Origin: a bacterium
GTDB lineage: Bacteria; CLD3; SB21
DNA: 64,000 bases
Assembly: GCA_019695335.1 (NCBI GenBank)
Contig: JAIBAF010000004.1
Span: 1-64,000, forward strand
Direction: 5' to 3'
Below are positions 1 to 64,000 of the stretch, one piece after another; the first letter of the stretch is position 1; the number at the start of each line of letters is the position of its first letter. A program made the translations under genes and the position numbers. The notes under the pieces are model-generated. The model was not told where the DNA came from. It worked only from the letters and a program-made list of their open reading frames with translations, and did no database searches.

Positions 1-1121
1 GTCACAGCCGGTACATTTGCAGGCGTGCCCGTCAAACATTCATTCGCCAACAATGCAAATAACATTGCTTCTTTGGCTTCGGCCGGAATTCCAAATTCAG
101 CCGATGAGCGGATGGTCGCGGTTTGAAAATGAAACTTCAATCTTTCCATCAAGTAACTATTCTTAATGCCACCACCGCTGACGATCAGCTCGTGCAAATC
201 GTGTTTGGAAAATTTTTTAACCTGATCAAAAATACTTCGTGCTGTTGCCTCGGCCAGCGTAGCGACTTTGTCGGCCGGCGCAATATCTATAAAATCTTTG
301 AAAATCTCTTCAGAAAATTTCTTCCCAAACATTTCCCTTCCGGTCGATTTTGGCGGTTTAATGTTAAAATATTCATGCTGCAAAATAGCGCTTGCAATTC
401 CTTCATGAATTTTTCCGGACCGAGCGATATTGCCGTTATCGTCGAACGGCTCATTAAAAAATTCCTGCACTGCATAATCGATTAACATATTCCCAGGGCC
501 AGTATCAAACGCCGCCAACTCATCCAGTGTTCCGCCGGCCGGAAGGAGCGTTATATTAGCAATTCCGCCGATATTTAAAATGCCGCGATGCTTTTGAGGA
601 TCGCGAAAAACAATGTAATCGAAATACGGCACGAGCGGAGCTCCGCTTCCACCCGCTGCAACGTCAGCCATTCGAAAATCTCCGACTGTCAGGATTTCCG
701 TCTGCTGGGCTATCACCGACGGATCGCCGAGTTGCAACGTCGAATGAACGGCATTATCAAATAGAATTTCTTTTGCAGGATGATGGAAAATCGTTTGGCC
801 GTGCGAACCGATCGCCGTTATTGTCTTGCGTTCGATCTGGTGTTTTTCGATAAAGCGATTAATCCCATCAGCAAAAACTTTCCCGATGAGCATGTTGGCC
901 TGGCTTATTTGACTTGGGGTCCCTCGATCAATCAGATCCAGTAAATAACGTTTCCACCCTTCCGGAAAAGGAAATTCTTCAAATGCATCAAGACGCAGAC
1001 GAAGCGAATCGCCCGTTCCGCTGACCCGTACTAACGCGATGTCCAGCGCATCCATCGAAGTACCGGAATTAATGCCGATCACCTGACGATTTTTTTCCGG
1101 CTCTATAAAATTTATTTTCAT
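1..1121 (-). CDS. anmK: Anhydro-N-acetylmuramic acid kinase, 3' end cut by window edge
   Basis: Cytoplasmic sugar kinase that hydrates and phosphorylates 1,6-anhydro-MurNAc to MurNAc-6-phosphate during cell-wall recycling. The open frame runs off the left edge, so 373 codons are visible and roughly a dozen C-terminal residues are probably missing. The N-terminal nucleotide-binding motif GTSMDALD follows the start (ATG at 1121), 'FDTGPGN' lies mid-protein, and the end runs into 'PANVPAVT', the usual AnmK C-terminal stretch. It is divergent from the next gene with a 130-bp gap. No other recycling gene is visible nearby. Confidence 0.93.
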   Translation of the reverse strand, partial: MKINFIEPEKNRQVIGINSGTSMDALDIALVRVSGTGDSLRLRLDAFEEFPFPEGWKRYLLDLIDRGTPSQISQANMLIGKVFADGINRFIEKHQIERKTITAIGSHGQTIFHHPAKEILFDNAVHSTLQLGDPSVIAQQTEILTVGDFRMADVAAGGSGAPLVPYFDYIVFRDPQKHRGILNIGGIANITLLPAGGTLDELAAFDTGPGNMLIDYAVQEFFNEPFDDNGNIARSGKIHEGIASAILQHEYFNIKPPKSTGREMFGKKFSEEIFKDFIDIAPADKVATLAEATARSIFDQVKKFSKHDLHELIVSGGGIKNSYLMERLKFHFQTATIRSSAEFGIPAEAKEAMLFALLANECLTGTPANVPAV

Positions 1122-1251
1122 GAATCTAAAATGAAACTTTTGACGTAGAAAAACAATTGAATTCTAATCTTTGGTTTTAATTTCTTGCGCGATGTTGTAT
1201 TTTGGCTTAAATTGGTAACGCTCTTTTTCCACTTTAAAAAGCGGAGCGCTT

Positions 1252-1746
1252 ATGAATACGGCAATAAAAGACACGACCGGCGCAGGTAAAACACTTGATA
1301 AATTATTAAACTGGTGGGACCGGCTCTCATTTAATCGAGAAACAGAGGCACCGGTCACGGCCGAAGTTTTGATCATGGATTATGAATACGAATGGCAATT
1401 GTTGCGTCATTTGGAAGTTTCGCGCCTGCAATCGCGTTATCCTTTTATCGAAACAATTTTAGAAAAAGTCATTCACGAGCAGCGCAGCCAAATGCAGCAA
1501 CTCAAAGACAAAATAGCTGAACTGACAGGCGAAGAACCTCAGGCGGCGTCACCGGATGTACCCAGGGAAATCGGTGTACCTTTATCGCTGGATATTCAAT
1601 ACGCGCATGAATTATACGACCTGTATCGCCAGCAAATACCTATGTTTGATCACGTAGGTATTCAAACTTTTTTAGAATCCATGGCGGAAGCAAAAAAGTT
1701 GCAGGCGCAAACGTTATTGGAATTAGCTCCTAAATTTCATAACTGA
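1252..1746 (+). CDS. Hypothetical helical protein upstream of PurE-like gene
   Basis: 164 residues, not recognised. There is no signal peptide or membrane segment. The sequence is rich in Glu, Gln, Leu and His and predicts long amphipathic helices (about residues 40-90 and 112-160) separated by a Pro-rich linker near 95-110. A ferritin-like or other helical-bundle fold is possible, since the helices carry E-x-x-H-type spacing near residue 73, but the second expected metal motif is not evident. A GGAG-like element precedes the ATG. The gene lies 12 bp upstream of the PurE-like gene, so the two are probably co-transcribed. Confidence 0.7.
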   Translation: MNTAIKDTTGAGKTLDKLLNWWDRLSFNRETEAPVTAEVLIMDYEYEWQLLRHLEVSRLQSRYPFIETILEKVIHEQRSQMQQLKDKIAELTGEEPQAASPDVPREIGVPLSLDIQYAHELYDLYRQQIPMFDHVGIQTFLESMAEAKKLQAQTLLELAPKFHN

Positions 1747-1758
1747 GGAAACGCAGAC

Positions 1759-2226
1759 ATGCATTTAACCGAGGTCGCGATCATCATCGATCACGCGAAT
1801 GATATGGAACACATTCGCCCTTGTAAAGAATACCTGGATCATTTCGGTGTTCGGTACGATGTACAAGTTTTATCGGCCATGCGCGATCCTGATGCGTTGG
1901 CCGAATATGTCGTGAAGGGGCCGGAACGCGGCATTAAACTTTTTATCGCCGCTGCGGGAATCGGCGCTCAATTGGCCGGCGTGATTGCTTCGAAAACGTT
2001 CGTGCCGGTCATCGGCGTGCCGCTGGCTACAACCGACATCAACGGCGTGGATGCTTTGTATGCGATGGTACAAATGACAGAAGGGGTTCCGGTGGCAACG
2101 GTGTCAATCGGGATACACGGTTTGAAAAATGCCGCAGTGCTGGCTGCCGAAATTCTTGCTCTATCCGACGCACGGCTCAAGGAAAGGCTTCGTTTTTTTA
2201 AACAAAACGGCTGCAAATTCGCTTAA
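1759..2226 (+). CDS. PurE-like (N5-CAIR mutase family) protein with altered active site
   Basis: 155 residues, about the length of the catalytic core of class I PurE, which converts N5-CAIR to CAIR in purine synthesis. The fold signature is clear: 'PVIGVP' (83-88), a 'VDALYAMVQM' segment, 'GVPVATVSIG', then 'NAAVLAAEIL'. The residues that define the active site differ, however. The GSxSD loop is replaced by DHAND (11-15), the SAHRTP motif carrying the catalytic His reads SAMRDP (39-44, Met41 in place of His), and the AHLPG motif reads AQLAG (70-74). It may be a non-canonical paralogue with another substrate or a ligand-binding role. No purK is adjacent. The family is secure; enzymatic PurE activity is doubtful. 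Confidence 0.8.
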   Translation: MHLTEVAIIIDHANDMEHIRPCKEYLDHFGVRYDVQVLSAMRDPDALAEYVVKGPERGIKLFIAAAGIGAQLAGVIASKTFVPVIGVPLATTDINGVDALYAMVQMTEGVPVATVSIGIHGLKNAAVLAAEILALSDARLKERLRFFKQNGCKFA

Positions 2227-2236
2227 GGATTACGGA

Positions 2237-2974
2237 ATGCCGAATAAACGCGCGTTGATTGTCATACCTACCTACAACGAAAAAGACAACCTGCCGATTC
2301 TCATCGAACGTATTTTCAAAATAGATCTGAGTGTGTATGTGTCCGAACTTCATCTTTTGGTAGTCGATGATAATTCTCCCGACGGTACTGCTGAACTTGT
2401 TCGCACGCTCCAAAAAAGCGATTCAAGAATTCATCTCCTTTTACGATCTGAAAAACAAGGTCTTGGTAAAGCCTATGTGGCCGGTTTTGATTACGCGCTT
2501 CAAAACAGTTATGACTATATTTTTGAAATGGATGCAGATTTATCGCATGATCCCAATTATCTCCCGGATTTTTTGAATCGGATCCAGCATTGCGATCTCG
2601 TGATCGGTTCGCGTTACGTCAAAGGCGTCAACGTGATCAATTGGCCGCTGTCGCGCCTGCTGATCAGTTATTTTGGCAATAAATATGCTCGGTGGGTTAC
2701 AGGAATGCCGATCCAGGACTCTACGGCGGGATATAAATGTTTCAAGCGTGAAACTCTCCAGTCCATCGACTTGACCCGGGTCAGTGCAAGCGGTTATTCT
2801 TTCCAGATTGAAATGAATTATCGCGCATGGATTTTAAAATTTAAAATTTGCGAAATTCCTATTATATTTTATGACCGTACGATCGGTGCATCGAAAATGT
2901 CTACCAATATTATCCGGGAAGGGTTTCTACTCGTTTGGAAATTAAAAATCAGAAATTTTTTCGGAAAATTATAA
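2237..2974 (+). CDS. Polyprenol-phosphate mannosyltransferase-like GT2 glycosyltransferase
   Basis: Family-2 glycosyltransferase of the dolichol/polyprenol-phosphate mannose synthase type, which moves a sugar from a nucleotide donor to a polyprenyl phosphate at the inner membrane face. The start '[14 protein letters not shown]' is the classic GT2 beginning, followed by '[10 protein letters not shown]' (nucleotide binding), '[10 protein letters not shown]' (DxD-type metal site), and 'IGSRYVKG' in the middle. 245 residues from the ATG at 2237, chosen because AAGG lies 9 nt upstream and homology begins at once; an in-frame ATG at 2129 would overlap the previous gene by about 100 nt. No C-terminal GtrA-like membrane domain is present. 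Confidence 0.9.
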
Positions 2975-2987
2975 AGGAGGATTTCTA

Positions 2988-3938
2988 TTGCCTGTTATTT
3001 TAGATTTTGAAAAGCCGATTGCCGAGCTTGAGAACAAAATTAAAGGCATGCAGAGCGTGGCCAATGTCGATCTCTCAAGCGAGGTGAACGCTCTTGAACA
3101 AAAGCTTGAACAATTACGCGAGGAAATTTATTCCAAGTTGACGCCATGGCAGAAAGTGCAGTTGGCACGACATCCCGAGCGCCCCCGCTCACTGGATTAC
3201 ATTGAGCGTTTTTGCGAAGGATTTACTGAACTGCACGGTGACAGACTTTTTGGCGATGATCATGCGATTGTCGGCGGTTTCGGAAAAATTGATGGCCAAC
3301 CTTTTATGGTCATCGGCCAGCAAAAAGGCAAAGACACTAAAAGCAATCTGTACCGCAATTTTGGAATGCCTAATCCCGAAGGTTATCGTAAAGCCATGCG
3401 ATTGATGCGGATGGCCTCGAAGTTCAATCGTCCGGTATTGACACTCATCGACACACCCGGCGCTTTTCCAGGAATCGAAGCCGAAGAACGCGGACAAGCA
3501 GAAGCCATTGCACGTAATCTGCTTGAAATGGCCCGCCTTCCGATTCCGATCATTTGCGTCGTCATCGGAGAAGGCGCATCCGGAGGCGCTTTGGGTATTG
3601 GAGTGGGCGATAAACTGCTTATGATGGAAAATACATGGTACTCGGTCATTGCGCCTGAATCGTGTTCCAGTATCTTATGGCGCAGTTGGGAGCATAAAGA
3701 AAAAGCTGCATCCGCGCTCAAACTAACAGCCGACGATTTGCTAAAACTGAACGTTATTGACCGGATCATCAAAGAACCATTGGGTGGCGCTAATCGCGAC
3801 TATGATCTTGCGGCACAATTCGTTAAGGTGGCTGTGATGGAAGAATACAGAAACCTCACTGCCAAACCCGTCTCCGTACTTCTTGATGAACGTATTGATA
3901 AGTATTCTCACATGGGCTTTTGGGGAGAAATGAAATAA
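2988..3938 (+). CDS. accA: Acetyl-CoA carboxylase carboxyltransferase subunit alpha
   Basis: Alpha half of the carboxyltransferase that transfers the carboxyl group from biotin-BCCP to acetyl-CoA, the first step of fatty-acid synthesis; it partners AccD, which is not in this window. 316 residues, close to the usual 315-320. A coiled N-terminus (10-50) is followed by '[15 protein letters not shown]', 'GDRLFGDD', 'DTPGAFPG' and the oxyanion-hole glycines '[10 protein letters not shown]'. The start is TTG, 5-7 nt after a perfect AAAGGAGG ribosome-binding site. It lies 13 bp after the glycosyltransferase and directly abuts the thioesterase gene. Confidence 0.97.
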
Positions 3939-4343
3939 GTGAGCATCTTCTCTCAACCATGCGTAACGATCATTCGCGTTCGTTATGCTGAAACGGATGC
4001 GATGGCCGTTGCGCATCATGCGAGCTATTTACCATGGTTCGAAGTTGGCCGAACCGATATGATCCGCGCTATGGGTTACCCTTACAAAGAAATGGAAGCC
4101 GATGGTGTACTTCTGCCGGTAATCGAAGTTCAGGCCAACTATATCCGGTCTGTTCATTACGATGACGTATTGGAACTTCATTCATTTCCTCTTGAACAAT
4201 CCGGCTCGCGTTTGAAGATCGGTTATGAAATGTATCGGGATAAAATTTTGGTGGCCAAAGGCCATACCATTCATGCTTTTACAGACAAACAAGGCAGGCC
4301 GATTCGCCCCCCACAAAAATTTTTAGAAAAGCTTACGAAGTGA
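3939..4343 (+). CDS. YbgC-type acyl-CoA thioesterase (hotdog fold)
   Basis: 134-residue hotdog-fold thioesterase of the YbgC/4-hydroxybenzoyl-CoA family, hydrolysing acyl-CoA thioesters in the cytoplasm. The motif 'RVRYAETDAMAVAHHASY' near residues 13-30 contains the family's Asp followed by the His pair. It starts with GTG immediately after the accA stop codon, so translation is probably coupled, and a link to fatty-acid or phospholipid metabolism is a reasonable inference. It could act on branched or aromatic acyl-CoAs instead; the substrate cannot be read from the sequence. Confidence 0.88.
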   Translation: MSIFSQPCVTIIRVRYAETDAMAVAHHASYLPWFEVGRTDMIRAMGYPYKEMEADGVLLPVIEVQANYIRSVHYDDVLELHSFPLEQSGSRLKIGYEMYRDKILVAKGHTIHAFTDKQGRPIRPPQKFLEKLTK

Positions 4344-4346
4344 AAA

Positions 4347-4934
4347 ATGAAAACGTTTTTGTTGTTCTGCTTATTATCTTCGATAGGTTTTGCGCAAAAT
4401 AAATTTGATGTTAATATTTTCCGTGCGATTAATAATCAGCACACACCCTTTACAGATGATTTTTTTAAAACAACCACGAACAGCGCAAAGCCGCTTACAA
4501 TTGCTACGCCAATCGGCTTTGTGGCTACCGGAATACTTGCAAAAGACCGGCAAGCCACAGACACTGGCATCTTGCTGGCCGCTTCTGCCATACTCACAGC
4601 AGGTATTACCTACACTTCGAAAGATATTATTAATCGGAAAAGACCTTACGAAGCACTTAAAAATGTCCATTTGGGAAATTATAAAGAACGTACTGCATCC
4701 ATGCCGTCCGGTCATACCAGTGCTGCATTCGCCACTGCAACAATGGTCTCACTACAATACAAAAAATGGTACGTGACTGTTCCTGCATACACATGGGCAA
4801 GTTTGGTAGGATATAGCCGTATGGCATTGGGGTATCATTATCCGAGCGATGTGATCGTCGGAGCGCTGGTCGGAGCCGGAAGTTCTTATCTTATTTATAA
4901 ACTTCAAAAACCAATCCTGAAAATTTTTCACTGA
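4347..4934 (+). CDS. PAP2-family membrane phosphatase
   Basis: 195-residue phosphatidic-acid-phosphatase type 2 protein with an N-terminal signal peptide ending near 'GFAQ' (16). All three catalytic motifs are present: K92-x6-RP (to Pro100), PSGH (120-123) and SR-x5-H-x3-D (Ser157, Arg158, His164, Asp168). Several hydrophobic helices lie between them. It probably dephosphorylates a lipid phosphate such as undecaprenyl diphosphate or phosphatidate on the periplasmic side. It lies 3 bp after the thioesterase gene in an accA lipid-type operon. The 3' end overlaps the convergent nucleotidyltransferase gene by 7 bp. Confidence 0.92.
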   Translation: MKTFLLFCLLSSIGFAQNKFDVNIFRAINNQHTPFTDDFFKTTTNSAKPLTIATPIGFVATGILAKDRQATDTGILLAASAILTAGITYTSKDIINRKRPYEALKNVHLGNYKERTASMPSGHTSAAFATATMVSLQYKKWYVTVPAYTWASLVGYSRMALGYHYPSDVIVGALVGAGSSYLIYKLQKPILKIFH

Positions 4935-5512
4935 CTAGAATTAGTTTTCAACTTCTCATAATCTTCCCGCGAATCAATATCCCATACAACTCCCGGATCA
5001 GTGACAGCAATTTTCTTCACATTCCTTGTAAAGAATTCAATCGCTTTATATAACAACTTGTCTTCGTCGTGTGATAAACACCACTCTATAAGTGATCGAT
5101 TGACCAAAACCGGATGGCCTTTTTGGTCATTGTAAACCGGAATTACAATATTATCCGAAAAATTTTGTACGATCAAATCGAGTGTGTCAGCCCGAAATAA
5201 CGGCAAATCTCCCGGCGTAATAAAAGCGGCATCCGAGTGTTTTGAAATCGCAGAAAAACCTTGGCGAACAGATGTACTCATTCCCAAAACATGATCCGGG
5301 TTATAAATAAGTTTACAGGGCCAATTCTTCAATGCCTCACGGATGGGCTCATCGTACTTTCCGGTAACTACGATAATTTCAGACGGAGATAACTGAATGA
5401 ATTTTTCAATCACGTGATGAAGAATCGTGCTACCGGCAAACGAAAGAAGCAATTTGTTTTCCTGAAAACGTTGCGACGACCCTGCAGCAAGAATAATTAC
5501 AGAAAAGTTCAT
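4928..5512 (-). CDS. MobA/MocA-like nucleotidyltransferase
   Basis: 194-residue NTP-transferase with the signature LAAGSSxRF...K at residues 8-20, the nucleotide-binding loop of MobA/MocA/GlmU-type enzymes. 'TPGDLPLF' in the middle matches the metal-binding 'GDxP' site of the molybdenum-cofactor cytidylyltransferase (MocA) branch, and 'DIDSREDYEKL' at the end is also typical of that branch. No molybdoenzyme or other Moco gene is visible in the window, so a Moco role is inferred from similarity only. Its start overlaps the stop of the preceding universal stress gene by 4 bp (ATGA). Confidence 0.85.
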   Translation of the reverse strand: MNFSVIILAAGSSQRFQENKLLLSFAGSTILHHVIEKFIQLSPSEIIVVTGKYDEPIREALKNWPCKLIYNPDHVLGMSTSVRQGFSAISKHSDAAFITPGDLPLFRADTLDLIVQNFSDNIVIPVYNDQKGHPVLVNRSLIEWCLSHDEDKLLYKAIEFFTRNVKKIAVTDPGVVWDIDSREDYEKLKTNSSQ

Positions 5513-5982
5513 GGCATACTAAATTGATTTTTTGCGCGAATCGTGAGCACGGCACAGGATGCTTTACGAACTACTTTTTCGGTTACGCTTCCAAGCAGAA
5601 TATGCTCGATAGCGCTCCGCCCATGCGTCGACAAAACAATCAGATCAACGGCTTGTTCACGGGCCGTTCTAACTATTTCAACAAACGCTTTTCCCTGTAC
5701 AAGTAACGTTTCGAGTTCGATCATTCCAAAATCTTTTTCACGCCCCTTGATATCCCGTTCAACCATTGTATGAAGTGACGCTTCGGCTGTCGAACGAATT
5801 CCTTGCTCGATTTCTACCAAGTCAGGCATACCCATCGGCACATCGGTGTAATACACGATGGGTTCGTATACATGCATCAGAATAATTTTTGATTTAAAAA
5901 TTTTCGCCAACATTAACGCTTCTTCCAGAGCCGCTTTGGAAGCGTCGGAAAAATCGGTAGGAACCAGAATTTTTTTAAACAT
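5509..5982 (-). CDS. Universal stress protein (UspA family)
   Basis: 157-residue single UspA domain. The start 'KKILVPTDFSDASKAAL' and the ATP-binding signature 'STHGRS' followed nine residues later by 'GS' (G-2x-G-9x-G-S pattern) mark an ATP-binding Usp. Such proteins bind nucleotide as dimers and assist survival under stress. It is the first gene of a two-gene unit with the downstream nucleotidyltransferase (4-bp overlap). A purine-rich AGGAG lies just upstream of the start. Confidence 0.93.
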   Translation of the reverse strand: MFKKILVPTDFSDASKAALEEALMLAKIFKSKIILMHVYEPIVYYTDVPMGMPDLVEIEQGIRSTAEASLHTMVERDIKGREKDFGMIELETLLVQGKAFVEIVRTAREQAVDLIVLSTHGRSAIEHILLGSVTEKVVRKASCAVLTIRAKNQFSMP

Positions 5983-6006
5983 AATGGTCTCCTTTCTTTG
6001 AAAAGT

Positions 6007-6630
6007 CTACAAACTTCCCAAAATCACTTTCAGATCATACAGACGCTGTTCAAGCCCTTCCGGTTGCATGAGCAATGAAATGCCCGCAACGCCGGCTGCT
6101 CCTGCTTCTATGAATTTTTTCACATTAGCCAATGTCATTCCACCTAACGCATATACTGGAATCGGCGAATGATCACAGATCGAATGAAATTCGTCGAGTG
6201 AAAGAATCGGATGCCCTGCCGGTTTCGACGGCGATGGAGCGACCGGTCCCAATACCACAAAATCCGCTCCGAGCCCGGACGCCGATTGTACATCGGATTC
6301 GGAATGAGTCGAAACTCCAATGAGAGCTTGTTTTCTTAAAATCATTCGCGCCCGATCAGCCGGCAAACTATTGCTTGTCAAATGTACACCGTTTAATCCA
6401 AGACTCAAAGCAATATCGATGCGATCATTGATCAGAATTTTTACATCGTACGGCTCGGCAATCGACCGGATCCGTTCGCATAATTGATATAACTCAACCG
6501 GCGATAAATCTTTTTCTCTAATTTGAATACAGCCAACACCGGATTGAAAAGCTTTTTCAAGATGGTGAAAATATTTTTCACCGGTAAGGTTGCGATCGGT
6601 GATCCCGTAAAATTTAAACCCTGGAATCAT
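6007..6630 (-). CDS. ThiE/TenI-family protein (thiamine phosphate synthase-like)
   Basis: TIM-barrel protein of the thiamine-phosphate synthase/TenI family, 207 residues from the ATG at 6630. ThiE features include 'IQIREKDLS' (phosphate/substrate loop), 'ILINDRIDIA', 'GVHL', 'IGVSTHS' and the phosphate-binding 'YALGGM'. In place of the usual HLGQxDLP the sequence reads HLTSNSLP, so it could be a TenI-like thiazole tautomerase or a divergent ThiE. The ATG at 6630 fits homology; an upstream ATG at 6657 would add nine residues. It overlaps the end of the preceding gene by 17 bp. No other thiamine gene or TPP riboswitch was seen. Confidence 0.8.
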   Translation of the reverse strand: MIPGFKFYGITDRNLTGEKYFHHLEKAFQSGVGCIQIREKDLSPVELYQLCERIRSIAEPYDVKILINDRIDIALSLGLNGVHLTSNSLPADRARMILRKQALIGVSTHSESDVQSASGLGADFVVLGPVAPSPSKPAGHPILSLDEFHSICDHSPIPVYALGGMTLANVKKFIEAGAAGVAGISLLMQPEGLEQRLYDLKVILGSL

Positions 6631-7642
6631 GACGTTTGAAGAAATTAAAATGAACAAGATAAAAAAGACCGATCACTCCCGGCAGCAAAACGTTGCTCAG
6701 AAAAATCATGATAGAGGCATTGAATGCGGCCGAGGCTGAAATACCGAGCTTACCAAGAAAATAAATCGATGCGCCTTCGCGCACTCCAATGTCCATTAAT
6801 GCGATGGGCAGTAAAGACTTGGCAAACATAACGCTCGACGCGCCTATCAATCCGTCGCTGATTGGCATAGGAGTAAATGCGTTGATAAACCAGTAAAACT
6901 GGACATAAATAATCAATTGAAAAATCAGCGCATAAGCAAGACTCGGCGCAAAATGATGTTTCTTGAAGTTCTCCGACGCCGAAATCAATGAAAATATTTT
7001 ATCGCGAAACGGCGCATAATGAAATATCTTTTTGGATGACCGGATGACATCACGGACACGTTCGGGCACAAACGCCACCATCGACAAAATAGTAATGAGT
7101 AAAACACCAAAAATTATTACGAGTGTTTTAATCTCGGTCCCCGGTTGAAATTGGAATTCAATCATCATTACCATTCCGATTAAACCAAAAACGGAAAGCG
7201 CCAGTTGTGAGAAAACTTTGTCGATGATTGACATCCCGGTAATTTCTGAACGCCGGACGGAAGTCAAAAAAAGGCCTTTTCCCAATTCACCCAACCGGCC
7301 CGGAGTTACTAATCCGATAGAAAAACCGCACATCAGTGAAGCAAAGATATCCCGGTTCGATATCGCCGGATTCAAAATGTGAGTCAGATAACGCCATTTG
7401 TAATGTTGAATTAAAATATTCGGAATGGTCATGGCTAATCCAATCCCGAATGCGTTCCAATTGATCTCACTGAATTCCGCGCGTATCTCGGTCAGCTGAA
7501 TTTTTGTAGCGATAAAGTAAAATAAAAAAACCGTAATTCCGATTTTGATCAACAATAACAGAGTTTTTTTTAAACTGTTTTTTGGATTGCCATCTGGAGT
7601 AGAATTGATTTCCGGGCTATTTTCGATAGGATTATCGGTCAT
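6614..7642 (-). CDS. Flippase-like integral membrane protein (YbhN/UPF0104, LPG-synthase TM-domain family)
   Basis: 342 residues with a polar N-terminus (1-30) and about eight membrane helices. The family-typical pattern 'PGRLGELGKG' is present, and 'ALMDIGVREGA' is the hallmark of the AglD/YbhN/MprF N-terminal 'flippase-like' domain. Proteins of this family are thought to move lipid-linked molecules across the inner membrane; the substrate here is unknown. The downstream ThiE-like gene overlaps its end, and the EnvC-like gene lies 55 bp upstream, so it may belong to an envelope operon. Confidence 0.85.
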   Translation of the reverse strand: MTDNPIENSPEINSTPDGNPKNSLKKTLLLLIKIGITVFLFYFIATKIQLTEIRAEFSEINWNAFGIGLAMTIPNILIQHYKWRYLTHILNPAISNRDIFASLMCGFSIGLVTPGRLGELGKGLFLTSVRRSEITGMSIIDKVFSQLALSVFGLIGMVMMIEFQFQPGTEIKTLVIIFGVLLITILSMVAFVPERVRDVIRSSKKIFHYAPFRDKIFSLISASENFKKHHFAPSLAYALIFQLIIYVQFYWFINAFTPMPISDGLIGASSVMFAKSLLPIALMDIGVREGASIYFLGKLGISASAAFNASIMIFLSNVLLPGVIGLFYLVHFNFFKRHDSRV

Positions 7643-7697
7643 GGAAAAATCTTATGCCATCAAAATTCTTACGATAATGATTTTTTTGTATCAGAGA

Positions 7698-8951
7698 TCA
7701 TTTCAACCAGCCTTGCGGATCCAACGGTTCGCCGCTTTTATAAACGCCAAAATGTAAAATAGGCTGGCCTTCATCGGATTCATCGACCCGCGCGATCACG
7801 TCACCGGCATTGAGAGTCTGATCCGGATTAACGTAGATTTCTCCTAAATGCGCATAGACTGTATAATAGCCGCCGCCGTGATCAATCAACAGCGTATTGC
7901 CAAAACGCCGGAGCCACGTGACAACAGAGACACGACCTTTGGCAACCGCATGAACTTCGCTATTAGTATTCGTCAAAATATCTACGCCGGGATTGCGAGT
8001 CTTTGTACCTAAGACCGGATGGATGTGATCGCCAAATTTTTTAACGATGCGGCCAGCCGCCGGCAAAGGCAGCTTACCTTTGTATTGAATGAAATTAGAC
8101 TTTTCTTCATATACAGGCCTTTTATAAGTCTTGACAGTTGTCTTATTTTCAGCCAAAGCTTTTTGTTTGTTGGCTTCTTCTAATGCCTCCTGTTCTTTTT
8201 TCTTTCTTTCCAGTTCGGCAATCAAAGTTTGCATCGTTTCAATATCATCTTTTCGTTGCTCGATCAAAGAGGCCAGAAGCTTTTTGTCTTTTCGGATTTT
8301 TTGCAGCGCCTGTGTTCGCTTTTTTAACTCACCGTCCAATGAGGCTTTTTCATTCTTTTTCAGGCGAATCAATTGTGTTTGCATTAATAATTCGCCTTCG
8401 ATTTGCTTTTTTTGCGAAACGATTGAATTTTTTTTGCGACGCAAAACCGACAAGTCTTTTTTATCCTGATCGGTAATAATCTTCAGATACTTCATTCTCG
8501 AATAAGCCTGCGTTAACGACTGGGACGTAAGAATAAACGCCAGCGGATCTTCTTCACGATGTTTATAAACCTGAACCAGCCGCTGACTCGTGAGTTTTTT
8601 TAATCGGGCCAATTCATCCTGTGTTTGTTCCAGAATAACACGCAGAGTTGCGATATTGGCTTCCGTAATCTGTCGCCCTTTTTCCAATTCGCCGATAAGT
8701 TGCTGTAGCAAACCGATCTTACCGTTTACGTCATTCAATTTTTCCAGTTCGCTTTTTTCACTTTGAGATTTCGATGATAATTTTGATTCGTAGTTTTTAA
8801 TTTCTGTCTGAAGTTTTTTCAGGTTTTTCTGATGATCGGTAATTTTCTTCTGGAAGTTTTGGCTGACAATCAAACCGGTAAGGATAACCGCACCGAGAAA
8901 TCCAATCAGAACCCGCTTTGAAATAAGTTTTAAATTGTTGAGGTCAAGCAT
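7698..8951 (-). CDS. EnvC/NlpD-like murein hydrolase activator with degenerate LytM domain
   Basis: 417 residues. A short cytoplasmic start and one membrane helix (about 12-30) lead to long K/E/Q-rich coiled coils (about 30-290) and a C-terminal M23/LytM domain (from about 310). Zinc-peptidase ligands are missing: the H-x-G-x-D motif reads N-P-G-V-D, and the HxH near the end reads I-L-H, although 'YAHL' and the second His remain. This is the pattern of EnvC-type amidase activators, which regulate septal peptidoglycan cleavage rather than cutting it. The start at 8951 overlaps the radical SAM stop by 8 bp (ATGCTTGA); an in-frame ATG at 9059 would lie deep inside that gene. Confidence 0.87.
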   Translation of the reverse strand: MLDLNNLKLISKRVLIGFLGAVILTGLIVSQNFQKKITDHQKNLKKLQTEIKNYESKLSSKSQSEKSELEKLNDVNGKIGLLQQLIGELEKGRQITEANIATLRVILEQTQDELARLKKLTSQRLVQVYKHREEDPLAFILTSQSLTQAYSRMKYLKIITDQDKKDLSVLRRKKNSIVSQKKQIEGELLMQTQLIRLKKNEKASLDGELKKRTQALQKIRKDKKLLASLIEQRKDDIETMQTLIAELERKKKEQEALEEANKQKALAENKTTVKTYKRPVYEEKSNFIQYKGKLPLPAAGRIVKKFGDHIHPVLGTKTRNPGVDILTNTNSEVHAVAKGRVSVVTWLRRFGNTLLIDHGGGYYTVYAHLGEIYVNPDQTLNAGDVIARVDESDEGQPILHFGVYKSGEPLDPQGWLK

Positions 8952-10347
8952 AGACGTTATAATCTGAAATATTGATATTCTCGCTGCTTTTGATCCGCCG
9001 ATTACATTCAATCGCGTCATTCTTAAGACGGTTGAAATCCTCTCCAGTAAAGTGTGCATTTTTTAACGGATAAACGGATTTATTGGTCATAAGCGGATTA
9101 TCGTTTGGAAAACTGTAATCCCGAACGGCCGAATCCCAATCGGGTGTGTTGGGAATGGGTGAATAAGAGGATAAGCTGATGCGAGCACCCAACTCATGAA
9201 CGTATCTGATACTGTCACGCACTTCATCCGGCGTTTGATTAGGAAGACCCATGATCAGGTACACCGTAACTTCATCACGCGGAAAACCTGCAGCTTCAAG
9301 ATTATTCAATGCGTTTTCAAGATCAGAATCGGTAACTTTTCGCATTTGTTTTTGTCGTTCGGGATTTTTTGATTCGTAACTCAGACGAATGGTCTTAAAT
9401 CCGCTCTCAACCAGCATTTCCCCGAGTTCTTTGTCCAGCAATTTAGCAAATAATCCATTCGGGGTGTGAAAATTAAGATTTAACTTTTCATCAATAATTT
9501 GCCGTAAAATCGGTTTGATATGCCGTTCAGAATTGACGAATAAGGCATCGTCGTAAAACGTTACGTTGCGAATACTCTTCTCAGCATAGCTTCGAATTTC
9601 CTCCACAACTTTTTGAGGATGCCGCCGCCGGAAGACATCGGTAAATTCATGCGTTGCGCAAAACGAACATGTATAGGGACAACCGCGGGTTGTCATCATG
9701 CCAACGTATTCAAGCTTTGGATATAAATGATACGCCGGATGGGGATAATCATCGTAGCCGAGATAGGTTTTAGTAGAAGGTAATTTGAATTTTTCTTTAA
9801 TGAACTCTAAGACCGCACGTTCGCTTTCCCCTTTAAAAACGAGATCGGCGCCCGAATGATGTTTTGCAAATTCATGAAACAAGGTTGCGTAAATACCGCC
9901 GAACAAAACAGGGATTTCAGGAAAAACTTCACGGCACATAGCGATGGCTTCATGCGCACCGCGATACCAATAAGTCATTCCTGAAGTTACCAAAATCAAA
10001 TCGATAGAACATTCTCGTCGAATACGTTCCAAATTATTTTTAAAAATTTCAGGCGGCATTCCATAGCGAGAATATAAACGGGGCACGTCCGAAAATTCCG
10101 ATGGTTTCTCAATGGTTTCTTTATAAAAATAGCCGTCTCCGTATTTTTTTGATTTGGCTTCCGTACGACATTGCAAGGCCAATACATCGGGATGATGACG
10201 GTTTAGGGCATCCAGCAAAGTAATGTCACAACCGTTTTCTTCGAGTACGGCACCGATGTAAAGCAATCCAAGCGGTTTAATCCATAGATCGTATGCCGCG
10301 AAATCATACAAATATGGGTTGACCAACAAAATGGCCGGTCGTTTCAT
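8944..10347 (-). CDS. B12-binding-type radical SAM protein
   Basis: 467 residues. An N-terminal Rossmann-type cobalamin-binding-like domain ('LLVNPYLYD', 'PLGLLYIGAVLE', 'VLFGGIYAT') is followed by a radical SAM domain whose iron-sulfur motif C-x3-C-x2-C sits at Cys223, Cys227 and Cys230 ('RGCPYTCSFC'). Such proteins are usually methyltransferases or cyclases; the substrate is not predictable. The ATG at 10347 is chosen because homology starts there; an in-frame ATG 60 bp upstream is less likely. Its stop codon overlaps the start of the EnvC-like gene, which suggests translational coupling. Confidence 0.88.
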   Translation of the reverse strand: MKRPAILLVNPYLYDFAAYDLWIKPLGLLYIGAVLEENGCDITLLDALNRHHPDVLALQCRTEAKSKKYGDGYFYKETIEKPSEFSDVPRLYSRYGMPPEIFKNNLERIRRECSIDLILVTSGMTYWYRGAHEAIAMCREVFPEIPVLFGGIYATLFHEFAKHHSGADLVFKGESERAVLEFIKEKFKLPSTKTYLGYDDYPHPAYHLYPKLEYVGMMTTRGCPYTCSFCATHEFTDVFRRRHPQKVVEEIRSYAEKSIRNVTFYDDALFVNSERHIKPILRQIIDEKLNLNFHTPNGLFAKLLDKELGEMLVESGFKTIRLSYESKNPERQKQMRKVTDSDLENALNNLEAAGFPRDEVTVYLIMGLPNQTPDEVRDSIRYVHELGARISLSSYSPIPNTPDWDSAVRDYSFPNDNPLMTNKSVYPLKNAHFTGEDFNRLKNDAIECNRRIKSSENINISDYNVYA

Positions 10348-10436
10348 GATTGAAAAGATCAAATTGAGCAATTTATGAAATGTAGAAATTTGGAGAGAGA
10401 TTAGCAAAATGAAAAGTAGGAAATGCCTCTAAATTA

Positions 10437-12068
10437 TCAGGAGCGGTCTTTCAAATTAAATCGCCGGATCAGCTCTTGTAATCGTGTCGTCAATTCATTC
10501 AAATGTCCCGCAGACTGCGCGATTTGCTGAATGCCCACGGCAATTTGTTGAGTCGCGTTATTCACCGATTTAACGCTCAGGGCAATATGATCGCTCGTAA
10601 CGGATTGTTCTTTGCTGGCGACTGCAATCTGACTGACCATTTGCGTAACATTTTGGAAAGTATTGGAAATGTCGTCCAAGCTGCTTTTGGCTTGTTGGGC
10701 CAGGCCGATGCCTTCGTTGGTTTCATCCTGGCTTTTATTCATCATGGTCACGGCTTCGTTAACATTGGCTTGAATGCGCGTAATGATCTCATTGATCTCT
10801 GTTGTAGAATGTGCAGTACGTTCAGCCAATTTTTTAATTTCTTCCGATACAATGGCAAAACCTTTACCGTGTTCGCCTGCTTTCGTTGCTTCGATGGAAG
10901 CATTAAGAGCGATCAGGTTGATCTGGCGTGTAATATCATCGATGATATTCAAAACTTTTCCGATTTTTCCGCTCGCGTCACTGAGTGAATTAATGACTTC
11001 CGCCGATTGTTTCACCATCACGCCAATACGATTCATACCGGCAACGGTTTCTTCGATAATTTGTTCACCATGATGCGCGCTCGATTGCGCCTGCAAAGCC
11101 ATGTCTTTGGTATTCACGGCGCTATGTGAAATTTCGTAAACCGTTTTTGTCATCGTTTCAATGGCAATCGATGCGCTCTCGGATTCGTCGGCCTGTTGCT
11201 GCGCATTACGCGAAATCGCATCGGCACCGGTGGAAATCTCTTTGCTTGCGCTCGATACGACGGAGGATGCCTCTGAAAGATCGTGTAAAGTCTGCCGGAA
11301 AGATTGAAGAAAGGAATCGAATGACCTAATGAGTTGTCCAATTTCGTCGTTCGTTTGATTCTTGAAGACTGTATTAATGCCTTCGAGTTGGATCAATTGT
11401 GCCGCTTCACCGACCGGACGCGAAACAGTTCGTGCCACACTCACACTAATGACAATCCCCAGAACAATACATACGCCGGCCATGGCATAAATCAATATCT
11501 CATCTCGCTCATAGGTTGATTCTAAACGTTCTTGACTGATCTGGGTAAGTTCGGTCGCGACAATTTTAGCCTCCTCCGCCAACGCCATGACGCGTTCGTA
11601 GGCAGCATCGAAATTCTGATCGGCATTACTGCCGATGCCGCTTGATTCTTTATTGGCATAACGCTGTTTACCGGCTTCGATCATAGCGTTCAGAGCATCG
11701 CGCATTTCAGTAATTTTGCCACGTCCTGTTGCATGCCGGAAAGATTTATAAGTACGATTGTTTTTTCGACCTCCTTCCAATATGATATTGCAATAAGAGA
11801 TAGCTTCTTCCCAAACCCGGTACACTTCTTCAACCGATTCGTGAGCATCGCCGGCCATAATTTCTTCAAAATACAAATGGCCTTTGGTAGCAAGATATTG
11901 GACTTCCGAAATTGCGTTATGGATCGGAATATCGTTGATGGCCGTTTCCGATTCTTCCACCAGAAAGCCGAATTGCTGATAAGAAAAAATGGAAATGACA
12001 AGAATCAGCAGAATGATCGTGCCGAAGCCAATCCATAATTTTTGAATGAGCTTGAGGTTTTTAAACAT
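10437..12068 (-). CDS. Methyl-accepting chemotaxis protein
   Basis: 543-residue transmembrane chemoreceptor. TM1 (about 10-30), a periplasmic helical ligand domain (about 32-190), TM2 (about 192-212), HAMP, then a cytoplasmic signalling domain. The conserved hairpin tip is visible: 'NLIALNASIEATKAGEHGKG' and 'EIKKLAERT'. The family normally has EAARAGE, here EATKAGE. It signals to CheA/CheW, none of which are in this window, so the partner and ligand are unknown. It stands apart from its neighbours, with its own 5' region towards panD. Confidence 0.95.
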   Translation of the reverse strand: MFKNLKLIQKLWIGFGTIILLILVISIFSYQQFGFLVEESETAINDIPIHNAISEVQYLATKGHLYFEEIMAGDAHESVEEVYRVWEEAISYCNIILEGGRKNNRTYKSFRHATGRGKITEMRDALNAMIEAGKQRYANKESSGIGSNADQNFDAAYERVMALAEEAKIVATELTQISQERLESTYERDEILIYAMAGVCIVLGIVISVSVARTVSRPVGEAAQLIQLEGINTVFKNQTNDEIGQLIRSFDSFLQSFRQTLHDLSEASSVVSSASKEISTGADAISRNAQQQADESESASIAIETMTKTVYEISHSAVNTKDMALQAQSSAHHGEQIIEETVAGMNRIGVMVKQSAEVINSLSDASGKIGKVLNIIDDITRQINLIALNASIEATKAGEHGKGFAIVSEEIKKLAERTAHSTTEINEIITRIQANVNEAVTMMNKSQDETNEGIGLAQQAKSSLDDISNTFQNVTQMVSQIAVASKEQSVTSDHIALSVKSVNNATQQIAVGIQQIAQSAGHLNELTTRLQELIRRFNLKDRS

Positions 12069-12111
12069 TGCCTCACTCCATGAGGGTTGAAAATGGTCGG
12101 GATTGTATAAT

Positions 12112-12498
12112 CTATTTCAGAGTTTCGTCGTGCGAGGAGATGATGTGAGATTCGATGACTTCATTGTTCGCATTAAGCAAAATCACTTTTGGCTTGAATT
12201 GCCGTGCTTCTTTTTCGTCCATGATACCATACGAAATGATCGAAATAATATCGCCGGGCATTGCCAGACGAGCGGCGGGACCATTGAGGCCGATCACACG
12301 ACTACCGCGTTTTCCTGCGATAACGTACGTTTCCAGCCTGGCACCATTATTCGCATTAACGATCTGAACGCGTTCATTATGCCAGATGTCCGTCAAATCC
12401 AGCAAATCCTGATCGATCGTGATGCTGCCGTGATAATTTAAATCCAATTGCGTCACCCGCGCCCTGTGGATTTTGGCGCGAAACATTTCTCGTTGCAT
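12112..12498 (-). CDS. panD: Aspartate 1-decarboxylase precursor
   Basis: 128 residues, the usual PanD length. Makes beta-alanine from L-aspartate for pantothenate/CoA synthesis in the cytoplasm. The self-cleavage site G24-S25 in 'NYHGSITID' gives the pyruvoyl cofactor on Ser25, and 'NANNGARLETYVI' and 'GPAARL' are the standard later motifs. No other pan gene is visible nearby. It is divergent from the DUF2911 gene across a 313-bp gap. Confidence 0.96.
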   Translation of the reverse strand: MQREMFRAKIHRARVTQLDLNYHGSITIDQDLLDLTDIWHNERVQIVNANNGARLETYVIAGKRGSRVIGLNGPAARLAMPGDIISIISYGIMDEKEARQFKPKVILLNANNEVIESHIISSHDETLK

Positions 12499-12811
12499 AA
12501 TTTATCCTTAGCCGAATCGCCTGTTCAACGCAAGTTTCGGCCATCTATTCCGCGCCAATATAATAGGTCTGAACGTGAGAGGAAAGGATAAATTAATCAT
12601 TAGCACCGTTTTCCATGAAATTCGAACGCAATATTAGATTAGGATTTAGATGAAAGGTGTCATGACAAATTGACTCCCCGTGAGTTTTTTCACTAAAAAA
12701 TGCTTTTTCAATTGTTTTCCTTGCCTCATTTGCCGCCAATGAGACGACAAGCCGTCCCTTTTTATCTATATTGCCGCACATCACAGAAAGAAATCATTAA
12801 TCGGAGGTCCT
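12499..12811. other. Intergenic region between panD and the DUF2911 gene
   Basis: 313 bp between divergent genes, so it should hold promoters for both. A possible forward promoter TTGACT (12670) with 17-bp spacing to CTAAAA (12693) is visible, and TATATT appears at about 12766. A short GTGA/TCAC hairpin overlaps the spacer. A ribosome-binding site GGAGGT stands before the start at 12812. An open frame on the minus strand (12593-12784) has neither family similarity nor a good ribosome-binding site and is not called. Confidence 0.35.
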
Positions 12812-13354
12812 ATGAAGGCATTGAAATCGTTTTGGGTAGCTCTTTTCGTTGTCGGCGTAATTGCAGGCAACTTATTTGCTCAAAGTGAAGAGCGCGTGAG
12901 TCAGGCGGCTTCGACTTTTCAAAAAATCGGCGCAACGGAAATAGTTGTTACTTATAGTCGGCCCGGCGTGAAAGGCAGGAAAATCTGGGGCGAATTAGTG
13001 CCTTGGGGTGAAAAACCATTTCCATGGCGCGCAGGAGCCAATGAAAACACAACGATTTCTTTCTCGACCGACGTGGAAATAGAAGGAAAAAAATTGCCTG
13101 CAGGCAAATATGGATTGCACATGGCACCGCAACAGGATCAATGGACGATTATTTTCAGCAAAAAAAATAATTCATGGGGAAGTTTTAAATATAATAAAGA
13201 TGAAGATGCCTTACGCGTGATGGTAAAGCCCATAGCTGCACCAATGAAAGAATGGCTTGAGTACGGTTTTGACGATCTGACACAGACTTCAGGAACAATT
13301 AATTTGTATTGGGAAAAACTGAGAGTACCCATTAGCGTTAAAATCGCCAAATAA
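12812..13354 (+). CDS. Secreted DUF2911 domain protein
   Basis: 180 residues with an N-terminal signal peptide ending at about residue 23 ('NLFAQ'). The family is recognised by 'YSRPGVKGRKIWG', 'PWRAGANENT', 'LPAGKYGLH' and a C-terminal Trp-Glu segment. DUF2911 proteins are periplasmic or surface-associated and of unknown function. A strong GGAGGT ribosome-binding site precedes it. The next gene begins 36 bp downstream, and the run of secreted proteins suggests an envelope-related operon. Confidence 0.88.
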   Translation: MKALKSFWVALFVVGVIAGNLFAQSEERVSQAASTFQKIGATEIVVTYSRPGVKGRKIWGELVPWGEKPFPWRAGANENTTISFSTDVEIEGKKLPAGKYGLHMAPQQDQWTIIFSKKNNSWGSFKYNKDEDALRVMVKPIAAPMKEWLEYGFDDLTQTSGTINLYWEKLRVPISVKIAK

Positions 13355-13390
13355 TTTTCGATCAATGGCAATATTTAAAGGAATCGTCAT

Positions 13391-14500
13391 ATGGCACTGT
13401 TTTGGAATTCATGCCGCATAAAATTTATCTTTTTCGGATTACTTCTATGGTCATCGCTTCCACTTTTTTCACAAACGGATTCATCCAGTACTCGTACCCG
13501 AACGGTTTCTAAAATTGCAGACGGTATATATATGATCCGGCACAAAGATTCACCCGACGGTTTTCCGCAAGGCAATACGACTGTCATCATTGGTGACCGT
13601 GAAGTGTTTGTCGTCGATGCATGTTATTTGCCATCATCGGCCAAAGAGGACATTGCACAGATTCAGCAATGGACGAACAAACCGGTTCGTTATTTGCTCA
13701 ATACACATTGGCATTTCGATCATACAATGGGCAATGGCACGTACGCAGAAGCTTTTCCCTCTATCACTATCATCGCGCATCAGGAAACTTGCAAACAAAT
13801 GGAGGGTTATAATCCGGGTTGGTTCCAACGCTTTCCTAATCGTGCCGATCTTTTTAAAAAGTATGTTGAAACCGGTAAAGACGCTAACGGTAATCCTTTA
13901 TCCGAACAAGATAAAAAAGATTACACATCCTTTATCGCCGGAATTGAACCGGTGTGGCAAGAGTTCAAAAAAATCAAAGATCGAATGCCCAACCTGACCT
14001 TTGACAGTGAACTGACTCTCGACATCGGTAATCGTGAAATCCAAATTAAATATCTTGGCCGCGGCAATACGGCCGGAGATGCTGTCGTCTATCTGCCCAA
14101 AGAAAAAATTCTGATTGCCGGAGATTTACTCGATAGCCCCGTGCCGTATCTCGGGAGCGGTTATCCATCTCAACACGCCAAGACGTTACGTAAAATGGCC
14201 CAACTGGATTTTGAAATACTGATTCCCGGTCACGGCAATACCCTCAAAGGAAAAACTTATTTGAACCTGGTCGCCGATTTCATTCAAACAGTTGTCGATG
14301 AAGTCAGCAAAGCCATCTTCCAGGTTGGCGGCGGTCCGCGCAATCTGGAAATCGTCAGGCAAACCGTTCATAAGACGATTGACTTTGATGCATGGAAAAA
14401 GAAAATCGTGGGCGACAGTAAAGAAGACGGCGATTTTTTTGACGGTTTCAGCGTGCAAGGTGTCGTAACCGCAGCTTATGCAGAAGCGTGGGGCAGATAA
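13391..14500 (+). CDS. Secreted MBL-fold metallo-hydrolase
   Basis: 369 residues. A signal peptide (ending near residue 28) is followed by a metallo-beta-lactamase fold with the zinc motif H106-x-H108-x-D110-H111 in 'NTHWHFDHT' and further ligands in 'GDLLDSP' and 'PGHGNTL'. This is the Cyclase/quinolone-sulfatase-like branch of the superfamily, in which substrates vary widely; the true substrate is unknown. It is directly adjacent to the DUF5916 gene (stop TAA, then ATG with no gap). Confidence 0.88.
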   Translation: MALFWNSCRIKFIFFGLLLWSSLPLFSQTDSSSTRTRTVSKIADGIYMIRHKDSPDGFPQGNTTVIIGDREVFVVDACYLPSSAKEDIAQIQQWTNKPVRYLLNTHWHFDHTMGNGTYAEAFPSITIIAHQETCKQMEGYNPGWFQRFPNRADLFKKYVETGKDANGNPLSEQDKKDYTSFIAGIEPVWQEFKKIKDRMPNLTFDSELTLDIGNREIQIKYLGRGNTAGDAVVYLPKEKILIAGDLLDSPVPYLGSGYPSQHAKTLRKMAQLDFEILIPGHGNTLKGKTYLNLVADFIQTVVDEVSKAIFQVGGGPRNLEIVRQTVHKTIDFDAWKKKIVGDSKEDGDFFDGFSVQGVVTAAYAEAWGR

Positions 14501-16702
14501 ATGAGACAACCCAAATGCTTTCTTATTGCAATCGCGCTGTTAACTCCGTTAAATATTTTCAGTCAAAACAGTCAGCCCATCGAACTGCAACGGCTTACGG
14601 AATCGATTGAATTGGATGGTTTGAGTTTCGAACCGGCGTGGGAGACAATCGAGCCATTGCCTTTGACGATGTATTTACCGGTTTTTCAGGGACAATCGTC
14701 GGAACGTACGGAAATTCGCGTTGCCTATGACGACGAATTCATTTATGCATCCGGCCGTTTTTATGACAATGATCCTTCGGGCATCCGGATCAATTCGCTG
14801 TATCGCGACCGGTGGAGCGGCGACGACGCTTTTGCGATTTATATCGATCCACTGAATGATAATGAAAATGCATTGTGGTTCATGACGACGCCGGCCGGCA
14901 TTCGTTCGGACATCGCGCTGTCCGGCGATGCGGAAGGTACGGACAATCCGAGTTGGAATACATTTTGGGACGTCGCTACGAAAGTCACCGGCGAAGGTTG
15001 GTTCGCTGAAATGCGGATTCCACTTTCCAGTTTGCGGTTTCAAGAGTCGGATGGCCGCGTTGTCATGGGTTTGACAGTCACGCGCTACATCGCACGTAAA
15101 AACGAACGCGTTACATTTCCTTCTATCGAACCTAAATATGCTTTTCGGAAGCCATCCGTGGCTCAGGACGTGGTTTTGTCGGGTATTCACTCACGCAAAC
15201 CGGTATATGTGACGCCGTATGCGCTGGGTGGACTGGCACGTTCGTCTCAATTAAACAACGACCAAACAAAATTTAATTACCAACGCGATTATCAAAACGA
15301 TATCGGCGCCGATGTCAAATATACGTTGAGCGACAACTTGACTCTGGATTTAACGGCTAACACGGATTTTGCCCAGGTCGAAGCGGACGACCGGCAAGTA
15401 AATCTGACTCGGTTTTCACTTTTCTTTCCGGAGAAACGACAATTTTTTCAAGAGCGTTCGTCGCTGTTCGACTTTAACATGGGTCATGGCAATCGGTTAC
15501 TCCATACGCGCCGAATCGGTCTTACCGATCAAGGCGAGCCGGTGCGCATTCTCGGTGGAGCAAGATTGGTTGGCCGAGCAGGTTTATGGAACATTGGTTT
15601 TATAAATATGCAAACTGAGAAACAAAATGCTTCAACTCCTTCGGAAAATTTTGGCGTGCTTCGATTGAAGCATCCGGTATTCAATTCATACTCCTACGCC
15701 GGTGGCATGATGACGAGCCGTATCGATCAAAATGGTCATTATAGTTTGGCTTACGGATTGGACGGAACAGTCCGTGTCGCCGGCGATGAGTATCTTACCT
15801 TAAAATGGTCTCAGTCGTTGCAGGAAGATTATATAAAAGACAACGGTTTCAGACCTTTGGAAACCGGACAAATGTATGCAACGTGGGCGCGGCGTACAAT
15901 TAAAGGTTTGTCGTACTCGGCCCAATTCGCCCGAGCCGGATCGCAATACGATCCTGGGATCGGATTTGTCCAGCACAGCGATTTTACTTTCTTACAAGGC
16001 GTCATTTCATACACCCTATTTCCTCAAAGTGAAACGTTACGCAATCACTCGTGGAATAATGTCACTATTCTTCGCTTTCGTAATGACGACAACAAGCTTG
16101 AATCATCGTATTTCGCGCCATGGTGGGATTTTGAAACCAAAAGCGGCGCGACCGGCTGGATTGAACCGCGCTGGCAATACGAAAACGTTCCGGACACGTT
16201 TCAATTATCCGAAAAGGCCAACGTGCCGTCGGGCCGGTATCATTTTTTTGATATGTGGCTTAATTATAAATCGGCTCCCGGTGGACTGCTGTATGCGGAA
16301 GGCGATGCGATTATAGGAACGTTTTACGATGGCTGGCGGTATTCATTTTCATTGTCGCCAACATGGCGTATTTCCAAACATCTCGAATTGGGTGGAACCT
16401 ATGACATCGACATTATCCGTTTTTCCAAACGCGACCAGTCGTTTACGTCGCACCTTGGCCGGTTAAAAATTCAAACGGCCGTCAATGCCCGTTTTTCGGC
16501 TCAAGCCTATGTCCAATTAAGCACGGCGGCTCATGTCGTCGGAGCCAATACTATCATCCGTTACAACGTGAGTGAAGGAACGGATTTATGGATTGTGTAC
16601 AATCATAACCTGAACACGGACCGTATGCGGCAACAACCTGCGTTGCCACTCACGAGCAGCAATGTCTTGATCGTCAAATATACCCACACATTTACCCTGT
16701 AA
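14501..16702 (+). CDS. DUF5916 protein: CBM9-like domain plus outer-membrane beta-barrel
   Basis: 733 residues. Signal peptide (to about residue 21), then a carbohydrate-binding CBM9-like domain (about 25-200; 'ELDGLSFEPAWE', 'WSGDDAFAIYIDP'), then a large C-terminal beta-barrel of alternating aromatic strands ending in a hydrophobic 'YTHTFTL'. DUF5916 proteins are found in outer membranes and are often associated with peptidases or sugar handling; the role here is unknown. It abuts the MBL gene without a gap, so it is likely co-translated with it. Confidence 0.87.
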   Translation: MRQPKCFLIAIALLTPLNIFSQNSQPIELQRLTESIELDGLSFEPAWETIEPLPLTMYLPVFQGQSSERTEIRVAYDDEFIYASGRFYDNDPSGIRINSLYRDRWSGDDAFAIYIDPLNDNENALWFMTTPAGIRSDIALSGDAEGTDNPSWNTFWDVATKVTGEGWFAEMRIPLSSLRFQESDGRVVMGLTVTRYIARKNERVTFPSIEPKYAFRKPSVAQDVVLSGIHSRKPVYVTPYALGGLARSSQLNNDQTKFNYQRDYQNDIGADVKYTLSDNLTLDLTANTDFAQVEADDRQVNLTRFSLFFPEKRQFFQERSSLFDFNMGHGNRLLHTRRIGLTDQGEPVRILGGARLVGRAGLWNIGFINMQTEKQNASTPSENFGVLRLKHPVFNSYSYAGGMMTSRIDQNGHYSLAYGLDGTVRVAGDEYLTLKWSQSLQEDYIKDNGFRPLETGQMYATWARRTIKGLSYSAQFARAGSQYDPGIGFVQHSDFTFLQGVISYTLFPQSETLRNHSWNNVTILRFRNDDNKLESSYFAPWWDFETKSGATGWIEPRWQYENVPDTFQLSEKANVPSGRYHFFDMWLNYKSAPGGLLYAEGDAIIGTFYDGWRYSFSLSPTWRISKHLELGGTYDIDIIRFSKRDQSFTSHLGRLKIQTAVNARFSAQAYVQLSTAAHVVGANTIIRYNVSEGTDLWIVYNHNLNTDRMRQQPALPLTSSNVLIVKYTHTFTL

Positions 16703-16849
16703 AATTCAGCGCTCGATTGTATTTTTGATCCCGCTTTATTCTCAGATTGTTACCGCTCATTCCTATTTTCATCCTTTTCATGCCACATTTGAAACCGCCT
16801 TTTTGAGCAAGCGTAATTTCCTTGTCGCACCACAAAAGGAGGAGATTAC

Positions 16850-18037
16850 ATGATTTCAAGAATTACATTCGCCCTTTTTATTTTCATCGTAGCGGATATT
16901 ACCGCTCAAATTCCTGTTACACAACGGCCGCTGGTATACCAGATTCCGGAAATGAACAAAGTTGAAATCAAAAAAGGCATTGTCTACAAAACCGTTAATG
17001 ATACTTCCTTAACGCTGGATGTATATTACCCGGCTTCGTTTGATAAAAAATCCAAATTACCGGTCGTCATTTTTAACAACGGCGTCGGATCGCTGGAACT
17101 TTTGAACTGGCGGGCCTATGCCGATTGGGCAAAGCTCATTGCGGCCAACGGCTTGATCGCGATCAATTATCAAAGCCGGCAAGGCCGGGCATTCAAGGAT
17201 TCGGAAGATTTGCTTACGTACGTGAGAAAACATGCCGGCGAATTGAACATCGACAGTGATCGAATCGGTCTTTGGACGTGTTCAGCCAATGTAACCGTCG
17301 GCTTGCCGCTGATGATGCAGCCGGATAGAACGTATATCAAGTGTGGCGTTATTTATTACGGCAGCGCTCAACTGGAAACCATGCGAACCGATCTTCCTGT
17401 TTTGTATGTCCGAAGTGGTCTTGATGGAACCAATATCAATACCGGGATCGAGCAAACTATTCGTCATATGACCGAAGTGGAATGCGATTTGACGTTCATC
17501 CATTACGCCGAAGCTCAACATGCGTTTGACATTTTTGACGATACCGATCGCTCGAGGCAAATCATCCGGCAAACCGTCGATTTTTTCGTGTATAATTTAA
17601 ATAAAAAATCTTCGGAAGTACGGCCACTCACAGCCAAACGCTTCAAAACGTTGATCGAGCAAGGCGATACAATAAACGCTTTTCGGGAATACCGCTATTT
17701 TGTCCAATACATTCAGGCGGCCGGAACTTACAATCCTTTTTATACATGGGCGATCAATGAAAACGGACTGATCACAGTTGCTTACCAATTGCTCCAAGCT
17801 AAAAAGATCAAAGAGGCTTTGACAATTTTCCAGATGAATACTGACATTCACCCTGAATCGCCCAATGCATTCGACAGTCTTGCCGACGCGTATGAAGCCG
17901 ACGGGCAAAATGACATGGCTGTACGCACGGCTCAGAAAGCGCTGGATCTGCTTGCGAAACCAACGAATCTCAATGAAAATTTTAAAAACGGTATTCGAAC
18001 CAGCGCGGAAGATAAAATCAAACGATTAAAAAAATAA
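16850..18037 (+). CDS. Secreted alpha/beta-hydrolase with C-terminal TPR tail
   Basis: 395 residues with a signal peptide (to about residue 20). An alpha/beta-hydrolase domain (about 40-250; dienelactone-hydrolase-like) has a nucleophile elbow that reads W-T-C144-S145-A-N instead of G-x-S-x-G, so the flanking glycines are gone and the Ser or Cys nucleophile is uncertain. His in 'AEAQHAFDIF' is the likely catalytic His. The last ~90 residues form a TPR-like module ('DSLADAYEADG') that closely matches the tail of the next gene. A GGAGGAG ribosome-binding site precedes it. The downstream gene starts 14 bp later. Confidence 0.8.
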   Translation: MISRITFALFIFIVADITAQIPVTQRPLVYQIPEMNKVEIKKGIVYKTVNDTSLTLDVYYPASFDKKSKLPVVIFNNGVGSLELLNWRAYADWAKLIAANGLIAINYQSRQGRAFKDSEDLLTYVRKHAGELNIDSDRIGLWTCSANVTVGLPLMMQPDRTYIKCGVIYYGSAQLETMRTDLPVLYVRSGLDGTNINTGIEQTIRHMTEVECDLTFIHYAEAQHAFDIFDDTDRSRQIIRQTVDFFVYNLNKKSSEVRPLTAKRFKTLIEQGDTINAFREYRYFVQYIQAAGTYNPFYTWAINENGLITVAYQLLQAKKIKEALTIFQMNTDIHPESPNAFDSLADAYEADGQNDMAVRTAQKALDLLAKPTNLNENFKNGIRTSAEDKIKRLKK

Positions 18038-18050
18038 CCGGAGAATACTT

Positions 18051-19190
18051 ATGAAAAACGTCATGGTTTTGTGGATCGTTTGTACGACTTGGTTTATTCA
18101 ATGTTCAGGCTCTGAAAGTAATACCGGCAAATTGCCTGTAGCCGATTCAGTCGATCAGCGAATTCTTTTTGCTATTCATAACACGGATTTTATTGTCGCC
18201 AACCGACTGATTGAAACACGCATCAAAGAGTTTCCCGGCGAACCGAAATATTATTTTCTTAAAAGTTCCATGCTCTACCACGCCCGTTATTTTTCCGATC
18301 AAGGTGTAAGCCGTGATTCATTGAAACAATTGCTCGCAAATTATTGTCAACAAACAATCAATCGTTGTGAAAAATTGCCGGAAACAACGGAAAATAAATT
18401 TTTTCTTGGTTCGGCGTATGGTTATCTCAGCCGGGTTCACGTAATGAGCCAATCATTGACGGACGCTTATTTTGCAGCCAAAAAAGCGAACGGGTATTTT
18501 GAAGATGTGATCGAAGAGAATCCTTACTTTTATGACGCTTATTTGTCGCCGGCCGTTGCTGAATATTTTGTTGCTACACGCGCCAATTGGTGGCAAAGCG
18601 GGCTGGCCTTTTTAAGCGGCTTCGAAAACAATAAGGACAACGCAATCAATAGTCTAAGGCTAGTGCAGGAAAAAAGCCTTTTTAATAAAGACGAAGCGAC
18701 GTTTATTTTATCACGCATCTATCAGTTTTTAGAACCAAATCCGGACAATGCGCGATATTATACTCAACTATATCACGAATCATTCCCCGGTAACCGTTTT
18801 ATGACTACAGAATTAAACTCCATTCGGTTGACGGACATCATTGTGAATCGCGGTGTGCTTTATTTTAGTGAGCATGCCGATTCGCTGACTGCATTGTATT
18901 CTATTACGAATGCAGGAACGCTGAATGCGGTCGGTTATCGGCTGATCAATGAAAATAAACCGCAGGACGCACTGCTTATATTTCAAGCTAATTTGAAATT
19001 ATTCCCGGAAACGGCTAATTGTTATGACAGCCTTGCTGAATGTTATTCGCTTCTTGGAAAAAAAGGGGAGGCCATTCAGTATTATACTCAAGCATATGAG
19101 AAAACATTGACGGATAAAAGCATTGGTGACCAATTTCGAAAAACGTTACAAGACGGCATTCAGGAAAAACTTAAGGAGTTACGGAAATGA
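18051..19190 (+). CDS. TPR-containing lipoprotein
   Basis: 379 residues with a lipoprotein signal peptide (lipobox 'FIQCS', Cys19). The body is helical with TPR-like repeats, and the last ~90 residues ('DSLAECYSLLGKKGEA') share the same tail module as the preceding hydrolase. Function is unknown; TPR lipoproteins usually mediate protein-protein contacts at the outer membrane. It overlaps the following FGE-like gene by 4 bp (ATGA), pointing to a three-gene unit. Confidence 0.75.
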   Translation: MKNVMVLWIVCTTWFIQCSGSESNTGKLPVADSVDQRILFAIHNTDFIVANRLIETRIKEFPGEPKYYFLKSSMLYHARYFSDQGVSRDSLKQLLANYCQQTINRCEKLPETTENKFFLGSAYGYLSRVHVMSQSLTDAYFAAKKANGYFEDVIEENPYFYDAYLSPAVAEYFVATRANWWQSGLAFLSGFENNKDNAINSLRLVQEKSLFNKDEATFILSRIYQFLEPNPDNARYYTQLYHESFPGNRFMTTELNSIRLTDIIVNRGVLYFSEHADSLTALYSITNAGTLNAVGYRLINENKPQDALLIFQANLKLFPETANCYDSLAECYSLLGKKGEAIQYYTQAYEKTLTDKSIGDQFRKTLQDGIQEKLKELRK

Positions 19191-20020
19191 AGAAATGGAG
19201 TCTGTTACTTACCTTGATTTTATTATTGAGCTGCAGTAAATCCGATCCGAACCGAGTCATTGAATCATTGAATATCCAATCGCCTCGATTGGTTAAAGTG
19301 CCCGGCGGAAGCTTTTCTATGGGCAGTGATCATAACACGCCTTCCGAAAAGCCGGCGCATGCCGTTACAATTTCCGAATTCTGGATGTCGTCAACGGAAA
19401 TTACCGTCGGACAATTTGCCGAATTTGTTACGGCGACAGGTTATCTCACTACAGCCGAAAAAGACAGCGGCGGATGGATTTTCGACACTACCATTTCCAA
19501 TATGGCTTTCAAAAAAGATGCTACCTGGAAACATCCGTATATGGATCAAAATTCTAATCATCCGGCCGTTTTAGTAACATGGTTTGACGCTCAAGCGTAC
19601 TGCGAATGGCTTTCCAGAACTACGGGACTTGCTGTGAGTTTGCCAACCGAAGCGCAATGGGAATATGCCTGCAAAGCCGGATCAGCGGACAACGTTGAAA
19701 TAAAAGATATCGCATGGATTCAGGACAGCACACAATTATTTACGCACGAAACAGCTTCCAAAAAATCAAATGCATTTGGGATATATGATATGCTTGGCAA
19801 TGTTTGGGAATGGACTTCCGACTGGTATAGCGATTATACGGCAAGCACCGTAACCAATCCGCGTCAGTCAACCGATCTTGGCCGGGGAAAAATTGTGCGC
19901 GGCGGTAGCTGGAATTTCCCTGCAGAATTTGCCAGTCCAACTTTTCGTCAACCTGGCCATGGCCCGAAAGCCCGCGCGCAAGACCTGGGTTTCCGGATTG
20001 TCGTCCAGATGAATCCTTGA
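19187..20020 (+). CDS. FGE-sulfatase-like (SUMF1/DUF323) lipoprotein without catalytic Cys
   Basis: 277 residues, lipoprotein signal peptide (lipobox 'LLSC', Cys16). The rest is a formylglycine-generating-enzyme-like domain: 'VPGGSFSMGSD', 'SLPTEAQWEYACKAG', 'GNVWEWTSDWY', 'VRGGSWNFP', 'GFRIV'. In real FGE a Cys pair follows the RGGSW motif; here no Cys is present there, so sulfatase activation is unlikely and a binding or structural role is more plausible. Surface location is inferred from the lipobox. Confidence 0.85.
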   Translation: MKKWSLLLTLILLLSCSKSDPNRVIESLNIQSPRLVKVPGGSFSMGSDHNTPSEKPAHAVTISEFWMSSTEITVGQFAEFVTATGYLTTAEKDSGGWIFDTTISNMAFKKDATWKHPYMDQNSNHPAVLVTWFDAQAYCEWLSRTTGLAVSLPTEAQWEYACKAGSADNVEIKDIAWIQDSTQLFTHETASKKSNAFGIYDMLGNVWEWTSDWYSDYTASTVTNPRQSTDLGRGKIVRGGSWNFPAEFASPTFRQPGHGPKARAQDLGFRIVVQMNP

Positions 20021-20032
20021 ACTTTTATTTGT

Positions 20033-20058
20033 CCGATCGTCCACGATGTCGGTTTTTT
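20033..20058 (+). terminator. Likely rho-independent terminator after the FGE-like gene
   Basis: An imperfect hairpin (CCGATCGT/ACGATGTCGG, with a 2-nt bulge) is followed at once by six T residues. It lies 12 bp past the stop codon of the FGE-like lipoprotein and ends the secreted-protein run. Confidence 0.5.
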
Positions 20059-20131
20059 ACAATCTTTTTAGATTGCAGCTCCTTATATTAAAATGAATTT
20101 TTAAAGTCATTTTCATTTAAGGAGCTTTTTT

Positions 20132-20593
20132 ATGCGTATGGTATTTTTATTTCTAATTAGTGTCTTGCCCGTGTGCGCCCAGGAAAAAATGACGGTTAAC
20201 GATCTGGCTTGGTTGGCGGGTTGCTGGGACGGTAGTACAGACAAAAAAGAAGCGACGGAACAATGGATGAAGCCTGCCGGTAATGAAATGTTCGGTATGA
20301 GTCGTACGGTGCGTAATGGGAAAGTCACTGAGTTCGAATTTTTACACATTCACCAAAACGAACAAGGCGAGATTTTTTACACAGCGAAACCTTCGGACCA
20401 AAACGAGGCATCTTTTAAGCTAATCAAAAAATCGGGAACAGAAATTATTTTTGAAAACCCTGATCACGATTTCCCGCAACGGATTATTTACCGTCTGGAA
20501 AAAAACGGTTCATTGAAAGCACGCATTGAAGGAAAAAATGAAGGAAAAGAAATGGGAATCGATTTCCCGATGAAGAAGATGAAGTGTGAGTGA
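20132..20593 (+). CDS. Secreted DUF6265-like protein
   Basis: 153 residues with a signal peptide ending at about residue 16 ('PVCAQ'). 'LAWLAGCWDG' near residue 25, 'EQWMKPAGNEMFGMSRT', 'ENPDHDFPQRIIY' and a final basic segment fit the DUF6265 (lipocalin-like) family. Function is unknown. It has its own AAGGAGC ribosome-binding site and stands alone, after a terminator and before a convergent LysR gene. Confidence 0.8.
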   Translation: MRMVFLFLISVLPVCAQEKMTVNDLAWLAGCWDGSTDKKEATEQWMKPAGNEMFGMSRTVRNGKVTEFEFLHIHQNEQGEIFYTAKPSDQNEASFKLIKKSGTEIIFENPDHDFPQRIIYRLEKNGSLKARIEGKNEGKEMGIDFPMKKMKCE

Positions 20594-20631
20594 GAAAAAG
20601 TTTGTTTAAAATAGGCAGCTTGCTGTTTCTC

Positions 20632-21546
20632 TCATTTTCCTTTTTTCTGCTGTTTGGCCGGCTTTGAAAAAGAAACGATTTCACTAATAAACGCTTCGAT
20701 ATAGCGCGGCATCGGTCCGTTCGGCAAAACCGCCGCGCTCCACTGCCGGACAACGCCGGATTTGCCTAATCTTACAGCTACAAGACTGCCGTTGTCCACA
20801 TGCGGCTTCGATGCCCATGTTGCCATCACTCCTGCGCCTAACCCCGCTTTGACAAATTCAATGATCGCTTCGGTCAATTGAATGTGCGAAATATTTTTTG
20901 GATACACACCTGCCGGAATCAAAACCTCTTGAAACAAATGACTGTCCTTTTCGGGAACGTTGTATAAATACAACGGCTCGTCTTCCAATTCTTTCAATTC
21001 AATATATTTGCGTTTCGCCCATCGGTGTTTTGGAGAAACGATTATTTTCAATTCGTCTTTAAATAAAGGACGACGGATCAGTCCGTCGTTTTTTTGGCTG
21101 TGCACAATAGCGACGTCAAGTTTGCCTTCCTGCAACGCTTTGATCGGATGATGCGTTGCTTCAACGATAATTTTGACGTCCACATTCGGAAATTCTTTCT
21201 GATATTTCCGTAAAATTTCCGGCAACCAGTGATAACAAGTATAACACTGCGTGCTGAGCCGGATAGTCCCGGACTCACCTTTCACCATTGCGTGAATCTG
21301 GCGGTTGACCGATTCGAGTTCACGCATTACGGCCGTAGCCGATTGAAGTAATTTTTCTCCCGCCGGCGTGAGGATCATTTTTTTATTCGAACGTAAAAAT
21401 AATGCCACGTCAAGCCGCTCTTCAATATCCCGTAATTGATGGCTCAAGGCCGATTGCGTAAGATGCAAAGCCTGACCTGCCTTGGAAAGGCTTCCTTCCT
21501 GTGCCACTGTTGCAATGAGTTTTAAATGCCTTACTTCGATATCCAT
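20632..21546 (-). CDS. LysR-family transcriptional regulator (MetR-like)
   Basis: 304 residues. N-terminal winged helix-turn-helix ('GSLSKAGQALHLTQSALSHQ', residues 17-36) and a C-terminal LysR substrate-binding domain (about 90-290). The HTH and effector domain resemble MetR-type regulators, though the co-inducer is unknown. It is divergent from the DinB-family gene, which is the arrangement of a LysR regulator with its target; two inverted repeats lie in the shared 117-bp gap. Confidence 0.9.
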   Translation of the reverse strand: MDIEVRHLKLIATVAQEGSLSKAGQALHLTQSALSHQLRDIEERLDVALFLRSNKKMILTPAGEKLLQSATAVMRELESVNRQIHAMVKGESGTIRLSTQCYTCYHWLPEILRKYQKEFPNVDVKIIVEATHHPIKALQEGKLDVAIVHSQKNDGLIRRPLFKDELKIIVSPKHRWAKRKYIELKELEDEPLYLYNVPEKDSHLFQEVLIPAGVYPKNISHIQLTEAIIEFVKAGLGAGVMATWASKPHVDNGSLVAVRLGKSGVVRQWSAAVLPNGPMPRYIEAFISEIVSFSKPAKQQKKGK

Positions 21547-21576
21547 AAATGGCCATTTTTATATATATGAGCAATA

Positions 21577-21636
21577 TTCATTGATTTGATGAAAACAATG
21601 AGTATAACTAATATATACAAAACACGTTATATTAGT
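21577..21636. promoter_or_regulatory. Two inverted repeats between lysR-type gene and dinB-like gene
   Basis: Perfect inverted repeats: TTCAT-N7-ATGAA (21577-21593) and ACTAATATA-N12-TATATTAGT (21607-21636). Both fall in the AT-rich intergenic region of the divergent LysR pair, where a LysR protein would normally bind. The first resembles, with different spacing, the TGAA/TTCA arms of MetR sites. Operator function is inferred. Confidence 0.45.
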
Positions 21637-21663
21637 CAAACAAAAAATATGAAAGGAAACATC

Positions 21664-22221
21664 ATGCAGGATCAAAAACATTCATTCCCAACAGTATATC
21701 AATCGATCAATACCTCACACTTACTAGAAACTTTTTCAGCGGCTCCCGAACGCTTGCGAAAAGCGATCGATGGCTTAACAGACAATGATATGGCGGCGCA
21801 ACTACGACATGGAAAATGGTCGATCAAGCAAATTATTTTTCATCTTACCGATTCAGAGACTGTAGGTTTTGTCAGAGTCAAATTGGCTTTTGCCCAGACT
21901 GAAGCTTTGTTTCCGGGATATAACCAAGAGAGTTGGGTTAAGGAATTTGGCTATCAACAGAAAGACAGGAAAGCGCTGAATGATGTGATCCAACTTTTTG
22001 AACTGCTCCGTTCGTTTACGAGTTCTGTTTTTCGGACGTCCACAGGCTCAGATTGGACCAAAACCGGTAACCATCCTGAATTTGGAAAAATGACTCTCAG
22101 GAACTTACTCGAGCTTTATGCTGATCACAGTGAGCGGCATATCGGTCAAATTCTGGAAATAAGAAAATTATTAAGTAAGGAGATAAAGTTACCCTTACTG
22201 CTGGAACAAAGACTTTATTGA
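21664..22221 (+). CDS. DinB/YfiT-family metal-dependent protein
   Basis: 185 residues of four-helix DinB fold, a family that uses three His residues to bind a metal ion. His residues in 'FHLTDSE' and the pair in 'DHSERHIGQI' provide the triad. Members act in thiol-transferase or detoxification reactions; the substrate here is unknown. The ATG at 21664 is preceded by AAAGGAAAC and is preferred over an in-frame ATG at 21586, which lies inside the regulatory region. Confidence 0.85.
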   Translation: MQDQKHSFPTVYQSINTSHLLETFSAAPERLRKAIDGLTDNDMAAQLRHGKWSIKQIIFHLTDSETVGFVRVKLAFAQTEALFPGYNQESWVKEFGYQQKDRKALNDVIQLFELLRSFTSSVFRTSTGSDWTKTGNHPEFGKMTLRNLLELYADHSERHIGQILEIRKLLSKEIKLPLLLEQRLY

Positions 22222-22326
22222 ACGGCGTATAAATTCGTTTCGTGATTATACAATTATAAATTGTCAATTGTCGTTATATTTAAATCGTCAAGAGCTTACA
22301 GATATTTGGTTTGTTTTTTTGATAAA

Positions 22327-22342
22327 ATTGGATTAGTCCAAT
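22327..22342. terminator. Weak hairpin downstream of dinB-like gene
   Basis: A perfect 6-bp hairpin ATTGGA-TTAG-TCCAAT lies about 100 bp after the dinB-like stop. It lacks a clean T tract, so termination is uncertain. Confidence 0.2.
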
Positions 22343-22447
22343 ATTTAAAATTCTTATGTAGACCTTTCGATCATCGGGAACTTTGATAAAAGCGACCGCG
22401 TTGAAGCGTTACAATCCTTGCAGTACGACACACCAAAAAGGCTTACG

Positions 22448-22963
22448 ATGAATAAAACCGAAAGTGTTTTTTTAAAATTACTCGATGATAAAATTTATCA
22501 TCCGGCAACAGTCCGAGTGATCGATGAAATTGCCGAGCGTGTTGAACAGCAATTGCTCTCAAATGAAAAATCATTGATGGCTTGGGAGCCGGTGCCGTTA
22601 GACGTCTATGGTTCACTACCTGATCTCATCCGATCGAGTTGGGTATTTATTTTACGGGCAAATGCCGACACCGGCGCAGAACGTCATCCCAACAGTCACC
22701 AACGCGCTCTATCGTATCGTGGTTTCGGAAGTTTTCGTATCATGGAAAATGACTTATGGGTTTCTCATTCCATTGTCGATCAACGCGAGAAGCCTATTGA
22801 CGAACGCTGGGTCTCGATTCCGGTCAATGGCTGGCATCATCCGATTGCCGGCTCTGAAAATTGGGTGATCGTATCGTTCCACACGGTCCTCGCAGAAGAA
22901 CTTATTGAAGAGCGCATGGTCGACAACGACCCGTCAAAAACCCATCAACAATTATATTTATAA
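22448..22963 (+). CDS. Hypothetical cupin-like protein
   Basis: 171 residues from the ATG at 22448, chosen because an upstream in-frame ATG at 22418 has no ribosome-binding site. The protein has no signal peptide. The central part has a beta-rich, cupin-like appearance ('[12 protein letters not shown]', '[15 protein letters not shown]', 'WVIVSFHT'), with two histidines in 'GWHHP' that could bind a metal ion. The family is not certain. It lies 22 bp before the RraA-like gene and probably belongs to the same operon. Confidence 0.65.
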
Positions 22964-22985
22964 AAATAAAATAGGCGGAGAAACC

Positions 22986-23693
22986 ATGACTGGAAAAATT
23001 TTACACGATCACTTCAAAAACCTTTCAACGCCGTTGATCACGGATGCATGTCTGCGTTTGAAGATTCCTCTTCGCGTAGCTCCGGCCGGGATCAAGTCGG
23101 TTTTGCCGGGAGTAAAATTGGCCGGTCGGGTTTTGCCTGCGCGCCATTATGGAAGTGTGGATGTATTTCTCGAAGCGCTCGAAAACGCCGATCCCGGCGA
23201 TGTTTTGGTGATTGACAACAAAGGACGGAGCGATGAAGGGTGTATCGGCGATCTGACCGCGCTCGAGGCACAAGCTGCCGGCACAAGCGGTATAGTCATT
23301 TGGGGAACGCATCGCGATACGGCGGAATTAAAACAAATTGGATTCCCGATTTTCAGTTACGGCGCTTTTCCGTGCGGACCGCAAAGGCTTGATGCGCGCG
23401 AACCTGAGGCGCTTATTAGTGTACAATTTGCCGCCGAATTTGTCACGCGCAACGATGCGGTATTCGCCGATGAAGACGGCGTTGCTTTTGTCGAATGGTC
23501 AAAACTCGAATCTGTTCTGAAGACAGCCGAATTGATCTTTACCAAAGAGCGCGCTCAAGCCCTCGATATTCAAAAAGGAAAAACATTACGTGAACAATTG
23601 CAATTCCGTCAATTCCTGAACCAACGGAATGCCGATCCCACTTTTACTTTCCGCAAACATTTACGCAGTATACAAGGAGCAATCGAAGAATAA
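22986..23693 (+). CDS. RraA-family protein (HMG/CHA aldolase-like)
   Basis: 235 residues. The fold is that of RraA/4-hydroxy-4-methyl-2-oxoglutarate aldolase: 'PGDVLVIDN', '[17 protein letters not shown]', 'GTHRDT', '[10 protein letters not shown]'. Members are metal-dependent retro-aldolases or RNase E regulators; no RNase E context exists here. The ATG at 22986 follows GGCGGAGAAACC. Its stop codon overlaps the start of the decarboxylase gene (TAATG), so the two are translationally coupled. The C-terminal ~40 residues are extra compared with short RraA. Confidence 0.85.
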
Positions 23694-25153
23694 TGGAAAC
23701 ACCTTTACACGAACAGCATCCGCTCGATCCGCAAGATTGGTCGTCATTTCGCGCGACCGCGCATCGTATGGTCGATGATATGATCAATTGGTTACAGACT
23801 ATTCGCGAAAAGCCGGCCTGGCAAAAACCTCCGGCCTCCGTACAACAAGCAATTAATGAACCGCTTCCGCAAACGCCTAAACCTCTCGATCAGGTTTACG
23901 ACGATTTCCTAAAACTCGTCGCGCCGTACAACAAAGGCAACATCCATCCTCGTTTCTGGGGGTGGGTAGAAGGTTCGAGTGTTCCCGCAGGCGTTTTGGC
24001 TGAATTTTTGGCATCGTCGCTCAATCCTAATTTAGGAATCGGCGATCATTCGCCAATTTACGTCGAGCGTTGCGTCATCGATTGGTGTAAATCAATGATG
24101 GGATTTTCCGAATCGGCGAGCGGTCTGCTCGTCAGCGGTGCAACGACGGCGAATCTCACCGGTCTTGCCGTAGCTCGTAATCATGCACACAACCAGATTC
24201 GCCAAAAAGGCCTGCATAGTCTTGACCAACAGCTTACATTGTATGCGTCGGTTGAAACACACAGTTGCGTTCAAAAATCCATTGAATTGCTCGGTCTCGG
24301 CGCCGAATCGTTGCGTAAAATTCCCGTCGATAAAAATTACCGCGTTCTTTTACCCGAATTGCGTGCAGCCATTCGCGAAGATCGCGATAAAGGTTTTTTT
24401 CCGTTTTGCATTGTAGGAAATGCCGGAACGGTTAATACCGGATCAATCGACCCACTGAGCGATCTTCTTGCTATTGCGCGCGAAGAAAAACTCTGGTTTC
24501 ATATTGACGGTGCGTTCGGGGCATTTGCATACCTGGATCCTGAATATCGTGAACAACTTTATGGAATGACGCAAGCCGATTCACTGGCTTTTGATTTACA
24601 CAAATGGATGTACATGCCGTACGAGGCTGCCTGTATTCTTATTCGCGACGTGACGGCTCACCGCAATTCGTTTCATATTATGCCGTCGTATCTCGTCAAA
24701 CACGAAAGCGGAATTGCGGCTGGCCCTGATTCTTTCAATCATTACGGTATTTCATTGTCCAAAGGTTTTACCTCACTCAAAATCTGGATGTGCCTGAAAA
24801 CATATGGCCTGCAGGCATTTGCAGACACCATCAAACAAAATATCGCTCAGGCACGTTATCTCGCTCAACAAATCGAACGCGAGCCTTTGCTCGAATTAAT
24901 GGCGCCGGTTGCGTTGAACGTTGTATGCTACCGGTATTGTCCGAAAAATTATCCAGCCGACCGCCTGAACGATTTAAATAAAAAGATTGTCATGACCTTG
25001 CAAGACCGCGGTATTGCTGTTCCAACGAGTACCATATTGAATGGCCATTATGTCATTCGCGCCGCCATAACCAACCATCGCAGCCGTTGGGACGATTTTG
25101 ATATTCTCGTGAAAGAAACAATTCGGATTGGCAACGAAATGGTAAACGGATAA
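23693..25153 (+). CDS. PLP-dependent group II decarboxylase (aromatic-L-amino-acid type)
   Basis: 486 residues, the length of aromatic-amino-acid and related decarboxylases. The PLP lysine lies in 'DLHKWMYMPYE' (K near 304). 'GNAGTVNTGSIDPL' and 'HIDGAFGAFAY' provide the phosphate and Asp contacts, and 'SGATTANLTGL' is the upstream PLP loop. The substrate may be an aromatic amino acid or another amino acid. It overlaps the RraA gene by 1 bp and is 11 bp before the split-barrel gene. Confidence 0.9.
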   Translation: METPLHEQHPLDPQDWSSFRATAHRMVDDMINWLQTIREKPAWQKPPASVQQAINEPLPQTPKPLDQVYDDFLKLVAPYNKGNIHPRFWGWVEGSSVPAGVLAEFLASSLNPNLGIGDHSPIYVERCVIDWCKSMMGFSESASGLLVSGATTANLTGLAVARNHAHNQIRQKGLHSLDQQLTLYASVETHSCVQKSIELLGLGAESLRKIPVDKNYRVLLPELRAAIREDRDKGFFPFCIVGNAGTVNTGSIDPLSDLLAIAREEKLWFHIDGAFGAFAYLDPEYREQLYGMTQADSLAFDLHKWMYMPYEAACILIRDVTAHRNSFHIMPSYLVKHESGIAAGPDSFNHYGISLSKGFTSLKIWMCLKTYGLQAFADTIKQNIAQARYLAQQIEREPLLELMAPVALNVVCYRYCPKNYPADRLNDLNKKIVMTLQDRGIAVPTSTILNGHYVIRAAITNHRSRWDDFDILVKETIRIGNEMVNG

Positions 25154-25164
25154 TTGGGAGTACT

Positions 25165-25710
25165 ATGGAGAAAACTTCGCTGACGCAGGTTCGACGCCGC
25201 GATCGCAATATTGCCGACGAATCGTGGATTCGTCAAAAACTTACTGCAGCGCCCTCAGGCGTTGTGGCTGTGTCCAATAACGGTCAACCATACATTCACG
25301 CCAATCTATTTATTTATGATGAAAAGCAGAACGTCATTTATTTTCACACATCGGCCATGGGACATCTTCGACAATGCGTCGAAAGCAATCCCAAAGCCAG
25401 TTTTATGATTTTTGAAATGGGCCGATTGATCGCCGGACCGCGCGCATTGGACTTTAGTGTGGAGTACGCCAGTGTAGTTGTATTCGGAACGGTGACTATC
25501 GTTCAGGAACAAGCGGAAATCATGGACGTGCTTCAGCGGTATTTTTCCAAATATGCTTCGGACATTCCTTCCGACCATATCGAGCCGTTTACCTGGGAAG
25601 ACGCAAAAAAAACGACCGTTTACAAAATGCATATCGCCGAATGGAGCGGAAAAGAACATCGCGAGTCGGATGATCATCCGAACGCTTTTTATTATAAAAC
25701 CGCTAAATAG
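25165..25710 (+). CDS. FMN-binding split-barrel (pyridoxamine 5'-phosphate oxidase-like) protein
   Basis: 181 residues of the pyridoxamine-5'-phosphate-oxidase-like superfamily, nearest to NimA/nitroimidazole-resistance-like proteins ('GQPYIHANLFIY', 'IYFHTSAMGHLRQCVESNP', 'SVVVFGTV'). Such proteins bind FMN, F420 or heme and carry out small reductions or oxidations. The adjacent PLP decarboxylase makes a vitamin-B6 or amine-oxidation link conceivable. The last gene of the operon. Confidence 0.8.
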   Translation: MEKTSLTQVRRRDRNIADESWIRQKLTAAPSGVVAVSNNGQPYIHANLFIYDEKQNVIYFHTSAMGHLRQCVESNPKASFMIFEMGRLIAGPRALDFSVEYASVVVFGTVTIVQEQAEIMDVLQRYFSKYASDIPSDHIEPFTWEDAKKTTVYKMHIAEWSGKEHRESDDHPNAFYYKTAK

Positions 25711-25743
25711 CTAATATTCAATTTTTTTGAAAAAAGAGGTCGT

Positions 25744-28125
25744 ATGTTTAAGAACTATTTCAAGATCGCGTGGCGCAATTTACTCAGGCATAAAGGATAT
25801 TCGCTCCTCAATATCAGCGGGCTTTCCGTTGGAATTGCCTGTTGCTTATTGATTGTAATGTACGTGATTGATGAATTAAGTTATGACAAATTTCACGTCA
25901 ATGGCGACCGCTTGTATCGCGTGAGCATGAGTACAACCGTAACCGGCAAAACCGACCGCAATGCGGCCGTACATTTTCCGGTCGCTCCCCTCTTGCGCGG
26001 TTACCCGGAGGTTGAAGAAACGGCGCGATTAGTCGACTACCGATTTATAGGACAAATCCCAGTATTGCAATTCGGCGATAAAAGCTTTTATGAAGAAAAT
26101 TTCTTCTATGGTGATTCGACTATTTTTAAAGTATTGACGCTCCCGCTTCTGCAAGGCAATCCCAACGCACTTTACGAGCCTAATACTGTTGTAATGACAC
26201 GGGAAATGGCTAAAAAATATTTCGGTGACAACAACCCGCTGGGTCAAGTGCTGCGCCTCAACGGGCTAAAAGATTTGAAAGTGACCGGTATCTTAGCGCC
26301 GTTTCCAGGTCCGACGCATTTAAAAATTGACTTTATTGCGTCGATGTCTAGCATCGCTAACTCGGGCTTTACGGGTCCTGGATTCGATTTTAATAATTGG
26401 ATTATTAATTTTTACTGGACCTACGTACTTTTCAAAACGCCTTCTGATGCAGCCTTACTTGAATCGCAATTGCCCGATTTCGGCAAGCGTTACCTTCCAG
26501 ACCTGCATCAGAAAAACGGAACGCAATTACATCTTACCAAGGTTTCAGATATTCACTTGAGTCCCGGAAATGACGGGGAAATCACACCGTGCGGTGATAT
26601 AACGTACGTATACATTTTTTCACTTGTAGCAATTCTAATTTTGTTTATCGCATGTATCAATTTTATGAATCTTGTAACCGCACGATCCGCAGGGCGCGCT
26701 AAAGAAATCGGACTTCGAAAAGTTGCCGGTGCGTTGCGAAAACAATTGATCGGACAATTTCTCGGCGAATCGATTCTATTGACCGTATTGTCGGCCTTCA
26801 TTGCTTTGTTCTTGATCGAAGGCCTGACGCCGATGTTTAATCAATTAACGGGAAAAACATTAGCGATGAATTTTGAACCGTGGTTGGTATTATCTTTACT
26901 GGCCGTAATTGTTGTTGTTGGCTTGGCTGCAGGAAGTTATCCCGCATTTTATTTTTCCAATTTTCAACCGGCGCAGGTTTTGAAAGGAACGTTTAAAACA
27001 GGTGGCAAAGGAGTTCTGCTGCGTAAAATACTGGTGATATTGCAATTTTCCATTTCTATAGCATTGATCACATGCACCATTATCGCACAACATCAATTAT
27101 ATTTTATTCAAAATAAAAAACTCGGATTTGAAAAAGAACAATTGGTCATCTTACCGATTCGTGGAAGCATATTGGGTCAAAAATACGCCGAATTCAAGAA
27201 TCAATTGCTCCAGCATCCAGGCATTGTGAGTGTCAGCGGATTGTCCGACAAAATCGGTACGGGCGTTAATTTCACCGGCTTCTTCGTTGAAGGCCAGGAT
27301 GAAATGCAGTTTATTTCACAAACGCGCATCAGCCATGATTTTATAAAAACGTACGGGCTGCGCCTGGTCGAAGGCCGTGACCTGATTGAAGGCAGCGCAA
27401 CCGACAGTGCATCGGGATATATTGTCAATCGCGCTTTTTTACGGCAATACGGCTGGGAAACCGGCGTCGGTAAACGTGTCAGATTTTTCCGGAGTACGGT
27501 TGAAGGACAGATCGTCGGCGTCGTCGAAGATTTTCATTTCCAATCACTCCATACACCGGTTGCGCCGATCGTCATGCGTATAGGGAATACCTCTTTTCTT
27601 GCCGTCAAAATCCGCCCGGAAAATATGCGCGAGACCATTAGCGTGATCGAATCCGCCTGGAATCGCTTTGAACATGACAAACCGTTCACATTTCATTTCC
27701 TCGATCAGGCTATCAATGATCTTTACAAATCGGAGCAGAAACTCAGCATGTTAATAGGAACTTTTTCCGGATTAGCGATTCTTATAGCTTGCCTTGGATT
27801 ATTTGGATTGGCATCATTTACAGCCGAACAGCGAACGAAAGAAATCGGTATCCGAAAAGTTCTTGGCGCTTCCGTCGGCGGCATTGTATTCATCATGTGC
27901 AAAGAGTTTTTAAAATTCGTTTTGATCGCCAACATCATTGCTTGGCCGGTCGCTTATTTGGCTATGAATATGTGGCTTCAGGATTTTGCCAGCCGGATTG
28001 ACATTGGACCATCCGCTTTTATTCTCGCGGCTGTTTTTGCTCTGACCATTGCATTGGTTACAGTAGGATACCAAGCAATTAAAGCAGCTTTAAGTAATCC
28101 TTTGAAATCAATTAAATATGAGTAA
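25744..28125 (+). CDS. MacB/FtsX-type ABC transporter permease, no ATPase adjacent
   Basis: 793 residues. N-terminal 'MFKNYFKIAWRNLLRHKGYS' is the typical start of this permease family. One membrane helix, a periplasmic MacB_PCD domain (about 50-260), FtsX domain 1 (about 285-400), a second periplasmic domain (about 440-650) and FtsX domain 2 (about 670-790), giving eight helices. An ATP-binding partner would normally be required, but none is adjacent; these large stand-alone permeases are common in FCB bacteria. Exports lipids, peptides or lipoproteins, substrate unknown. Confidence 0.9.
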   Translation: MFKNYFKIAWRNLLRHKGYSLLNISGLSVGIACCLLIVMYVIDELSYDKFHVNGDRLYRVSMSTTVTGKTDRNAAVHFPVAPLLRGYPEVEETARLVDYRFIGQIPVLQFGDKSFYEENFFYGDSTIFKVLTLPLLQGNPNALYEPNTVVMTREMAKKYFGDNNPLGQVLRLNGLKDLKVTGILAPFPGPTHLKIDFIASMSSIANSGFTGPGFDFNNWIINFYWTYVLFKTPSDAALLESQLPDFGKRYLPDLHQKNGTQLHLTKVSDIHLSPGNDGEITPCGDITYVYIFSLVAILILFIACINFMNLVTARSAGRAKEIGLRKVAGALRKQLIGQFLGESILLTVLSAFIALFLIEGLTPMFNQLTGKTLAMNFEPWLVLSLLAVIVVVGLAAGSYPAFYFSNFQPAQVLKGTFKTGGKGVLLRKILVILQFSISIALITCTIIAQHQLYFIQNKKLGFEKEQLVILPIRGSILGQKYAEFKNQLLQHPGIVSVSGLSDKIGTGVNFTGFFVEGQDEMQFISQTRISHDFIKTYGLRLVEGRDLIEGSATDSASGYIVNRAFLRQYGWETGVGKRVRFFRSTVEGQIVGVVEDFHFQSLHTPVAPIVMRIGNTSFLAVKIRPENMRETISVIESAWNRFEHDKPFTFHFLDQAINDLYKSEQKLSMLIGTFSGLAILIACLGLFGLASFTAEQRTKEIGIRKVLGASVGGIVFIMCKEFLKFVLIANIIAWPVAYLAMNMWLQDFASRIDIGPSAFILAAVFALTIALVTVGYQAIKAALSNPLKSIKYE

Positions 28126-28139
28126 TATTTAATTTATCC

Positions 28140-28754
28140 ATGGAAAACTATCCTGTATTTTTGCTCGTGGCCGCAACGGCAGTTTTTAACCCCGGTCCGG
28201 GCGTAACGCTGACATTGACTAACTCGTTGCGATACGGATTACGCCATACGCTTGGCGGGATTGCCGGTATTGCTTTTGGCGGCTTGATCATGGCCATAGT
28301 TTCAGCGACGGGCTTGGGTCTATTGATGGCCACATCGCAACACGCATTGTCCGTTTTGAAGCTTACGGGCTCAGCTTATCTTATTTTTCTAGGTATAAAA
28401 ATGTGGAGAAAATCTCCGGACGCGAACGACGAAAATGAAGTTTTGCGCACGGGAATTCAAAAACGTTTTGCCGAAGCATTCTGGCTCCAACTTTCCAACC
28501 CGAATGCGATTTTGTTTTTTATTTCGGCTTTCCCACAATTCATTGATCCCGCATCGCCGTATATCTTTCAATTTTCCATCCTTTCGTTTACGTATTGTTT
28601 GATGGTATTGATCATTCATACGATCTACGCGCTTACCGCACGCACTGCAAAAAAATGGTTGTCCTCACCCATTGCCAGCCACAGAATCAATCAAGCCGGA
28701 GGGATTGTGTTGATTGTTTTTGGTTTAATTCTTGCTTTCCAATCGCAGGTATGA
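28140..28754 (+). CDS. LysE/RhtB-family amino-acid exporter
   Basis: 204 residues, about six membrane helices. The family start 'NPGPGVTLTLTNSLRYG' is clear, and 'GLGLLMATS', 'LKLTGSAYLIFLGIKMW' and 'FFISAFPQFID' are standard. Exports amino acids such as threonine, homoserine or lysine; the cargo cannot be read from sequence. It starts 14 bp after the permease gene and may be co-transcribed, but a functional link is not evident. Confidence 0.93.
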   Translation: MENYPVFLLVAATAVFNPGPGVTLTLTNSLRYGLRHTLGGIAGIAFGGLIMAIVSATGLGLLMATSQHALSVLKLTGSAYLIFLGIKMWRKSPDANDENEVLRTGIQKRFAEAFWLQLSNPNAILFFISAFPQFIDPASPYIFQFSILSFTYCLMVLIIHTIYALTARTAKKWLSSPIASHRINQAGGIVLIVFGLILAFQSQV

Positions 28755-28762
28755 CCAAAATT

Positions 28763-28814
28763 GGGTAATGATTTTTACATGAAAATCATAGTAATTCGAG
28801 GCGTGGAATTACCC
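28763..28814. promoter_or_regulatory. Structured intergenic element with alternative stems
   Basis: Between lysE-like and yceI-like genes. Perfect stem TGATTTT/AAAATCA (28769-28788, 6-nt loop), outer stem GGGTAAT/ATTACCC (28763-28814), and a competing stem GTAATTC/GAATTAC (28791-28812). The last two cannot form together, as in an attenuator-like switch. No T run follows directly, so simple termination is unlikely. Confidence 0.4.
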
Positions 28815-28907
28815 GAAAATCACCTTCAAAAAGCGAAACTTTAAAATCCATTATCGTATTACCGCCATTCCTTATAAAATCAAATCCCAAACATCGAGGA
28901 GGCGTGT

Positions 28908-29492
28908 ATGTATACGATCCGTTGGATTATATTTTCGCTATTGACGATTTCATTACAGGCACAAACCACGTGGATTATTGACGGTTCCCATTCAAACGTT
29001 GGTTTTACCGTTACGCACTTGGTTGTTTCCGAAACTTCCGGCCGGTTTAACAAATTTGAAGGACAAGTTACTGCACAGAAAGAAGATTTTTCTGACGCAC
29101 AAGTTACAATAAAAATCCAGGTTAAGAGCATCGATACGAATAATGAGCGCCGTGACAAACATCTTGTTTCTGAAGATTTCTTTTTCGCCGATCAATATCC
29201 CGAGATTACTTTTATCAGCAAATCCTTCCAAAAAATCAAAGATGGCGAATATCTGATCAACGGCGACTTGACGATGCGCGGCGTAACCAAGCCGATCGAA
29301 TTGAAGGCACGTTACAAAGGTCAAGTGAAAATGGGCAACAACCGAATTAAAGCCGGATGGACAGCAGCCGGTTCGCTCAATCGATTTGATTATGGTCTTA
29401 AGTGGAACGAGCTGATGGAAACCGGCAGCATGATGGTCGGCGAAACCGTACAATTACAATTCAATATTGAGTTAGTAACCACAACTAGCTAA
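28908..29492 (+). CDS. Secreted YceI-family lipocalin-like protein
   Basis: 194 residues with a signal peptide (ending at about residue 18, 'SLQA'). 'TWIIDGSHSNVGFTVTHLVVSE', 'DKHLVSEDFF', 'YPEITF', 'GDLTMRGVTKPI' and 'NRFDYGLKW' are the YceI signatures. YceI proteins bind isoprenoid or amphiphilic lipids in the periplasm; some are stress-induced. A GAGG-type ribosome-binding site precedes it. Confidence 0.94.
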   Translation: MYTIRWIIFSLLTISLQAQTTWIIDGSHSNVGFTVTHLVVSETSGRFNKFEGQVTAQKEDFSDAQVTIKIQVKSIDTNNERRDKHLVSEDFFFADQYPEITFISKSFQKIKDGEYLINGDLTMRGVTKPIELKARYKGQVKMGNNRIKAGWTAAGSLNRFDYGLKWNELMETGSMMVGETVQLQFNIELVTTTS

Positions 29493-29546
29493 TTGAAGAT
29501 GATTGACTTGTAGTGTCAGAAGAAACGATATTAAATCGGAGGTGTT

Positions 29547-30650
29547 ATGAAGTTATGGATTCTAACCACTTTTTTGCTCGGCTCATCATTGTCAGCTCAA
29601 TCGATGGGTCAAAAATTTTATTCGATCCTTCCGAAAGCGACCGATGCTTCGATTCATAAATTGATCGAACAAAATGGCGGAACGCCAATTATCGAAAACG
29701 ATACTGTCTTATTTCTGGCGAAGTCACTCAATGGCGAACGTCCCTTCATGATTGCTGATTTCAATCAATGGGATACGACTCGCGGATGGATGCTGCCGGT
29801 CAATGGTACGGATTGGTTTTTTCGGTTTGATAAAGTCGCATCGGATGCACGAATTGAATACGCCTTCAAATACGGTAGCGGAGAAAAAATCGATGAGTAT
29901 AATCCCAAACGTGTCCTGAGTTTTGATGTTGAGACATCCGAATTCAAAATGCCGGGATTTAAAAACTCACGATTGATCCGATACGACGATTATCGGCTAC
30001 GGGGAACTTTGAACAATGATTCCATTTACAGTTCTATTTTTAAAAACAAACGTGCGGTTACTATTTATGAGCCCAATGGTTATCAAGCGGGAAAATCTTA
30101 CCCGGTTATTTTATTCAAAGACGGTACACCCTACCTCCAGCGAATGAAAGTTCATCAAATTCTTGACAGTCTGATTACGGCCAAGCTCATTCCACCGGTA
30201 ATCGGCTTATTTACAAATCCGAATTCACGTCGAATCGAGTACATGAGCAATGGAGACTATCGGAAATATATCGTCGAAGAATTGTTGCCTTACTTTGAAT
30301 CTAAATACAAAGCATCTGAATATTCGGCCGTAGGCAGTTCACGCGGCGGTTTAGCAACGGCAGATCTGGTATTGAATCATTCCGATATTTTCAGTAAATG
30401 CGTTGCCATCAGCCCGGCTTTTCGTCCCGTAGAAATTGCCGATCAATGGATTAAGCTTAAACCAAAATTTAAAAAAGTCATCGTTATAGAATCACGCTAT
30501 GATGCCGACTGGCTTCCCGATGCACGGGCTTGGGTCATGGCCTTGCGCGCAGCCAATACGCCTTTCGAGTATTGGGAAATTCCTCAAGGTCACAATCAGG
30601 AAGCATGGATGGACATAATGGATGAAGCGCTGATCAGATTGTTTAAATAA
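29547..30650 (+). CDS. Secreted esterase of the enterochelin-esterase-like type
   Basis: 367 residues, signal peptide (to about residue 18). An N-terminal CBM48-like immunoglobulin domain (about 50-140, 'FMIADFNQWDT') precedes an alpha/beta-hydrolase domain with nucleophile elbow GSSRGG ('AVGSSRGGLATADL', Ser near residue 263). A C-terminal His in 'GHNQEAW' completes the triad with an Asp. Family members cleave ester bonds such as those in ferric enterobactin or sugar esters; substrate unknown. A GGAGG ribosome-binding site precedes it. Confidence 0.88.
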   Translation: MKLWILTTFLLGSSLSAQSMGQKFYSILPKATDASIHKLIEQNGGTPIIENDTVLFLAKSLNGERPFMIADFNQWDTTRGWMLPVNGTDWFFRFDKVASDARIEYAFKYGSGEKIDEYNPKRVLSFDVETSEFKMPGFKNSRLIRYDDYRLRGTLNNDSIYSSIFKNKRAVTIYEPNGYQAGKSYPVILFKDGTPYLQRMKVHQILDSLITAKLIPPVIGLFTNPNSRRIEYMSNGDYRKYIVEELLPYFESKYKASEYSAVGSSRGGLATADLVLNHSDIFSKCVAISPAFRPVEIADQWIKLKPKFKKVIVIESRYDADWLPDARAWVMALRAANTPFEYWEIPQGHNQEAWMDIMDEALIRLFK

Positions 30651-30662
30651 AACGGGATTACT

Positions 30663-31700
30663 ATGGATTTATCATTTTATGAAATCATTCAGACAATGGG
30701 ACATGAACAGGTCTTGATTTGTCAAGATCTTCATGAAAATTACTGCGCCATATTTGCACTTCACAACACACGGCTGGGCCCGGCGATAGGAGGAACGCGA
30801 TTGTGGAGATACGATCGCTTTGAAAATGCGATGACCGATGCTTTGCGTTTATCGCGCGGTATGACTTACAAATGCGCGATGGCGGGAATTCCATTCGGTG
30901 GAGGTAAATCCGTCATTATTGCTGATGGTAATACAATCCGGCGAGAACCGATATTTAAGACGCACGGCAAATTTGTTGAACGGCTGGGAGGGCATTATAT
31001 TACGGCTGAAGACGTGGGAACGTCACCGGCCGATATGGCTTATGTGCGTACGGAAACCCGCCATGTTGCCGGATTGGCGGAACATTCCGGCGATCCGTCA
31101 CCTTGGACCGCCAAAGGCGTCGTCTATGCCATGAAAGCTGCGGCCCGATTTCGTTGGGGAAATGATGAACTCAGAGGAAAAATTATTGCCATTCAAGGTT
31201 GTGGCCATGTCGGATATTATTTGGCAAAAGAATTACATTTTCTTGGAGCAAAATTGATCGTGACGGATATTGATCAGGCGAAGATCGATCGGTGCGTCAA
31301 AGAGTTCGATGCTATTGCCGTTAAGCCTGACGCTATTTATACGGCGCATGCCGACATCTTCGCACCCTGTGCACTGGGTGGAATCATTAATGAAAAAACC
31401 CTCCCGCAATTGCGCGTAGAAATTGTCTGCGGAGCGGCCAATAATCAATTGCAAGAACTGCAGCATGGCCAGTTGATTCATCAGCTTGGCATAGTCTACG
31501 TTCCGGACTATATTGCCAATGCCGGCGGTATAATCAACGGTTGCCGTGAAATGTTGGGCTGGGAATTGGATCGGATGTTGAAAAAACTTGAAGGCATTTT
31601 CGATACGACTTTACGGATTTTGAACACGTCGCAAAACGATCATATTCCTCCTCAGAATATCGCCGACCAAATGGTCGAGAAAATGCTAAACAGCCGCTAA
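30663..31700 (+). CDS. Leucine dehydrogenase-like (Glu/Leu/Phe/Val dehydrogenase) enzyme
   Basis: 345 residues, typical of leucine and related branched-chain amino-acid dehydrogenases. Features: 'LGPAIGGTRLW', 'MTYKCAMAGIPFGGGKSVI' with two Lys around the substrate site, 'ITAEDVGTSPADM', NAD-binding 'GCGHVGYYLAKEL' and 'GAANNQL'. It oxidatively deaminates a branched-chain amino acid to the 2-oxoacid with NAD. Whether the specificity is leucine, valine or phenylalanine cannot be told. It starts 12 bp after the esterase. Confidence 0.9.
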   Translation: MDLSFYEIIQTMGHEQVLICQDLHENYCAIFALHNTRLGPAIGGTRLWRYDRFENAMTDALRLSRGMTYKCAMAGIPFGGGKSVIIADGNTIRREPIFKTHGKFVERLGGHYITAEDVGTSPADMAYVRTETRHVAGLAEHSGDPSPWTAKGVVYAMKAAARFRWGNDELRGKIIAIQGCGHVGYYLAKELHFLGAKLIVTDIDQAKIDRCVKEFDAIAVKPDAIYTAHADIFAPCALGGIINEKTLPQLRVEIVCGAANNQLQELQHGQLIHQLGIVYVPDYIANAGGIINGCREMLGWELDRMLKKLEGIFDTTLRILNTSQNDHIPPQNIADQMVEKMLNSR

Positions 31701-31715
31701 ACTTTGGCCAGTTTA

Positions 31716-32831
31716 ATGGATTGGATAAATCAAATTATCATCATTCTTTCTGTACACGGTATTGTGTTATCCATCGCTATCGCCGTTTATCCCTCACCTT
31801 CACGGAAATCTAATTTTATTCTGGCATCGGCCATCTTTATCATTTCACTCGACGCCGGTATTCCTAAAGCCACCAATGTGTGGCGGACGGAGTTTCCTCA
31901 TCTGATTTTATCGCACTTACCGTTGCTTTTTTTATTTGGACCGCTGTTACTTACCTATATTAATCTTCTGATCTATAAAAAATTGCCAAAATATTATATC
32001 ATTCATTTCTTACCGTTCATAGCAGTCACGTTCTGGCTGATACCGTTTTTCATTACAGGTGGAACTGACAAACTCATGTATCTTGACCGAATCAAACACG
32101 ATGGAATTCCTCGGGAATTACTTTTCCTGTTGTTCTTTAGAAATATCCACTTCGTATCTTATCTTGTCGTCGCTGGAATTGCTGTGTCACGTTATACTCG
32201 TGAAGTAAAAAATAAATTTTCGGGCAGGCAGGTAGCTGCCATCAACTGGTTATGGTTTTTAATGCGGTTGTTGATGGCTACGGCAAGCGTGTTTTTTGTT
32301 CTTTTTCTGATGGCAGTTATAGGCTACCGGCTCGGAAAAGACTGGCCTGAGTTTTTGTGCAGTTCATTGCTATTAGCGGTCATATACTCCATTGGGTATA
32401 AGGGATTTAGACAACCGGAAATTTTTTCGATTGAAACCATCGACAGTGAAAAAAAATATGCTAAATCGGGTTTACAGGCCGGCACAGCTTTGGAATTCAA
32501 GCAAAAGCTTCTCGATACGATGGATGCGAATAAACCATACCTAAACAGCGACTTGAATTTGAATGAATTGGCTGACATGCTTCAAGTTTCTCCTAATCAT
32601 TTGTCACAGATTATCAACGATTGTTTTAATCAAAATTTCTATGATTTCATCAACCAGTACCGCATCGAAGAATTTCAAAAAAATATGATGGCCAATGAAA
32701 ACCGGTTTACAATTTTAGGTTTAGCGTTTGAAGTCGGTTTTAATTCCAAATCCGCTTTCTACAAAGCTTTCCAGAAACATTCCAAAATCACTCCAACCGA
32801 ATTTATTCAGAAAATCAAAGCACAAAATTAG
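31716..32831 (+). CDS. AraC-family regulator with membrane-spanning N-terminus
   Basis: 371 residues from the ATG at 31716 (a TTG 12 bp upstream is the alternative; neither has a clear ribosome-binding site). Six or seven hydrophobic helices in residues 1-235 suggest membrane embedding. A C-terminal AraC DNA-binding domain (about 260-370) has two HTH units, 'LNELADMLQVSPNHLSQII' and 'ILGLAFEVGFNSKSAFYKAF'. Such proteins may detect a membrane-associated or small-molecule signal. The downstream target is unknown. It is 15 bp after the dehydrogenase gene. Confidence 0.85.
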   Translation: MDWINQIIIILSVHGIVLSIAIAVYPSPSRKSNFILASAIFIISLDAGIPKATNVWRTEFPHLILSHLPLLFLFGPLLLTYINLLIYKKLPKYYIIHFLPFIAVTFWLIPFFITGGTDKLMYLDRIKHDGIPRELLFLLFFRNIHFVSYLVVAGIAVSRYTREVKNKFSGRQVAAINWLWFLMRLLMATASVFFVLFLMAVIGYRLGKDWPEFLCSSLLLAVIYSIGYKGFRQPEIFSIETIDSEKKYAKSGLQAGTALEFKQKLLDTMDANKPYLNSDLNLNELADMLQVSPNHLSQIINDCFNQNFYDFINQYRIEEFQKNMMANENRFTILGLAFEVGFNSKSAFYKAFQKHSKITPTEFIQKIKAQN

Positions 32832-32919
32832 TCCTTCCCTTCACGCCGAGACGACTTTCCTGATAATATTCATTATTCTTTCTTTAAAGTAGCTTTATAA
32901 ACTTTAAAAAGGAAAAAGT

Positions 32920-33606
32920 ATGAAAGTAATTATCGGTTTATGGTTGGTTGTTTCGACGCTTTACGGTCAAGACGAACAATTTTTTAATGAAATGAAAACA
33001 GCGCTCACTATCCACGATACTTCTTCCACGCTTGAATCTGAAATGATGGCCATTAATGCTTTCGAGAAGGCGGCCGAACGTTATCCACTTCAATGGCTAT
33101 CCTGTTTTTGGGCTTCGTATGTTCACTCCCAAATTGCCCGGCTATATATCAGGGATAAAAAATCAGACGCTGCAGTTCAAAGTTTTAAACAAGCTCAATT
33201 CTATTTTGATCAAATAAAGGTTAAAGCTAAATCGATGACCGTCAGAGAAAAATCCAGTACGATGGCGCTACAGTCACTGATCTATTTGCTTCAGATAAAT
33301 TATTTGCCTCAAAAAAATTTACAGAAAGACGCGGCCAATGAACTCAGTACGAAAGCCAGTGGCGAATTGATTAAAGCCATTCAGACGGATCCGGCCAATC
33401 CCGTCGTATGGGTAATGATTGGCGTTAATTTAATTAGAGATGGAAAACAAGATAAGGACATAAAAAAAACTGTCGCGGGTAAGGTCCTTCTCGAAGCTGC
33501 AGAACGTGAGTTTAAATCAACAGCAGAGCACAGGAGTAAGACCACTAACTTCAATAGCGAATGGTTGCCTTTTTGGATACCGGAAGCTAACCGACAATTA
33601 CAATAA
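32920..33606 (+). CDS. Secreted hypothetical protein (TPR-like helical)
   Basis: 228 residues with a signal peptide (to about residue 16). The protein is helical, with repeated Ala-rich amphipathic helices ('AINAFEKAAERYPLQW', 'SDAAVQSFKQAQFYFDQI'), resembling tetratricopeptide-type repeats. Function is unknown. An AAGGAAAA ribosome-binding site precedes it, and a clear terminator follows, so it forms the end of its unit or a single-gene unit. Confidence 0.7.
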   Translation: MKVIIGLWLVVSTLYGQDEQFFNEMKTALTIHDTSSTLESEMMAINAFEKAAERYPLQWLSCFWASYVHSQIARLYIRDKKSDAAVQSFKQAQFYFDQIKVKAKSMTVREKSSTMALQSLIYLLQINYLPQKNLQKDAANELSTKASGELIKAIQTDPANPVVWVMIGVNLIRDGKQDKDIKKTVAGKVLLEAAEREFKSTAEHRSKTTNFNSEWLPFWIPEANRQLQ

Positions 33607-33616
33607 AAGTTACAAA

Positions 33617-33647
33617 CCCCCTGATTCAAAGTTTTCAGGGGTTTTTT
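33617..33647 (+). terminator. Rho-independent terminator
   Basis: Stem CCCCTGA/TCAGGGG (33618-33624 with 33635-33641) with a 10-nt loop, followed by TTTTTT. It lies 11 bp past the stop of the TPR-like secreted protein. Confidence 0.85.
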
Positions 33648-33809
33648 ATTTATTAATTGAACCATTATCAGAAAACTGATAATGACCCTTGCGTGATATT
33701 CCTTTTTTTGAAATGTAAATCCCATATTTTCAACGGCTATTGAATCCCTCTTTTAGGCGCGTTATTTGTCTTAATCAAATAACGCTTTTTTAGTTTTGAT
33801 GGATTTTCT

Positions 33810-34121
33810 ATGACGTTATTTAAAGAAATTCGCTTCTATTTACTGATTGCCGTCTTATTGTTTATGGTCGTGCCGGATAATTCAGACAACCACATTCCTG
33901 TAGCGCAGCGTCCATTTTTTCCGGCGAATTTTATAAAGGAACGTTATTCAGAGATCGAACGATCATTGGAAGTCGTTGTAACGCTGACACGCGAAGAAAA
34001 TCTTGAGCTGATCAATACCTTAGAAAATTTGTATATCCGGATTCCTCAGCCGTCTCTGCAAGCGGCCATAGTCCGGATCAACGGGAAGGTCCAAAAAAAT
34101 GATGTTGAAATTCATTACTGA
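33810..34121 (+). CDS. Small membrane-anchored hypothetical protein preceding a sensor kinase
   Basis: 103 residues. One N-terminal hydrophobic segment (about 9-23) could be a signal anchor, followed by a short periplasmic part rich in charged residues ('KERYSEIERSLEVVVTLTREENLELINTLENL'-like helices). No family is recognised. It is 44 bp upstream of the sensor kinase and may supply a periplasmic accessory or signal. Confidence rests on the good hydrophobic start and placement. Confidence 0.55.
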   Translation: MTLFKEIRFYLLIAVLLFMVVPDNSDNHIPVAQRPFFPANFIKERYSEIERSLEVVVTLTREENLELINTLENLYIRIPQPSLQAAIVRINGKVQKNDVEIHY

Positions 34122-34165
34122 ATCGCAGACATTTATAGCGACTCCTTTTGACCCGACAAAATTTT

Positions 34166-35575
34166 ATGAAACTACGACTGTCGCTCAGAGCACGTATTAT
34201 AATTTTGTTCAGCCTTATTACAATTATATTAGCCGGTGTCATGTCTCAAGTCAGTTACTACACTGTACGAGCGATTTATTTGGATCAACTCACAGACCAG
34301 GTTAACTTGATTACGCGTTTGATTGTCGATGGACTCAATACGAAGTTTTTGCCTTTCCTGACCGTACAGGATTCGAAGAGTGCCGCTCACAGCTATTACA
34401 AAGATTATCTTCAGAACCGACAAACCGACCTCCAATTGCAAAATATTTTCATTTTCAATACAGCACTAGAAACGGTTCTCTCTTCCGATACATCTGACAC
34501 GCGTGGGGTGCTTGAGCCTATCTTGCTAATCAATCGTACTGAGATCGAAAGGCTTACGATCGGTCAATCGGTGACATCATTACCATTTAACACGCAAGAC
34601 GGCCATTGGTATTTGTGGGGTTTTTACCGTTTAGACGAAAATCATTTTTTGGGAATACGCGAAAATGCCGACCGACTCGCCAAAGTCGAAGACTTATCAT
34701 GGATTTTTGTATGGATCGGGGCTGGAGGAATTGTACTTACTATTTTCAGTGCGCTTTTTGTAAGCCGGACATTAGCTAAACCGGTATACAGCTTGGTAGA
34801 GTTTAGTAAGTTGCTTGGGAAAGGCGATTGGAATACCCCCGTTCCGAAAGGAATCAAAGGTGAATTATCGATACTGGCACAAGCAATGGATGGAATGAGG
34901 GGCGACCTTGTACAACGCCAAAAAGAGAAAGAAACTATGTTGGCACAAATTGCACATGAAATCCGTAATCCTTTGGGCGGTGTGGAACTTCTGGCAGGCC
35001 TGATCAAAGAAGATTTGAATCGTGACCAAAAAAACGTCAGTTATGCACAGAAAATTCTAGACGAAATTACCGGACTAAAATCGCTGATCAATGCTTACAT
35101 CAATTACGGTCGCCCCGCAACTCCTGAATCGGAATGGGTGAATATTCCGCATTTCGTCAAAGACGTCAAAGAAGTATTCAAAAAAGAACTACAGGAAAAA
35201 AAGCTGCGGTGTGAATATGAAGGCTCTGCCGCATTGATCTGGTTCGATCCCCATCATTTCCGGCAAATTTTAATTAACTTAATTGCCAATGCGATCCACA
35301 TCATGCCATCCGGCGGTTTGATTATGATACGTTCTTACATTCACGGTTCTCTCATTATGGTAGAGATAATTGACGAAGGCCCCGGTGTACCGGGCCCTAA
35401 TCCCGAAAGAGTATTCGAACCCTTTTATACAACGCAAGCTCAAGGCGCTGGACTTGGACTCGCTATTTGCAAAAAACTGTGCGCAGAAAATAACGCGGCA
35501 ATTCATTTGCAGAATAACGCTCACAAAGGCTGCACGTTTACGATCACTAAAAAACTCAATATTTCAGTCTATTAA
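34166..35575 (+). CDS. Membrane sensor histidine kinase
   Basis: 469 residues from the ATG at 34166; an in-frame TTG 18 bp upstream is possible. TM1 (about 10-30), periplasmic sensor (about 31-185), TM2 (about 188-210), HAMP (about 210-262), HisKA with 'IAHEIRNPLGG' (phosphoacceptor His near 269) and HATPase with 'DEGPGVPG' and 'GAGLGLAICKKL'. It should phosphorylate the NtrC-type regulator encoded next. The periplasmic signal is unknown. Confidence 0.92.
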   Translation: MKLRLSLRARIIILFSLITIILAGVMSQVSYYTVRAIYLDQLTDQVNLITRLIVDGLNTKFLPFLTVQDSKSAAHSYYKDYLQNRQTDLQLQNIFIFNTALETVLSSDTSDTRGVLEPILLINRTEIERLTIGQSVTSLPFNTQDGHWYLWGFYRLDENHFLGIRENADRLAKVEDLSWIFVWIGAGGIVLTIFSALFVSRTLAKPVYSLVEFSKLLGKGDWNTPVPKGIKGELSILAQAMDGMRGDLVQRQKEKETMLAQIAHEIRNPLGGVELLAGLIKEDLNRDQKNVSYAQKILDEITGLKSLINAYINYGRPATPESEWVNIPHFVKDVKEVFKKELQEKKLRCEYEGSAALIWFDPHHFRQILINLIANAIHIMPSGGLIMIRSYIHGSLIMVEIIDEGPGVPGPNPERVFEPFYTTQAQGAGLGLAICKKLCAENNAAIHLQNNAHKGCTFTITKKLNISVY

Positions 35576-35663
35576 AGAATAAAATGAATCGTTTTTTTAT
35601 TGTGCTATTGCACGATCACACACATCAGGCCAAACTGAATATTTCTATTAAAACAGGTGAAAA

Positions 35664-37040
35664 ATGAACGCCCGGCATGAAATAGCTGTTATTGAAGACA
35701 ATGCCGTCATGCGTTTAGGTATGACTGAAAGTCTCCGCCGTGAAGGTTTCAGAGTCCATGAATTTTCCGATGGACCGTCGGCATTGGATTTTTTCAAAAA
35801 ACAAACGGTTCATCTGGTGATAACGGATTTGAAAATGGAGCCGGTCAGCGGCATGGAGCTTTTGCAAACAATCAAATCAGCCCATCCGGCCACTGAAGTA
35901 ATGGTAGTCAGCGCCTTTGGAACGGTTGAAGCCGCCGTCGAAGCGATGCGACTGGGCGCTGTCGATTTTATGACCAAACCATTTCCATCCGAAGAATTGC
36001 GAATTCGCGTCGGCAAAGTCATTGAAAAAATTCAACGCGATCAGACCGTCGCACGGTTGACGGAAGAAAATTTATTATTGCAGGATGAACTGGCCAGTAA
36101 TTATCAGGAAATGATCGGCGCGTCGGAATCAATGCAAAACCTCAGCGCCCTCATCCGACGAGTCGCTACAGAAAACAGTTCTGTCCTTATCGAAGGCGAA
36201 AGCGGTACCGGCAAAGAATTAGTGGCTCGTGCGCTACACTACAATAGTCCCCGTAAAGAACGGCCGTTCATTAAAGTTAATTGCGGTGCGCTCAACGACG
36301 GATTGCTCGAAAGCGAACTTTTCGGACACGAAAAAGGCGCTTTCACCGGTGCGATCAAACGAAAAAAAGGACGTTTTGAACTGGCCGACGGCGGTACGCT
36401 TTTCTTAGACGAAATCGGCGACGTTTCTCCCGCAATGCAAGTAAAACTGTTGCGCGTACTTCAGGAAAAAGAATTTGAACGCGTTGGCGGAGAAGAAACG
36501 ATCGGCGTGGACGTTCGCATTATCGCGGCGACGCACCGGCCGTTAGCACGCTGGGTTGCTGAAGAAAAATTCCGCGAAGATTTATATTATCGTCTACGGG
36601 TAATTCCCATCCACCTGCCTCCGCTGCGTGAACGTAAAAAAGATCTGCCGGCTTTGGTGGATCATTTTATAAGGAAATTGTCGCAATCCAAAGGCGAGTC
36701 CCAAAAAACTATCCCGCCGGCAGGCATGGAACTCTTGATGAATTATTCCTGGCCGGGTAATATCCGGGAACTCGAAAACCTGGTTGAGCGTTTGTGCGTC
36801 ATTTCCACAGGCAAAGAAATCGATCCGCAATTGATCGCACAACATGTCAGCGGTAATCACAAACCGTTTCACGCCGGATTGGACAATTTGCCGCTCGAAG
36901 AAGCGGTGGAGGCTTTTGAAAAAAATCTGGTTTTACAAGCTCTGAAAAAAACCAACAACGTCAAAAATCAAGCGGCAAAACTATTGGGAATTCGAACCAG
37001 TACCTTATATTACAAAATGGAAAAATTTGGATTACTATGA
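35664..37040 (+). CDS. Sigma-54-dependent response regulator (NtrC family)
   Basis: 458 residues. REC domain (1-120, phospho-Asp55 in 'VITDLKM'), AAA+ central domain with Walker A 'GESGTGKE', the sigma-54-contacting GAFTGA motif, Walker B 'GGTLFLDEIGDV', then a C-terminal Fis-type HTH ('NNVKNQAAKLLGIRTSTLYYKM'). Activates sigma-54 promoters on phosphorylation by the kinase encoded just upstream. No GG/GC (-24/-12) promoter was found by eye in the window, so targets are unknown. Confidence 0.95.
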   Translation: MNARHEIAVIEDNAVMRLGMTESLRREGFRVHEFSDGPSALDFFKKQTVHLVITDLKMEPVSGMELLQTIKSAHPATEVMVVSAFGTVEAAVEAMRLGAVDFMTKPFPSEELRIRVGKVIEKIQRDQTVARLTEENLLLQDELASNYQEMIGASESMQNLSALIRRVATENSSVLIEGESGTGKELVARALHYNSPRKERPFIKVNCGALNDGLLESELFGHEKGAFTGAIKRKKGRFELADGGTLFLDEIGDVSPAMQVKLLRVLQEKEFERVGGEETIGVDVRIIAATHRPLARWVAEEKFREDLYYRLRVIPIHLPPLRERKKDLPALVDHFIRKLSQSKGESQKTIPPAGMELLMNYSWPGNIRELENLVERLCVISTGKEIDPQLIAQHVSGNHKPFHAGLDNLPLEEAVEAFEKNLVLQALKKTNNVKNQAAKLLGIRTSTLYYKMEKFGLL

Positions 37041-37975
37041 AAAACTTTATAATACAATGGGTCGTCTGTTTGTCGGCCAGCGTAGTTTTCGCAAAAGCGC
37101 AGTCCATCAGCGATCTTGAATCTAATTACAATGAAGTCGGTAAAACACTTCGCGAAGAACAGATAATTCTTGATTCACTGCGTCAGCAACTTGAATACTC
37201 AGCCAAACAAATTGATATCGAAAAAAGCCGGACTTATTCCAATCGCGATCTTATAACTTCATTGATGACTAACGGCGTTTATCTTTCTTCTCGTATCAAA
37301 GAACACCAGAAAATCGTAGCCGTTTTGGAAAATCAACTTCTTGAAATCCGTGATGTGCTTGATCAAATGTACCGGCATCGCATCGATTCGCTAAAAGAGG
37401 TAGAAAAAAATTATCCGGGCGATCGCACGGCATTGCAAAATAAAATCCTTACATGGACTGAAAAACGCATTCTATTGTCACCGGTCATTAAATCTCTGAC
37501 GTTTGATCCGCAACGTGTTCAGGATATCAAACTTTCAGCCACAACAGACTCGCTTGAAAGAATTATTTATACAGATTACTTGAATAAAGCCCTGGCGGAA
37601 GTCGATGCGTTTTCAAAAAGCATCAAGCAAACACGCCGCGAATACGAAGACATTATCGATCTCAGAAAAAAAACGGACGAATTTATCGAAGACGTCAGCG
37701 AACAGCGTTCAATCGGGCTTTTTATGACATCTCGAACTGAAAAGACTACGGATTTTGGTTCTTCAGCCGGTGTTAAATTTAATGAAGTAATAGTAAGCCA
37801 AGCTCAGGTTGTTGTTACGTTAATCAAACAACTGAATACCAATGTCCCAGTTGTGCTAAAATTTTCGAATCTCCAAAAACAGGATTTGAGCATGGAAGAC
37901 TATATTCAGTTACTCAAACAAGCTGAAAAGGAACTCGAAATTTATCGTACATTCATTAAGAAAAAATTAAAATAA
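37037..37975 (+). CDS. Secreted coiled-coil hypothetical protein
   Basis: 312 residues. A signal peptide (to about residue 22, 'FAKAQS') precedes a long, almost entirely helical mature protein with heptad-like charged repeats over about 25-130 and again about 185-225. It overlaps the regulator gene by 4 bp (ATGA), a sign of translational coupling with the sensing pair. No family is recognised; it may be an envelope protein controlled by, or sensed by, the two-component system. Confidence 0.7.
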   Translation: MKNFIIQWVVCLSASVVFAKAQSISDLESNYNEVGKTLREEQIILDSLRQQLEYSAKQIDIEKSRTYSNRDLITSLMTNGVYLSSRIKEHQKIVAVLENQLLEIRDVLDQMYRHRIDSLKEVEKNYPGDRTALQNKILTWTEKRILLSPVIKSLTFDPQRVQDIKLSATTDSLERIIYTDYLNKALAEVDAFSKSIKQTRREYEDIIDLRKKTDEFIEDVSEQRSIGLFMTSRTEKTTDFGSSAGVKFNEVIVSQAQVVVTLIKQLNTNVPVVLKFSNLQKQDLSMEDYIQLLKQAEKELEIYRTFIKKKLK

Positions 37976-38078
37976 TCCCTCATCCTGCCTCCATTCTTTT
38001 TAAAAATTTCGTTGTTTTTTTCGTAACATTTCGGCTAATTCAGCCTGAACCTATTCAATCATTTTATTCCATCAAATC

Positions 38079-39107
38079 GTGCGCCGATTACCTACATCAC
38101 TTTTTATATTGATGTTCATCGCTTTTTTCTGCAGAGCGACTGCGGGCGAATGGGATGCTCGATTGAGCGGTGAAGCAGGTTATTTTAAGGCTGGCCATGA
38201 TTTGCGCGAAAACAATGTGGATTATCTCACGGCTTTTAATGCAACGTTTAAATACACGCTTTCGAACAATCCTCATTTCTTGAATTTGCAACTTCGCTTA
38301 CGGCCGGAGTGGTACGGCCCGCACGAAGGTATTTATTCCATGAGCGGCTCATTTGCGGCGCAATATCAGCGGCAATGGGGACGACTATTGTGGAGTGCAG
38401 GCGCTAATATCCGCAAACAAAATCATCACATTGATCAAACCCAGGTTTGGTACAATACCTACCAAGGATCGACCGGATGGGCATGGAAATGGTCGGAATG
38501 GATGAGTACCGATCTGGAAGGCAGTTACACGCTCTTGGATCTGGCCGGTGATGCCGATGATAAAATAAATTTATATGCGATCCGATTTCGGATACATCGT
38601 TTGATGGCGCCTAATTTGAATGTCACGATTGGTGCATATGCGGAACGTTTCATAACGGAAAGCAATGTCGTGACGGTATCGCCTTTACCTGAACGTAACT
38701 CCAATAAAGGCTGGCACCGTGGCTCGGAGATTGAATTGGAATACACGAAAAAAATTCAACTAAACGTACGATACGGTTTGTCATGGTTTACATCGCAATT
38801 GACTAAAGGTACAGCGCCAGAGCAGCAATTTTATTTCGTAGCCGGCAAAACCCTCGCAATGAAATGGTCAGTATTTTTTTTATTGGATTATTACTGGCGT
38901 AATATCAACCCCCGTGCGAGTTATACCGGCGCTTTGCTATATACCAATGCCAACAATGAGCGTAATGTTCATTTTAAATTGGCCTATAATTTGAGCTCGC
39001 GCCGAAACGTTTATACAAAAATTGCTTACCAAAACAGTGAACTCATTTACAATAACATCAAATTGTCCGGTACTCAGCTTTCTTTAGGATTTGAAAGCAA
39101 ATTCTGA
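38079..39107 (+). CDS. Outer-membrane beta-barrel hypothetical protein
   Basis: 342 residues starting at GTG. Signal peptide (to about residue 22, 'ATAGEWDARL'). The mature protein is a succession of alternating aromatic/polar strands ('SGSFAAQYQRQWGRLLWSAG', 'VRYGLSWFTSQL') and ends with a C-terminal Phe ('LSLGFESKF'), the recognised outer-membrane barrel signature. No named family is certain. It is 103 bp after the coiled-coil gene and could be its outer-membrane partner. Confidence 0.78.
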   Translation: MRRLPTSLFILMFIAFFCRATAGEWDARLSGEAGYFKAGHDLRENNVDYLTAFNATFKYTLSNNPHFLNLQLRLRPEWYGPHEGIYSMSGSFAAQYQRQWGRLLWSAGANIRKQNHHIDQTQVWYNTYQGSTGWAWKWSEWMSTDLEGSYTLLDLAGDADDKINLYAIRFRIHRLMAPNLNVTIGAYAERFITESNVVTVSPLPERNSNKGWHRGSEIELEYTKKIQLNVRYGLSWFTSQLTKGTAPEQQFYFVAGKTLAMKWSVFFLLDYYWRNINPRASYTGALLYTNANNERNVHFKLAYNLSSRRNVYTKIAYQNSELIYNNIKLSGTQLSLGFESKF

Positions 39108-39206
39108 ATGCCCTTAAAATTACCCGTTTAAATCTGAAACATTCGTGTACATTTGCGTATTCTCGTTGAAACTTGTTGAATAACAACGCAAAAGGAGTCC
39201 CAACCC

Positions 39207-40055
39207 ATGAAAAGTTTGTTACTATTGATCCTGGTCAGTTCACTGCCGACGTTTGCTCAGGATCCGGACAGTTCGACCGCTTTATTTTCCTTAGCAGAGG
39301 CCGAACGTAATTTCTCGCGTTCATCCGTTGCAGTCGGACGCGTCAATGCATTTAAAGAATACCTTGCCAATGAAAGCGTGGTCTTTCAACCGGATCCGAT
39401 CGATGGGCAAAAATTTTACAGCCAACGTAAACCTTCACCGCTTTTGCTGACATGGGAACCTGAATTTGTCGATATTGCCGCGTCCGAAGACTTTGGTGTT
39501 TCGCATGGCCCGTGGGAAATGAAGGATTACGGACCAAGAAAACTACCGCCATTTTGGGGCTATTACGTTTCCATTTGGAAAAAGCAAACCGACGGTAAGT
39601 GGAAAGTCGTTGTGGATATGGGTAATGGAGTCGAGACGAAACCGGCGCACGAAGTTAAACTTACTTACCCTAAAGGCTCAGATAAAAAGCGTGAATTTAA
39701 AACCGTAGATACTAAAGCTGTTGAAACGTCGCTGACGAAATGGGATGAGGAGTTTGCAAAATTAGCCAAAAACAACACCGAAACTTATATGAAGCATCTT
39801 ACCGCAGATGCCCACATTGTCCGCATGGGACATTTTCCGGCTACTTCAGCAGATTCAATCAAAGCGTTGCTTGGCCAACAAACTGACCTGACATGGAAAC
39901 CCATTGACGGGGATGTTGCGACATCCGGAGATTTAGGCTATGTATACGGTTCGTACGAATCAAAAGCCGAAAAGGGACATTATTTGCACGTATGGAAAAA
40001 ACAATCCGATCAATCATGGAAAATGGTTGTCGACGTACAGTTACCGAAAGAATAA
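39207..40055 (+). CDS. Secreted duplicated SnoaL-like (DUF4440/NTF2-fold) protein
   Basis: 282 residues with a signal peptide (to about residue 17). The protein contains two copies of one SnoaL/NTF2-like domain: the first about 25-150, the second about 165-280. Each ends in the pattern 'WKKQ-x4-WK-x-VVD', and each has an 'LTW-x-P' strand, which points to internal duplication and fusion. Such folds often bind small ligands or act as enzymes; function unknown. An AAAGGAGT ribosome-binding site precedes it. Confidence 0.78.
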   Translation: MKSLLLLILVSSLPTFAQDPDSSTALFSLAEAERNFSRSSVAVGRVNAFKEYLANESVVFQPDPIDGQKFYSQRKPSPLLLTWEPEFVDIAASEDFGVSHGPWEMKDYGPRKLPPFWGYYVSIWKKQTDGKWKVVVDMGNGVETKPAHEVKLTYPKGSDKKREFKTVDTKAVETSLTKWDEEFAKLAKNNTETYMKHLTADAHIVRMGHFPATSADSIKALLGQQTDLTWKPIDGDVATSGDLGYVYGSYESKAEKGHYLHVWKKQSDQSWKMVVDVQLPKE

Positions 40056-40079
40056 ACGAAATTGATACGCAATAAAAAT

Positions 40080-40110
40080 GCCGCCTTCATCTGAGGCGGC
40101 TTTTTTATTT
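40080..40110. terminator. Bidirectional rho-independent terminator
   Basis: Stem GCCGCCT/AGGCGGC (40080-40100) with a 7-nt loop, followed on the plus strand by TTTTTT and on the minus strand by ATTTTTATT. It sits between the convergent SnoaL-like gene and the M16 peptidase gene and can serve both. Confidence 0.9.
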
Positions 40111-40130
40111 ATAGGGACCACCTTTGATTC

Positions 40131-42860
40131 CTACTCGGATAATTTTTCAAGCTTCTCATCAACACTGCCGGCGACTACGGTGTAAATATTTTCTTTGACC
40201 ACGTATTTCTTAATGGCATCATTGACTTCTTTCAGAGTCAAAACGTTTACTTTTTGAGGATATTCGTCAAGCCAGACCATTGGAACATTGCGGCGGGCAA
40301 GCGCCAAGATTGAATTCGCCATGCCGGCTGTGGTAGAAAGGCTTACTTTGAAAGTGCCGCTGATATTCGTCTTTTTGTCTTTCAATTCATCTTCGGTCAC
40401 GCCTTCGTCGATCCATTTATCAACTTGACGCCGGGTTGACTCCATCCCTTTTTTCAACAGATCGGGACTGAACGTAGCCACAACCTCCCAGTAACCATCA
40501 CTGTAGGTATGTCCGCCTAAAAATGAATATACGCCGTACGTCAGCCCTTCTTTATCACGAACTGTCGCCATCAAACGATCCTGAAAATCATTGCCAAGAA
40601 TATTCGTCGCGACGTACAAAGCAACGTAATCCTTTTCATTTTGCAGGATGCCTGTTGGCAAACCCATAGACAGGGATGCGCTGGTTTTGTCTTTGAGAGT
40701 CACGACAATGGGCTTACTGGATTTGGATTGTACCGCGCGTTTAGGAATAGTATAATTAACTCCTCCGCTCCAGCCGTTGAAATTGGTCTGGATGCTTTTT
40801 TGTAATTCATCGGCACGAACATCTCCGACAGCCACCAGAATCATCGAAGCAGGACCATAGTGCTTTTTGTAAAAATCACTGATCTCTGTCAACGTTGTTT
40901 TTCCAATATCCTTTACCATTTGTTCGGATAAAATCCCATGATTCGAATGCGATGCTGGAAAAATCGTTTCCATTAGTTTTTCTTCGGCGCGTACATCCGT
41001 ATCGTCCATCTCTTCCTGATATAAGGCCATACGCCGTTTTTTGACAATTTCAAATGAGGAAGCATCGAACAACGGATACCGCAGTTGTTCGGCCAAAATA
41101 TTGATCACAGTCGGAACGTCGGCGCTTAAACAACTGACGGAAAAATTCAGGGTTTCGTTACCGCTGCTGAAAGTGATACGCGCGCCGATTTTTTCCAATT
41201 GCGCCGCTATCGCAAATTTATCTCGTTTGGTCGTCCCTTGATCGAGCATTGCTGCGGTGAGATCGGCGATTGCTTTGTTACCGGAAGGATTAAAATAACC
41301 GCCGGCCATTAAACAACCTTTCATGGTGACAATGTTTTTCGCTCCTGTTTTCATCGACAAAACACGAATGCCTGCAACTTTCTTATCGGTAATGTTTGCG
41401 GCCATGCCGGTGGCTTCAATAACAGAGCTGGTTTCGATCAATTCATTTTCATTCTCTGCACGATAATGGCGCGCATAATTGCCTACAGAATGTTGATCAA
41501 GGCTGCCGGTCGTTGCGCCTTCTTTCGGGATAAAATATCCGACCGTCATCTGATCGTCTTTCAAATATTTTTGGGCCACTGCTTTAACGTCTTCCGGCGT
41601 TACTTTTGACAACTCATCCACATACGTTACAAACCATTTCCAATCGCCGGCTGCAATGGCCGTATTGATCCGTCCGGCAATAGAAAACGACCCGTCGCGC
41701 GCGTAGGTCTCGGACGCTTTAAGCTGGGCGATAGCGGCGTCGCATTCGGCTTTCGTAATGCCTTGATCGATGATTTTTTGATATTCATCATGAATGATTT
41801 TTTCGACGCTCTCATGAGCAACGCCGGGAGTCAGATAAGCATAACTGATGTGAAGGCCTTCATCGCGGAAAGGAAGATTTTGAATATAGACATTGGACGC
41901 CAATCCCTGATCGATCAGCGATTTATAGAAACGGCTGTTTTTGCCGGTTCCGAGAACCGTTGCTAAAACGGCCACAGCATATCGCTCTTTTGAAATGGCC
42001 TTCGGAATCTTGTGAGCGACGCCGACAATACCGTTAGGACCGGAACGACGGAGGATCACCCGGCGCGGACCTTCCTGCACCGGTTCTTCCGTCGTCATCT
42101 GCGGAATCGGTTTCGGTGACCGGGGAATTACGCCAAAATATTTATAAATAAGGCTTAATGCTTTTTTCTGATCAAAGTCCCCGATAATGGTCACGGTCGC
42201 ATTGTCCGGCCAGTAGAACGTATCGTAAAATTCTTTGAGTTTGGGAATCGAAATATTTTCGATATCGGAACGCCATCCGATCGCAGAATGATGATACGGA
42301 TGCGCCTGGTAAGCCGTAGCCCAGATGTTTTTATCGAGCGCTTCCAATGGATCATTTTCGCCGCGTTCGAATTCATTACGGACAACCGTCATTTCGCTTG
42401 CTTTATCTTTTTCCAGCAAACTCAAATTGCGCATGCGATCCGCTTCGATTTCGACCACCATTTCAAGATGTTCGCTCGGCAATATTTCGTAATAATTAGT
42501 ATAATCGTTCCATGTTGAGGCATTATTGATTGCGCCGAATCGCCCGAATGACATGTCGAGTGAATTGCCTTTTTCGCGATTAAAATTCGGCGTGCCTTTG
42601 AACATGAGATGCTCCAGAATGTGCGTCGCGCCGGTTGTGCCGATCACTTCATTGCGCGATCCCACGTTGAAAGTTACCATAAATGTTAGAACCGGCGCCG
42701 AGTGATCCTCCATCAATAAAACTTTCAACCCGTTCTTATTCAATTGATATTCTTTAATTCCACCCAATTCCTGGATAAATTTAAACTCCTGTTCCTGTGC
42801 GGTCGCACTGACAACGAGTGCCAGTATCAGACACAGAAAAGACAACCCCTTCGTTCTCAT
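40131..42860 (-). CDS. M16-family zinc protease (double-domain insulinase)
   Basis: 909 residues, signal peptide (to about residue 21). Two M16 halves. The N-terminal half carries the inverted zinc motif H80-x-x-E83-H84 ('THILEHLMFKG') and a downstream Glu about 75 residues later ('NEFERGENDP'). The C-terminal half lacks HxxEH, as is usual for the closure half of these clamshell proteases. Degrades peptides, probably in the periplasm. It has its own promoter region of 262 bp upstream. Confidence 0.93.
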   Translation of the reverse strand: MRTKGLSFLCLILALVVSATAQEQEFKFIQELGGIKEYQLNKNGLKVLLMEDHSAPVLTFMVTFNVGSRNEVIGTTGATHILEHLMFKGTPNFNREKGNSLDMSFGRFGAINNASTWNDYTNYYEILPSEHLEMVVEIEADRMRNLSLLEKDKASEMTVVRNEFERGENDPLEALDKNIWATAYQAHPYHHSAIGWRSDIENISIPKLKEFYDTFYWPDNATVTIIGDFDQKKALSLIYKYFGVIPRSPKPIPQMTTEEPVQEGPRRVILRRSGPNGIVGVAHKIPKAISKERYAVAVLATVLGTGKNSRFYKSLIDQGLASNVYIQNLPFRDEGLHISYAYLTPGVAHESVEKIIHDEYQKIIDQGITKAECDAAIAQLKASETYARDGSFSIAGRINTAIAAGDWKWFVTYVDELSKVTPEDVKAVAQKYLKDDQMTVGYFIPKEGATTGSLDQHSVGNYARHYRAENENELIETSSVIEATGMAANITDKKVAGIRVLSMKTGAKNIVTMKGCLMAGGYFNPSGNKAIADLTAAMLDQGTTKRDKFAIAAQLEKIGARITFSSGNETLNFSVSCLSADVPTVINILAEQLRYPLFDASSFEIVKKRRMALYQEEMDDTDVRAEEKLMETIFPASHSNHGILSEQMVKDIGKTTLTEISDFYKKHYGPASMILVAVGDVRADELQKSIQTNFNGWSGGVNYTIPKRAVQSKSSKPIVVTLKDKTSASLSMGLPTGILQNEKDYVALYVATNILGNDFQDRLMATVRDKEGLTYGVYSFLGGHTYSDGYWEVVATFSPDLLKKGMESTRRQVDKWIDEGVTEDELKDKKTNISGTFKVSLSTTAGMANSILALARRNVPMVWLDEYPQKVNVLTLKEVNDAIKKYVVKENIYTVVAGSVDEKLEKLSE

Positions 42861-43122
42861 AACCGACTCCTTGATTAATAATAACAGATAATCGAAAAAT
42901 AGAATGGCAACAAGATTACGAATCTATTTCATAAAAGATTCGGTCGAAATTTCCGAAATTTTTATGAATTAAAACAGGGAATTTAAGGGGCAATTGAATT
43001 CTGATCAGCACGCCGTTGCAGGAAGGATTTTTTTATTACATTCACTTAATTGTAGCCCCATTGGCATGCGGAGTCTTCGGAAAATCAGTTTTTAGCTGAA
43101 ATTTTTTAACTGAAAAGAAGAT

Positions 43123-44382
43123 TTAGAGGAGTAGTAGAAGACGTTTTTGGAGTAATTTTTTCTCAGGTTCGGTTTGAACGGTTTGCAGAGCCTGACGGTA
43201 GGCCTCAGCGGCATCGGAATTCCGGCCGGCACGGGTAAACAGTTCCCCCAAGGTAGCATAATATAAATAATAGGTTCGCATGGTCGGCAAATGGGCCAGT
43301 CCTTCGAGAGCATCGAGTCCTGCATCAGGTCTTCCACTCATAGCTAACGCAACGGCTCTGTTCAAAGCATATACCGGCGAATCGTTGATCGACAATAAAA
43401 TATCGTAATAGTCCGTGATGGTCTTCCAATCAGTTTTCTCATACGACGGCGCCAGCGCATGGCAGGCCGCGATGCCGGCCTGTACGTGATAGTCTGTCAG
43501 TTCATCCGAACGCCGAGCCAGATCCAGATGATAAAATCCGCGTTGGATCATCGCACGATCCCATAATTCGCGATTTTGCTCGCTCAGCAACAGAATGTCG
43601 CCTTTAGAATCAAGGCGTGCTGGAAATCGCGACATCTGCAGATACATCAGCGCAAGTAATGCATGCACTTCCGGAAGCCTTCCGGTCGGGTGATCGGATA
43701 AAATGGTCAGTAACCGTATAGCTTCCTCACATAATTCTTCTTGGATCAGACTCTCGCCTTCATGGGCGTTGTAACCTTTATTAAAAAGCAGGTATAAAAC
43801 TTCCAAAACCGATTCGACGCGAATTTTTAATTCCCCGCTTTTCGGCGCTTCGAGAGATAACTGTTCATCCCTGATTTTTCGTTTTGCACGAACTAATCGC
43901 TGTGCAACAGTCGTATCCTGAGCGAAAAAGGCCTTCGAAATTTCAGACACACTGAAACCGCAGAGAATGTTCAATGTCAGCGACACTTGGGCTTCGCGCG
44001 AATTAGCCGGATGACAACAGACGAACATCATTTTTAAGACATCATCTTTGAGCTCGGCGTCGAGAAAAATTTCCTGATCGTCTCCGATATGCGATTGCAT
44101 TTCCAATAAATTATCAAAATCGTGAGTGCGGGTAACGACGCCGGTTTCACGGCGCAATTTGTCTACGGTTAGATTTTTTGCGGACGTATAAATCCACCCT
44201 CCCGGATTTTTGGGAACACCTTTGATCGGCCAGGTCTGCAGCGCTTTGAGCAGCGTCTCCTGAACCGCGTCTTCGATCAATTCCAGATGATCCAATCCGT
44301 AGATACGGCTAAGCGTTGCCGTCACCTGACCGGTCTGATGCCGAAAAAGATTTTCTACTAATTGATGGACTTTTTGAGTCAT
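43123..44382 (-). CDS. ECF42-type RNA polymerase sigma factor with TPR-like C-terminus
   Basis: 419 residues from the ATG at 44382; an in-frame ATG 21 bp upstream is less likely. Sigma region 2 ('LIEDAVQETLLKALQTWP') and region 4 ('SVSEISKAFFAQDTTVAQRLVRAKRKI') occupy the first ~180 residues. The long C-terminal part (DUF6596 followed by a TPR-like region, 'SPVYALNRAVALAMSG') is diagnostic of group ECF42, which lacks a classical anti-sigma factor and is accompanied by DGPF proteins. Two DGPF genes lie just upstream here. It likely directs their expression. Confidence 0.92.
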   Translation of the reverse strand: MTQKVHQLVENLFRHQTGQVTATLSRIYGLDHLELIEDAVQETLLKALQTWPIKGVPKNPGGWIYTSAKNLTVDKLRRETGVVTRTHDFDNLLEMQSHIGDDQEIFLDAELKDDVLKMMFVCCHPANSREAQVSLTLNILCGFSVSEISKAFFAQDTTVAQRLVRAKRKIRDEQLSLEAPKSGELKIRVESVLEVLYLLFNKGYNAHEGESLIQEELCEEAIRLLTILSDHPTGRLPEVHALLALMYLQMSRFPARLDSKGDILLLSEQNRELWDRAMIQRGFYHLDLARRSDELTDYHVQAGIAACHALAPSYEKTDWKTITDYYDILLSINDSPVYALNRAVALAMSGRPDAGLDALEGLAHLPTMRTYYLYYATLGELFTRAGRNSDAAEAYRQALQTVQTEPEKKLLQKRLLLLL

Positions 44383-44402
44383 GATTATTAGTGGAAAAAA
44401 CA

Positions 44403-44445
44403 ATCACCCCGCATTTAAAAATTATTAATCAACATACGGGGTGAT
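44403..44445 (-). terminator. Strong hairpin between VOC gene and ECF42 gene (terminator/attenuator)
   Basis: On the minus strand the arms ATCACCCCGTAT and ATGCGGGGTGAT (12 bp, one wobble) enclose a 19-nt loop and are followed by TTG then TTTTTT. It starts 15 bp after the VOC stop and ends some 20 nt before the sigma factor start, so it would terminate or attenuate transcription coming from the partner genes into the sigma gene. Confidence 0.6.
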
Positions 44446-44459
44446 GTAAGATAAAATAT

Positions 44460-44828
44460 TTATTCCATTGAATGCAAAGCAACTTTATTGCCTTCGACGT
44501 CTTTGAAAATCGCAAAAAAACCGATTTCCGGTGTAATATTAGTTTTAGGCACAATGACGGTGCCTCCGGCACTGACAACGCGGTTGAGTACTTGGCTTAG
44601 ATCGTTGCCGCCATTGAGATACACTAATGCTCCTTTATCAGAGGGCACGTATCCTTCACCGGACACCAAAGCGCCGCCGACTGAGCCCTGATCGCATGGT
44701 AAAAAAGCCATGTCAAATCCCATAATGTTATCGCGATGCAAAGATGCGCCTAGAATTTTTTCATAAAAAGCGGCAGCGCGGTTCATGTCTTTGACCGGAA
44801 TTTCAAACCAATTAATTGCATTGTTCAT
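44460..44828 (-). CDS. VOC-superfamily (glyoxalase-like) protein
   Basis: 122 residues of one vicinal-oxygen-chelate domain: 'NAINWFEIPVKDMNRAAAFYEKILG' at the start and a final 'GFFAIFKDVEGNKVALH'. VOC proteins bind a metal and catalyse isomerase, dioxygenase or thiol-transfer reactions. It lies between the DUF2461 gene and the ECF42 gene and probably belongs to the ECF42 stress unit. Substrate unknown. Confidence 0.88.
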   Translation of the reverse strand: MNNAINWFEIPVKDMNRAAAFYEKILGASLHRDNIMGFDMAFLPCDQGSVGGALVSGEGYVPSDKGALVYLNGGNDLSQVLNRVVSAGGTVIVPKTNITPEIGFFAIFKDVEGNKVALHSME

Positions 44829-44866
44829 AATACCTCCAAAAGTTAATGTTTATAAGTAAAACTATA

Positions 44867-45541
44867 TTAGCGTTTTCCGTACATTGCCTCTCTCAGAAAA
44901 CTATTGACCGCTTGTCCGGCTTTATAATAAGCCATCATTACGTCCGGTAAAAGATTACCGGTAATCGCTTTTACCGGCAGTTCCGCCATATAATAAAACT
45001 GTTTATTGGCAATGAGCGGTTGCGTTTTAACGGCCGATTGAAATTCTTTAGGAAGAATTTTATTGGTTTCACCTTGTAAGGCGCCGAATTTCTTTTTGAA
45101 ATCAGCGTGCTTAAGAAGTTTTTCGAATTCTTTGGGCGAACGCGCAATTTTCGTCCTGATCTTATGAAGGTTTTCTTTTTCGACCATGTACGCGCCGCCG
45201 GCAATCATGATTTCATGAGCCGATAATTGAAAGTAAAAACCCGGCGCTTCTTTTGATTTTTTGCCTTCACGCGAAATGAGAGCCGAAGCATGCGTTTTGT
45301 ACGGGCTTTTGTCTTTTGAAAAACGAATGTCGCGATTGATCCTGAAAATGGCATCTTTCGGCGCGATAGCAACTTTCGGATCGTATTGGTGAATCCGTTG
45401 AATCATTTCTTCTACCAGGCGATAAAACGGCTCTTTTACTGCCGTTTCATACCACGGTTTATTCTCGCGAAACCATTCGGTCGAATTGTTTTTTTCCAAT
45501 AAGCGGAAAAATTCCAGAAACTCTTTGGTAAAATAACCCAT
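44867..45541 (-). CDS. DUF2461 protein (TIGR02453 family)
   Basis: 224 residues, the usual length of DUF2461. 'FRLLEKNNSTEWFRENKPWYE' near the N-terminus, 'DIRFSKDKSPYKTH' and 'GGAYMVEKENLHKIRTKIA' are family motifs. Function unknown, cytoplasmic. The start at 45541 follows AGGAGTG; an upstream in-frame ATG at 45610 would lie inside the preceding YciI gene. It starts within a few bases of the stop codon of the YciI gene, indicating coupled translation. Confidence 0.88.
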   Translation of the reverse strand: MGYFTKEFLEFFRLLEKNNSTEWFRENKPWYETAVKEPFYRLVEEMIQRIHQYDPKVAIAPKDAIFRINRDIRFSKDKSPYKTHASALISREGKKSKEAPGFYFQLSAHEIMIAGGAYMVEKENLHKIRTKIARSPKEFEKLLKHADFKKKFGALQGETNKILPKEFQSAVKTQPLIANKQFYYMAELPVKAITGNLLPDVMMAYYKAGQAVNSFLREAMYGKR

Positions 45542-45543
45542 AA

Positions 45544-45888
45544 TCACTCCTCTTGATGTTCGATAACTTCGCGTATTTCGACTGTGCCGTCGTATTTCAA
45601 ATGCGGACACGCTTTGGCCAATTCAATCGCTTCTTCGTAATCTTTCGCTTCTAATTGATAGTATCCGCCAATCGCTTCTTTCGTTTCCGTAAACGGGCCA
45701 TCGACGACCCGGTCGTTTTCTTTATGTAAGACGCGCCCGGCGTCAAGTAAATGCGCGGCACGTTTGTAACGCCCGGTTTTTTTCAAGGTGTCGACCCATG
45801 ATAAATAATCTTCGCTTATTTTTTGCATTTCATTGGCTGAAACGCCTTCGAAGTCCCCGCCCGGTAACAATAAAATATATTGTGGCAT
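45544..45888 (-). CDS. YciI/DGPF-family protein (second of two)
   Basis: 114 residues of the YCII-related fold with the name-giving motif 'VVDGPFTETKEAIGGYYQLEA' (residues 58-78). DGPF proteins accompany ECF42 sigma factors and are thought to act as small enzymes or regulators; their reaction is not established. Only 3 bp separate it from the DUF2461 start. The paralogue (45936-46271) is directly upstream, so this is a tandem pair. Confidence 0.92.
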   Translation of the reverse strand: MPQYILLLPGGDFEGVSANEMQKISEDYLSWVDTLKKTGRYKRAAHLLDAGRVLHKENDRVVDGPFTETKEAIGGYYQLEAKDYEEAIELAKACPHLKYDGTVEIREVIEHQEE

Positions 45889-45935
45889 GATGTTCCTTTA
45901 TAATCAATTTTTAGGTAGAATTTGAATTCTTTATT

Positions 45936-46271
45936 TTAATGCATTACGATTTCCCGAACCTCAACTTTGCCTTTAAATTTCAAATGCGGGCATTCGCGGG
46001 AAATAGTCGTAGCTTCTTCCAGATCTTTCGCTTCGATTTGAAAAAATCCTCCGACGGCTTCTTTTGTTTCGGTAAAGGGACCATCGACAAACTGGCCGCC
46101 TTTCTTTTTTAAAATTCGGCCGCTATGCGCCAATTCATTTCCTCCGAGATTGCGGCCTTCGGCGGCTAATTTCTGGGACCATGCGTAATATTCCTGGCGA
46201 ATACGTTGCATTTGTTCTTCCGAGTATTCGGAAAACTCTCCGCCTTGGAGTAATAAAATAAATTGAGCCAT
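45936..46271 (-). CDS. YciI/DGPF-family protein (first of two)
   Basis: 111 residues with 'FVDGPFTETKEAVGGFFQIEA', the DGPF motif, and the same start ('MAQFILLLQGGEFSEYSEEQM') as its neighbour, to which it is paralogous. First gene of the ECF42-associated unit. A predicted ECF42 promoter lies about 40 bp upstream of the start. Confidence 0.92.
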   Translation of the reverse strand: MAQFILLLQGGEFSEYSEEQMQRIRQEYYAWSQKLAAEGRNLGGNELAHSGRILKKKGGQFVDGPFTETKEAVGGFFQIEAKDLEEATTISRECPHLKFKGKVEVREIVMH

Positions 46272-46311
46272 CGTGTATTCCTCCCTTGAAAATTCAACAA
46301 TTTATATAAAT

Positions 46312-46339
46312 GACGAACGGACTAACAAAAAATCGACCA
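46312..46339 (-). promoter_or_regulatory. Predicted ECF42 promoter upstream of the DGPF unit
   Basis: On the minus strand, TGGTCGA (46339-46333) then 17 nt then CGTC (46315-46312), matching the reported ECF42 pattern of TGTCGA (-35) and CG(A/T)C (-10) with one mismatch. The -10 element lies 41 bp upstream of the DGPF start at 46271. No second copy was seen in front of the sigma factor gene. Confidence 0.6.
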
Positions 46340-46900
46340 TTATGGAGACTGTTTTTTGATTAATTTAATATTGAACGTGGACCGGCTTACACCCGCTGAA
46401 TCTTTAGCGAGTTTTCGAATGGTGCCAAAATCGCCTAAAAGCTCCTCCCGTTGATAATCGGTCTGGCGCAAATAGCGGTCGCCCTCAAACAACATTTCTG
46501 GTTTGGTTTCCAAATATCCGTCTTTTTGCACGACAAAATGAATATGTGCCGGAACACCACCGGACGGATAGGCTCCGGGTTTGATCGTCAGAAATTCATA
46601 ACTTCCAAGCGAATCCGTGATCAAAGTGCCTTTGATGCGAGGGTTTCGTGGATCATTATCGGCTGAATAAAGGCCTTTTTGGTCCGTATGATAGACAAAC
46701 AAACGAACGCCATGGACAGGCATCACTCCATCATCAGAATAAACCGTTCCAGATACCACCAAAAGATCTCCGGGTTCATCCTTGGTCACCAAAACTATTT
46801 TCGACGAATCAGCGGTGGCGGACATCGTCACCGTCGGAGTATTTTTGCCGGACGTACATGCGATAAAAATCGATAAGGCTGCTAACCAAAAAATTTTCAT
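46340..46900 (-). CDS. Intradiol-dioxygenase-like lipoprotein
   Basis: 186 residues with a lipoprotein signal peptide (lipobox 'FIACTS', Cys15) from the ATG at 46900. The mature part is an intradiol ring-cleavage-dioxygenase fold. Metal-ligand candidates: Tyr in 'QKGLYS', Tyr in 'PGAYPSGG', and the H-x-H pair in 'AHIHFVV'. So all four Fe(III) ligands appear to be kept. It could cleave catechol-like compounds at the cell surface, but size and location make the substrate uncertain. Its stop codon lies 1 bp from the ECF42 promoter element. Confidence 0.83.
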   Translation of the reverse strand: MKIFWLAALSIFIACTSGKNTPTVTMSATADSSKIVLVTKDEPGDLLVVSGTVYSDDGVMPVHGVRLFVYHTDQKGLYSADNDPRNPRIKGTLITDSLGSYEFLTIKPGAYPSGGVPAHIHFVVQKDGYLETKPEMLFEGDRYLRQTDYQREELLGDFGTIRKLAKDSAGVSRSTFNIKLIKKQSP

Positions 46901-47050
46901 AAAAGAACCCTTTCCGGTTATACGGACATTAATGTACACGTTCTGATAACTTTTCACCAGTCAAAAAACCGCTTGCTTGTTCAGCCGCTATTTCCAATAT
47001 TCATTTAATTCCTCCTCCAACCATTCCACTGAATTATTTGATTTATTCAC

Positions 47051-48148
47051 ATGTCCAACTCGTTTTCCGGAATACTCGAAATTGATCCAAAAGGTTTCGG
47101 TTTTACACGCGTTTTATCGCTGGACCTCAAAAGTACACCGGCGGATGTGTATGTACCCCAGCCATTGATCCGTCAATACAATCTCCGCGCCGGCGTCATG
47201 ATCGAAGGTGAGGCAAAACCGAGCGGTAAAGGCAGTCCGCAGGCAACCGCCATTCTGACGGTTAATGGACTGGCGCCGGATGTTTGGGCCGTTCTCAAAG
47301 AATTTGCGGCACACGACGCCATACAACCTAATGAAAAAATCAAACTCGTAGGAACGTATTCCGCGTTGAGTATGCGTGTGGTCGAATTGCTTTGCCCAAT
47401 CGGCAAGGGCCAGCGCGGTTTGATCGTAGCTCCACCCAAAGCCGGTAAAACAAGGCTTCTGCAGGAAATGGCGCACGCCATCAGCGCGGATAATCCTGAA
47501 ATCGAATTGCTCGTTCTGTTGATCGATGAGCGGCCAGAAGAAGTGACGGACATGCGCCGCACGATTCGCGGCGAAGTATTTGCCAGTTCGAGCGACAGCG
47601 AAGGCGGCCGTCATATCCGGTTGGCTCAGCTCGCACTCGAGTACGCGAAACGTAAAGTCGAAACCGGCAAAGACGTCGTGATGTTGCTCGACTCACTCAC
47701 ACGCATGGGCCGGGCATTCAACGTACATCAAAAAAGCAGCGGACGTACTTTGTCGGGCGGCGTCGATATCCGAGCGCTGGAAATTCCAAAACGCATTTTC
47801 GGCGCGGCGCGTAATCTCGAAGGCGGCGGTTCGCTCACCATCATTGCTACCGCATTGATTGAAACCAATTCAAGAATGGATGAACTGATCTTTCAGGAAT
47901 TCAAAGGTACCGGTAATATGGAATTGGTATTGAACCGGGAATTAGCCGAAGAGCGTTTATTTCCGGCCATTACCGTCAATGCTTCCGCGACGCGCAACGA
48001 AGAATTGCTTTTCGGCGAGCGTACACCGCAGCATCAGAAACTTCGCCGCTCTATTGCTAAATTTCAACCTAAAGAAGCTTTGCGAACGCTTCTGGGACTC
48101 ATCGAAAAATCTCCAACCAATGAACAACTCCTCGATCATTTCAAATAA
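47051..48148 (+). CDS. rho: Transcription termination factor Rho, short form lacking N-terminal helical domain
   Basis: 365 residues, compared with about 419 in E. coli. The protein starts directly at the cold-shock-like RNA-binding domain ('GILEIDPKGFGF') with no Rho_N helical domain. The ATPase core is complete: Walker A 'PPKAGKT', 'LIDERPEEVTDM', 'LDSLTRMGRAFN', the Q-loop 'SGRTLSGGVD' and the R-loop 'EFKGTGNMEL', then 'NEELL'. The hexamer translocase should work; the start ATG at 47051 has no strong Shine-Dalgarno. No in-frame extension upstream was seen. It may be the organism's only Rho or a paralogue. Confidence 0.93.
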   Translation: MSNSFSGILEIDPKGFGFTRVLSLDLKSTPADVYVPQPLIRQYNLRAGVMIEGEAKPSGKGSPQATAILTVNGLAPDVWAVLKEFAAHDAIQPNEKIKLVGTYSALSMRVVELLCPIGKGQRGLIVAPPKAGKTRLLQEMAHAISADNPEIELLVLLIDERPEEVTDMRRTIRGEVFASSSDSEGGRHIRLAQLALEYAKRKVETGKDVVMLLDSLTRMGRAFNVHQKSSGRTLSGGVDIRALEIPKRIFGAARNLEGGGSLTIIATALIETNSRMDELIFQEFKGTGNMELVLNRELAEERLFPAITVNASATRNEELLFGERTPQHQKLRRSIAKFQPKEALRTLLGLIEKSPTNEQLLDHFK

Positions 48149-48158
48149 AGAGAAACGA

Positions 48159-49322
48159 ATGTTCGTTTTTCATGTGTGTTGTATCACAGCCTTTTGCATG
48201 TTCTTTTCATGCAGGGACAATAAAAAAGATACACCTGACGAAACGCCCGATGAAATGCCCGTTTATGTCGTGGCGCAGGCTTTTCCGAATCTGACTTTTG
48301 AACGTCCGGTTGATTTTCAGCATGCGGGTGATAATCGTATTTTTGTCGTCGAACAGGCCGGAATTATTCGAGTATTTCCCAACGATTCTTTAGCGGACTC
48401 ATCTGAAGTTTTTCTTGATATCCGTACAAAGGTTGACGATCGCGGTAATGAAGAAGGTTTGCTGGGGCTTGCTTTTGATCCGCATTTTAAAACCAACGGG
48501 TATTTTTATGTCAATTACACAGCCTCTCAGCCTGAGCGAACTGTGATTTCGCGTTTTTCAATCAGTGCGACCGATTCCAATCTTGCCGATGCCGGAAGTG
48601 AATTCATGGTTCTTGAATTTTCACAGCCGTATAACAATCACAATGGCGGACAATTGGCATTCGGACCGGACGGATATTTGTACATTGCGACGGGCGATGG
48701 CGGATCCGGCGGCGACCCGCGCGGCAACGGCCAGAGTTTGACGACCCTGCTCGGAAAAATTTTGTGCATTGATATCAATGGAGCTACAGTTGATGTACGG
48801 TACAAAATCCCTCCGGAAAATCCGTTCTATGGTAACACCTCTGTAAAACAAGAAATTTTTGCTTATGGATTGCGTAATCCATGGCGGTTTAGTTTCGATC
48901 CTGCGACAGGGGTTTTATGGGCCGGCGACGTAGGACAAAACACCTTGGAAGAAATCGACATTATTGAAAAAGGCGGTAATTACGGATGGAATATCATGGA
49001 AGGATATTTCTGTTATAACTCGACTTCATGTGACACGACAGGATTGACCTTGCCGGTATGGAATTACCCGCGTTCCGAAGGATTCTCGGTAACCGGCGGT
49101 TACGTTTACCGCGGCACTCAACTGCCCGATCTCACCGGCGCTTATATATACGGCGATTTTGGAAGCGGAAAAATCTGGACGATCAAAATGACCGGTAATG
49201 TGGCGACGAATAAACTTTTGATCGAATCCGGATTGTCGATAGCTTCATTTGGTGTCGATAGTTCGCAGGAAATCTATATTTGTTCGTTCGACGGGAAGAT
49301 TTATAAGATTAAGATTTTGTAA
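48159..49322 (+). CDS. PQQ-dependent sugar dehydrogenase-like lipoprotein (sGDH/Hhip family)
   Basis: 387 residues, lipoprotein signal peptide with lipobox 'FFSC' (Cys16). The six-bladed propeller of soluble glucose dehydrogenase family is shown by 'GRPVDF'-type strand 'FERPVDFQHAG', 'GLLGLAFDPHF', 'HNGGQLAFGPDGYLYIATGDGG', 'YGLRNPWRFSFD' and 'GGNYGWN'. It probably oxidises sugars or aldehydes outside the cytoplasm; whether PQQ binds is not shown. The start at 48159 just follows the rho stop; an upstream frame into rho is unlikely. Confidence 0.85.
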   Translation: MFVFHVCCITAFCMFFSCRDNKKDTPDETPDEMPVYVVAQAFPNLTFERPVDFQHAGDNRIFVVEQAGIIRVFPNDSLADSSEVFLDIRTKVDDRGNEEGLLGLAFDPHFKTNGYFYVNYTASQPERTVISRFSISATDSNLADAGSEFMVLEFSQPYNNHNGGQLAFGPDGYLYIATGDGGSGGDPRGNGQSLTTLLGKILCIDINGATVDVRYKIPPENPFYGNTSVKQEIFAYGLRNPWRFSFDPATGVLWAGDVGQNTLEEIDIIEKGGNYGWNIMEGYFCYNSTSCDTTGLTLPVWNYPRSEGFSVTGGYVYRGTQLPDLTGAYIYGDFGSGKIWTIKMTGNVATNKLLIESGLSIASFGVDSSQEIYICSFDGKIYKIKIL

Positions 49323-49325
49323 CAT

Positions 49326-50531
49326 ATGATTAAAGATTCTGAAATTGAATTGAAATTTGATCATGTGCTTTCGTCCTCTCAAGATAAAATACTTATCGGC
49401 AATAATTCTTTTCAGAAGTTTACCGGTGAATTCTGGACCCCGCGACAGCGGCAAGCGCATTCGCTTCACGAAATTGCTTATCGAGCGTGTTTCAAGCCTC
49501 AATTGCCGAAATTTTTCATTGAATCGCTGACACAAACCGGAGACATAGTGTATGATCCTTTCAGCGGTCGAGGTACTACAGCATTGGAAGCAGCTCTACT
49601 CCGTCGCCGTGTTATTGCTAACGATATCAATCCTCTGAGCGTCCTGCTTACCGGCCCGCGTTTATCTCCGCCAACCCTTGAACAAATCGAACAACGATTA
49701 TCGGAAATTTCATTTGAGAAAAAAGCGCATGCCGATATCGACCTCTCGATGTTTTTTCATCCAAAAACCGAAACTGAAATTGTATTGTTGAAAAAATATT
49801 TTCTAAAACGCATTTCGAGCGGACAAGAAGACGATAGTGATCGATGGATTCGTATGGTCGCGACCAATCGATTAACCGGACATTCGTCAGGTTTTTTTTC
49901 AGTGTATACGCTGCCGCCTAATCAAGCTGTTACACCGGCAGATCAGAAACGAATCAATGCTAAAAGGAAACAAAAACCGGATTACAGAGATACCAAAAAA
50001 ATTATTCTTAAAAAAAGCAGAATCCTTCTTCGTGACGTCTCGAACGAACAGCGCGAACACCTTCGGGTCATTCGAGAGAAAGCGATTTTCCTGACAAACG
50101 ACGCGCGTCAGACAGATTCTATTTCTGGCAACTCTGTTCAATTGACAGTCACTTCGCCTCCGTTTCTGGATGTCGTGCAATACGCCAGTGATAACTGGCT
50201 GCGATGCTGGTTCAACGGCATTAATTCTGAAACTATACGTATATCGACAGCTCGTTCTGTCACAGAATGGGAAACGATCATGCAAGATGTCTTTTATGAG
50301 CTTTACCGAATAACCAAACCCGGCGGCCACGTAGCATTTGAAGTCGGCGAAGTGCGTAATGGTAAAATCCGTCTTGACGAACATGTTGTTCCGCTCGGTA
50401 TCCATGCAGGTTTTTTTTGCAAAGGCGTCCTGATCAATGAGCAGCGATTTACGAAAACGGCCAACATTTGGGGCGTTGGCAATAACCGTAAAGGAACGAA
50501 TACGAACAGGATTGTACTATTTAGCAAATAA
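49326..50531 (+). CDS. Orphan N-4/N-6 DNA methyltransferase
   Basis: 401 residues. Motif I 'DPFSGRGT' (77-84) for SAM binding and the catalytic motif IV 'TSPPF' (276-280) of the amino-methyltransferase group; the order I then IV with about 190 residues between leaves room for target recognition. TSPPF leans towards N4-cytosine, but N6-adenine cannot be excluded. No restriction enzyme is next to it, so it looks like an orphan; it starts 3 bp after the dehydrogenase stop. Base composition resembles the neighbours. Confidence 0.87.
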   Translation: MIKDSEIELKFDHVLSSSQDKILIGNNSFQKFTGEFWTPRQRQAHSLHEIAYRACFKPQLPKFFIESLTQTGDIVYDPFSGRGTTALEAALLRRRVIANDINPLSVLLTGPRLSPPTLEQIEQRLSEISFEKKAHADIDLSMFFHPKTETEIVLLKKYFLKRISSGQEDDSDRWIRMVATNRLTGHSSGFFSVYTLPPNQAVTPADQKRINAKRKQKPDYRDTKKIILKKSRILLRDVSNEQREHLRVIREKAIFLTNDARQTDSISGNSVQLTVTSPPFLDVVQYASDNWLRCWFNGINSETIRISTARSVTEWETIMQDVFYELYRITKPGGHVAFEVGEVRNGKIRLDEHVVPLGIHAGFFCKGVLINEQRFTKTANIWGVGNNRKGTNTNRIVLFSK

Positions 50532-50554
50532 GGCTTATAAGTAAACTGATTCCA

Positions 50555-50977
50555 ATGACTATTAAAATTAAACGAATATCAAAGTTCGATAAAAAATTTC
50601 TCAAAGAACTTTTTTTGAAAGCCGGTAAACCAAATGCTGTTCCCAATCGCGCCTTTTTTAAAAATAAATTCAACGTGCTGAGTGTTGCTTATATTGGAAA
50701 AGAAACAGCCGGATATTCATGGTCTTTTGTTTTGCCGCACCCGGATCGACTGAAGCCCGCTATGTTTTTGTATTCGATTGATGTATTTGAACCTTACCAG
50801 CGACAAGGCGTCGGTTCGAAATTGATCGGACAATTAAAAAAAATATCGCGCCAACTTAATTGTTTTGAAATTTTTGTCTTAACAGACGAGAAAAATTTTC
50901 AGGCCATTGAATTTTATCGTTCTACAGGCGGCGTAAAAGAGCTTTCTAACTCGGTCATGTTTATTTATGATGTCTGA
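50555..50977 (+). CDS. GNAT-family N-acetyltransferase (AAC(3)-I-like)
   Basis: 140 residues with acetyl-CoA-binding motif A 'VFEPYQRQGVGSKLIG' (Q-R-Q-G-V-G). 'FYRSTGGVKE' near the C-terminus resembles the aminoglycoside 3-N-acetyltransferase I branch, but drug specificity is not implied. It follows the methyltransferase by 23 bp. A link between them is possible but unproven. Confidence 0.8.
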   Translation: MTIKIKRISKFDKKFLKELFLKAGKPNAVPNRAFFKNKFNVLSVAYIGKETAGYSWSFVLPHPDRLKPAMFLYSIDVFEPYQRQGVGSKLIGQLKKISRQLNCFEIFVLTDEKNFQAIEFYRSTGGVKELSNSVMFIYDV

Positions 50978-51102
50978 ATGAATGATGACCGCCTAGCCTG
51001 ATTGCTGCCTATATATTCACTTCTTTGCTTTTTGATTTTTTCTTTTTAAGTTTCTTCAGTCTCTACTGTTATTAAATTCGATACATACCAAAGGAGTCTG
51101 AT

Positions 51103-51531
51103 ATGCCCGTCCGTAAAGCACAAGCCGAATGGAAAGGGGATCTCAAAAGCGGTCACGGTAATGTGACAACCGAGAGCGGAACCCTTTTTAGTCCGTATTC
51201 ATTTACTTCGCGTTTTGAAGATGGCACCGGTACTAACCCAGAAGAGTTGATCGGCGCCGCGCATTCCGCATGTTTTGCCATGGCTTTTTCGCACGCGCTG
51301 GCCAGCGCCGGATTTCCTCCGACGGCCGTCAAAGCCGAAGACAAAGTGTTTATCGAAAAAGTCGGCGACGGCTTCAGCATTACCAAAATTGAAATTACTT
51401 GTGAAGGGTGGGTACCCAAGATCGATGCCGCAACCTTCCAAAAAATTGCTGAAGAAGCCAAGACCAACTGTCCGGTATCAAAAGCGCTGACCGGCACTAA
51501 ATTGATTTTGCAAGCTACATTAAAAAGTTGA
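51103..51531 (+). CDS. OsmC-family peroxiredoxin
   Basis: 142 residues. Two redox Cys residues: one in 'AAHSACFAMAFS' and the other in 'TNCPVSKAL', the classical OsmC/Ohr pair reducing organic hydroperoxides. 'FSPYSFTSRFEDGTGTNPEELI' is the family segment before the first Cys and places it with OsmC rather than Ohr. Cytoplasmic. An AAAGGAGT ribosome-binding site precedes it. The ankyrin gene follows with 14 bp between them. Confidence 0.94.
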   Translation: MPVRKAQAEWKGDLKSGHGNVTTESGTLFSPYSFTSRFEDGTGTNPEELIGAAHSACFAMAFSHALASAGFPPTAVKAEDKVFIEKVGDGFSITKIEITCEGWVPKIDAATFQKIAEEAKTNCPVSKALTGTKLILQATLKS

Positions 51532-51545
51532 TTTCCGGAGGTTTC

Positions 51546-52214
51546 ATGGATGCGGCACATCAAATGATCGAAGCTTTGAAAGCAGGTCAATTGGAAGCCA
51601 TCAAATCACTGGTAGCAGGAAATCCCTCGTTGATCGATGCTAAGACTTCTACCGGCGAATCGACTTTTTTATTGGCCGCTTATTACGGGAGACACGAAAT
51701 TCTGGACTTTCTTCTCAGCTTCAACCCGCAATTGACTGTATTCGAAGCGGCGGCGATCGGAAAGATTGACATGGTTCGAACTTCCATCCAAGCTAATCCG
51801 GATTTTGTTCACGCGTATTCACACGACGGATTTGCCGCATTACATCTAGCCGCTTATTTCGGTCATAAAGAAATAGCAAAGTTTTTGCTCAGCCAAGGTG
51901 CGGATCCAAAGTCTTCGTCGCGTAATCCGATGCAAGTGCATCCGATTCATTCCGCCGCTGCCGCCCGGCATCTCGCCATTGTCGCAATGCTCATCGAAAA
52001 CGGAGCGGACGTGAATGCGCGCCAGCATGGAGGGTACACGCCTTTGCACAGCGCTGCAGCCAATGGCCAATCGGATATGATCGAGTTATTGATTCAAAAC
52101 GGCGCAGATATTCATGCCCGTACCGATGACGGCAAATCGGCCGTGATGTTGTCGCTTGAAAAAAAACACCCGGAAATTGCAGGACTACTGCGACGGCACG
52201 GCGCCGGCGATTAA
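51546..52214 (+). CDS. Ankyrin-repeat protein
   Basis: 222 residues comprising about five ankyrin repeats ('GFAALHLAAYFGHKEIAKFLLSQ', 'GGYTPLHSAAANGQSDMIELL', 'DGKSAVMLSLEKKHPEIAGLL'). No other domain and no signal peptide. Probably a cytoplasmic binding partner. The ATG at 51546 has CGGAGG nine bases upstream; an in-frame TTG at 51528 overlaps the osmC stop. Placement directly behind osmC is a common arrangement and may point to oxidative-stress function, inferred. Confidence 0.87.
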   Translation: MDAAHQMIEALKAGQLEAIKSLVAGNPSLIDAKTSTGESTFLLAAYYGRHEILDFLLSFNPQLTVFEAAAIGKIDMVRTSIQANPDFVHAYSHDGFAALHLAAYFGHKEIAKFLLSQGADPKSSSRNPMQVHPIHSAAAARHLAIVAMLIENGADVNARQHGGYTPLHSAAANGQSDMIELLIQNGADIHARTDDGKSAVMLSLEKKHPEIAGLLRRHGAGD

Positions 52215-52265
52215 TCCAGAATCCTATTAGCGTTTGCCAGAATAATTTTTTTAATCACCGCTTTG

Positions 52266-52595
52266 ATGAATAAACAAAAACTTTCTGCATTAAGTTTGAT
52301 CTTCAGTGCTCTCCCGTTATTGTTGGCGGGCTACGATGCTGTGGTCAACGCCAACCCGTTCGGTTGGATTTATATAGGCGCAGGAATTATTTATATCGCC
52401 GTTTTTTTCAAAACGAAACATCACAAGCAAACATGGCTTGTATATTTCGGTAGCGCCGTCTTATTAGTAGTAGCCGCCGACATGTTTGCTCAAAATAAAA
52501 AGTATTTGCCCTATGCCTATATGGCAGCGGCTATTCTGAATATCCTCTTTTCGGTGATCCTGAAAAAACGTAGCGATTCAAGATCCAATCCATAA
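52266..52595 (+). CDS. Small four-helix membrane protein
   Basis: 109 residues made of about four hydrophobic segments (about 7-25, 32-50, 58-75, 85-103) with short polar loops. Unknown family. It lies 51 bp downstream of the ankyrin gene and 12 bp before the sensor kinase. No ribosome-binding site is evident. Confidence 0.6.
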   Translation: MNKQKLSALSLIFSALPLLLAGYDAVVNANPFGWIYIGAGIIYIAVFFKTKHHKQTWLVYFGSAVLLVVAADMFAQNKKYLPYAYMAAAILNILFSVILKKRSDSRSNP

Positions 52596-52607
52596 ATCGC
52601 GTGCCTC

Positions 52608-55463
52608 ATGAAAAAATTCATCGCATTCGTCGTATGGGTTTTGGTGAATGCCGGTATGAGTACTGCGCAAATCAAAATCCACCGAACGTTAAACATTGAA
52701 GACGGACTTCCACAGTCTCAGATTTTGAGTATGCTGGAAGATCATGACGGTTATATGTGGTTCGGAACTTTTGCCGGACTGGCGCGCTGGGATGGAACGT
52801 CATTTGCTAATTTCGACGGCCGGAACGGGCTCACTGGTTCCGTCATCTACGACATGATGGAAGACAGCACGGGACTTTATCTTGGTACGAGTGACGGTGT
52901 ATTTCTTTATCACAACGACGTCATGTCACCGTTCAAAAAAAAATTTTTTTCAGGAAAACATATTCGTAAAATTTTGCGAATAGGAAATGATGAATGGTTC
53001 TTCGCAACGGAAGGCAATGGTCTTTTTTATTGCAAAGATTCGGTTGTCGTAAATTGGACTGAAGCAAACGGACTCAACAGTGATATCGTCTATTCTTTAG
53101 CACTCTATAAACAGCAGATTATCATCGCAACAGCCGGCGGTCTGAATATTTTAGAAAATTCCATCCTGTCCAGTTTAAGCAAAGGACTGCCTTCGAAATT
53201 TACACGCCGATTATTTCGTTCAGGGAATGGTTATATCTATATCTGTACCGATAAGGGCCTGGCCATTTACAACGGCTCAATTTATACAGTGCTTACGGAC
53301 AATAGTGGTTTGTCTGGTAACGATGTTTGGGATGTGATTGAATCGCGTGACGGTAAACTGTATGTCGCAACATCGACCGGCGTTACCATTCTCGGAAAAG
53401 GCGACCCGGAAATCCTGACATCGTCGAATGGTTTGCAAGATGATTTCGTCAATTCACTTTTTGAAGATTCACATGGAACGATTTATATAGGCCACTATGT
53501 TGCCGGTGGCGTTAGTTTATATTCGCCGAAGCAAATGATGTTTTATAATAAAAAAACCGGATTGACGGAAAATGAGATCTGGAGTATCGGAGAAGATGAT
53601 AGAGGACATTTATGTTTGGGAACTTACGGGTCGGGCTTGTTACTCCTCGATAAAAACACAACAACATTGCAGAGTAAAACGAGCGCCGACGGACTAGCGA
53701 ATGATGCCGTGTGGTGCTTTGCCAAAAACTCACAAGGCAAACTTTTGATTGGTACGGATCAAGGCGTCAGTGCTTTAAGTAACGGCCGACTGTCTACTCT
53801 TAATTCAAGCAAATTGTTACCCAGAGTATTTGCCCTCCACACAGCCCGAAACGGCATTACTTACATCGGAACGAATCTGGGATTATATAAGATGGCATCC
53901 TTAGGAATTCCTGAAAAAATTCCGGAATTCGGCGATATGATTATTTCCAGTTTGACCGAAGATTCAGCCGGAACATTATATATTGGATGCGATGACCAGG
54001 GACTTCGGGCGATTCAAGGCGATCGCGTGATGCGATGGCTGGCGGCTGACGGGCTTACGTCAGAAAAAATCAACGGTCTTCATATTTTTAAAAAAAAACT
54101 TTTTATCGGCACGACGGGTGGTGGCCTGATTGTATTTAATCCTCAAGACACGCTCAAACCTTTTTTTGCCATGACCATGGAGCAAGGTTTATCCGATAAC
54201 ACCATCTTCACTATCGTTGAAGACCGGTCGAATCAATTGTATCTCACTTCCAATAAAGGTATAACTGTTCTGGATGTAAGCGGTGAACCGCGAGTAAAAA
54301 AGATCCTCACTCGTTTCGACGGATTACCCAGCGATGAATGTATTCACGGAGCCGCGTATGCCGATGCAGATGGAATTTTATGGTTTGGAACCACTCGTGG
54401 AGTTGCGCGTTACAATCCAAATGAAGATCAAATCAACACCATTCCGCCGCGAATCCATTTGACCCGTCTAAGAATTTTTGAAGATGATGTGGATTTAAAA
54501 AAACTTCCGGCAGGCCATGTTTTTAATTACAACGAAAATTATCTGAAATTTGATTTTATCGGCATTCATTTGGCTATGCCGGAGCGAGTCATGTATCGCT
54601 ATCGTATGTCGGAAGTGGATCCGGATTGGGTCGAAACACCGAGAAATTTTGTGCAATATTCTAATTTGCATGACGGTCATTATACGTTTGAAATTCAGGC
54701 GGCCAATGCCTGGGGCGTTTGGAGTGAGCCGTTGCAATTTACTTTTACGATTCGGCCTCCGTTCTGGAAAACATGGTGGTTTATCGCATTGATCATTTTC
54801 ACGGTGGGTGGAACGGCTGCGCTGATTGTATACAATCGCGTGCAACGCGTTCTTGCTATCGAACGCATGCGCTCAAAAATTGCTGCCGATTTTCATGATT
54901 CAATCGGCGCCGGGCTAACTCAAGTTCATATCCTCACGCAAATTGCGGCGCTGCAGCCGGATAAAAACGAATTGGTCGTAAAAAATCTGCAAACCATCGA
55001 CCATATTTCACAATCCTTATATGAAGAAATGCGCGATATTATCTGGATGATTAACCCGAAACGCGATTCGTTGTACGAGTTAATTATTCGCCTGAAAGAG
55101 TCCATTGAGGAAATTATTTTTCAAAATAACATCGAGTTTATTACTGGTAATCTTTCAGCATTGCAATCGGTAAAATTGCCGATGGAATTTCGCCGTCATC
55201 TGTACATGATTTTTAAAGAAGGTATCAACAATGCTCTTAAATATAGCGGTTGTAAGCGCATTACGCTGGAGGCAAACGTTAATGGAAAATCTTTCAGTAT
55301 GACATTAAAGGATGACGGCAAAGGCTTTGACTTATCCCACCAACGCCATGGCAACGGGTTAGTCAATATGCAGGAACGTGCCCGTGCTATCGGAGGATGT
55401 ATCGAAATTGAAACGGGAAATGAACAAGGGTGCACGATCCGATTTACAGGAAGAAGAATTTAG
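52608..55463 (+). CDS. Two-component sensor kinase with periplasmic propeller (Reg_prop/Y_Y_Y)
   Basis: 951 residues. Signal peptide (to about residue 21), then about 600 residues of 'two-component regulator propeller' repeats ('DHDGYMWFGTFAGLARWDG', 'EDSTGLYLGTSDGVF') and a Y_Y_Y domain (about 640-718). TM about 723-745, HisKA_3 with phospho-His763 in 'ADFHDSIGAGLTQ', then an HATPase domain with 'NNALKYSG' and 'DDGKGFD'. The most likely partner is the LuxR-type regulator at 56961, beyond the convergent symporter. Large periplasmic propellers of this kind often recognise oligosaccharides. Confidence 0.92.
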   Translation: MKKFIAFVVWVLVNAGMSTAQIKIHRTLNIEDGLPQSQILSMLEDHDGYMWFGTFAGLARWDGTSFANFDGRNGLTGSVIYDMMEDSTGLYLGTSDGVFLYHNDVMSPFKKKFFSGKHIRKILRIGNDEWFFATEGNGLFYCKDSVVVNWTEANGLNSDIVYSLALYKQQIIIATAGGLNILENSILSSLSKGLPSKFTRRLFRSGNGYIYICTDKGLAIYNGSIYTVLTDNSGLSGNDVWDVIESRDGKLYVATSTGVTILGKGDPEILTSSNGLQDDFVNSLFEDSHGTIYIGHYVAGGVSLYSPKQMMFYNKKTGLTENEIWSIGEDDRGHLCLGTYGSGLLLLDKNTTTLQSKTSADGLANDAVWCFAKNSQGKLLIGTDQGVSALSNGRLSTLNSSKLLPRVFALHTARNGITYIGTNLGLYKMASLGIPEKIPEFGDMIISSLTEDSAGTLYIGCDDQGLRAIQGDRVMRWLAADGLTSEKINGLHIFKKKLFIGTTGGGLIVFNPQDTLKPFFAMTMEQGLSDNTIFTIVEDRSNQLYLTSNKGITVLDVSGEPRVKKILTRFDGLPSDECIHGAAYADADGILWFGTTRGVARYNPNEDQINTIPPRIHLTRLRIFEDDVDLKKLPAGHVFNYNENYLKFDFIGIHLAMPERVMYRYRMSEVDPDWVETPRNFVQYSNLHDGHYTFEIQAANAWGVWSEPLQFTFTIRPPFWKTWWFIALIIFTVGGTAALIVYNRVQRVLAIERMRSKIAADFHDSIGAGLTQVHILTQIAALQPDKNELVVKNLQTIDHISQSLYEEMRDIIWMINPKRDSLYELIIRLKESIEEIIFQNNIEFITGNLSALQSVKLPMEFRRHLYMIFKEGINNALKYSGCKRITLEANVNGKSFSMTLKDDGKGFDLSHQRHGNGLVNMQERARAIGGCIEIETGNEQGCTIRFTGRRI

Positions 55464-56818
55464 GCAGGTTTTCCGTTTTCAAAAGAAGCGACGATGATGT
55501 ATCCTGCGAACGATACTGCTAATGCAAGCAGATAACTTAATTCGAATTCGTAACCGTAACTCGCCACCATCCACACAACAACTCCCAGTAACAACGCAGT
55601 GATGGCGCTTTTTTCTTTTCCGAACCGCGTAAATACTCCGAACATAGCGACGACAAAAATTCCGGCACTCCCAAGCGACGAAGCGTCTTTGACTAAATTA
55701 TAAACGCCTTCCGCGTGCAGAGCTAAAATGTAAGCCAGAATTCCCATACCTACCACGCCCAGGCGGTTATATAACAATTTTTGTTTTTCGGCGACACCGG
55801 GCTTCATTGATAAAAGAATGTTGTGAGAAAAAAGCGCCGAACAGGACAACAGGGCGCTGTCGACGGTCGACAAAATGGCCGAAACAATCGCGCCGGCAAA
55901 CAATACGTACATCCAAGACGGTAAATATTTTTGCGCAATCATCGGAAGCACATGTTCCGGTTCTTCCAAACCCGGAATCAAATAAAATCCGGCCAAGCCT
56001 AGTGTCAACGGAATAATGCCTACAACGAGATACATTCCCGCTGCCAATAGTGTTGAACGTTTTGCGATCTGCGGTGACCGGCAGGCAATCACGCGCGAGA
56101 TCAATTCCTGTGCAACGAGCGAACCACAGATCGGAATGGCCCATTCTTCCAGTGACGACCACCACGAGTGGACGGTTGCAGAATCGCGAAACACAAAAAG
56201 ATCAGGTATGGCCGTTACTGTGTCGGAGGTCATTACAATCGGTATCAATATGACTAACCCTGCAATCAGCGCTACACCTTGTACGACGTCCGTGATAGCA
56301 TCGGCCAAAAGTCCTCCCATCACGGTGTACACAATCACCACGGCGGCGGCCAATGTGATGGCCATGGTCGCTGTCAGTTCCGACGAAGCCGATAAAATCA
56401 TTCCCAGCGCGCGGATCTGCGCCGCGGCCCACAAAAGCGACGTCGGAATCATGATAATGGCCGTCAACCGTTCTGTGCGCTGCGAAAACCGAATCTTGAA
56501 AAGATCGGCGATCGTTGTCAATTTCATTTTCCACAAAGGTACAGCGAGGACCAACGCCATAACAATCAAACAAACAGCATATCCAAACGGATCGGCTGTC
56601 ACACCGGCTAAACCAAGTTCATACGCCGCGCCGGCCGTCCCGATGCATGACTCAGCACCAAACCATGTCGCGAAAATCGAAAAAATCGCCAGACCATAAC
56701 CAAGACTTCGCCCGGCAAGGAGATAATCCTCTTCGTTTCGAATTTTCTTCGAAACCAGAAAACCAATGATAAGTTGTACAACTATATAGACGAGTATTCC
56801 AGCAAGAGTTGAATTCAT
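55460..56818 (-). CDS. Sodium:solute symporter (SSS family)
   Basis: 452 residues, about 13 hydrophobic helices. The start 'LAGRSLGYGLAIFSIFATWFGAES' and mid-protein 'TVDSALLSCSALFSHN' are typical of the SSS family (Na+ with proline, pantothenate, sugar or acetate). The substrate is not evident. It overlaps the end of the sensor kinase by 4 bp (convergent) and is divergent from the response regulator gene; the shared 142-bp gap should hold both promoters. Confidence 0.93.
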   Translation of the reverse strand: MNSTLAGILVYIVVQLIIGFLVSKKIRNEEDYLLAGRSLGYGLAIFSIFATWFGAESCIGTAGAAYELGLAGVTADPFGYAVCLIVMALVLAVPLWKMKLTTIADLFKIRFSQRTERLTAIIMIPTSLLWAAAQIRALGMILSASSELTATMAITLAAAVVIVYTVMGGLLADAITDVVQGVALIAGLVILIPIVMTSDTVTAIPDLFVFRDSATVHSWWSSLEEWAIPICGSLVAQELISRVIACRSPQIAKRSTLLAAGMYLVVGIIPLTLGLAGFYLIPGLEEPEHVLPMIAQKYLPSWMYVLFAGAIVSAILSTVDSALLSCSALFSHNILLSMKPGVAEKQKLLYNRLGVVGMGILAYILALHAEGVYNLVKDASSLGSAGIFVVAMFGVFTRFGKEKSAITALLLGVVVWMVASYGYEFELSYLLALAVSFAGYIIVASFENGKPA

Positions 56819-56960
56819 GACAAAAGCAATCCGTTAAATGAGCTGAAAGGATACGAATTATAAAACGACGGAAGAACAATTGCAATAACTGCTTAATGAA
56901 AAAGCCGTTGAAACGGTAATGTTCTTTACGTATTATTCAAAACAACCAAATAATTACACA

Positions 56961-57599
56961 ATGATTAAAGTAGCCGTCGTCGAAGACGACAAAATTATCC
57001 GGCAAGGATTACATCTGATTTTAGATTCAACGGAAGGATTCAAATGCGTCGGCGCATATGAACGCTGCGAAGCTTTGTTGAAAGAATTGAACGTGCGCAA
57101 GCCGGAAATCGTTTTGATGGACATTCATTTAGCCGGCGGCATGTCCGGTATTGAAGGCGTAAAAAAAATCAAAGCAGTCACTCCAAATATTATTGTAATC
57201 ATGCAAACGGTGTATGAAGAATCTGAAACTATCTTTGATGCATTGTGCGCCGGCGCTTCAGGATATTTACTCAAGAAAACTTCTCCGGCCCGTATGCTTG
57301 AAGCGTTAAAAGAAGCACAGGAAGGCGGCGCGCCAATGTCTCCGTCTATCGCTAAAAAAGTAGTCGATCATTTTCAACGTCAATCCGTTCCCAGCAACAA
57401 TGAAGACGCTTCGTTAACCGAACGCGAAAAATCCATACTCAAACTGATGGAATCCGGCAAACCATATAAACTCATCGCCGACGAATTGTCCATCAGCGTT
57501 CCTACGGTGCGATTTCATGTCGGCAATATCTACAAGAAACTCCACGCAACCTCCCAATCTGAAGCCATCTCAAAAGCTGTCCGCAAAGGTTTGATCTGA
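56961..57599 (+). CDS. LuxR/NarL-type response regulator
   Basis: 212 residues from the ATG at 56961; upstream in-frame ATG at 56919 gives 14 extra residues not seen in the family. REC domain with phospho-Asp54 in 'VLMDIHL' and the LuxR-type HTH 'LTEREKSILKLMESGKPYKLIADELSISVPTVRFHV'. Its partner is most likely the propeller HisKA_3 kinase encoded before the symporter. Targets may include the symporter gene, transcribed divergently. Confidence 0.92.
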   Translation: MIKVAVVEDDKIIRQGLHLILDSTEGFKCVGAYERCEALLKELNVRKPEIVLMDIHLAGGMSGIEGVKKIKAVTPNIIVIMQTVYEESETIFDALCAGASGYLLKKTSPARMLEALKEAQEGGAPMSPSIAKKVVDHFQRQSVPSNNEDASLTEREKSILKLMESGKPYKLIADELSISVPTVRFHVGNIYKKLHATSQSEAISKAVRKGLI

Positions 57600-57624
57600 A
57601 GCGACCCGCCTTTGGTCTTTTTTT

Positions 57625-57660
57625 AAACCACCTATCACTTGTGATAGGTGGTTTTTTTGT
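57625..57660 (+). terminator. Strong rho-independent terminator after response regulator
   Basis: Arms AAACCACCTATCA and TGATAGGTGGTTT (57625-57654) with a CTTG-type loop, followed by TTTTTTT. It starts 26 bp after the regulator stop and cuts the unit off from the hypothetical-protein group. Confidence 0.93.
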
Positions 57661-57764
57661 TTCCGGCCTTTTTTTATCGATTGCGATAGTTGTTGAGATA
57701 AGACGTTTACAAGATATTGAGATCAGTTCTTTGACCCATGAACCTTCACATGAAAGCCTCGGTT

Positions 57765-58286
57765 ATGAAATTTACATTGGCATTCACACTTCAACTACTG
57801 TTGTCCGTCAGTTGTAATATCAAAGATGAGCCGCAGGCATTAGCTGATTACAAACCTGAAACGATCCGGACAGAAATTGCAATACAATCGGATCTTTCAT
57901 ATAACCGTTTCTCAGTAACTGAATTGTCTGTCACCGATTGCTACTTTATCAAAAATACAGACGCTAATTATTCGATTGCGATCATCAATTACGATCCTTC
58001 CATTGACGCACCTTACCGGCAAAAAATGCTGGCGGATGAAATAAAAGTTAATATCGACCTTTATTGTGCCGATGCGCCAATAGCGCGAGGAGTTTATTGG
58101 TGCTCAAAAAAATCAGCTAAGAGCCTCTCGGCAACGATTTATAACAGTCATGGTTCGATTGACCTTCACGACCATGAAAGCGGAAAAGTTGAAATCACTT
58201 ATTTCGACGGAAGAATTCTGCAAGGCCGGATCGATATTGACGACGGCATGACTTCTATTAAAGGAATTTTCTCAACACGATCATAA
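57765..58286 (+). CDS. Hypothetical lipoprotein
   Basis: 173 residues from the ATG at 57765; in-frame ATG at 57738 and 57750 are possible and none has a clear ribosome-binding site. Lipobox 'LLSVSC' near the N-terminus. The mature part is rich in beta strands with no known family ('SVTDCYFIKNTDANYSIAIINYD', 'YNSHGSIDLHDHESGKVEITYFDG'). Possibly a surface lipoprotein of a calycin- or beta-sandwich type. It lies 28 bp before the 657-residue unknown protein and may share its operon. Confidence 0.65.
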   Translation: MKFTLAFTLQLLLSVSCNIKDEPQALADYKPETIRTEIAIQSDLSYNRFSVTELSVTDCYFIKNTDANYSIAIINYDPSIDAPYRQKMLADEIKVNIDLYCADAPIARGVYWCSKKSAKSLSATIYNSHGSIDLHDHESGKVEITYFDGRILQGRIDIDDGMTSIKGIFSTRS

Positions 58287-58314
58287 TCACTTTAACTTAA
58301 ATGAAGGAGGAAGT

Positions 58315-60288
58315 ATGAAACGGAAGATTAATTTAGCGTGGCTGGTAATCATCACCTTAGCCGCATCCATGGCTGTCGGCAACAGCTATTCTCAGATCGA
58401 TTTAAAAAAACTGAAAGGCAAAGACAAATCCAAAAAGGAAACGAATGACAAACAGAAATCTGCATCACAGGATGGACGGGCTTCGAACAATGATTCCAAA
58501 AAATCCGGCGGTTCCAACAACGTTGCTTTAAATAATGCTGTCAAAGCGCTGCAAAATGATTTTATGGCGCTCGATGAATTGAGCCGTGCGCCTCAGTGGG
58601 ATGATTATAACTGGGATTACAAGGCTCAGAAATATTTAAAACAAATTCCGGATCGTATCGGTAAGGTTCGCGAACTCGAAGCCAATCATGCCGATCTGCC
58701 TAAGTACGAAGATTTGCAGAAACGTTTTCAGGCCTGGTATGATACGAAAGGCGGCAACGCAGCTAACGCCGATGCGGCTGGCTCAATGCTAGCTTATTAC
58801 AAAGGAAAAGCACAACTTTTGACTAATGCCCCTGCATCTATTGTTGCTGAATTTATGATCCCGCAATTGTCCGGAGATAACCTGCAACCGAGTGAAACCA
58901 TCAATATCCTTTCAGCGATGGATTACCCGTCAATGGCCGACCGTATGAAAACCGACAGGGAAAAATTTCCTAAATATTTTTATGCATTGAAAAATCGTTT
59001 ACAAAAACCCGCCAAAGGCCAGGAATTGAAAGATGGAAAAGAAATTGGTGTTACCACGAAAGACGATGAACAAATCAATTCGTCGATCAACAGCATTCTG
59101 TTGTGGCGTGATAAAATGGAAGCCGCCCAAGGTGAATTGGCAAAAGGCGTTTCCATCTGTATTGCCAAAGGCGACGAAGTCACCTATTCCAACGATGTAA
59201 AAATGGCGTACTATGAATCGGCCAGCTTGATGGCGCGTTCATTCAAATCGATGTTTCCCGATAATTCCGTTTTCGAAGACTTGACGCGCGAAGCCGATAA
59301 TGCTTTGGATCGTGTCATGACAAATTTCGCCCACCTTTTCACCAGTGATTTTCATAAAAAAAATATCAAAAAAATTATCGCATTTAAAAATCCTCAGGTC
59401 GTTGGAAAAGAAAACCCTGCAGACGTTATCACGGAAATTGTTCCGGGCCAGCCGTTTTATATGATCGCTTATTTTCGTCAAACAATTAAGGAATTAGGAG
59501 CGACCAAAAATGATCCGGACCTTGGCTACAGCGTCGCGACCTTACCCACGGCATTTTTTAAGGACGCAACCGATCAGTCTTCTTCCTCCAGCATTCGCCT
59601 GTACAACATTGGCGGAAAAGATCAGGAGATTATGAAGAAAGCGTATATCATATATGATTTGCTCCCCGATCCGGATCAAACAAATTATAAAAGCCATCTT
59701 CAATACCTGCCGGCTTTGCATTTCACCAAGTGGCTTCTGTCATTAACTCCCGGCCGTCATGATATTTTATTCGGCCTCGACGCCGACGGATACAATGATC
59801 GTTTTGCGGCTACAATTCAGTTTAGCATCAATTTAGACAGTAAAAGCAAGGAAGCGCTTAAAGCTTATTATGAAAAACTTTGGGCGAAAAAGCTGTCGGC
59901 AGTTGTTTTTCCGGATCAATATGGATCGACCGATCAACAAAATGAGATTCCTAACCGCGATGCGTTATCGAAATACGGCAAATTGCTCAAGCTTACCTGT
60001 AAACAAACCGGTCAGGTCATGAAGCCGTGGCCTAATGAAAATCAGGTTGATAATTATGTCGGTACGGGATTTGGCTTATTTGAAAGAACGGACGGCAAAT
60101 ATGAAATTATAGGTTTGTCTTTCTTACGCAAGCCTTCTGAAAGTCAATTCCGCTGGACCGCTTTAGGCGGAATACCCGATGATTACGCTTTGAATGCTTC
60201 CGGTTATCAGATCAAACCGGCATTGCTTAGTTTCGGCTATGAAATACCTAAAGAAAATATCGGTAAATCGGGTAATTGGAAGCAATAG
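58315..60288 (+). CDS. Large secreted protein of unknown function
   Basis: 657 residues with a signal peptide (to about residue 27) then a Lys/Asp/Ser-rich low-complexity stretch (about 30-70). The rest is mixed alpha/beta with no family I recognise; the C-terminal half contains 'LPALHFTKWLLSLTPGRHDILFGL' and 'FGLFERTDGKYEIIGLSFLRKP', suggestive of a beta-rich globular domain. A very strong AAGGAGGAAG ribosome-binding site precedes it. It may be highly expressed and exported. Confidence 0.8.
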   Translation: MKRKINLAWLVIITLAASMAVGNSYSQIDLKKLKGKDKSKKETNDKQKSASQDGRASNNDSKKSGGSNNVALNNAVKALQNDFMALDELSRAPQWDDYNWDYKAQKYLKQIPDRIGKVRELEANHADLPKYEDLQKRFQAWYDTKGGNAANADAAGSMLAYYKGKAQLLTNAPASIVAEFMIPQLSGDNLQPSETINILSAMDYPSMADRMKTDREKFPKYFYALKNRLQKPAKGQELKDGKEIGVTTKDDEQINSSINSILLWRDKMEAAQGELAKGVSICIAKGDEVTYSNDVKMAYYESASLMARSFKSMFPDNSVFEDLTREADNALDRVMTNFAHLFTSDFHKKNIKKIIAFKNPQVVGKENPADVITEIVPGQPFYMIAYFRQTIKELGATKNDPDLGYSVATLPTAFFKDATDQSSSSSIRLYNIGGKDQEIMKKAYIIYDLLPDPDQTNYKSHLQYLPALHFTKWLLSLTPGRHDILFGLDADGYNDRFAATIQFSINLDSKSKEALKAYYEKLWAKKLSAVVFPDQYGSTDQQNEIPNRDALSKYGKLLKLTCKQTGQVMKPWPNENQVDNYVGTGFGLFERTDGKYEIIGLSFLRKPSESQFRWTALGGIPDDYALNASGYQIKPALLSFGYEIPKENIGKSGNWKQ

Positions 60289-60302
60289 ATTCTTAATAAA
60301 CT

Positions 60303-60339
60303 GGTAAACCGGAAATGATGTTTCCGGTTTACCTTTCTA
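60303..60339 (+). terminator. Hairpin after the 657-residue secreted protein
   Basis: Perfect 13-bp arms GGTAAACCGGAAA and TTTCCGGTTTACC (60303-60333) with a 5-nt loop. The following tail TTTCTA is only partly T-rich, so a terminator is likely but a protein-binding or processing site is possible. Confidence 0.6.
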
Positions 60340-60359
60340 TTATTTTGATACTCAAATTT

Positions 60360-60455
60360 ATGAACGACCAAACAGATCAAATAAACTGGCGCATTTTAAT
60401 TTTCCTTTTGATCTCATTATTTTTACTGATTGTTGCGCATATCATTTTAAAGTGA
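60360..60455 (+). CDS. 31-residue single-span membrane peptide (candidate small gene)
   Basis: ATG at 60360, stop TGA ending at 60455. The peptide has a polar start ('MNDQTDQINWR'), one 18-residue hydrophobic helix, and a short 'ILK' end. No good ribosome-binding site is visible and it is too short for homology, but it fits between a terminator-like hairpin and the following gene with the right spacing (10 bp). Could be a leader or a small membrane component. Confidence 0.4.
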   Translation: MNDQTDQINWRILIFLLISLFLLIVAHIILK

Positions 60456-60465
60456 GACGATTCCT

Positions 60466-61140
60466 ATGGAACAACGCCATCGTGAATATACCGACTATTA
60501 CGAAGCACGAATGAATCGGTACTTGAACATCCCGATGTACCAAAATTCGTACGAAGCCGAAAAAGCTTTATTTCAGGCAATTAGTGAAGTAGAAAAATTG
60601 GAAGATTTTCGTGCAGTTTTAGAAAAAAACCAACTTAATATTCGCGTCGCGATTGCAAAAGTAAAAGACACTGAAAAAGCACGATTGGAATTTTACGATC
60701 AAATTCATGAAACGGTTCGTGCTAAAAGTTCAGAACGCATTTTACAGGCCATCGATAACATTCAATCGCCTGAAGAACTGACAAGGATGGTTTTGGATAT
60801 TGAAACGGAAAACAATCTTTTTATCACTGTCGATTTATTCGCCGATTGTTTTTATTCCGATTTTAAAATTTTAGAAGAAATCGAAGTTGCGGAATCGATT
60901 GTCGGCGACATCCCGCAAGAGTGGCGTCAGGAAGAATCGGACCGTGTTCATATGTTACGCAAGTCGGGCAGAACCGATTACGAACAACGGATTGTACCGG
61001 GTTATCGGCAATACCAACCGGATTGGAAAATAAATTATGCTTTGATCGGCGAAAAACGTCATCGCCGTAAAATTCCTTTCCCCGAAGAAGTAGTTCAAAA
61101 ACGAATCAAGCAGCATCAACGTTACACCGGTATGGAGTAA
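60466..61140 (+). CDS. Hypothetical soluble helical protein
   Basis: 224 residues, without signal peptide or membrane segment. Strongly charged with predicted helices in 1-150 ('YEARMNRYLNIPMY', 'AEKALFQAISEVEKLEDFRAVL'), followed by a basic C-terminus ('GEKRHRRKIPFPEEVVQKRIKQHQRY'). No family recognised. It is followed 3 bp later by the next unknown gene, so the two are co-transcribed. A weak ribosome-binding site only. Confidence 0.75.
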   Translation: MEQRHREYTDYYEARMNRYLNIPMYQNSYEAEKALFQAISEVEKLEDFRAVLEKNQLNIRVAIAKVKDTEKARLEFYDQIHETVRAKSSERILQAIDNIQSPEELTRMVLDIETENNLFITVDLFADCFYSDFKILEEIEVAESIVGDIPQEWRQEESDRVHMLRKSGRTDYEQRIVPGYRQYQPDWKINYALIGEKRHRRKIPFPEEVVQKRIKQHQRYTGME

Positions 61141-61143
61141 ATT

Positions 61144-62310
61144 ATGCCAATCAATCAAATGATTATCGATAGCATGCTTGGAACCTTCAGAACGATGGCT
61201 CAAGACTGTCGCGACAAAAAAATGTCGGGACCTTCCTTCGAGATGATGTTGGCCGAACTGGAAAAAATGGAATCACTCGGTCGTGAAATGGACGACTTGA
61301 ACGCCTATAGCGCAAAAATGGCAACGGAAGGTCATTTTGCAAATTTCAGTCAATATTATTCGCAATGCCTTTCTGAGGCCGCTAAACAATCGCTAACCAA
61401 TAATGACGATACGGATGATTTGTATTTAAAGCAGACGATTGATGCTTATGAAAAAACGCTGGTGTCGTATCATGATACACAGAATTCTTCGTTAAAACCT
61501 TCGGACGTTCGCTCGTTAAGCGGTGTTTTACAATCGATCATTGATCTAGGGCGATCGGGTATTTCGTATCCTGTATTCCTCCGCACGCTGATCGAAAAAG
61601 GTATGGACAAAGCCATGGAAGGTACCGTGATACTTCGCGATAACCTGGTCACCGAAGTGAATTGGGCAAAATCCAGAAATCATCCGGTCGAAATTCAAAT
61701 GCGTGAAGAAATTCTTTCAACTTTCGATGCGATGGCCAACACTTCGCCCTTCGGCATCCCGGATTCATTTGAATTCGGATTACGGAGGAACAAGATCGAA
61801 TGGGATTTTGCACCGCGGATTACAGAATGGAAAGCCATTCAGGAACGATGGGAAATTCTGATCGATTTAGTCAATGATTGGTTAGACGCTTTCACATCGT
61901 TTGCGTCTGCTGATGATCGGTGGGTATCCGCGGCCGGTATTTCAGTAACTCAAAAAAATATTCGGAGAACTCAAGAACTAGTGCCGTTTCGATTACGCGA
62001 GCGACTCAGAATCTTCAATGAATCGTTTGGTCTTGAATGGAATGATATTTTTGAACATATAACCTTCAAAACGGCGTGGACCAATGTCGATGTATTTTTG
62101 TCACAGGAAAAGCTTGAATTGATCAAACGCGCCGTGATCCAATGTTTACCCGGCGGACACCCTACAGATGATTTGGTCAAACAAGCCGAGTCGCTCCGTA
62201 AAACTCATCGGGATTTTCGCTTTGATGAGAAAAACGTAATGAGTAAAAAATTAAAAGAGGAATATAATAATTACTTCGGTAAAGGCGCTTACGAGAAAGA
62301 TTTCAGATAA
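61144..62310 (+). CDS. Hypothetical soluble protein
   Basis: 388 residues, no signal peptide or membrane segment. Almost wholly helical with many charged residues; 'DYGHLW'-type motifs or known catalytic patterns are absent. It follows the 224-residue protein by 3 bp and ends at a convergent small membrane gene. The pair has no named relatives that I recognise. A function cannot be suggested. Confidence 0.75.
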   Translation: MPINQMIIDSMLGTFRTMAQDCRDKKMSGPSFEMMLAELEKMESLGREMDDLNAYSAKMATEGHFANFSQYYSQCLSEAAKQSLTNNDDTDDLYLKQTIDAYEKTLVSYHDTQNSSLKPSDVRSLSGVLQSIIDLGRSGISYPVFLRTLIEKGMDKAMEGTVILRDNLVTEVNWAKSRNHPVEIQMREEILSTFDAMANTSPFGIPDSFEFGLRRNKIEWDFAPRITEWKAIQERWEILIDLVNDWLDAFTSFASADDRWVSAAGISVTQKNIRRTQELVPFRLRERLRIFNESFGLEWNDIFEHITFKTAWTNVDVFLSQEKLELIKRAVIQCLPGGHPTDDLVKQAESLRKTHRDFRFDEKNVMSKKLKEEYNNYFGKGAYEKDFR

Positions 62311-62314
62311 AAAC

Positions 62315-62527
62315 TCATTTATTCATTTTATGTAATACGGCGATCCATATTTGCGGAATATATCCGCCGATCAATATCAGGAAAAGACCAATGAGCGTCC
62401 ATTTTGTAAAAATGGAACCGGTAAACCTGTCTAACCCAACACTTAATACGCTCAAATACCATCCGATAACCATCATACCCAAGCCGATAACTTGAGGTAT
62501 AATTCGGCGTACTAATTTCTCTAACAT
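62315..62527 (-). CDS. Small two-helix membrane protein
   Basis: 70 residues with two hydrophobic helices (about 10-28 and 43-62) and short basic ends. No family recognised. An AGGAGG-like ribosome-binding site (minus strand, just upstream of the ATG at 62527) supports that it is real. It ends 4 bp from the end of the convergent 388-residue gene. Confidence 0.65.
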   Translation of the reverse strand: MLEKLVRRIIPQVIGLGMMVIGWYLSVLSVGLDRFTGSIFTKWTLIGLFLILIGGYIPQIWIAVLHKMNK

Positions 62528-62566
62528 GCTTTCCTCCTCTTTTTCAGCAGTTTTTAAAAGGCCGGA

Positions 62567-62782
62567 TCAGAATGTTGCTTCAATAGAAATGTCCGGAAAA
62601 CGTTGTTGAACTTCTTTAGCCGGTTCTTTCGACATGCGCTGGGTTTCGTGAACCACTTCACCTTCACAACACCGGACCATAACATTTTTGCAATGTACGC
62701 ATTGATAATGCCCGTGTACAAAAACAAAACCGGCACTGGCGCGGCAGAATGGACAGATCGTTTGGGTCAAAGACGATTTCAT
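62567..62782 (-). CDS. Zinc-ribbon protein
   Basis: 71 residues with 'CPFCRASAGFVFVHGHYQCVHC', i.e. two C-x2-C knuckles about 17 residues apart, which should bind one zinc ion, plus one further Cys pair ('RCCEG'). Function unknown. The start codon overlaps the stop of the upstream alpha/beta-hydrolase gene (ATGA), indicating coupled translation. Confidence 0.8.
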   Translation of the reverse strand: MKSSLTQTICPFCRASAGFVFVHGHYQCVHCKNVMVRCCEGEVVHETQRMSKEPAKEVQQRFPDISIEATF

Positions 62783-63768
62783 GGTTTTAAATGTTGATCA
62801 AAGAACGCCGCCGTTCGCTGCATGACCAAAGGCCATGCATTAATAAATTCGTGCGGCTCTTTCGGATACTCGTAAAATGTAACATCTTTTTGTCGTATTT
62901 TCAACGAGTCTGTTAATTTTTGTGACCATTCGAGAGGACACGATTCATCGGATGTTCCGTGATGGATCATTATCGGCGCTTCTACGGCATTCAAGTACGT
63001 CATCGGCGATATACGATTCCAAAAATCCGGATTTTCCTCCGGACGGCCATACTGACGGATGATGCTGTCTCCTTCTGAGCTTCGAACCGACCATCGGTAG
63101 AAATTATCGCGAACGTCGGCGCTGACGGAGCCAAAGAGTACGAATGCCTTAACAAGTTTCGGCTGCGCTACCATAACGTTCAGGCATATACCGCCGCCCA
63201 TCGAATGGCCAAACATGCCGATACGTTCTTTATCAAAAAATTTGTAGTCAGAATTTTTAACGGCAACCACGGCATTGATCACATCTTCAACATACCCTAA
63301 TCGAAATCGTACACCGTTGGTCGTATCTTTGTCGGAATCGGCATGATTGCGGTAATCGGGATGTATGACGACGTAACCATGTTTGGCGAGATAATCCTGC
63401 TCGCGTTTAAGTCCGCGGCCGTTAGTATACATTTTAGGCGGGATATATCCATGGTTCAAAATTAAAACGGGGAAAGGGCCTTTTCCTTTCGGAACGTTCA
63501 TGATACCCGAAATTTTTAGATCCCCGCTGCGATAAGTAATATAATAACGCGTGTAAGACGGTTGATCGTCCAGGATTTTCCCTGTCTTAAGATCACCACC
63601 CGAAAATTCTTTTTTTGAAAAATATGGTAGAGAAACTGTATCAACCCATTTTTTTTCTTCAGCTATGGCGGAATGAAAATCGGTTTTTGGCGCTTCATCG
63701 TCCTTGACCCAATAGCCAAGAATCCCCAATCCTACAACAAATGCAAAGATCATTGCAGCTTTTTGCAT
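62779..63768 (-). CDS. Secreted prolyl-oligopeptidase-like (S9) alpha/beta-hydrolase
   Basis: 329 residues with a signal anchor or signal peptide (to about residue 20). Nucleophile elbow 'GMFGHSMGGGICL' (Ser near residue 190), Asp in 'HGTSDESCPLEWS', and His in 'YPKEPHEFINAW' make the catalytic triad. This is the peptidase S9/DLH-type family that cleaves esters or short peptides; substrate unknown. First gene of a short minus-strand unit with the zinc-ribbon gene. Confidence 0.88.
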   Translation of the reverse strand: MQKAAMIFAFVVGLGILGYWVKDDEAPKTDFHSAIAEEKKWVDTVSLPYFSKKEFSGGDLKTGKILDDQPSYTRYYITYRSGDLKISGIMNVPKGKGPFPVLILNHGYIPPKMYTNGRGLKREQDYLAKHGYVVIHPDYRNHADSDKDTTNGVRFRLGYVEDVINAVVAVKNSDYKFFDKERIGMFGHSMGGGICLNVMVAQPKLVKAFVLFGSVSADVRDNFYRWSVRSSEGDSIIRQYGRPEENPDFWNRISPMTYLNAVEAPIMIHHGTSDESCPLEWSQKLTDSLKIRQKDVTFYEYPKEPHEFINAWPLVMQRTAAFFDQHLKP

Positions 63769-63848
63769 ACTACTTCCTTTGAATTTTATAAATCGGATTG
63801 GTCAGATATTACGCAATACAGGCTTGAAGAGTTCCGCCGATTGGCGCC

Positions 63849-64000
63849 TTAAAATGCTTCTCCGAAGGCAATAGTTGGGTACGATGAATGTTTCCCATAT
63901 GCAAAATCCAAGCGGATATTCGTACGGTCTTTTTTGTCGAGGGCAAAACGAATCCCCCATCCGGCAGAATACTTGAACCGTTTCAATTTAAAATCGCTGA
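63849..64000 (-). CDS. C-terminal end of an outer-membrane Omp85/BamA-like beta-barrel protein, truncated by window edge
   Basis: 49 residues are visible up to the stop (TAA at 63851-63849). The final strands 'YSAGWGIRFALDKKDRTNIR' and 'LDFAYG' and the terminal 'FGEAF' are characteristic of the surface-antigen (D15/BamA/TamA) barrel domain. The closing Phe is the outer-membrane insertion signal. The remainder lies beyond the window, so identity within the family is not certain. Confidence 0.7.
   Translation of the reverse strand, partial: SDFKLKRFKYSAGWGIRFALDKKDRTNIRLDFAYGKHSSYPTIAFGEAF

Follow-up and report, generated by a model that had tools for sequence, protein, structure and literature searches.

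A conserved two-gene module encoding predicted helical proteins among five bacterial ORFs of no recognised family

Do five consecutive ORFs of no recognised family form one unit of undescribed biology, or do only some of them belong together? The question is raised by ORFs A–E of the window, by which we mean the whole 64,000-nucleotide stretch analysed, positions 1–64000 of contig C4 in genome G000 (3.76 Mb, 130 contigs). A first-pass annotation had singled out these ORFs as the window's best candidate region for undescribed biology. All five are present as it described, at the coordinates given below, and none matches a family at a cut-off of 0.001 in Pfam, NCBIfam, PADLOC or PHROGs; the best sub-threshold scores are 0.0092 (B, PHROGs) and 0.011 (A, NCBIfam). 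D has no Pfam match at an E-value of ≤1, PADLOC 2.0.0 matches 0/5 window proteins at that same limit, and an Rfam search of the window found nothing. The idea of an undescribed region survives for D and E as a pair, but not for a five-gene group, A, B and C looking like mere neighbours.

A (57765–58286, + strand) encodes a putative lipoprotein of 173 aa, whose N-terminus, MKFTLAFTLQLLLSVSC, resembles a lipobox by eye. B (58315–60288, +) encodes a 657-aa protein described as exported and preceded by a strong ribosome-binding site; AAGGAGG shortly 5′ of its ATG and a start that by eye looks like a signal peptide agree with both points. C (60360–60455, +) is a single-span hydrophobic peptide ORF of 31 aa. 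D (60466–61140, +) and E (61144–62310, +), the two adjacent soluble helical proteins of the annotation, are acidic: D has 224 aa (pI 5.5) and is predicted to be all-helical, and E has 388 aa (pI 5.3) and is predicted to be almost all-helical. The start of E lies 3 bases past the stop of D. Terminators had been proposed between some of the genes, and one candidate does separate B from C–D–E: a terminator-like hairpin (60303–60333, +) with a 14-pair stem followed by TTTCTATTAT, within a stretch (60289–60345) that folds at −22 kcal/mol (z −6.98). A second strong hairpin (57625–57654) lies 3′ of the response-regulator gene upstream of A. The terminator scan as a whole does not rise above chance, with 6 found vs a mean of 5.4 in shuffles.

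Relatives of E place it in 20 distinct genomes (19 besides G000): G000 itself, the named MAGs G060–G063, G243, two relatives of G243 and twelve of G062. Scanning a species-genome collection with peptides of E gave 15 matching stretches, four of which encode relatives; the four named carriers are all Bacteroidota MAGs, labelled Acetofilamentum (locus L004), Bacteroidetes (L005), Crocinitomicaceae (L006) and Bacteroidia (L007), and each has a relative of D immediately 5′ of E (cut by the contig start in L005). G243 was drawn from a Bacteroidota sample, and the fourteen further carriers are relatives of G243 or G062. With centre genomes and already known genomes counted, an E profile search matched 2/395 genomes of the Bacteroidota sample, 3/148 relatives of G243, 14/299 relatives of G062 and 1/386 relatives of G000 from a domain-wide sample, the last match being G000 itself. 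E was not found in G002–G008 (G002 is 85% complete).

Kin of G000 in a 60-genome sample comprise one genome of its genus, five of its family and two of its class, and the remaining listed rows have only the domain in common with it. The pair is missing from the same-genus genome G001, and a recent gain in G000 was considered; we reject this reading because the G001 assembly is broken across this interval, contig C106 ending at window position 52563 and C18 beginning at 63065 in a DNA search. Since G000 shares only its domain with genomes outside its class in this sample, D–E may have passed between phyla or may be a very old inheritance.

D lies directly 5′ of E on the same strand at all 20 loci. 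Profile-matched ORFs establish this for 19; in the twentieth, L066, D is cut by the contig end, with its last ~100 residues in the expected place. Gaps between the two genes run from −47 to +12 bases, the −47 (L077) using an upstream start codon of E, and a search for D in nine genomes returned a single match, beside E. The flanks vary: no other BLASTP cluster occurs in more than 8 of the 20 loci (1e-5, over ORFs of 70 aa or longer within 8 places of D–E). Checking gene order, as the annotation had proposed, upholds D–E and lends no support to A, B and C being conserved alongside. We conclude that D–E is a conserved, co-inherited two-gene module.

Three observations concern its surroundings. 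The neighbour cluster seen in eight loci may be joined by secretion sorting domains, which occur in 5 of 68 neighbours (counting, at each of the 19 non-window loci, proteins no shorter than 85 aa that sit at −3, −2, +1 or +2 relative to E). The window and L069 have both a response-regulator-type and a sensor-type gene near D–E, L063 and L066 have the former and L006 the latter; we give these counts no weight. The Bacteroidota promoter motif TAnnTTTG precedes D at 2 of 18 loci vs 1.6 expected, and so gains no support here.

The other three ORFs are outside the module. Searching 145 genomes (G000 counted) for A recovers the window copy only. B is found in 4 of 193 genomes, again with G000 counted; the other three are G003, which has two relatives, and G875 and G957, which match the C-terminal half. 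Neither D nor E was found in G003. The four B relatives have no convincing Pfam family (best 0.018), and a PDB sequence search with B gave nothing convincing. At the other 19 loci, several of them truncated at contig edges, the genes flanking D–E include no relative of A or B. A five-gene functional unit is rejected on these grounds, together with the lack of a C counterpart elsewhere: B occurs separately from D–E, A and C are consistent with doing so, and D and E stay together.

The two genes also share a history. Trees were built from 18 rows, leaving out L007 (truncated E) and L066 (incomplete D), and contain eight well-supported branches for E and seven for D. Five groups are common to both: the window with L075, L076 and L077; L063 with L064; L067 with L068 and L069; L070 with L071 and L072; and L070 with L071. 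Support for the window group is 100/100 in the E tree and 100/99 in the D tree. The trees differ in L004 + L005, supported in E and unresolved in D, and in the order within the window group. Pairwise distances for D and E correlate at r = 0.86 (171 pairs, 19 loci), a figure that shared species history would also be expected to produce. For L070/L071, the one pair in which it is measurable (two others being saturated), dN/dS is 0.045 for D and 0.072 for E, at dS values that have already reached 1.9 and 1.6; both genes are under strong purifying selection in this pair. The acidic character is retained throughout, with a pI of 4.7–5.9 in all D and E proteins bar one truncated E at 4.3. D and E as mutual duplicates were considered and rejected (hhalign probability 0.3%).

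AlphaFold models, built on five sequences, give D ten helices (mean pLDDT 80.3, pTM 0.66) and E fifteen (mean pLDDT 76.4, pTM 0.48, which leaves their arrangement uncertain). Foldseek found no match to either model in the PDB at an E-value of ≤0.001, nor to the E model among viral models at the same threshold. With helical models of medium confidence, such a blank does not amount to demonstrating a new fold. The best VIA scores for E (Z 7.6, rmsd 3.1, 98 residues) and for D (Z 6.5, rmsd 3.5, 89 residues) are both within the stated noise for helical models, and PDB sequence searches with profiles A1 and A5 returned nothing convincing.

Several faint family matches were taken as chance: IpaD for E (profile match at 0.0033 over about 100 residues), apolipoprotein A-IV (0.052), DUF2357 (2 of 18 E proteins, best 0.0014), Thioredoxin_6 and BLM_N (one of 18 D proteins each, 0.0024 and 0.0029) and the NCBIfam matches of the 18 E proteins (best 0.026). 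The profile and structure searches therefore uncover no convincing family or fold for D or E, and support regarding both as undescribed by every library searched. The top-listed literature titles under broad terms name no such gene pair, which is weak evidence that it is not in print.

Fourteen positions are invariant in 18 E proteins (M1, M18, D51, S69, Y72, L76, D91, G160, P181, P206, W229, P281, S320 and P336) and ten in the 18 members of the D profile A8 (Y11, Y12, R15, E32, A38, F48, D68, E82, I120 and D123). Most of these appear structural (methionine, proline, glycine, tryptophan, tyrosine or helix-packing residues) and suggest no obvious catalytic cluster. The family also divides at the E C-terminus. 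In a 20-row alignment, every one of the 15 complete E sequences from outside the window subfamily ends in an AxxW tail, in the form NAxPW in 7 of the 15, and has an insertion, variable in length, after residue ~110; the E proteins of the window, L075, L076 and L077 have neither, and L007 is truncated and hence uninformative on both. The AxxW tail may dock a further partner.

Taken together, we assign a probability of roughly 0.5 to the reading that D and E are two subunits of a single soluble, cytosolic, helical scaffold or adaptor complex. Both proteins would be made from one bicistronic message and would bind each other, and the pair would be inherited as a unit and probably also move between genomes as one. 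We infer a scaffold or adaptor in preference to an enzyme because the invariant residues are mostly structural and form no obvious catalytic cluster; this reading draws on residue types only, and the invariant set does include aspartate, glutamate, arginine, serine and tyrosine. A pair held constant in 20/20 loci amid changing flanks, with a dN/dS of 0.05–0.07 in the one pair of loci that could be measured, must have a function that merits keeping. D–E is also a small and testable target of two soluble proteins, and marks which of the five unknowns merits follow-up.

The main rival to a scaffold or adaptor complex, which we consider possible but unlikely, is an uncatalogued two-gene conflict module of the anti-phage defence or toxin–antitoxin type, patchy in distribution and moved as a unit. 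The spread of E is indeed patchy (14/299, 3/148 and 2/395 in the G062, G243 and phylum samples), the neighbours of D–E change, and of 68 neighbours 2 contain a YhcG nuclease domain and at most 3 hit PADLOC PDC-S02 models. A PD_DExK model is matched by 2 of the 68 (among the 25 of 48 PADLOC families listed); these neighbour counts may be no more than background. Set against this, none of the five window proteins matches PADLOC at an E-value of ≤1, neither D nor E has a nuclease, ATPase or membrane domain of a known kind, and neighbour families are mostly ordinary among those listed (the commonest 25 of 82 in Pfam and 25 of 48 in PADLOC). Searches of viral contigs, plasmids and phages gave no match to E, and in GC content D and E differ by no more than about 0.05 from the locus around them.

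A further reading, which we hold to be doubtful, is a wholly undescribed two-protein helical machine shared by Bacteroidota and the window lineage, in which each partner would have a new fold, the AxxW tail would serve for docking in the larger E branch and the pair would be coupled in G000 to the 31-residue membrane peptide C.

Peptide C raises an additional possibility, that C, D and E form a membrane-tethered complex in the window lineage, with the 31-residue peptide anchoring or regulating D–E. The peptide ends 10 bases before D, downstream of the terminator-like hairpin, and its single hydrophobic span, noted in the annotation, is far above chance: a hydropathy of 3.22 is reached by 0/1000 shuffles of the interval and 2.0 by 6/1000, figures that are somewhat flattering since C was picked after the fact. 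Read from an earlier in-frame ATG at 60315, which would extend it to 46 aa and which sits inside the hairpin, the C frame is the sole ATG mini-ORF of 20–70 aa, over all six reading frames of the window, whose 19-residue hydropathy mean is 2.6 or higher. Against a tethered complex, none of the 17 other testable loci has a counterpart of C 5′ of D, including L075–L077 of the same subfamily (in L067 just 136 bases of sequence precede D), and no Shine–Dalgarno motif is visible by eye 5′ of C. We regard such a complex as quite improbable; C may instead be a lineage-specific membrane peptide carried on the D–E message, outside the module.

Least probable of all, and very unlikely in our judgement, is a diverged XpaC–TelA (YaaN) pair, in which xpaC (about 200 aa) is followed by yaaN (about 390 aa, helical): the order and sizes of D (224 aa) and E (388 aa) resemble those of this pair, but the 7 Pfam families listed for 18 E proteins at an E-value of ≤0.1 do not include TelA, the 15 listed for 18 D proteins at the same limit do not include XpaC, and D shows no membrane helix, whereas XpaC has membrane helices.

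Compared with known systems, D and E have weak neighbours in the helical bundles of BAR domains, α-catenin and vinculin and, by sequence profile, IpaD, with Z values inside the range of helical noise and with no Foldseek match to a solved helical fold at an E-value of ≤0.001. The XpaC–TelA pair is alike in gene order, approximate sizes and a helical second protein, and differs in the profile matches and membrane helix that D and E lack. A further parallel, in organisation, is with bicistronic operons of partner proteins. D and E differ from these in matching no Pfam, NCBIfam, PADLOC or PHROGs family convincingly, and so fit no searched-library family; the arrangement itself is of a known kind, with fixed gene order, overlapping or near-touching genes, similar trees and independence of the neighbourhood.

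Upstream of genes A–E, window 52608–57599 holds a 951-residue Reg_prop/Y_Y_Y sensor kinase and a LuxR-type response regulator, both assigned by Pfam search, and a transporter that by eye has the look of a sodium–solute symporter. Sensor or regulator genes resembling those of the window also lie near D–E at four other loci (L006, L063, L066 and L069). Downstream of E, the minus strand encodes two small proteins, one of 70 residues with two apparent membrane spans (62315–62527) and one of 71 residues that is cysteine-rich and zinc-ribbon-like (62567–62782); neither has a Pfam match above cut-off.

The E gene of G063 is split into two pieces (L007 4671–5471 and L014 3–518), each at a contig end (C21 and C12), apparently through a break in the assembly. 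The E frame of G243 (L075 8753–9817) ends early, with profile similarity running on beyond one TAA. A search of the same-genus genome G001 did not find B, D or E; this absence says little, because G001 contigs break at both flanks of the region corresponding to window 52563–63065 (the end of C106 and the start of C18).

The exported protein B (657 residues, 58315–60288, plus strand) has its C-terminal half in common with exported-looking proteins from two distant genomes (L080 1462–2439 and L081 949–2304), for which a Pfam search returned no convincing match. Judged by sequence similarity, this shared half is a predicted, as yet unnamed, domain.
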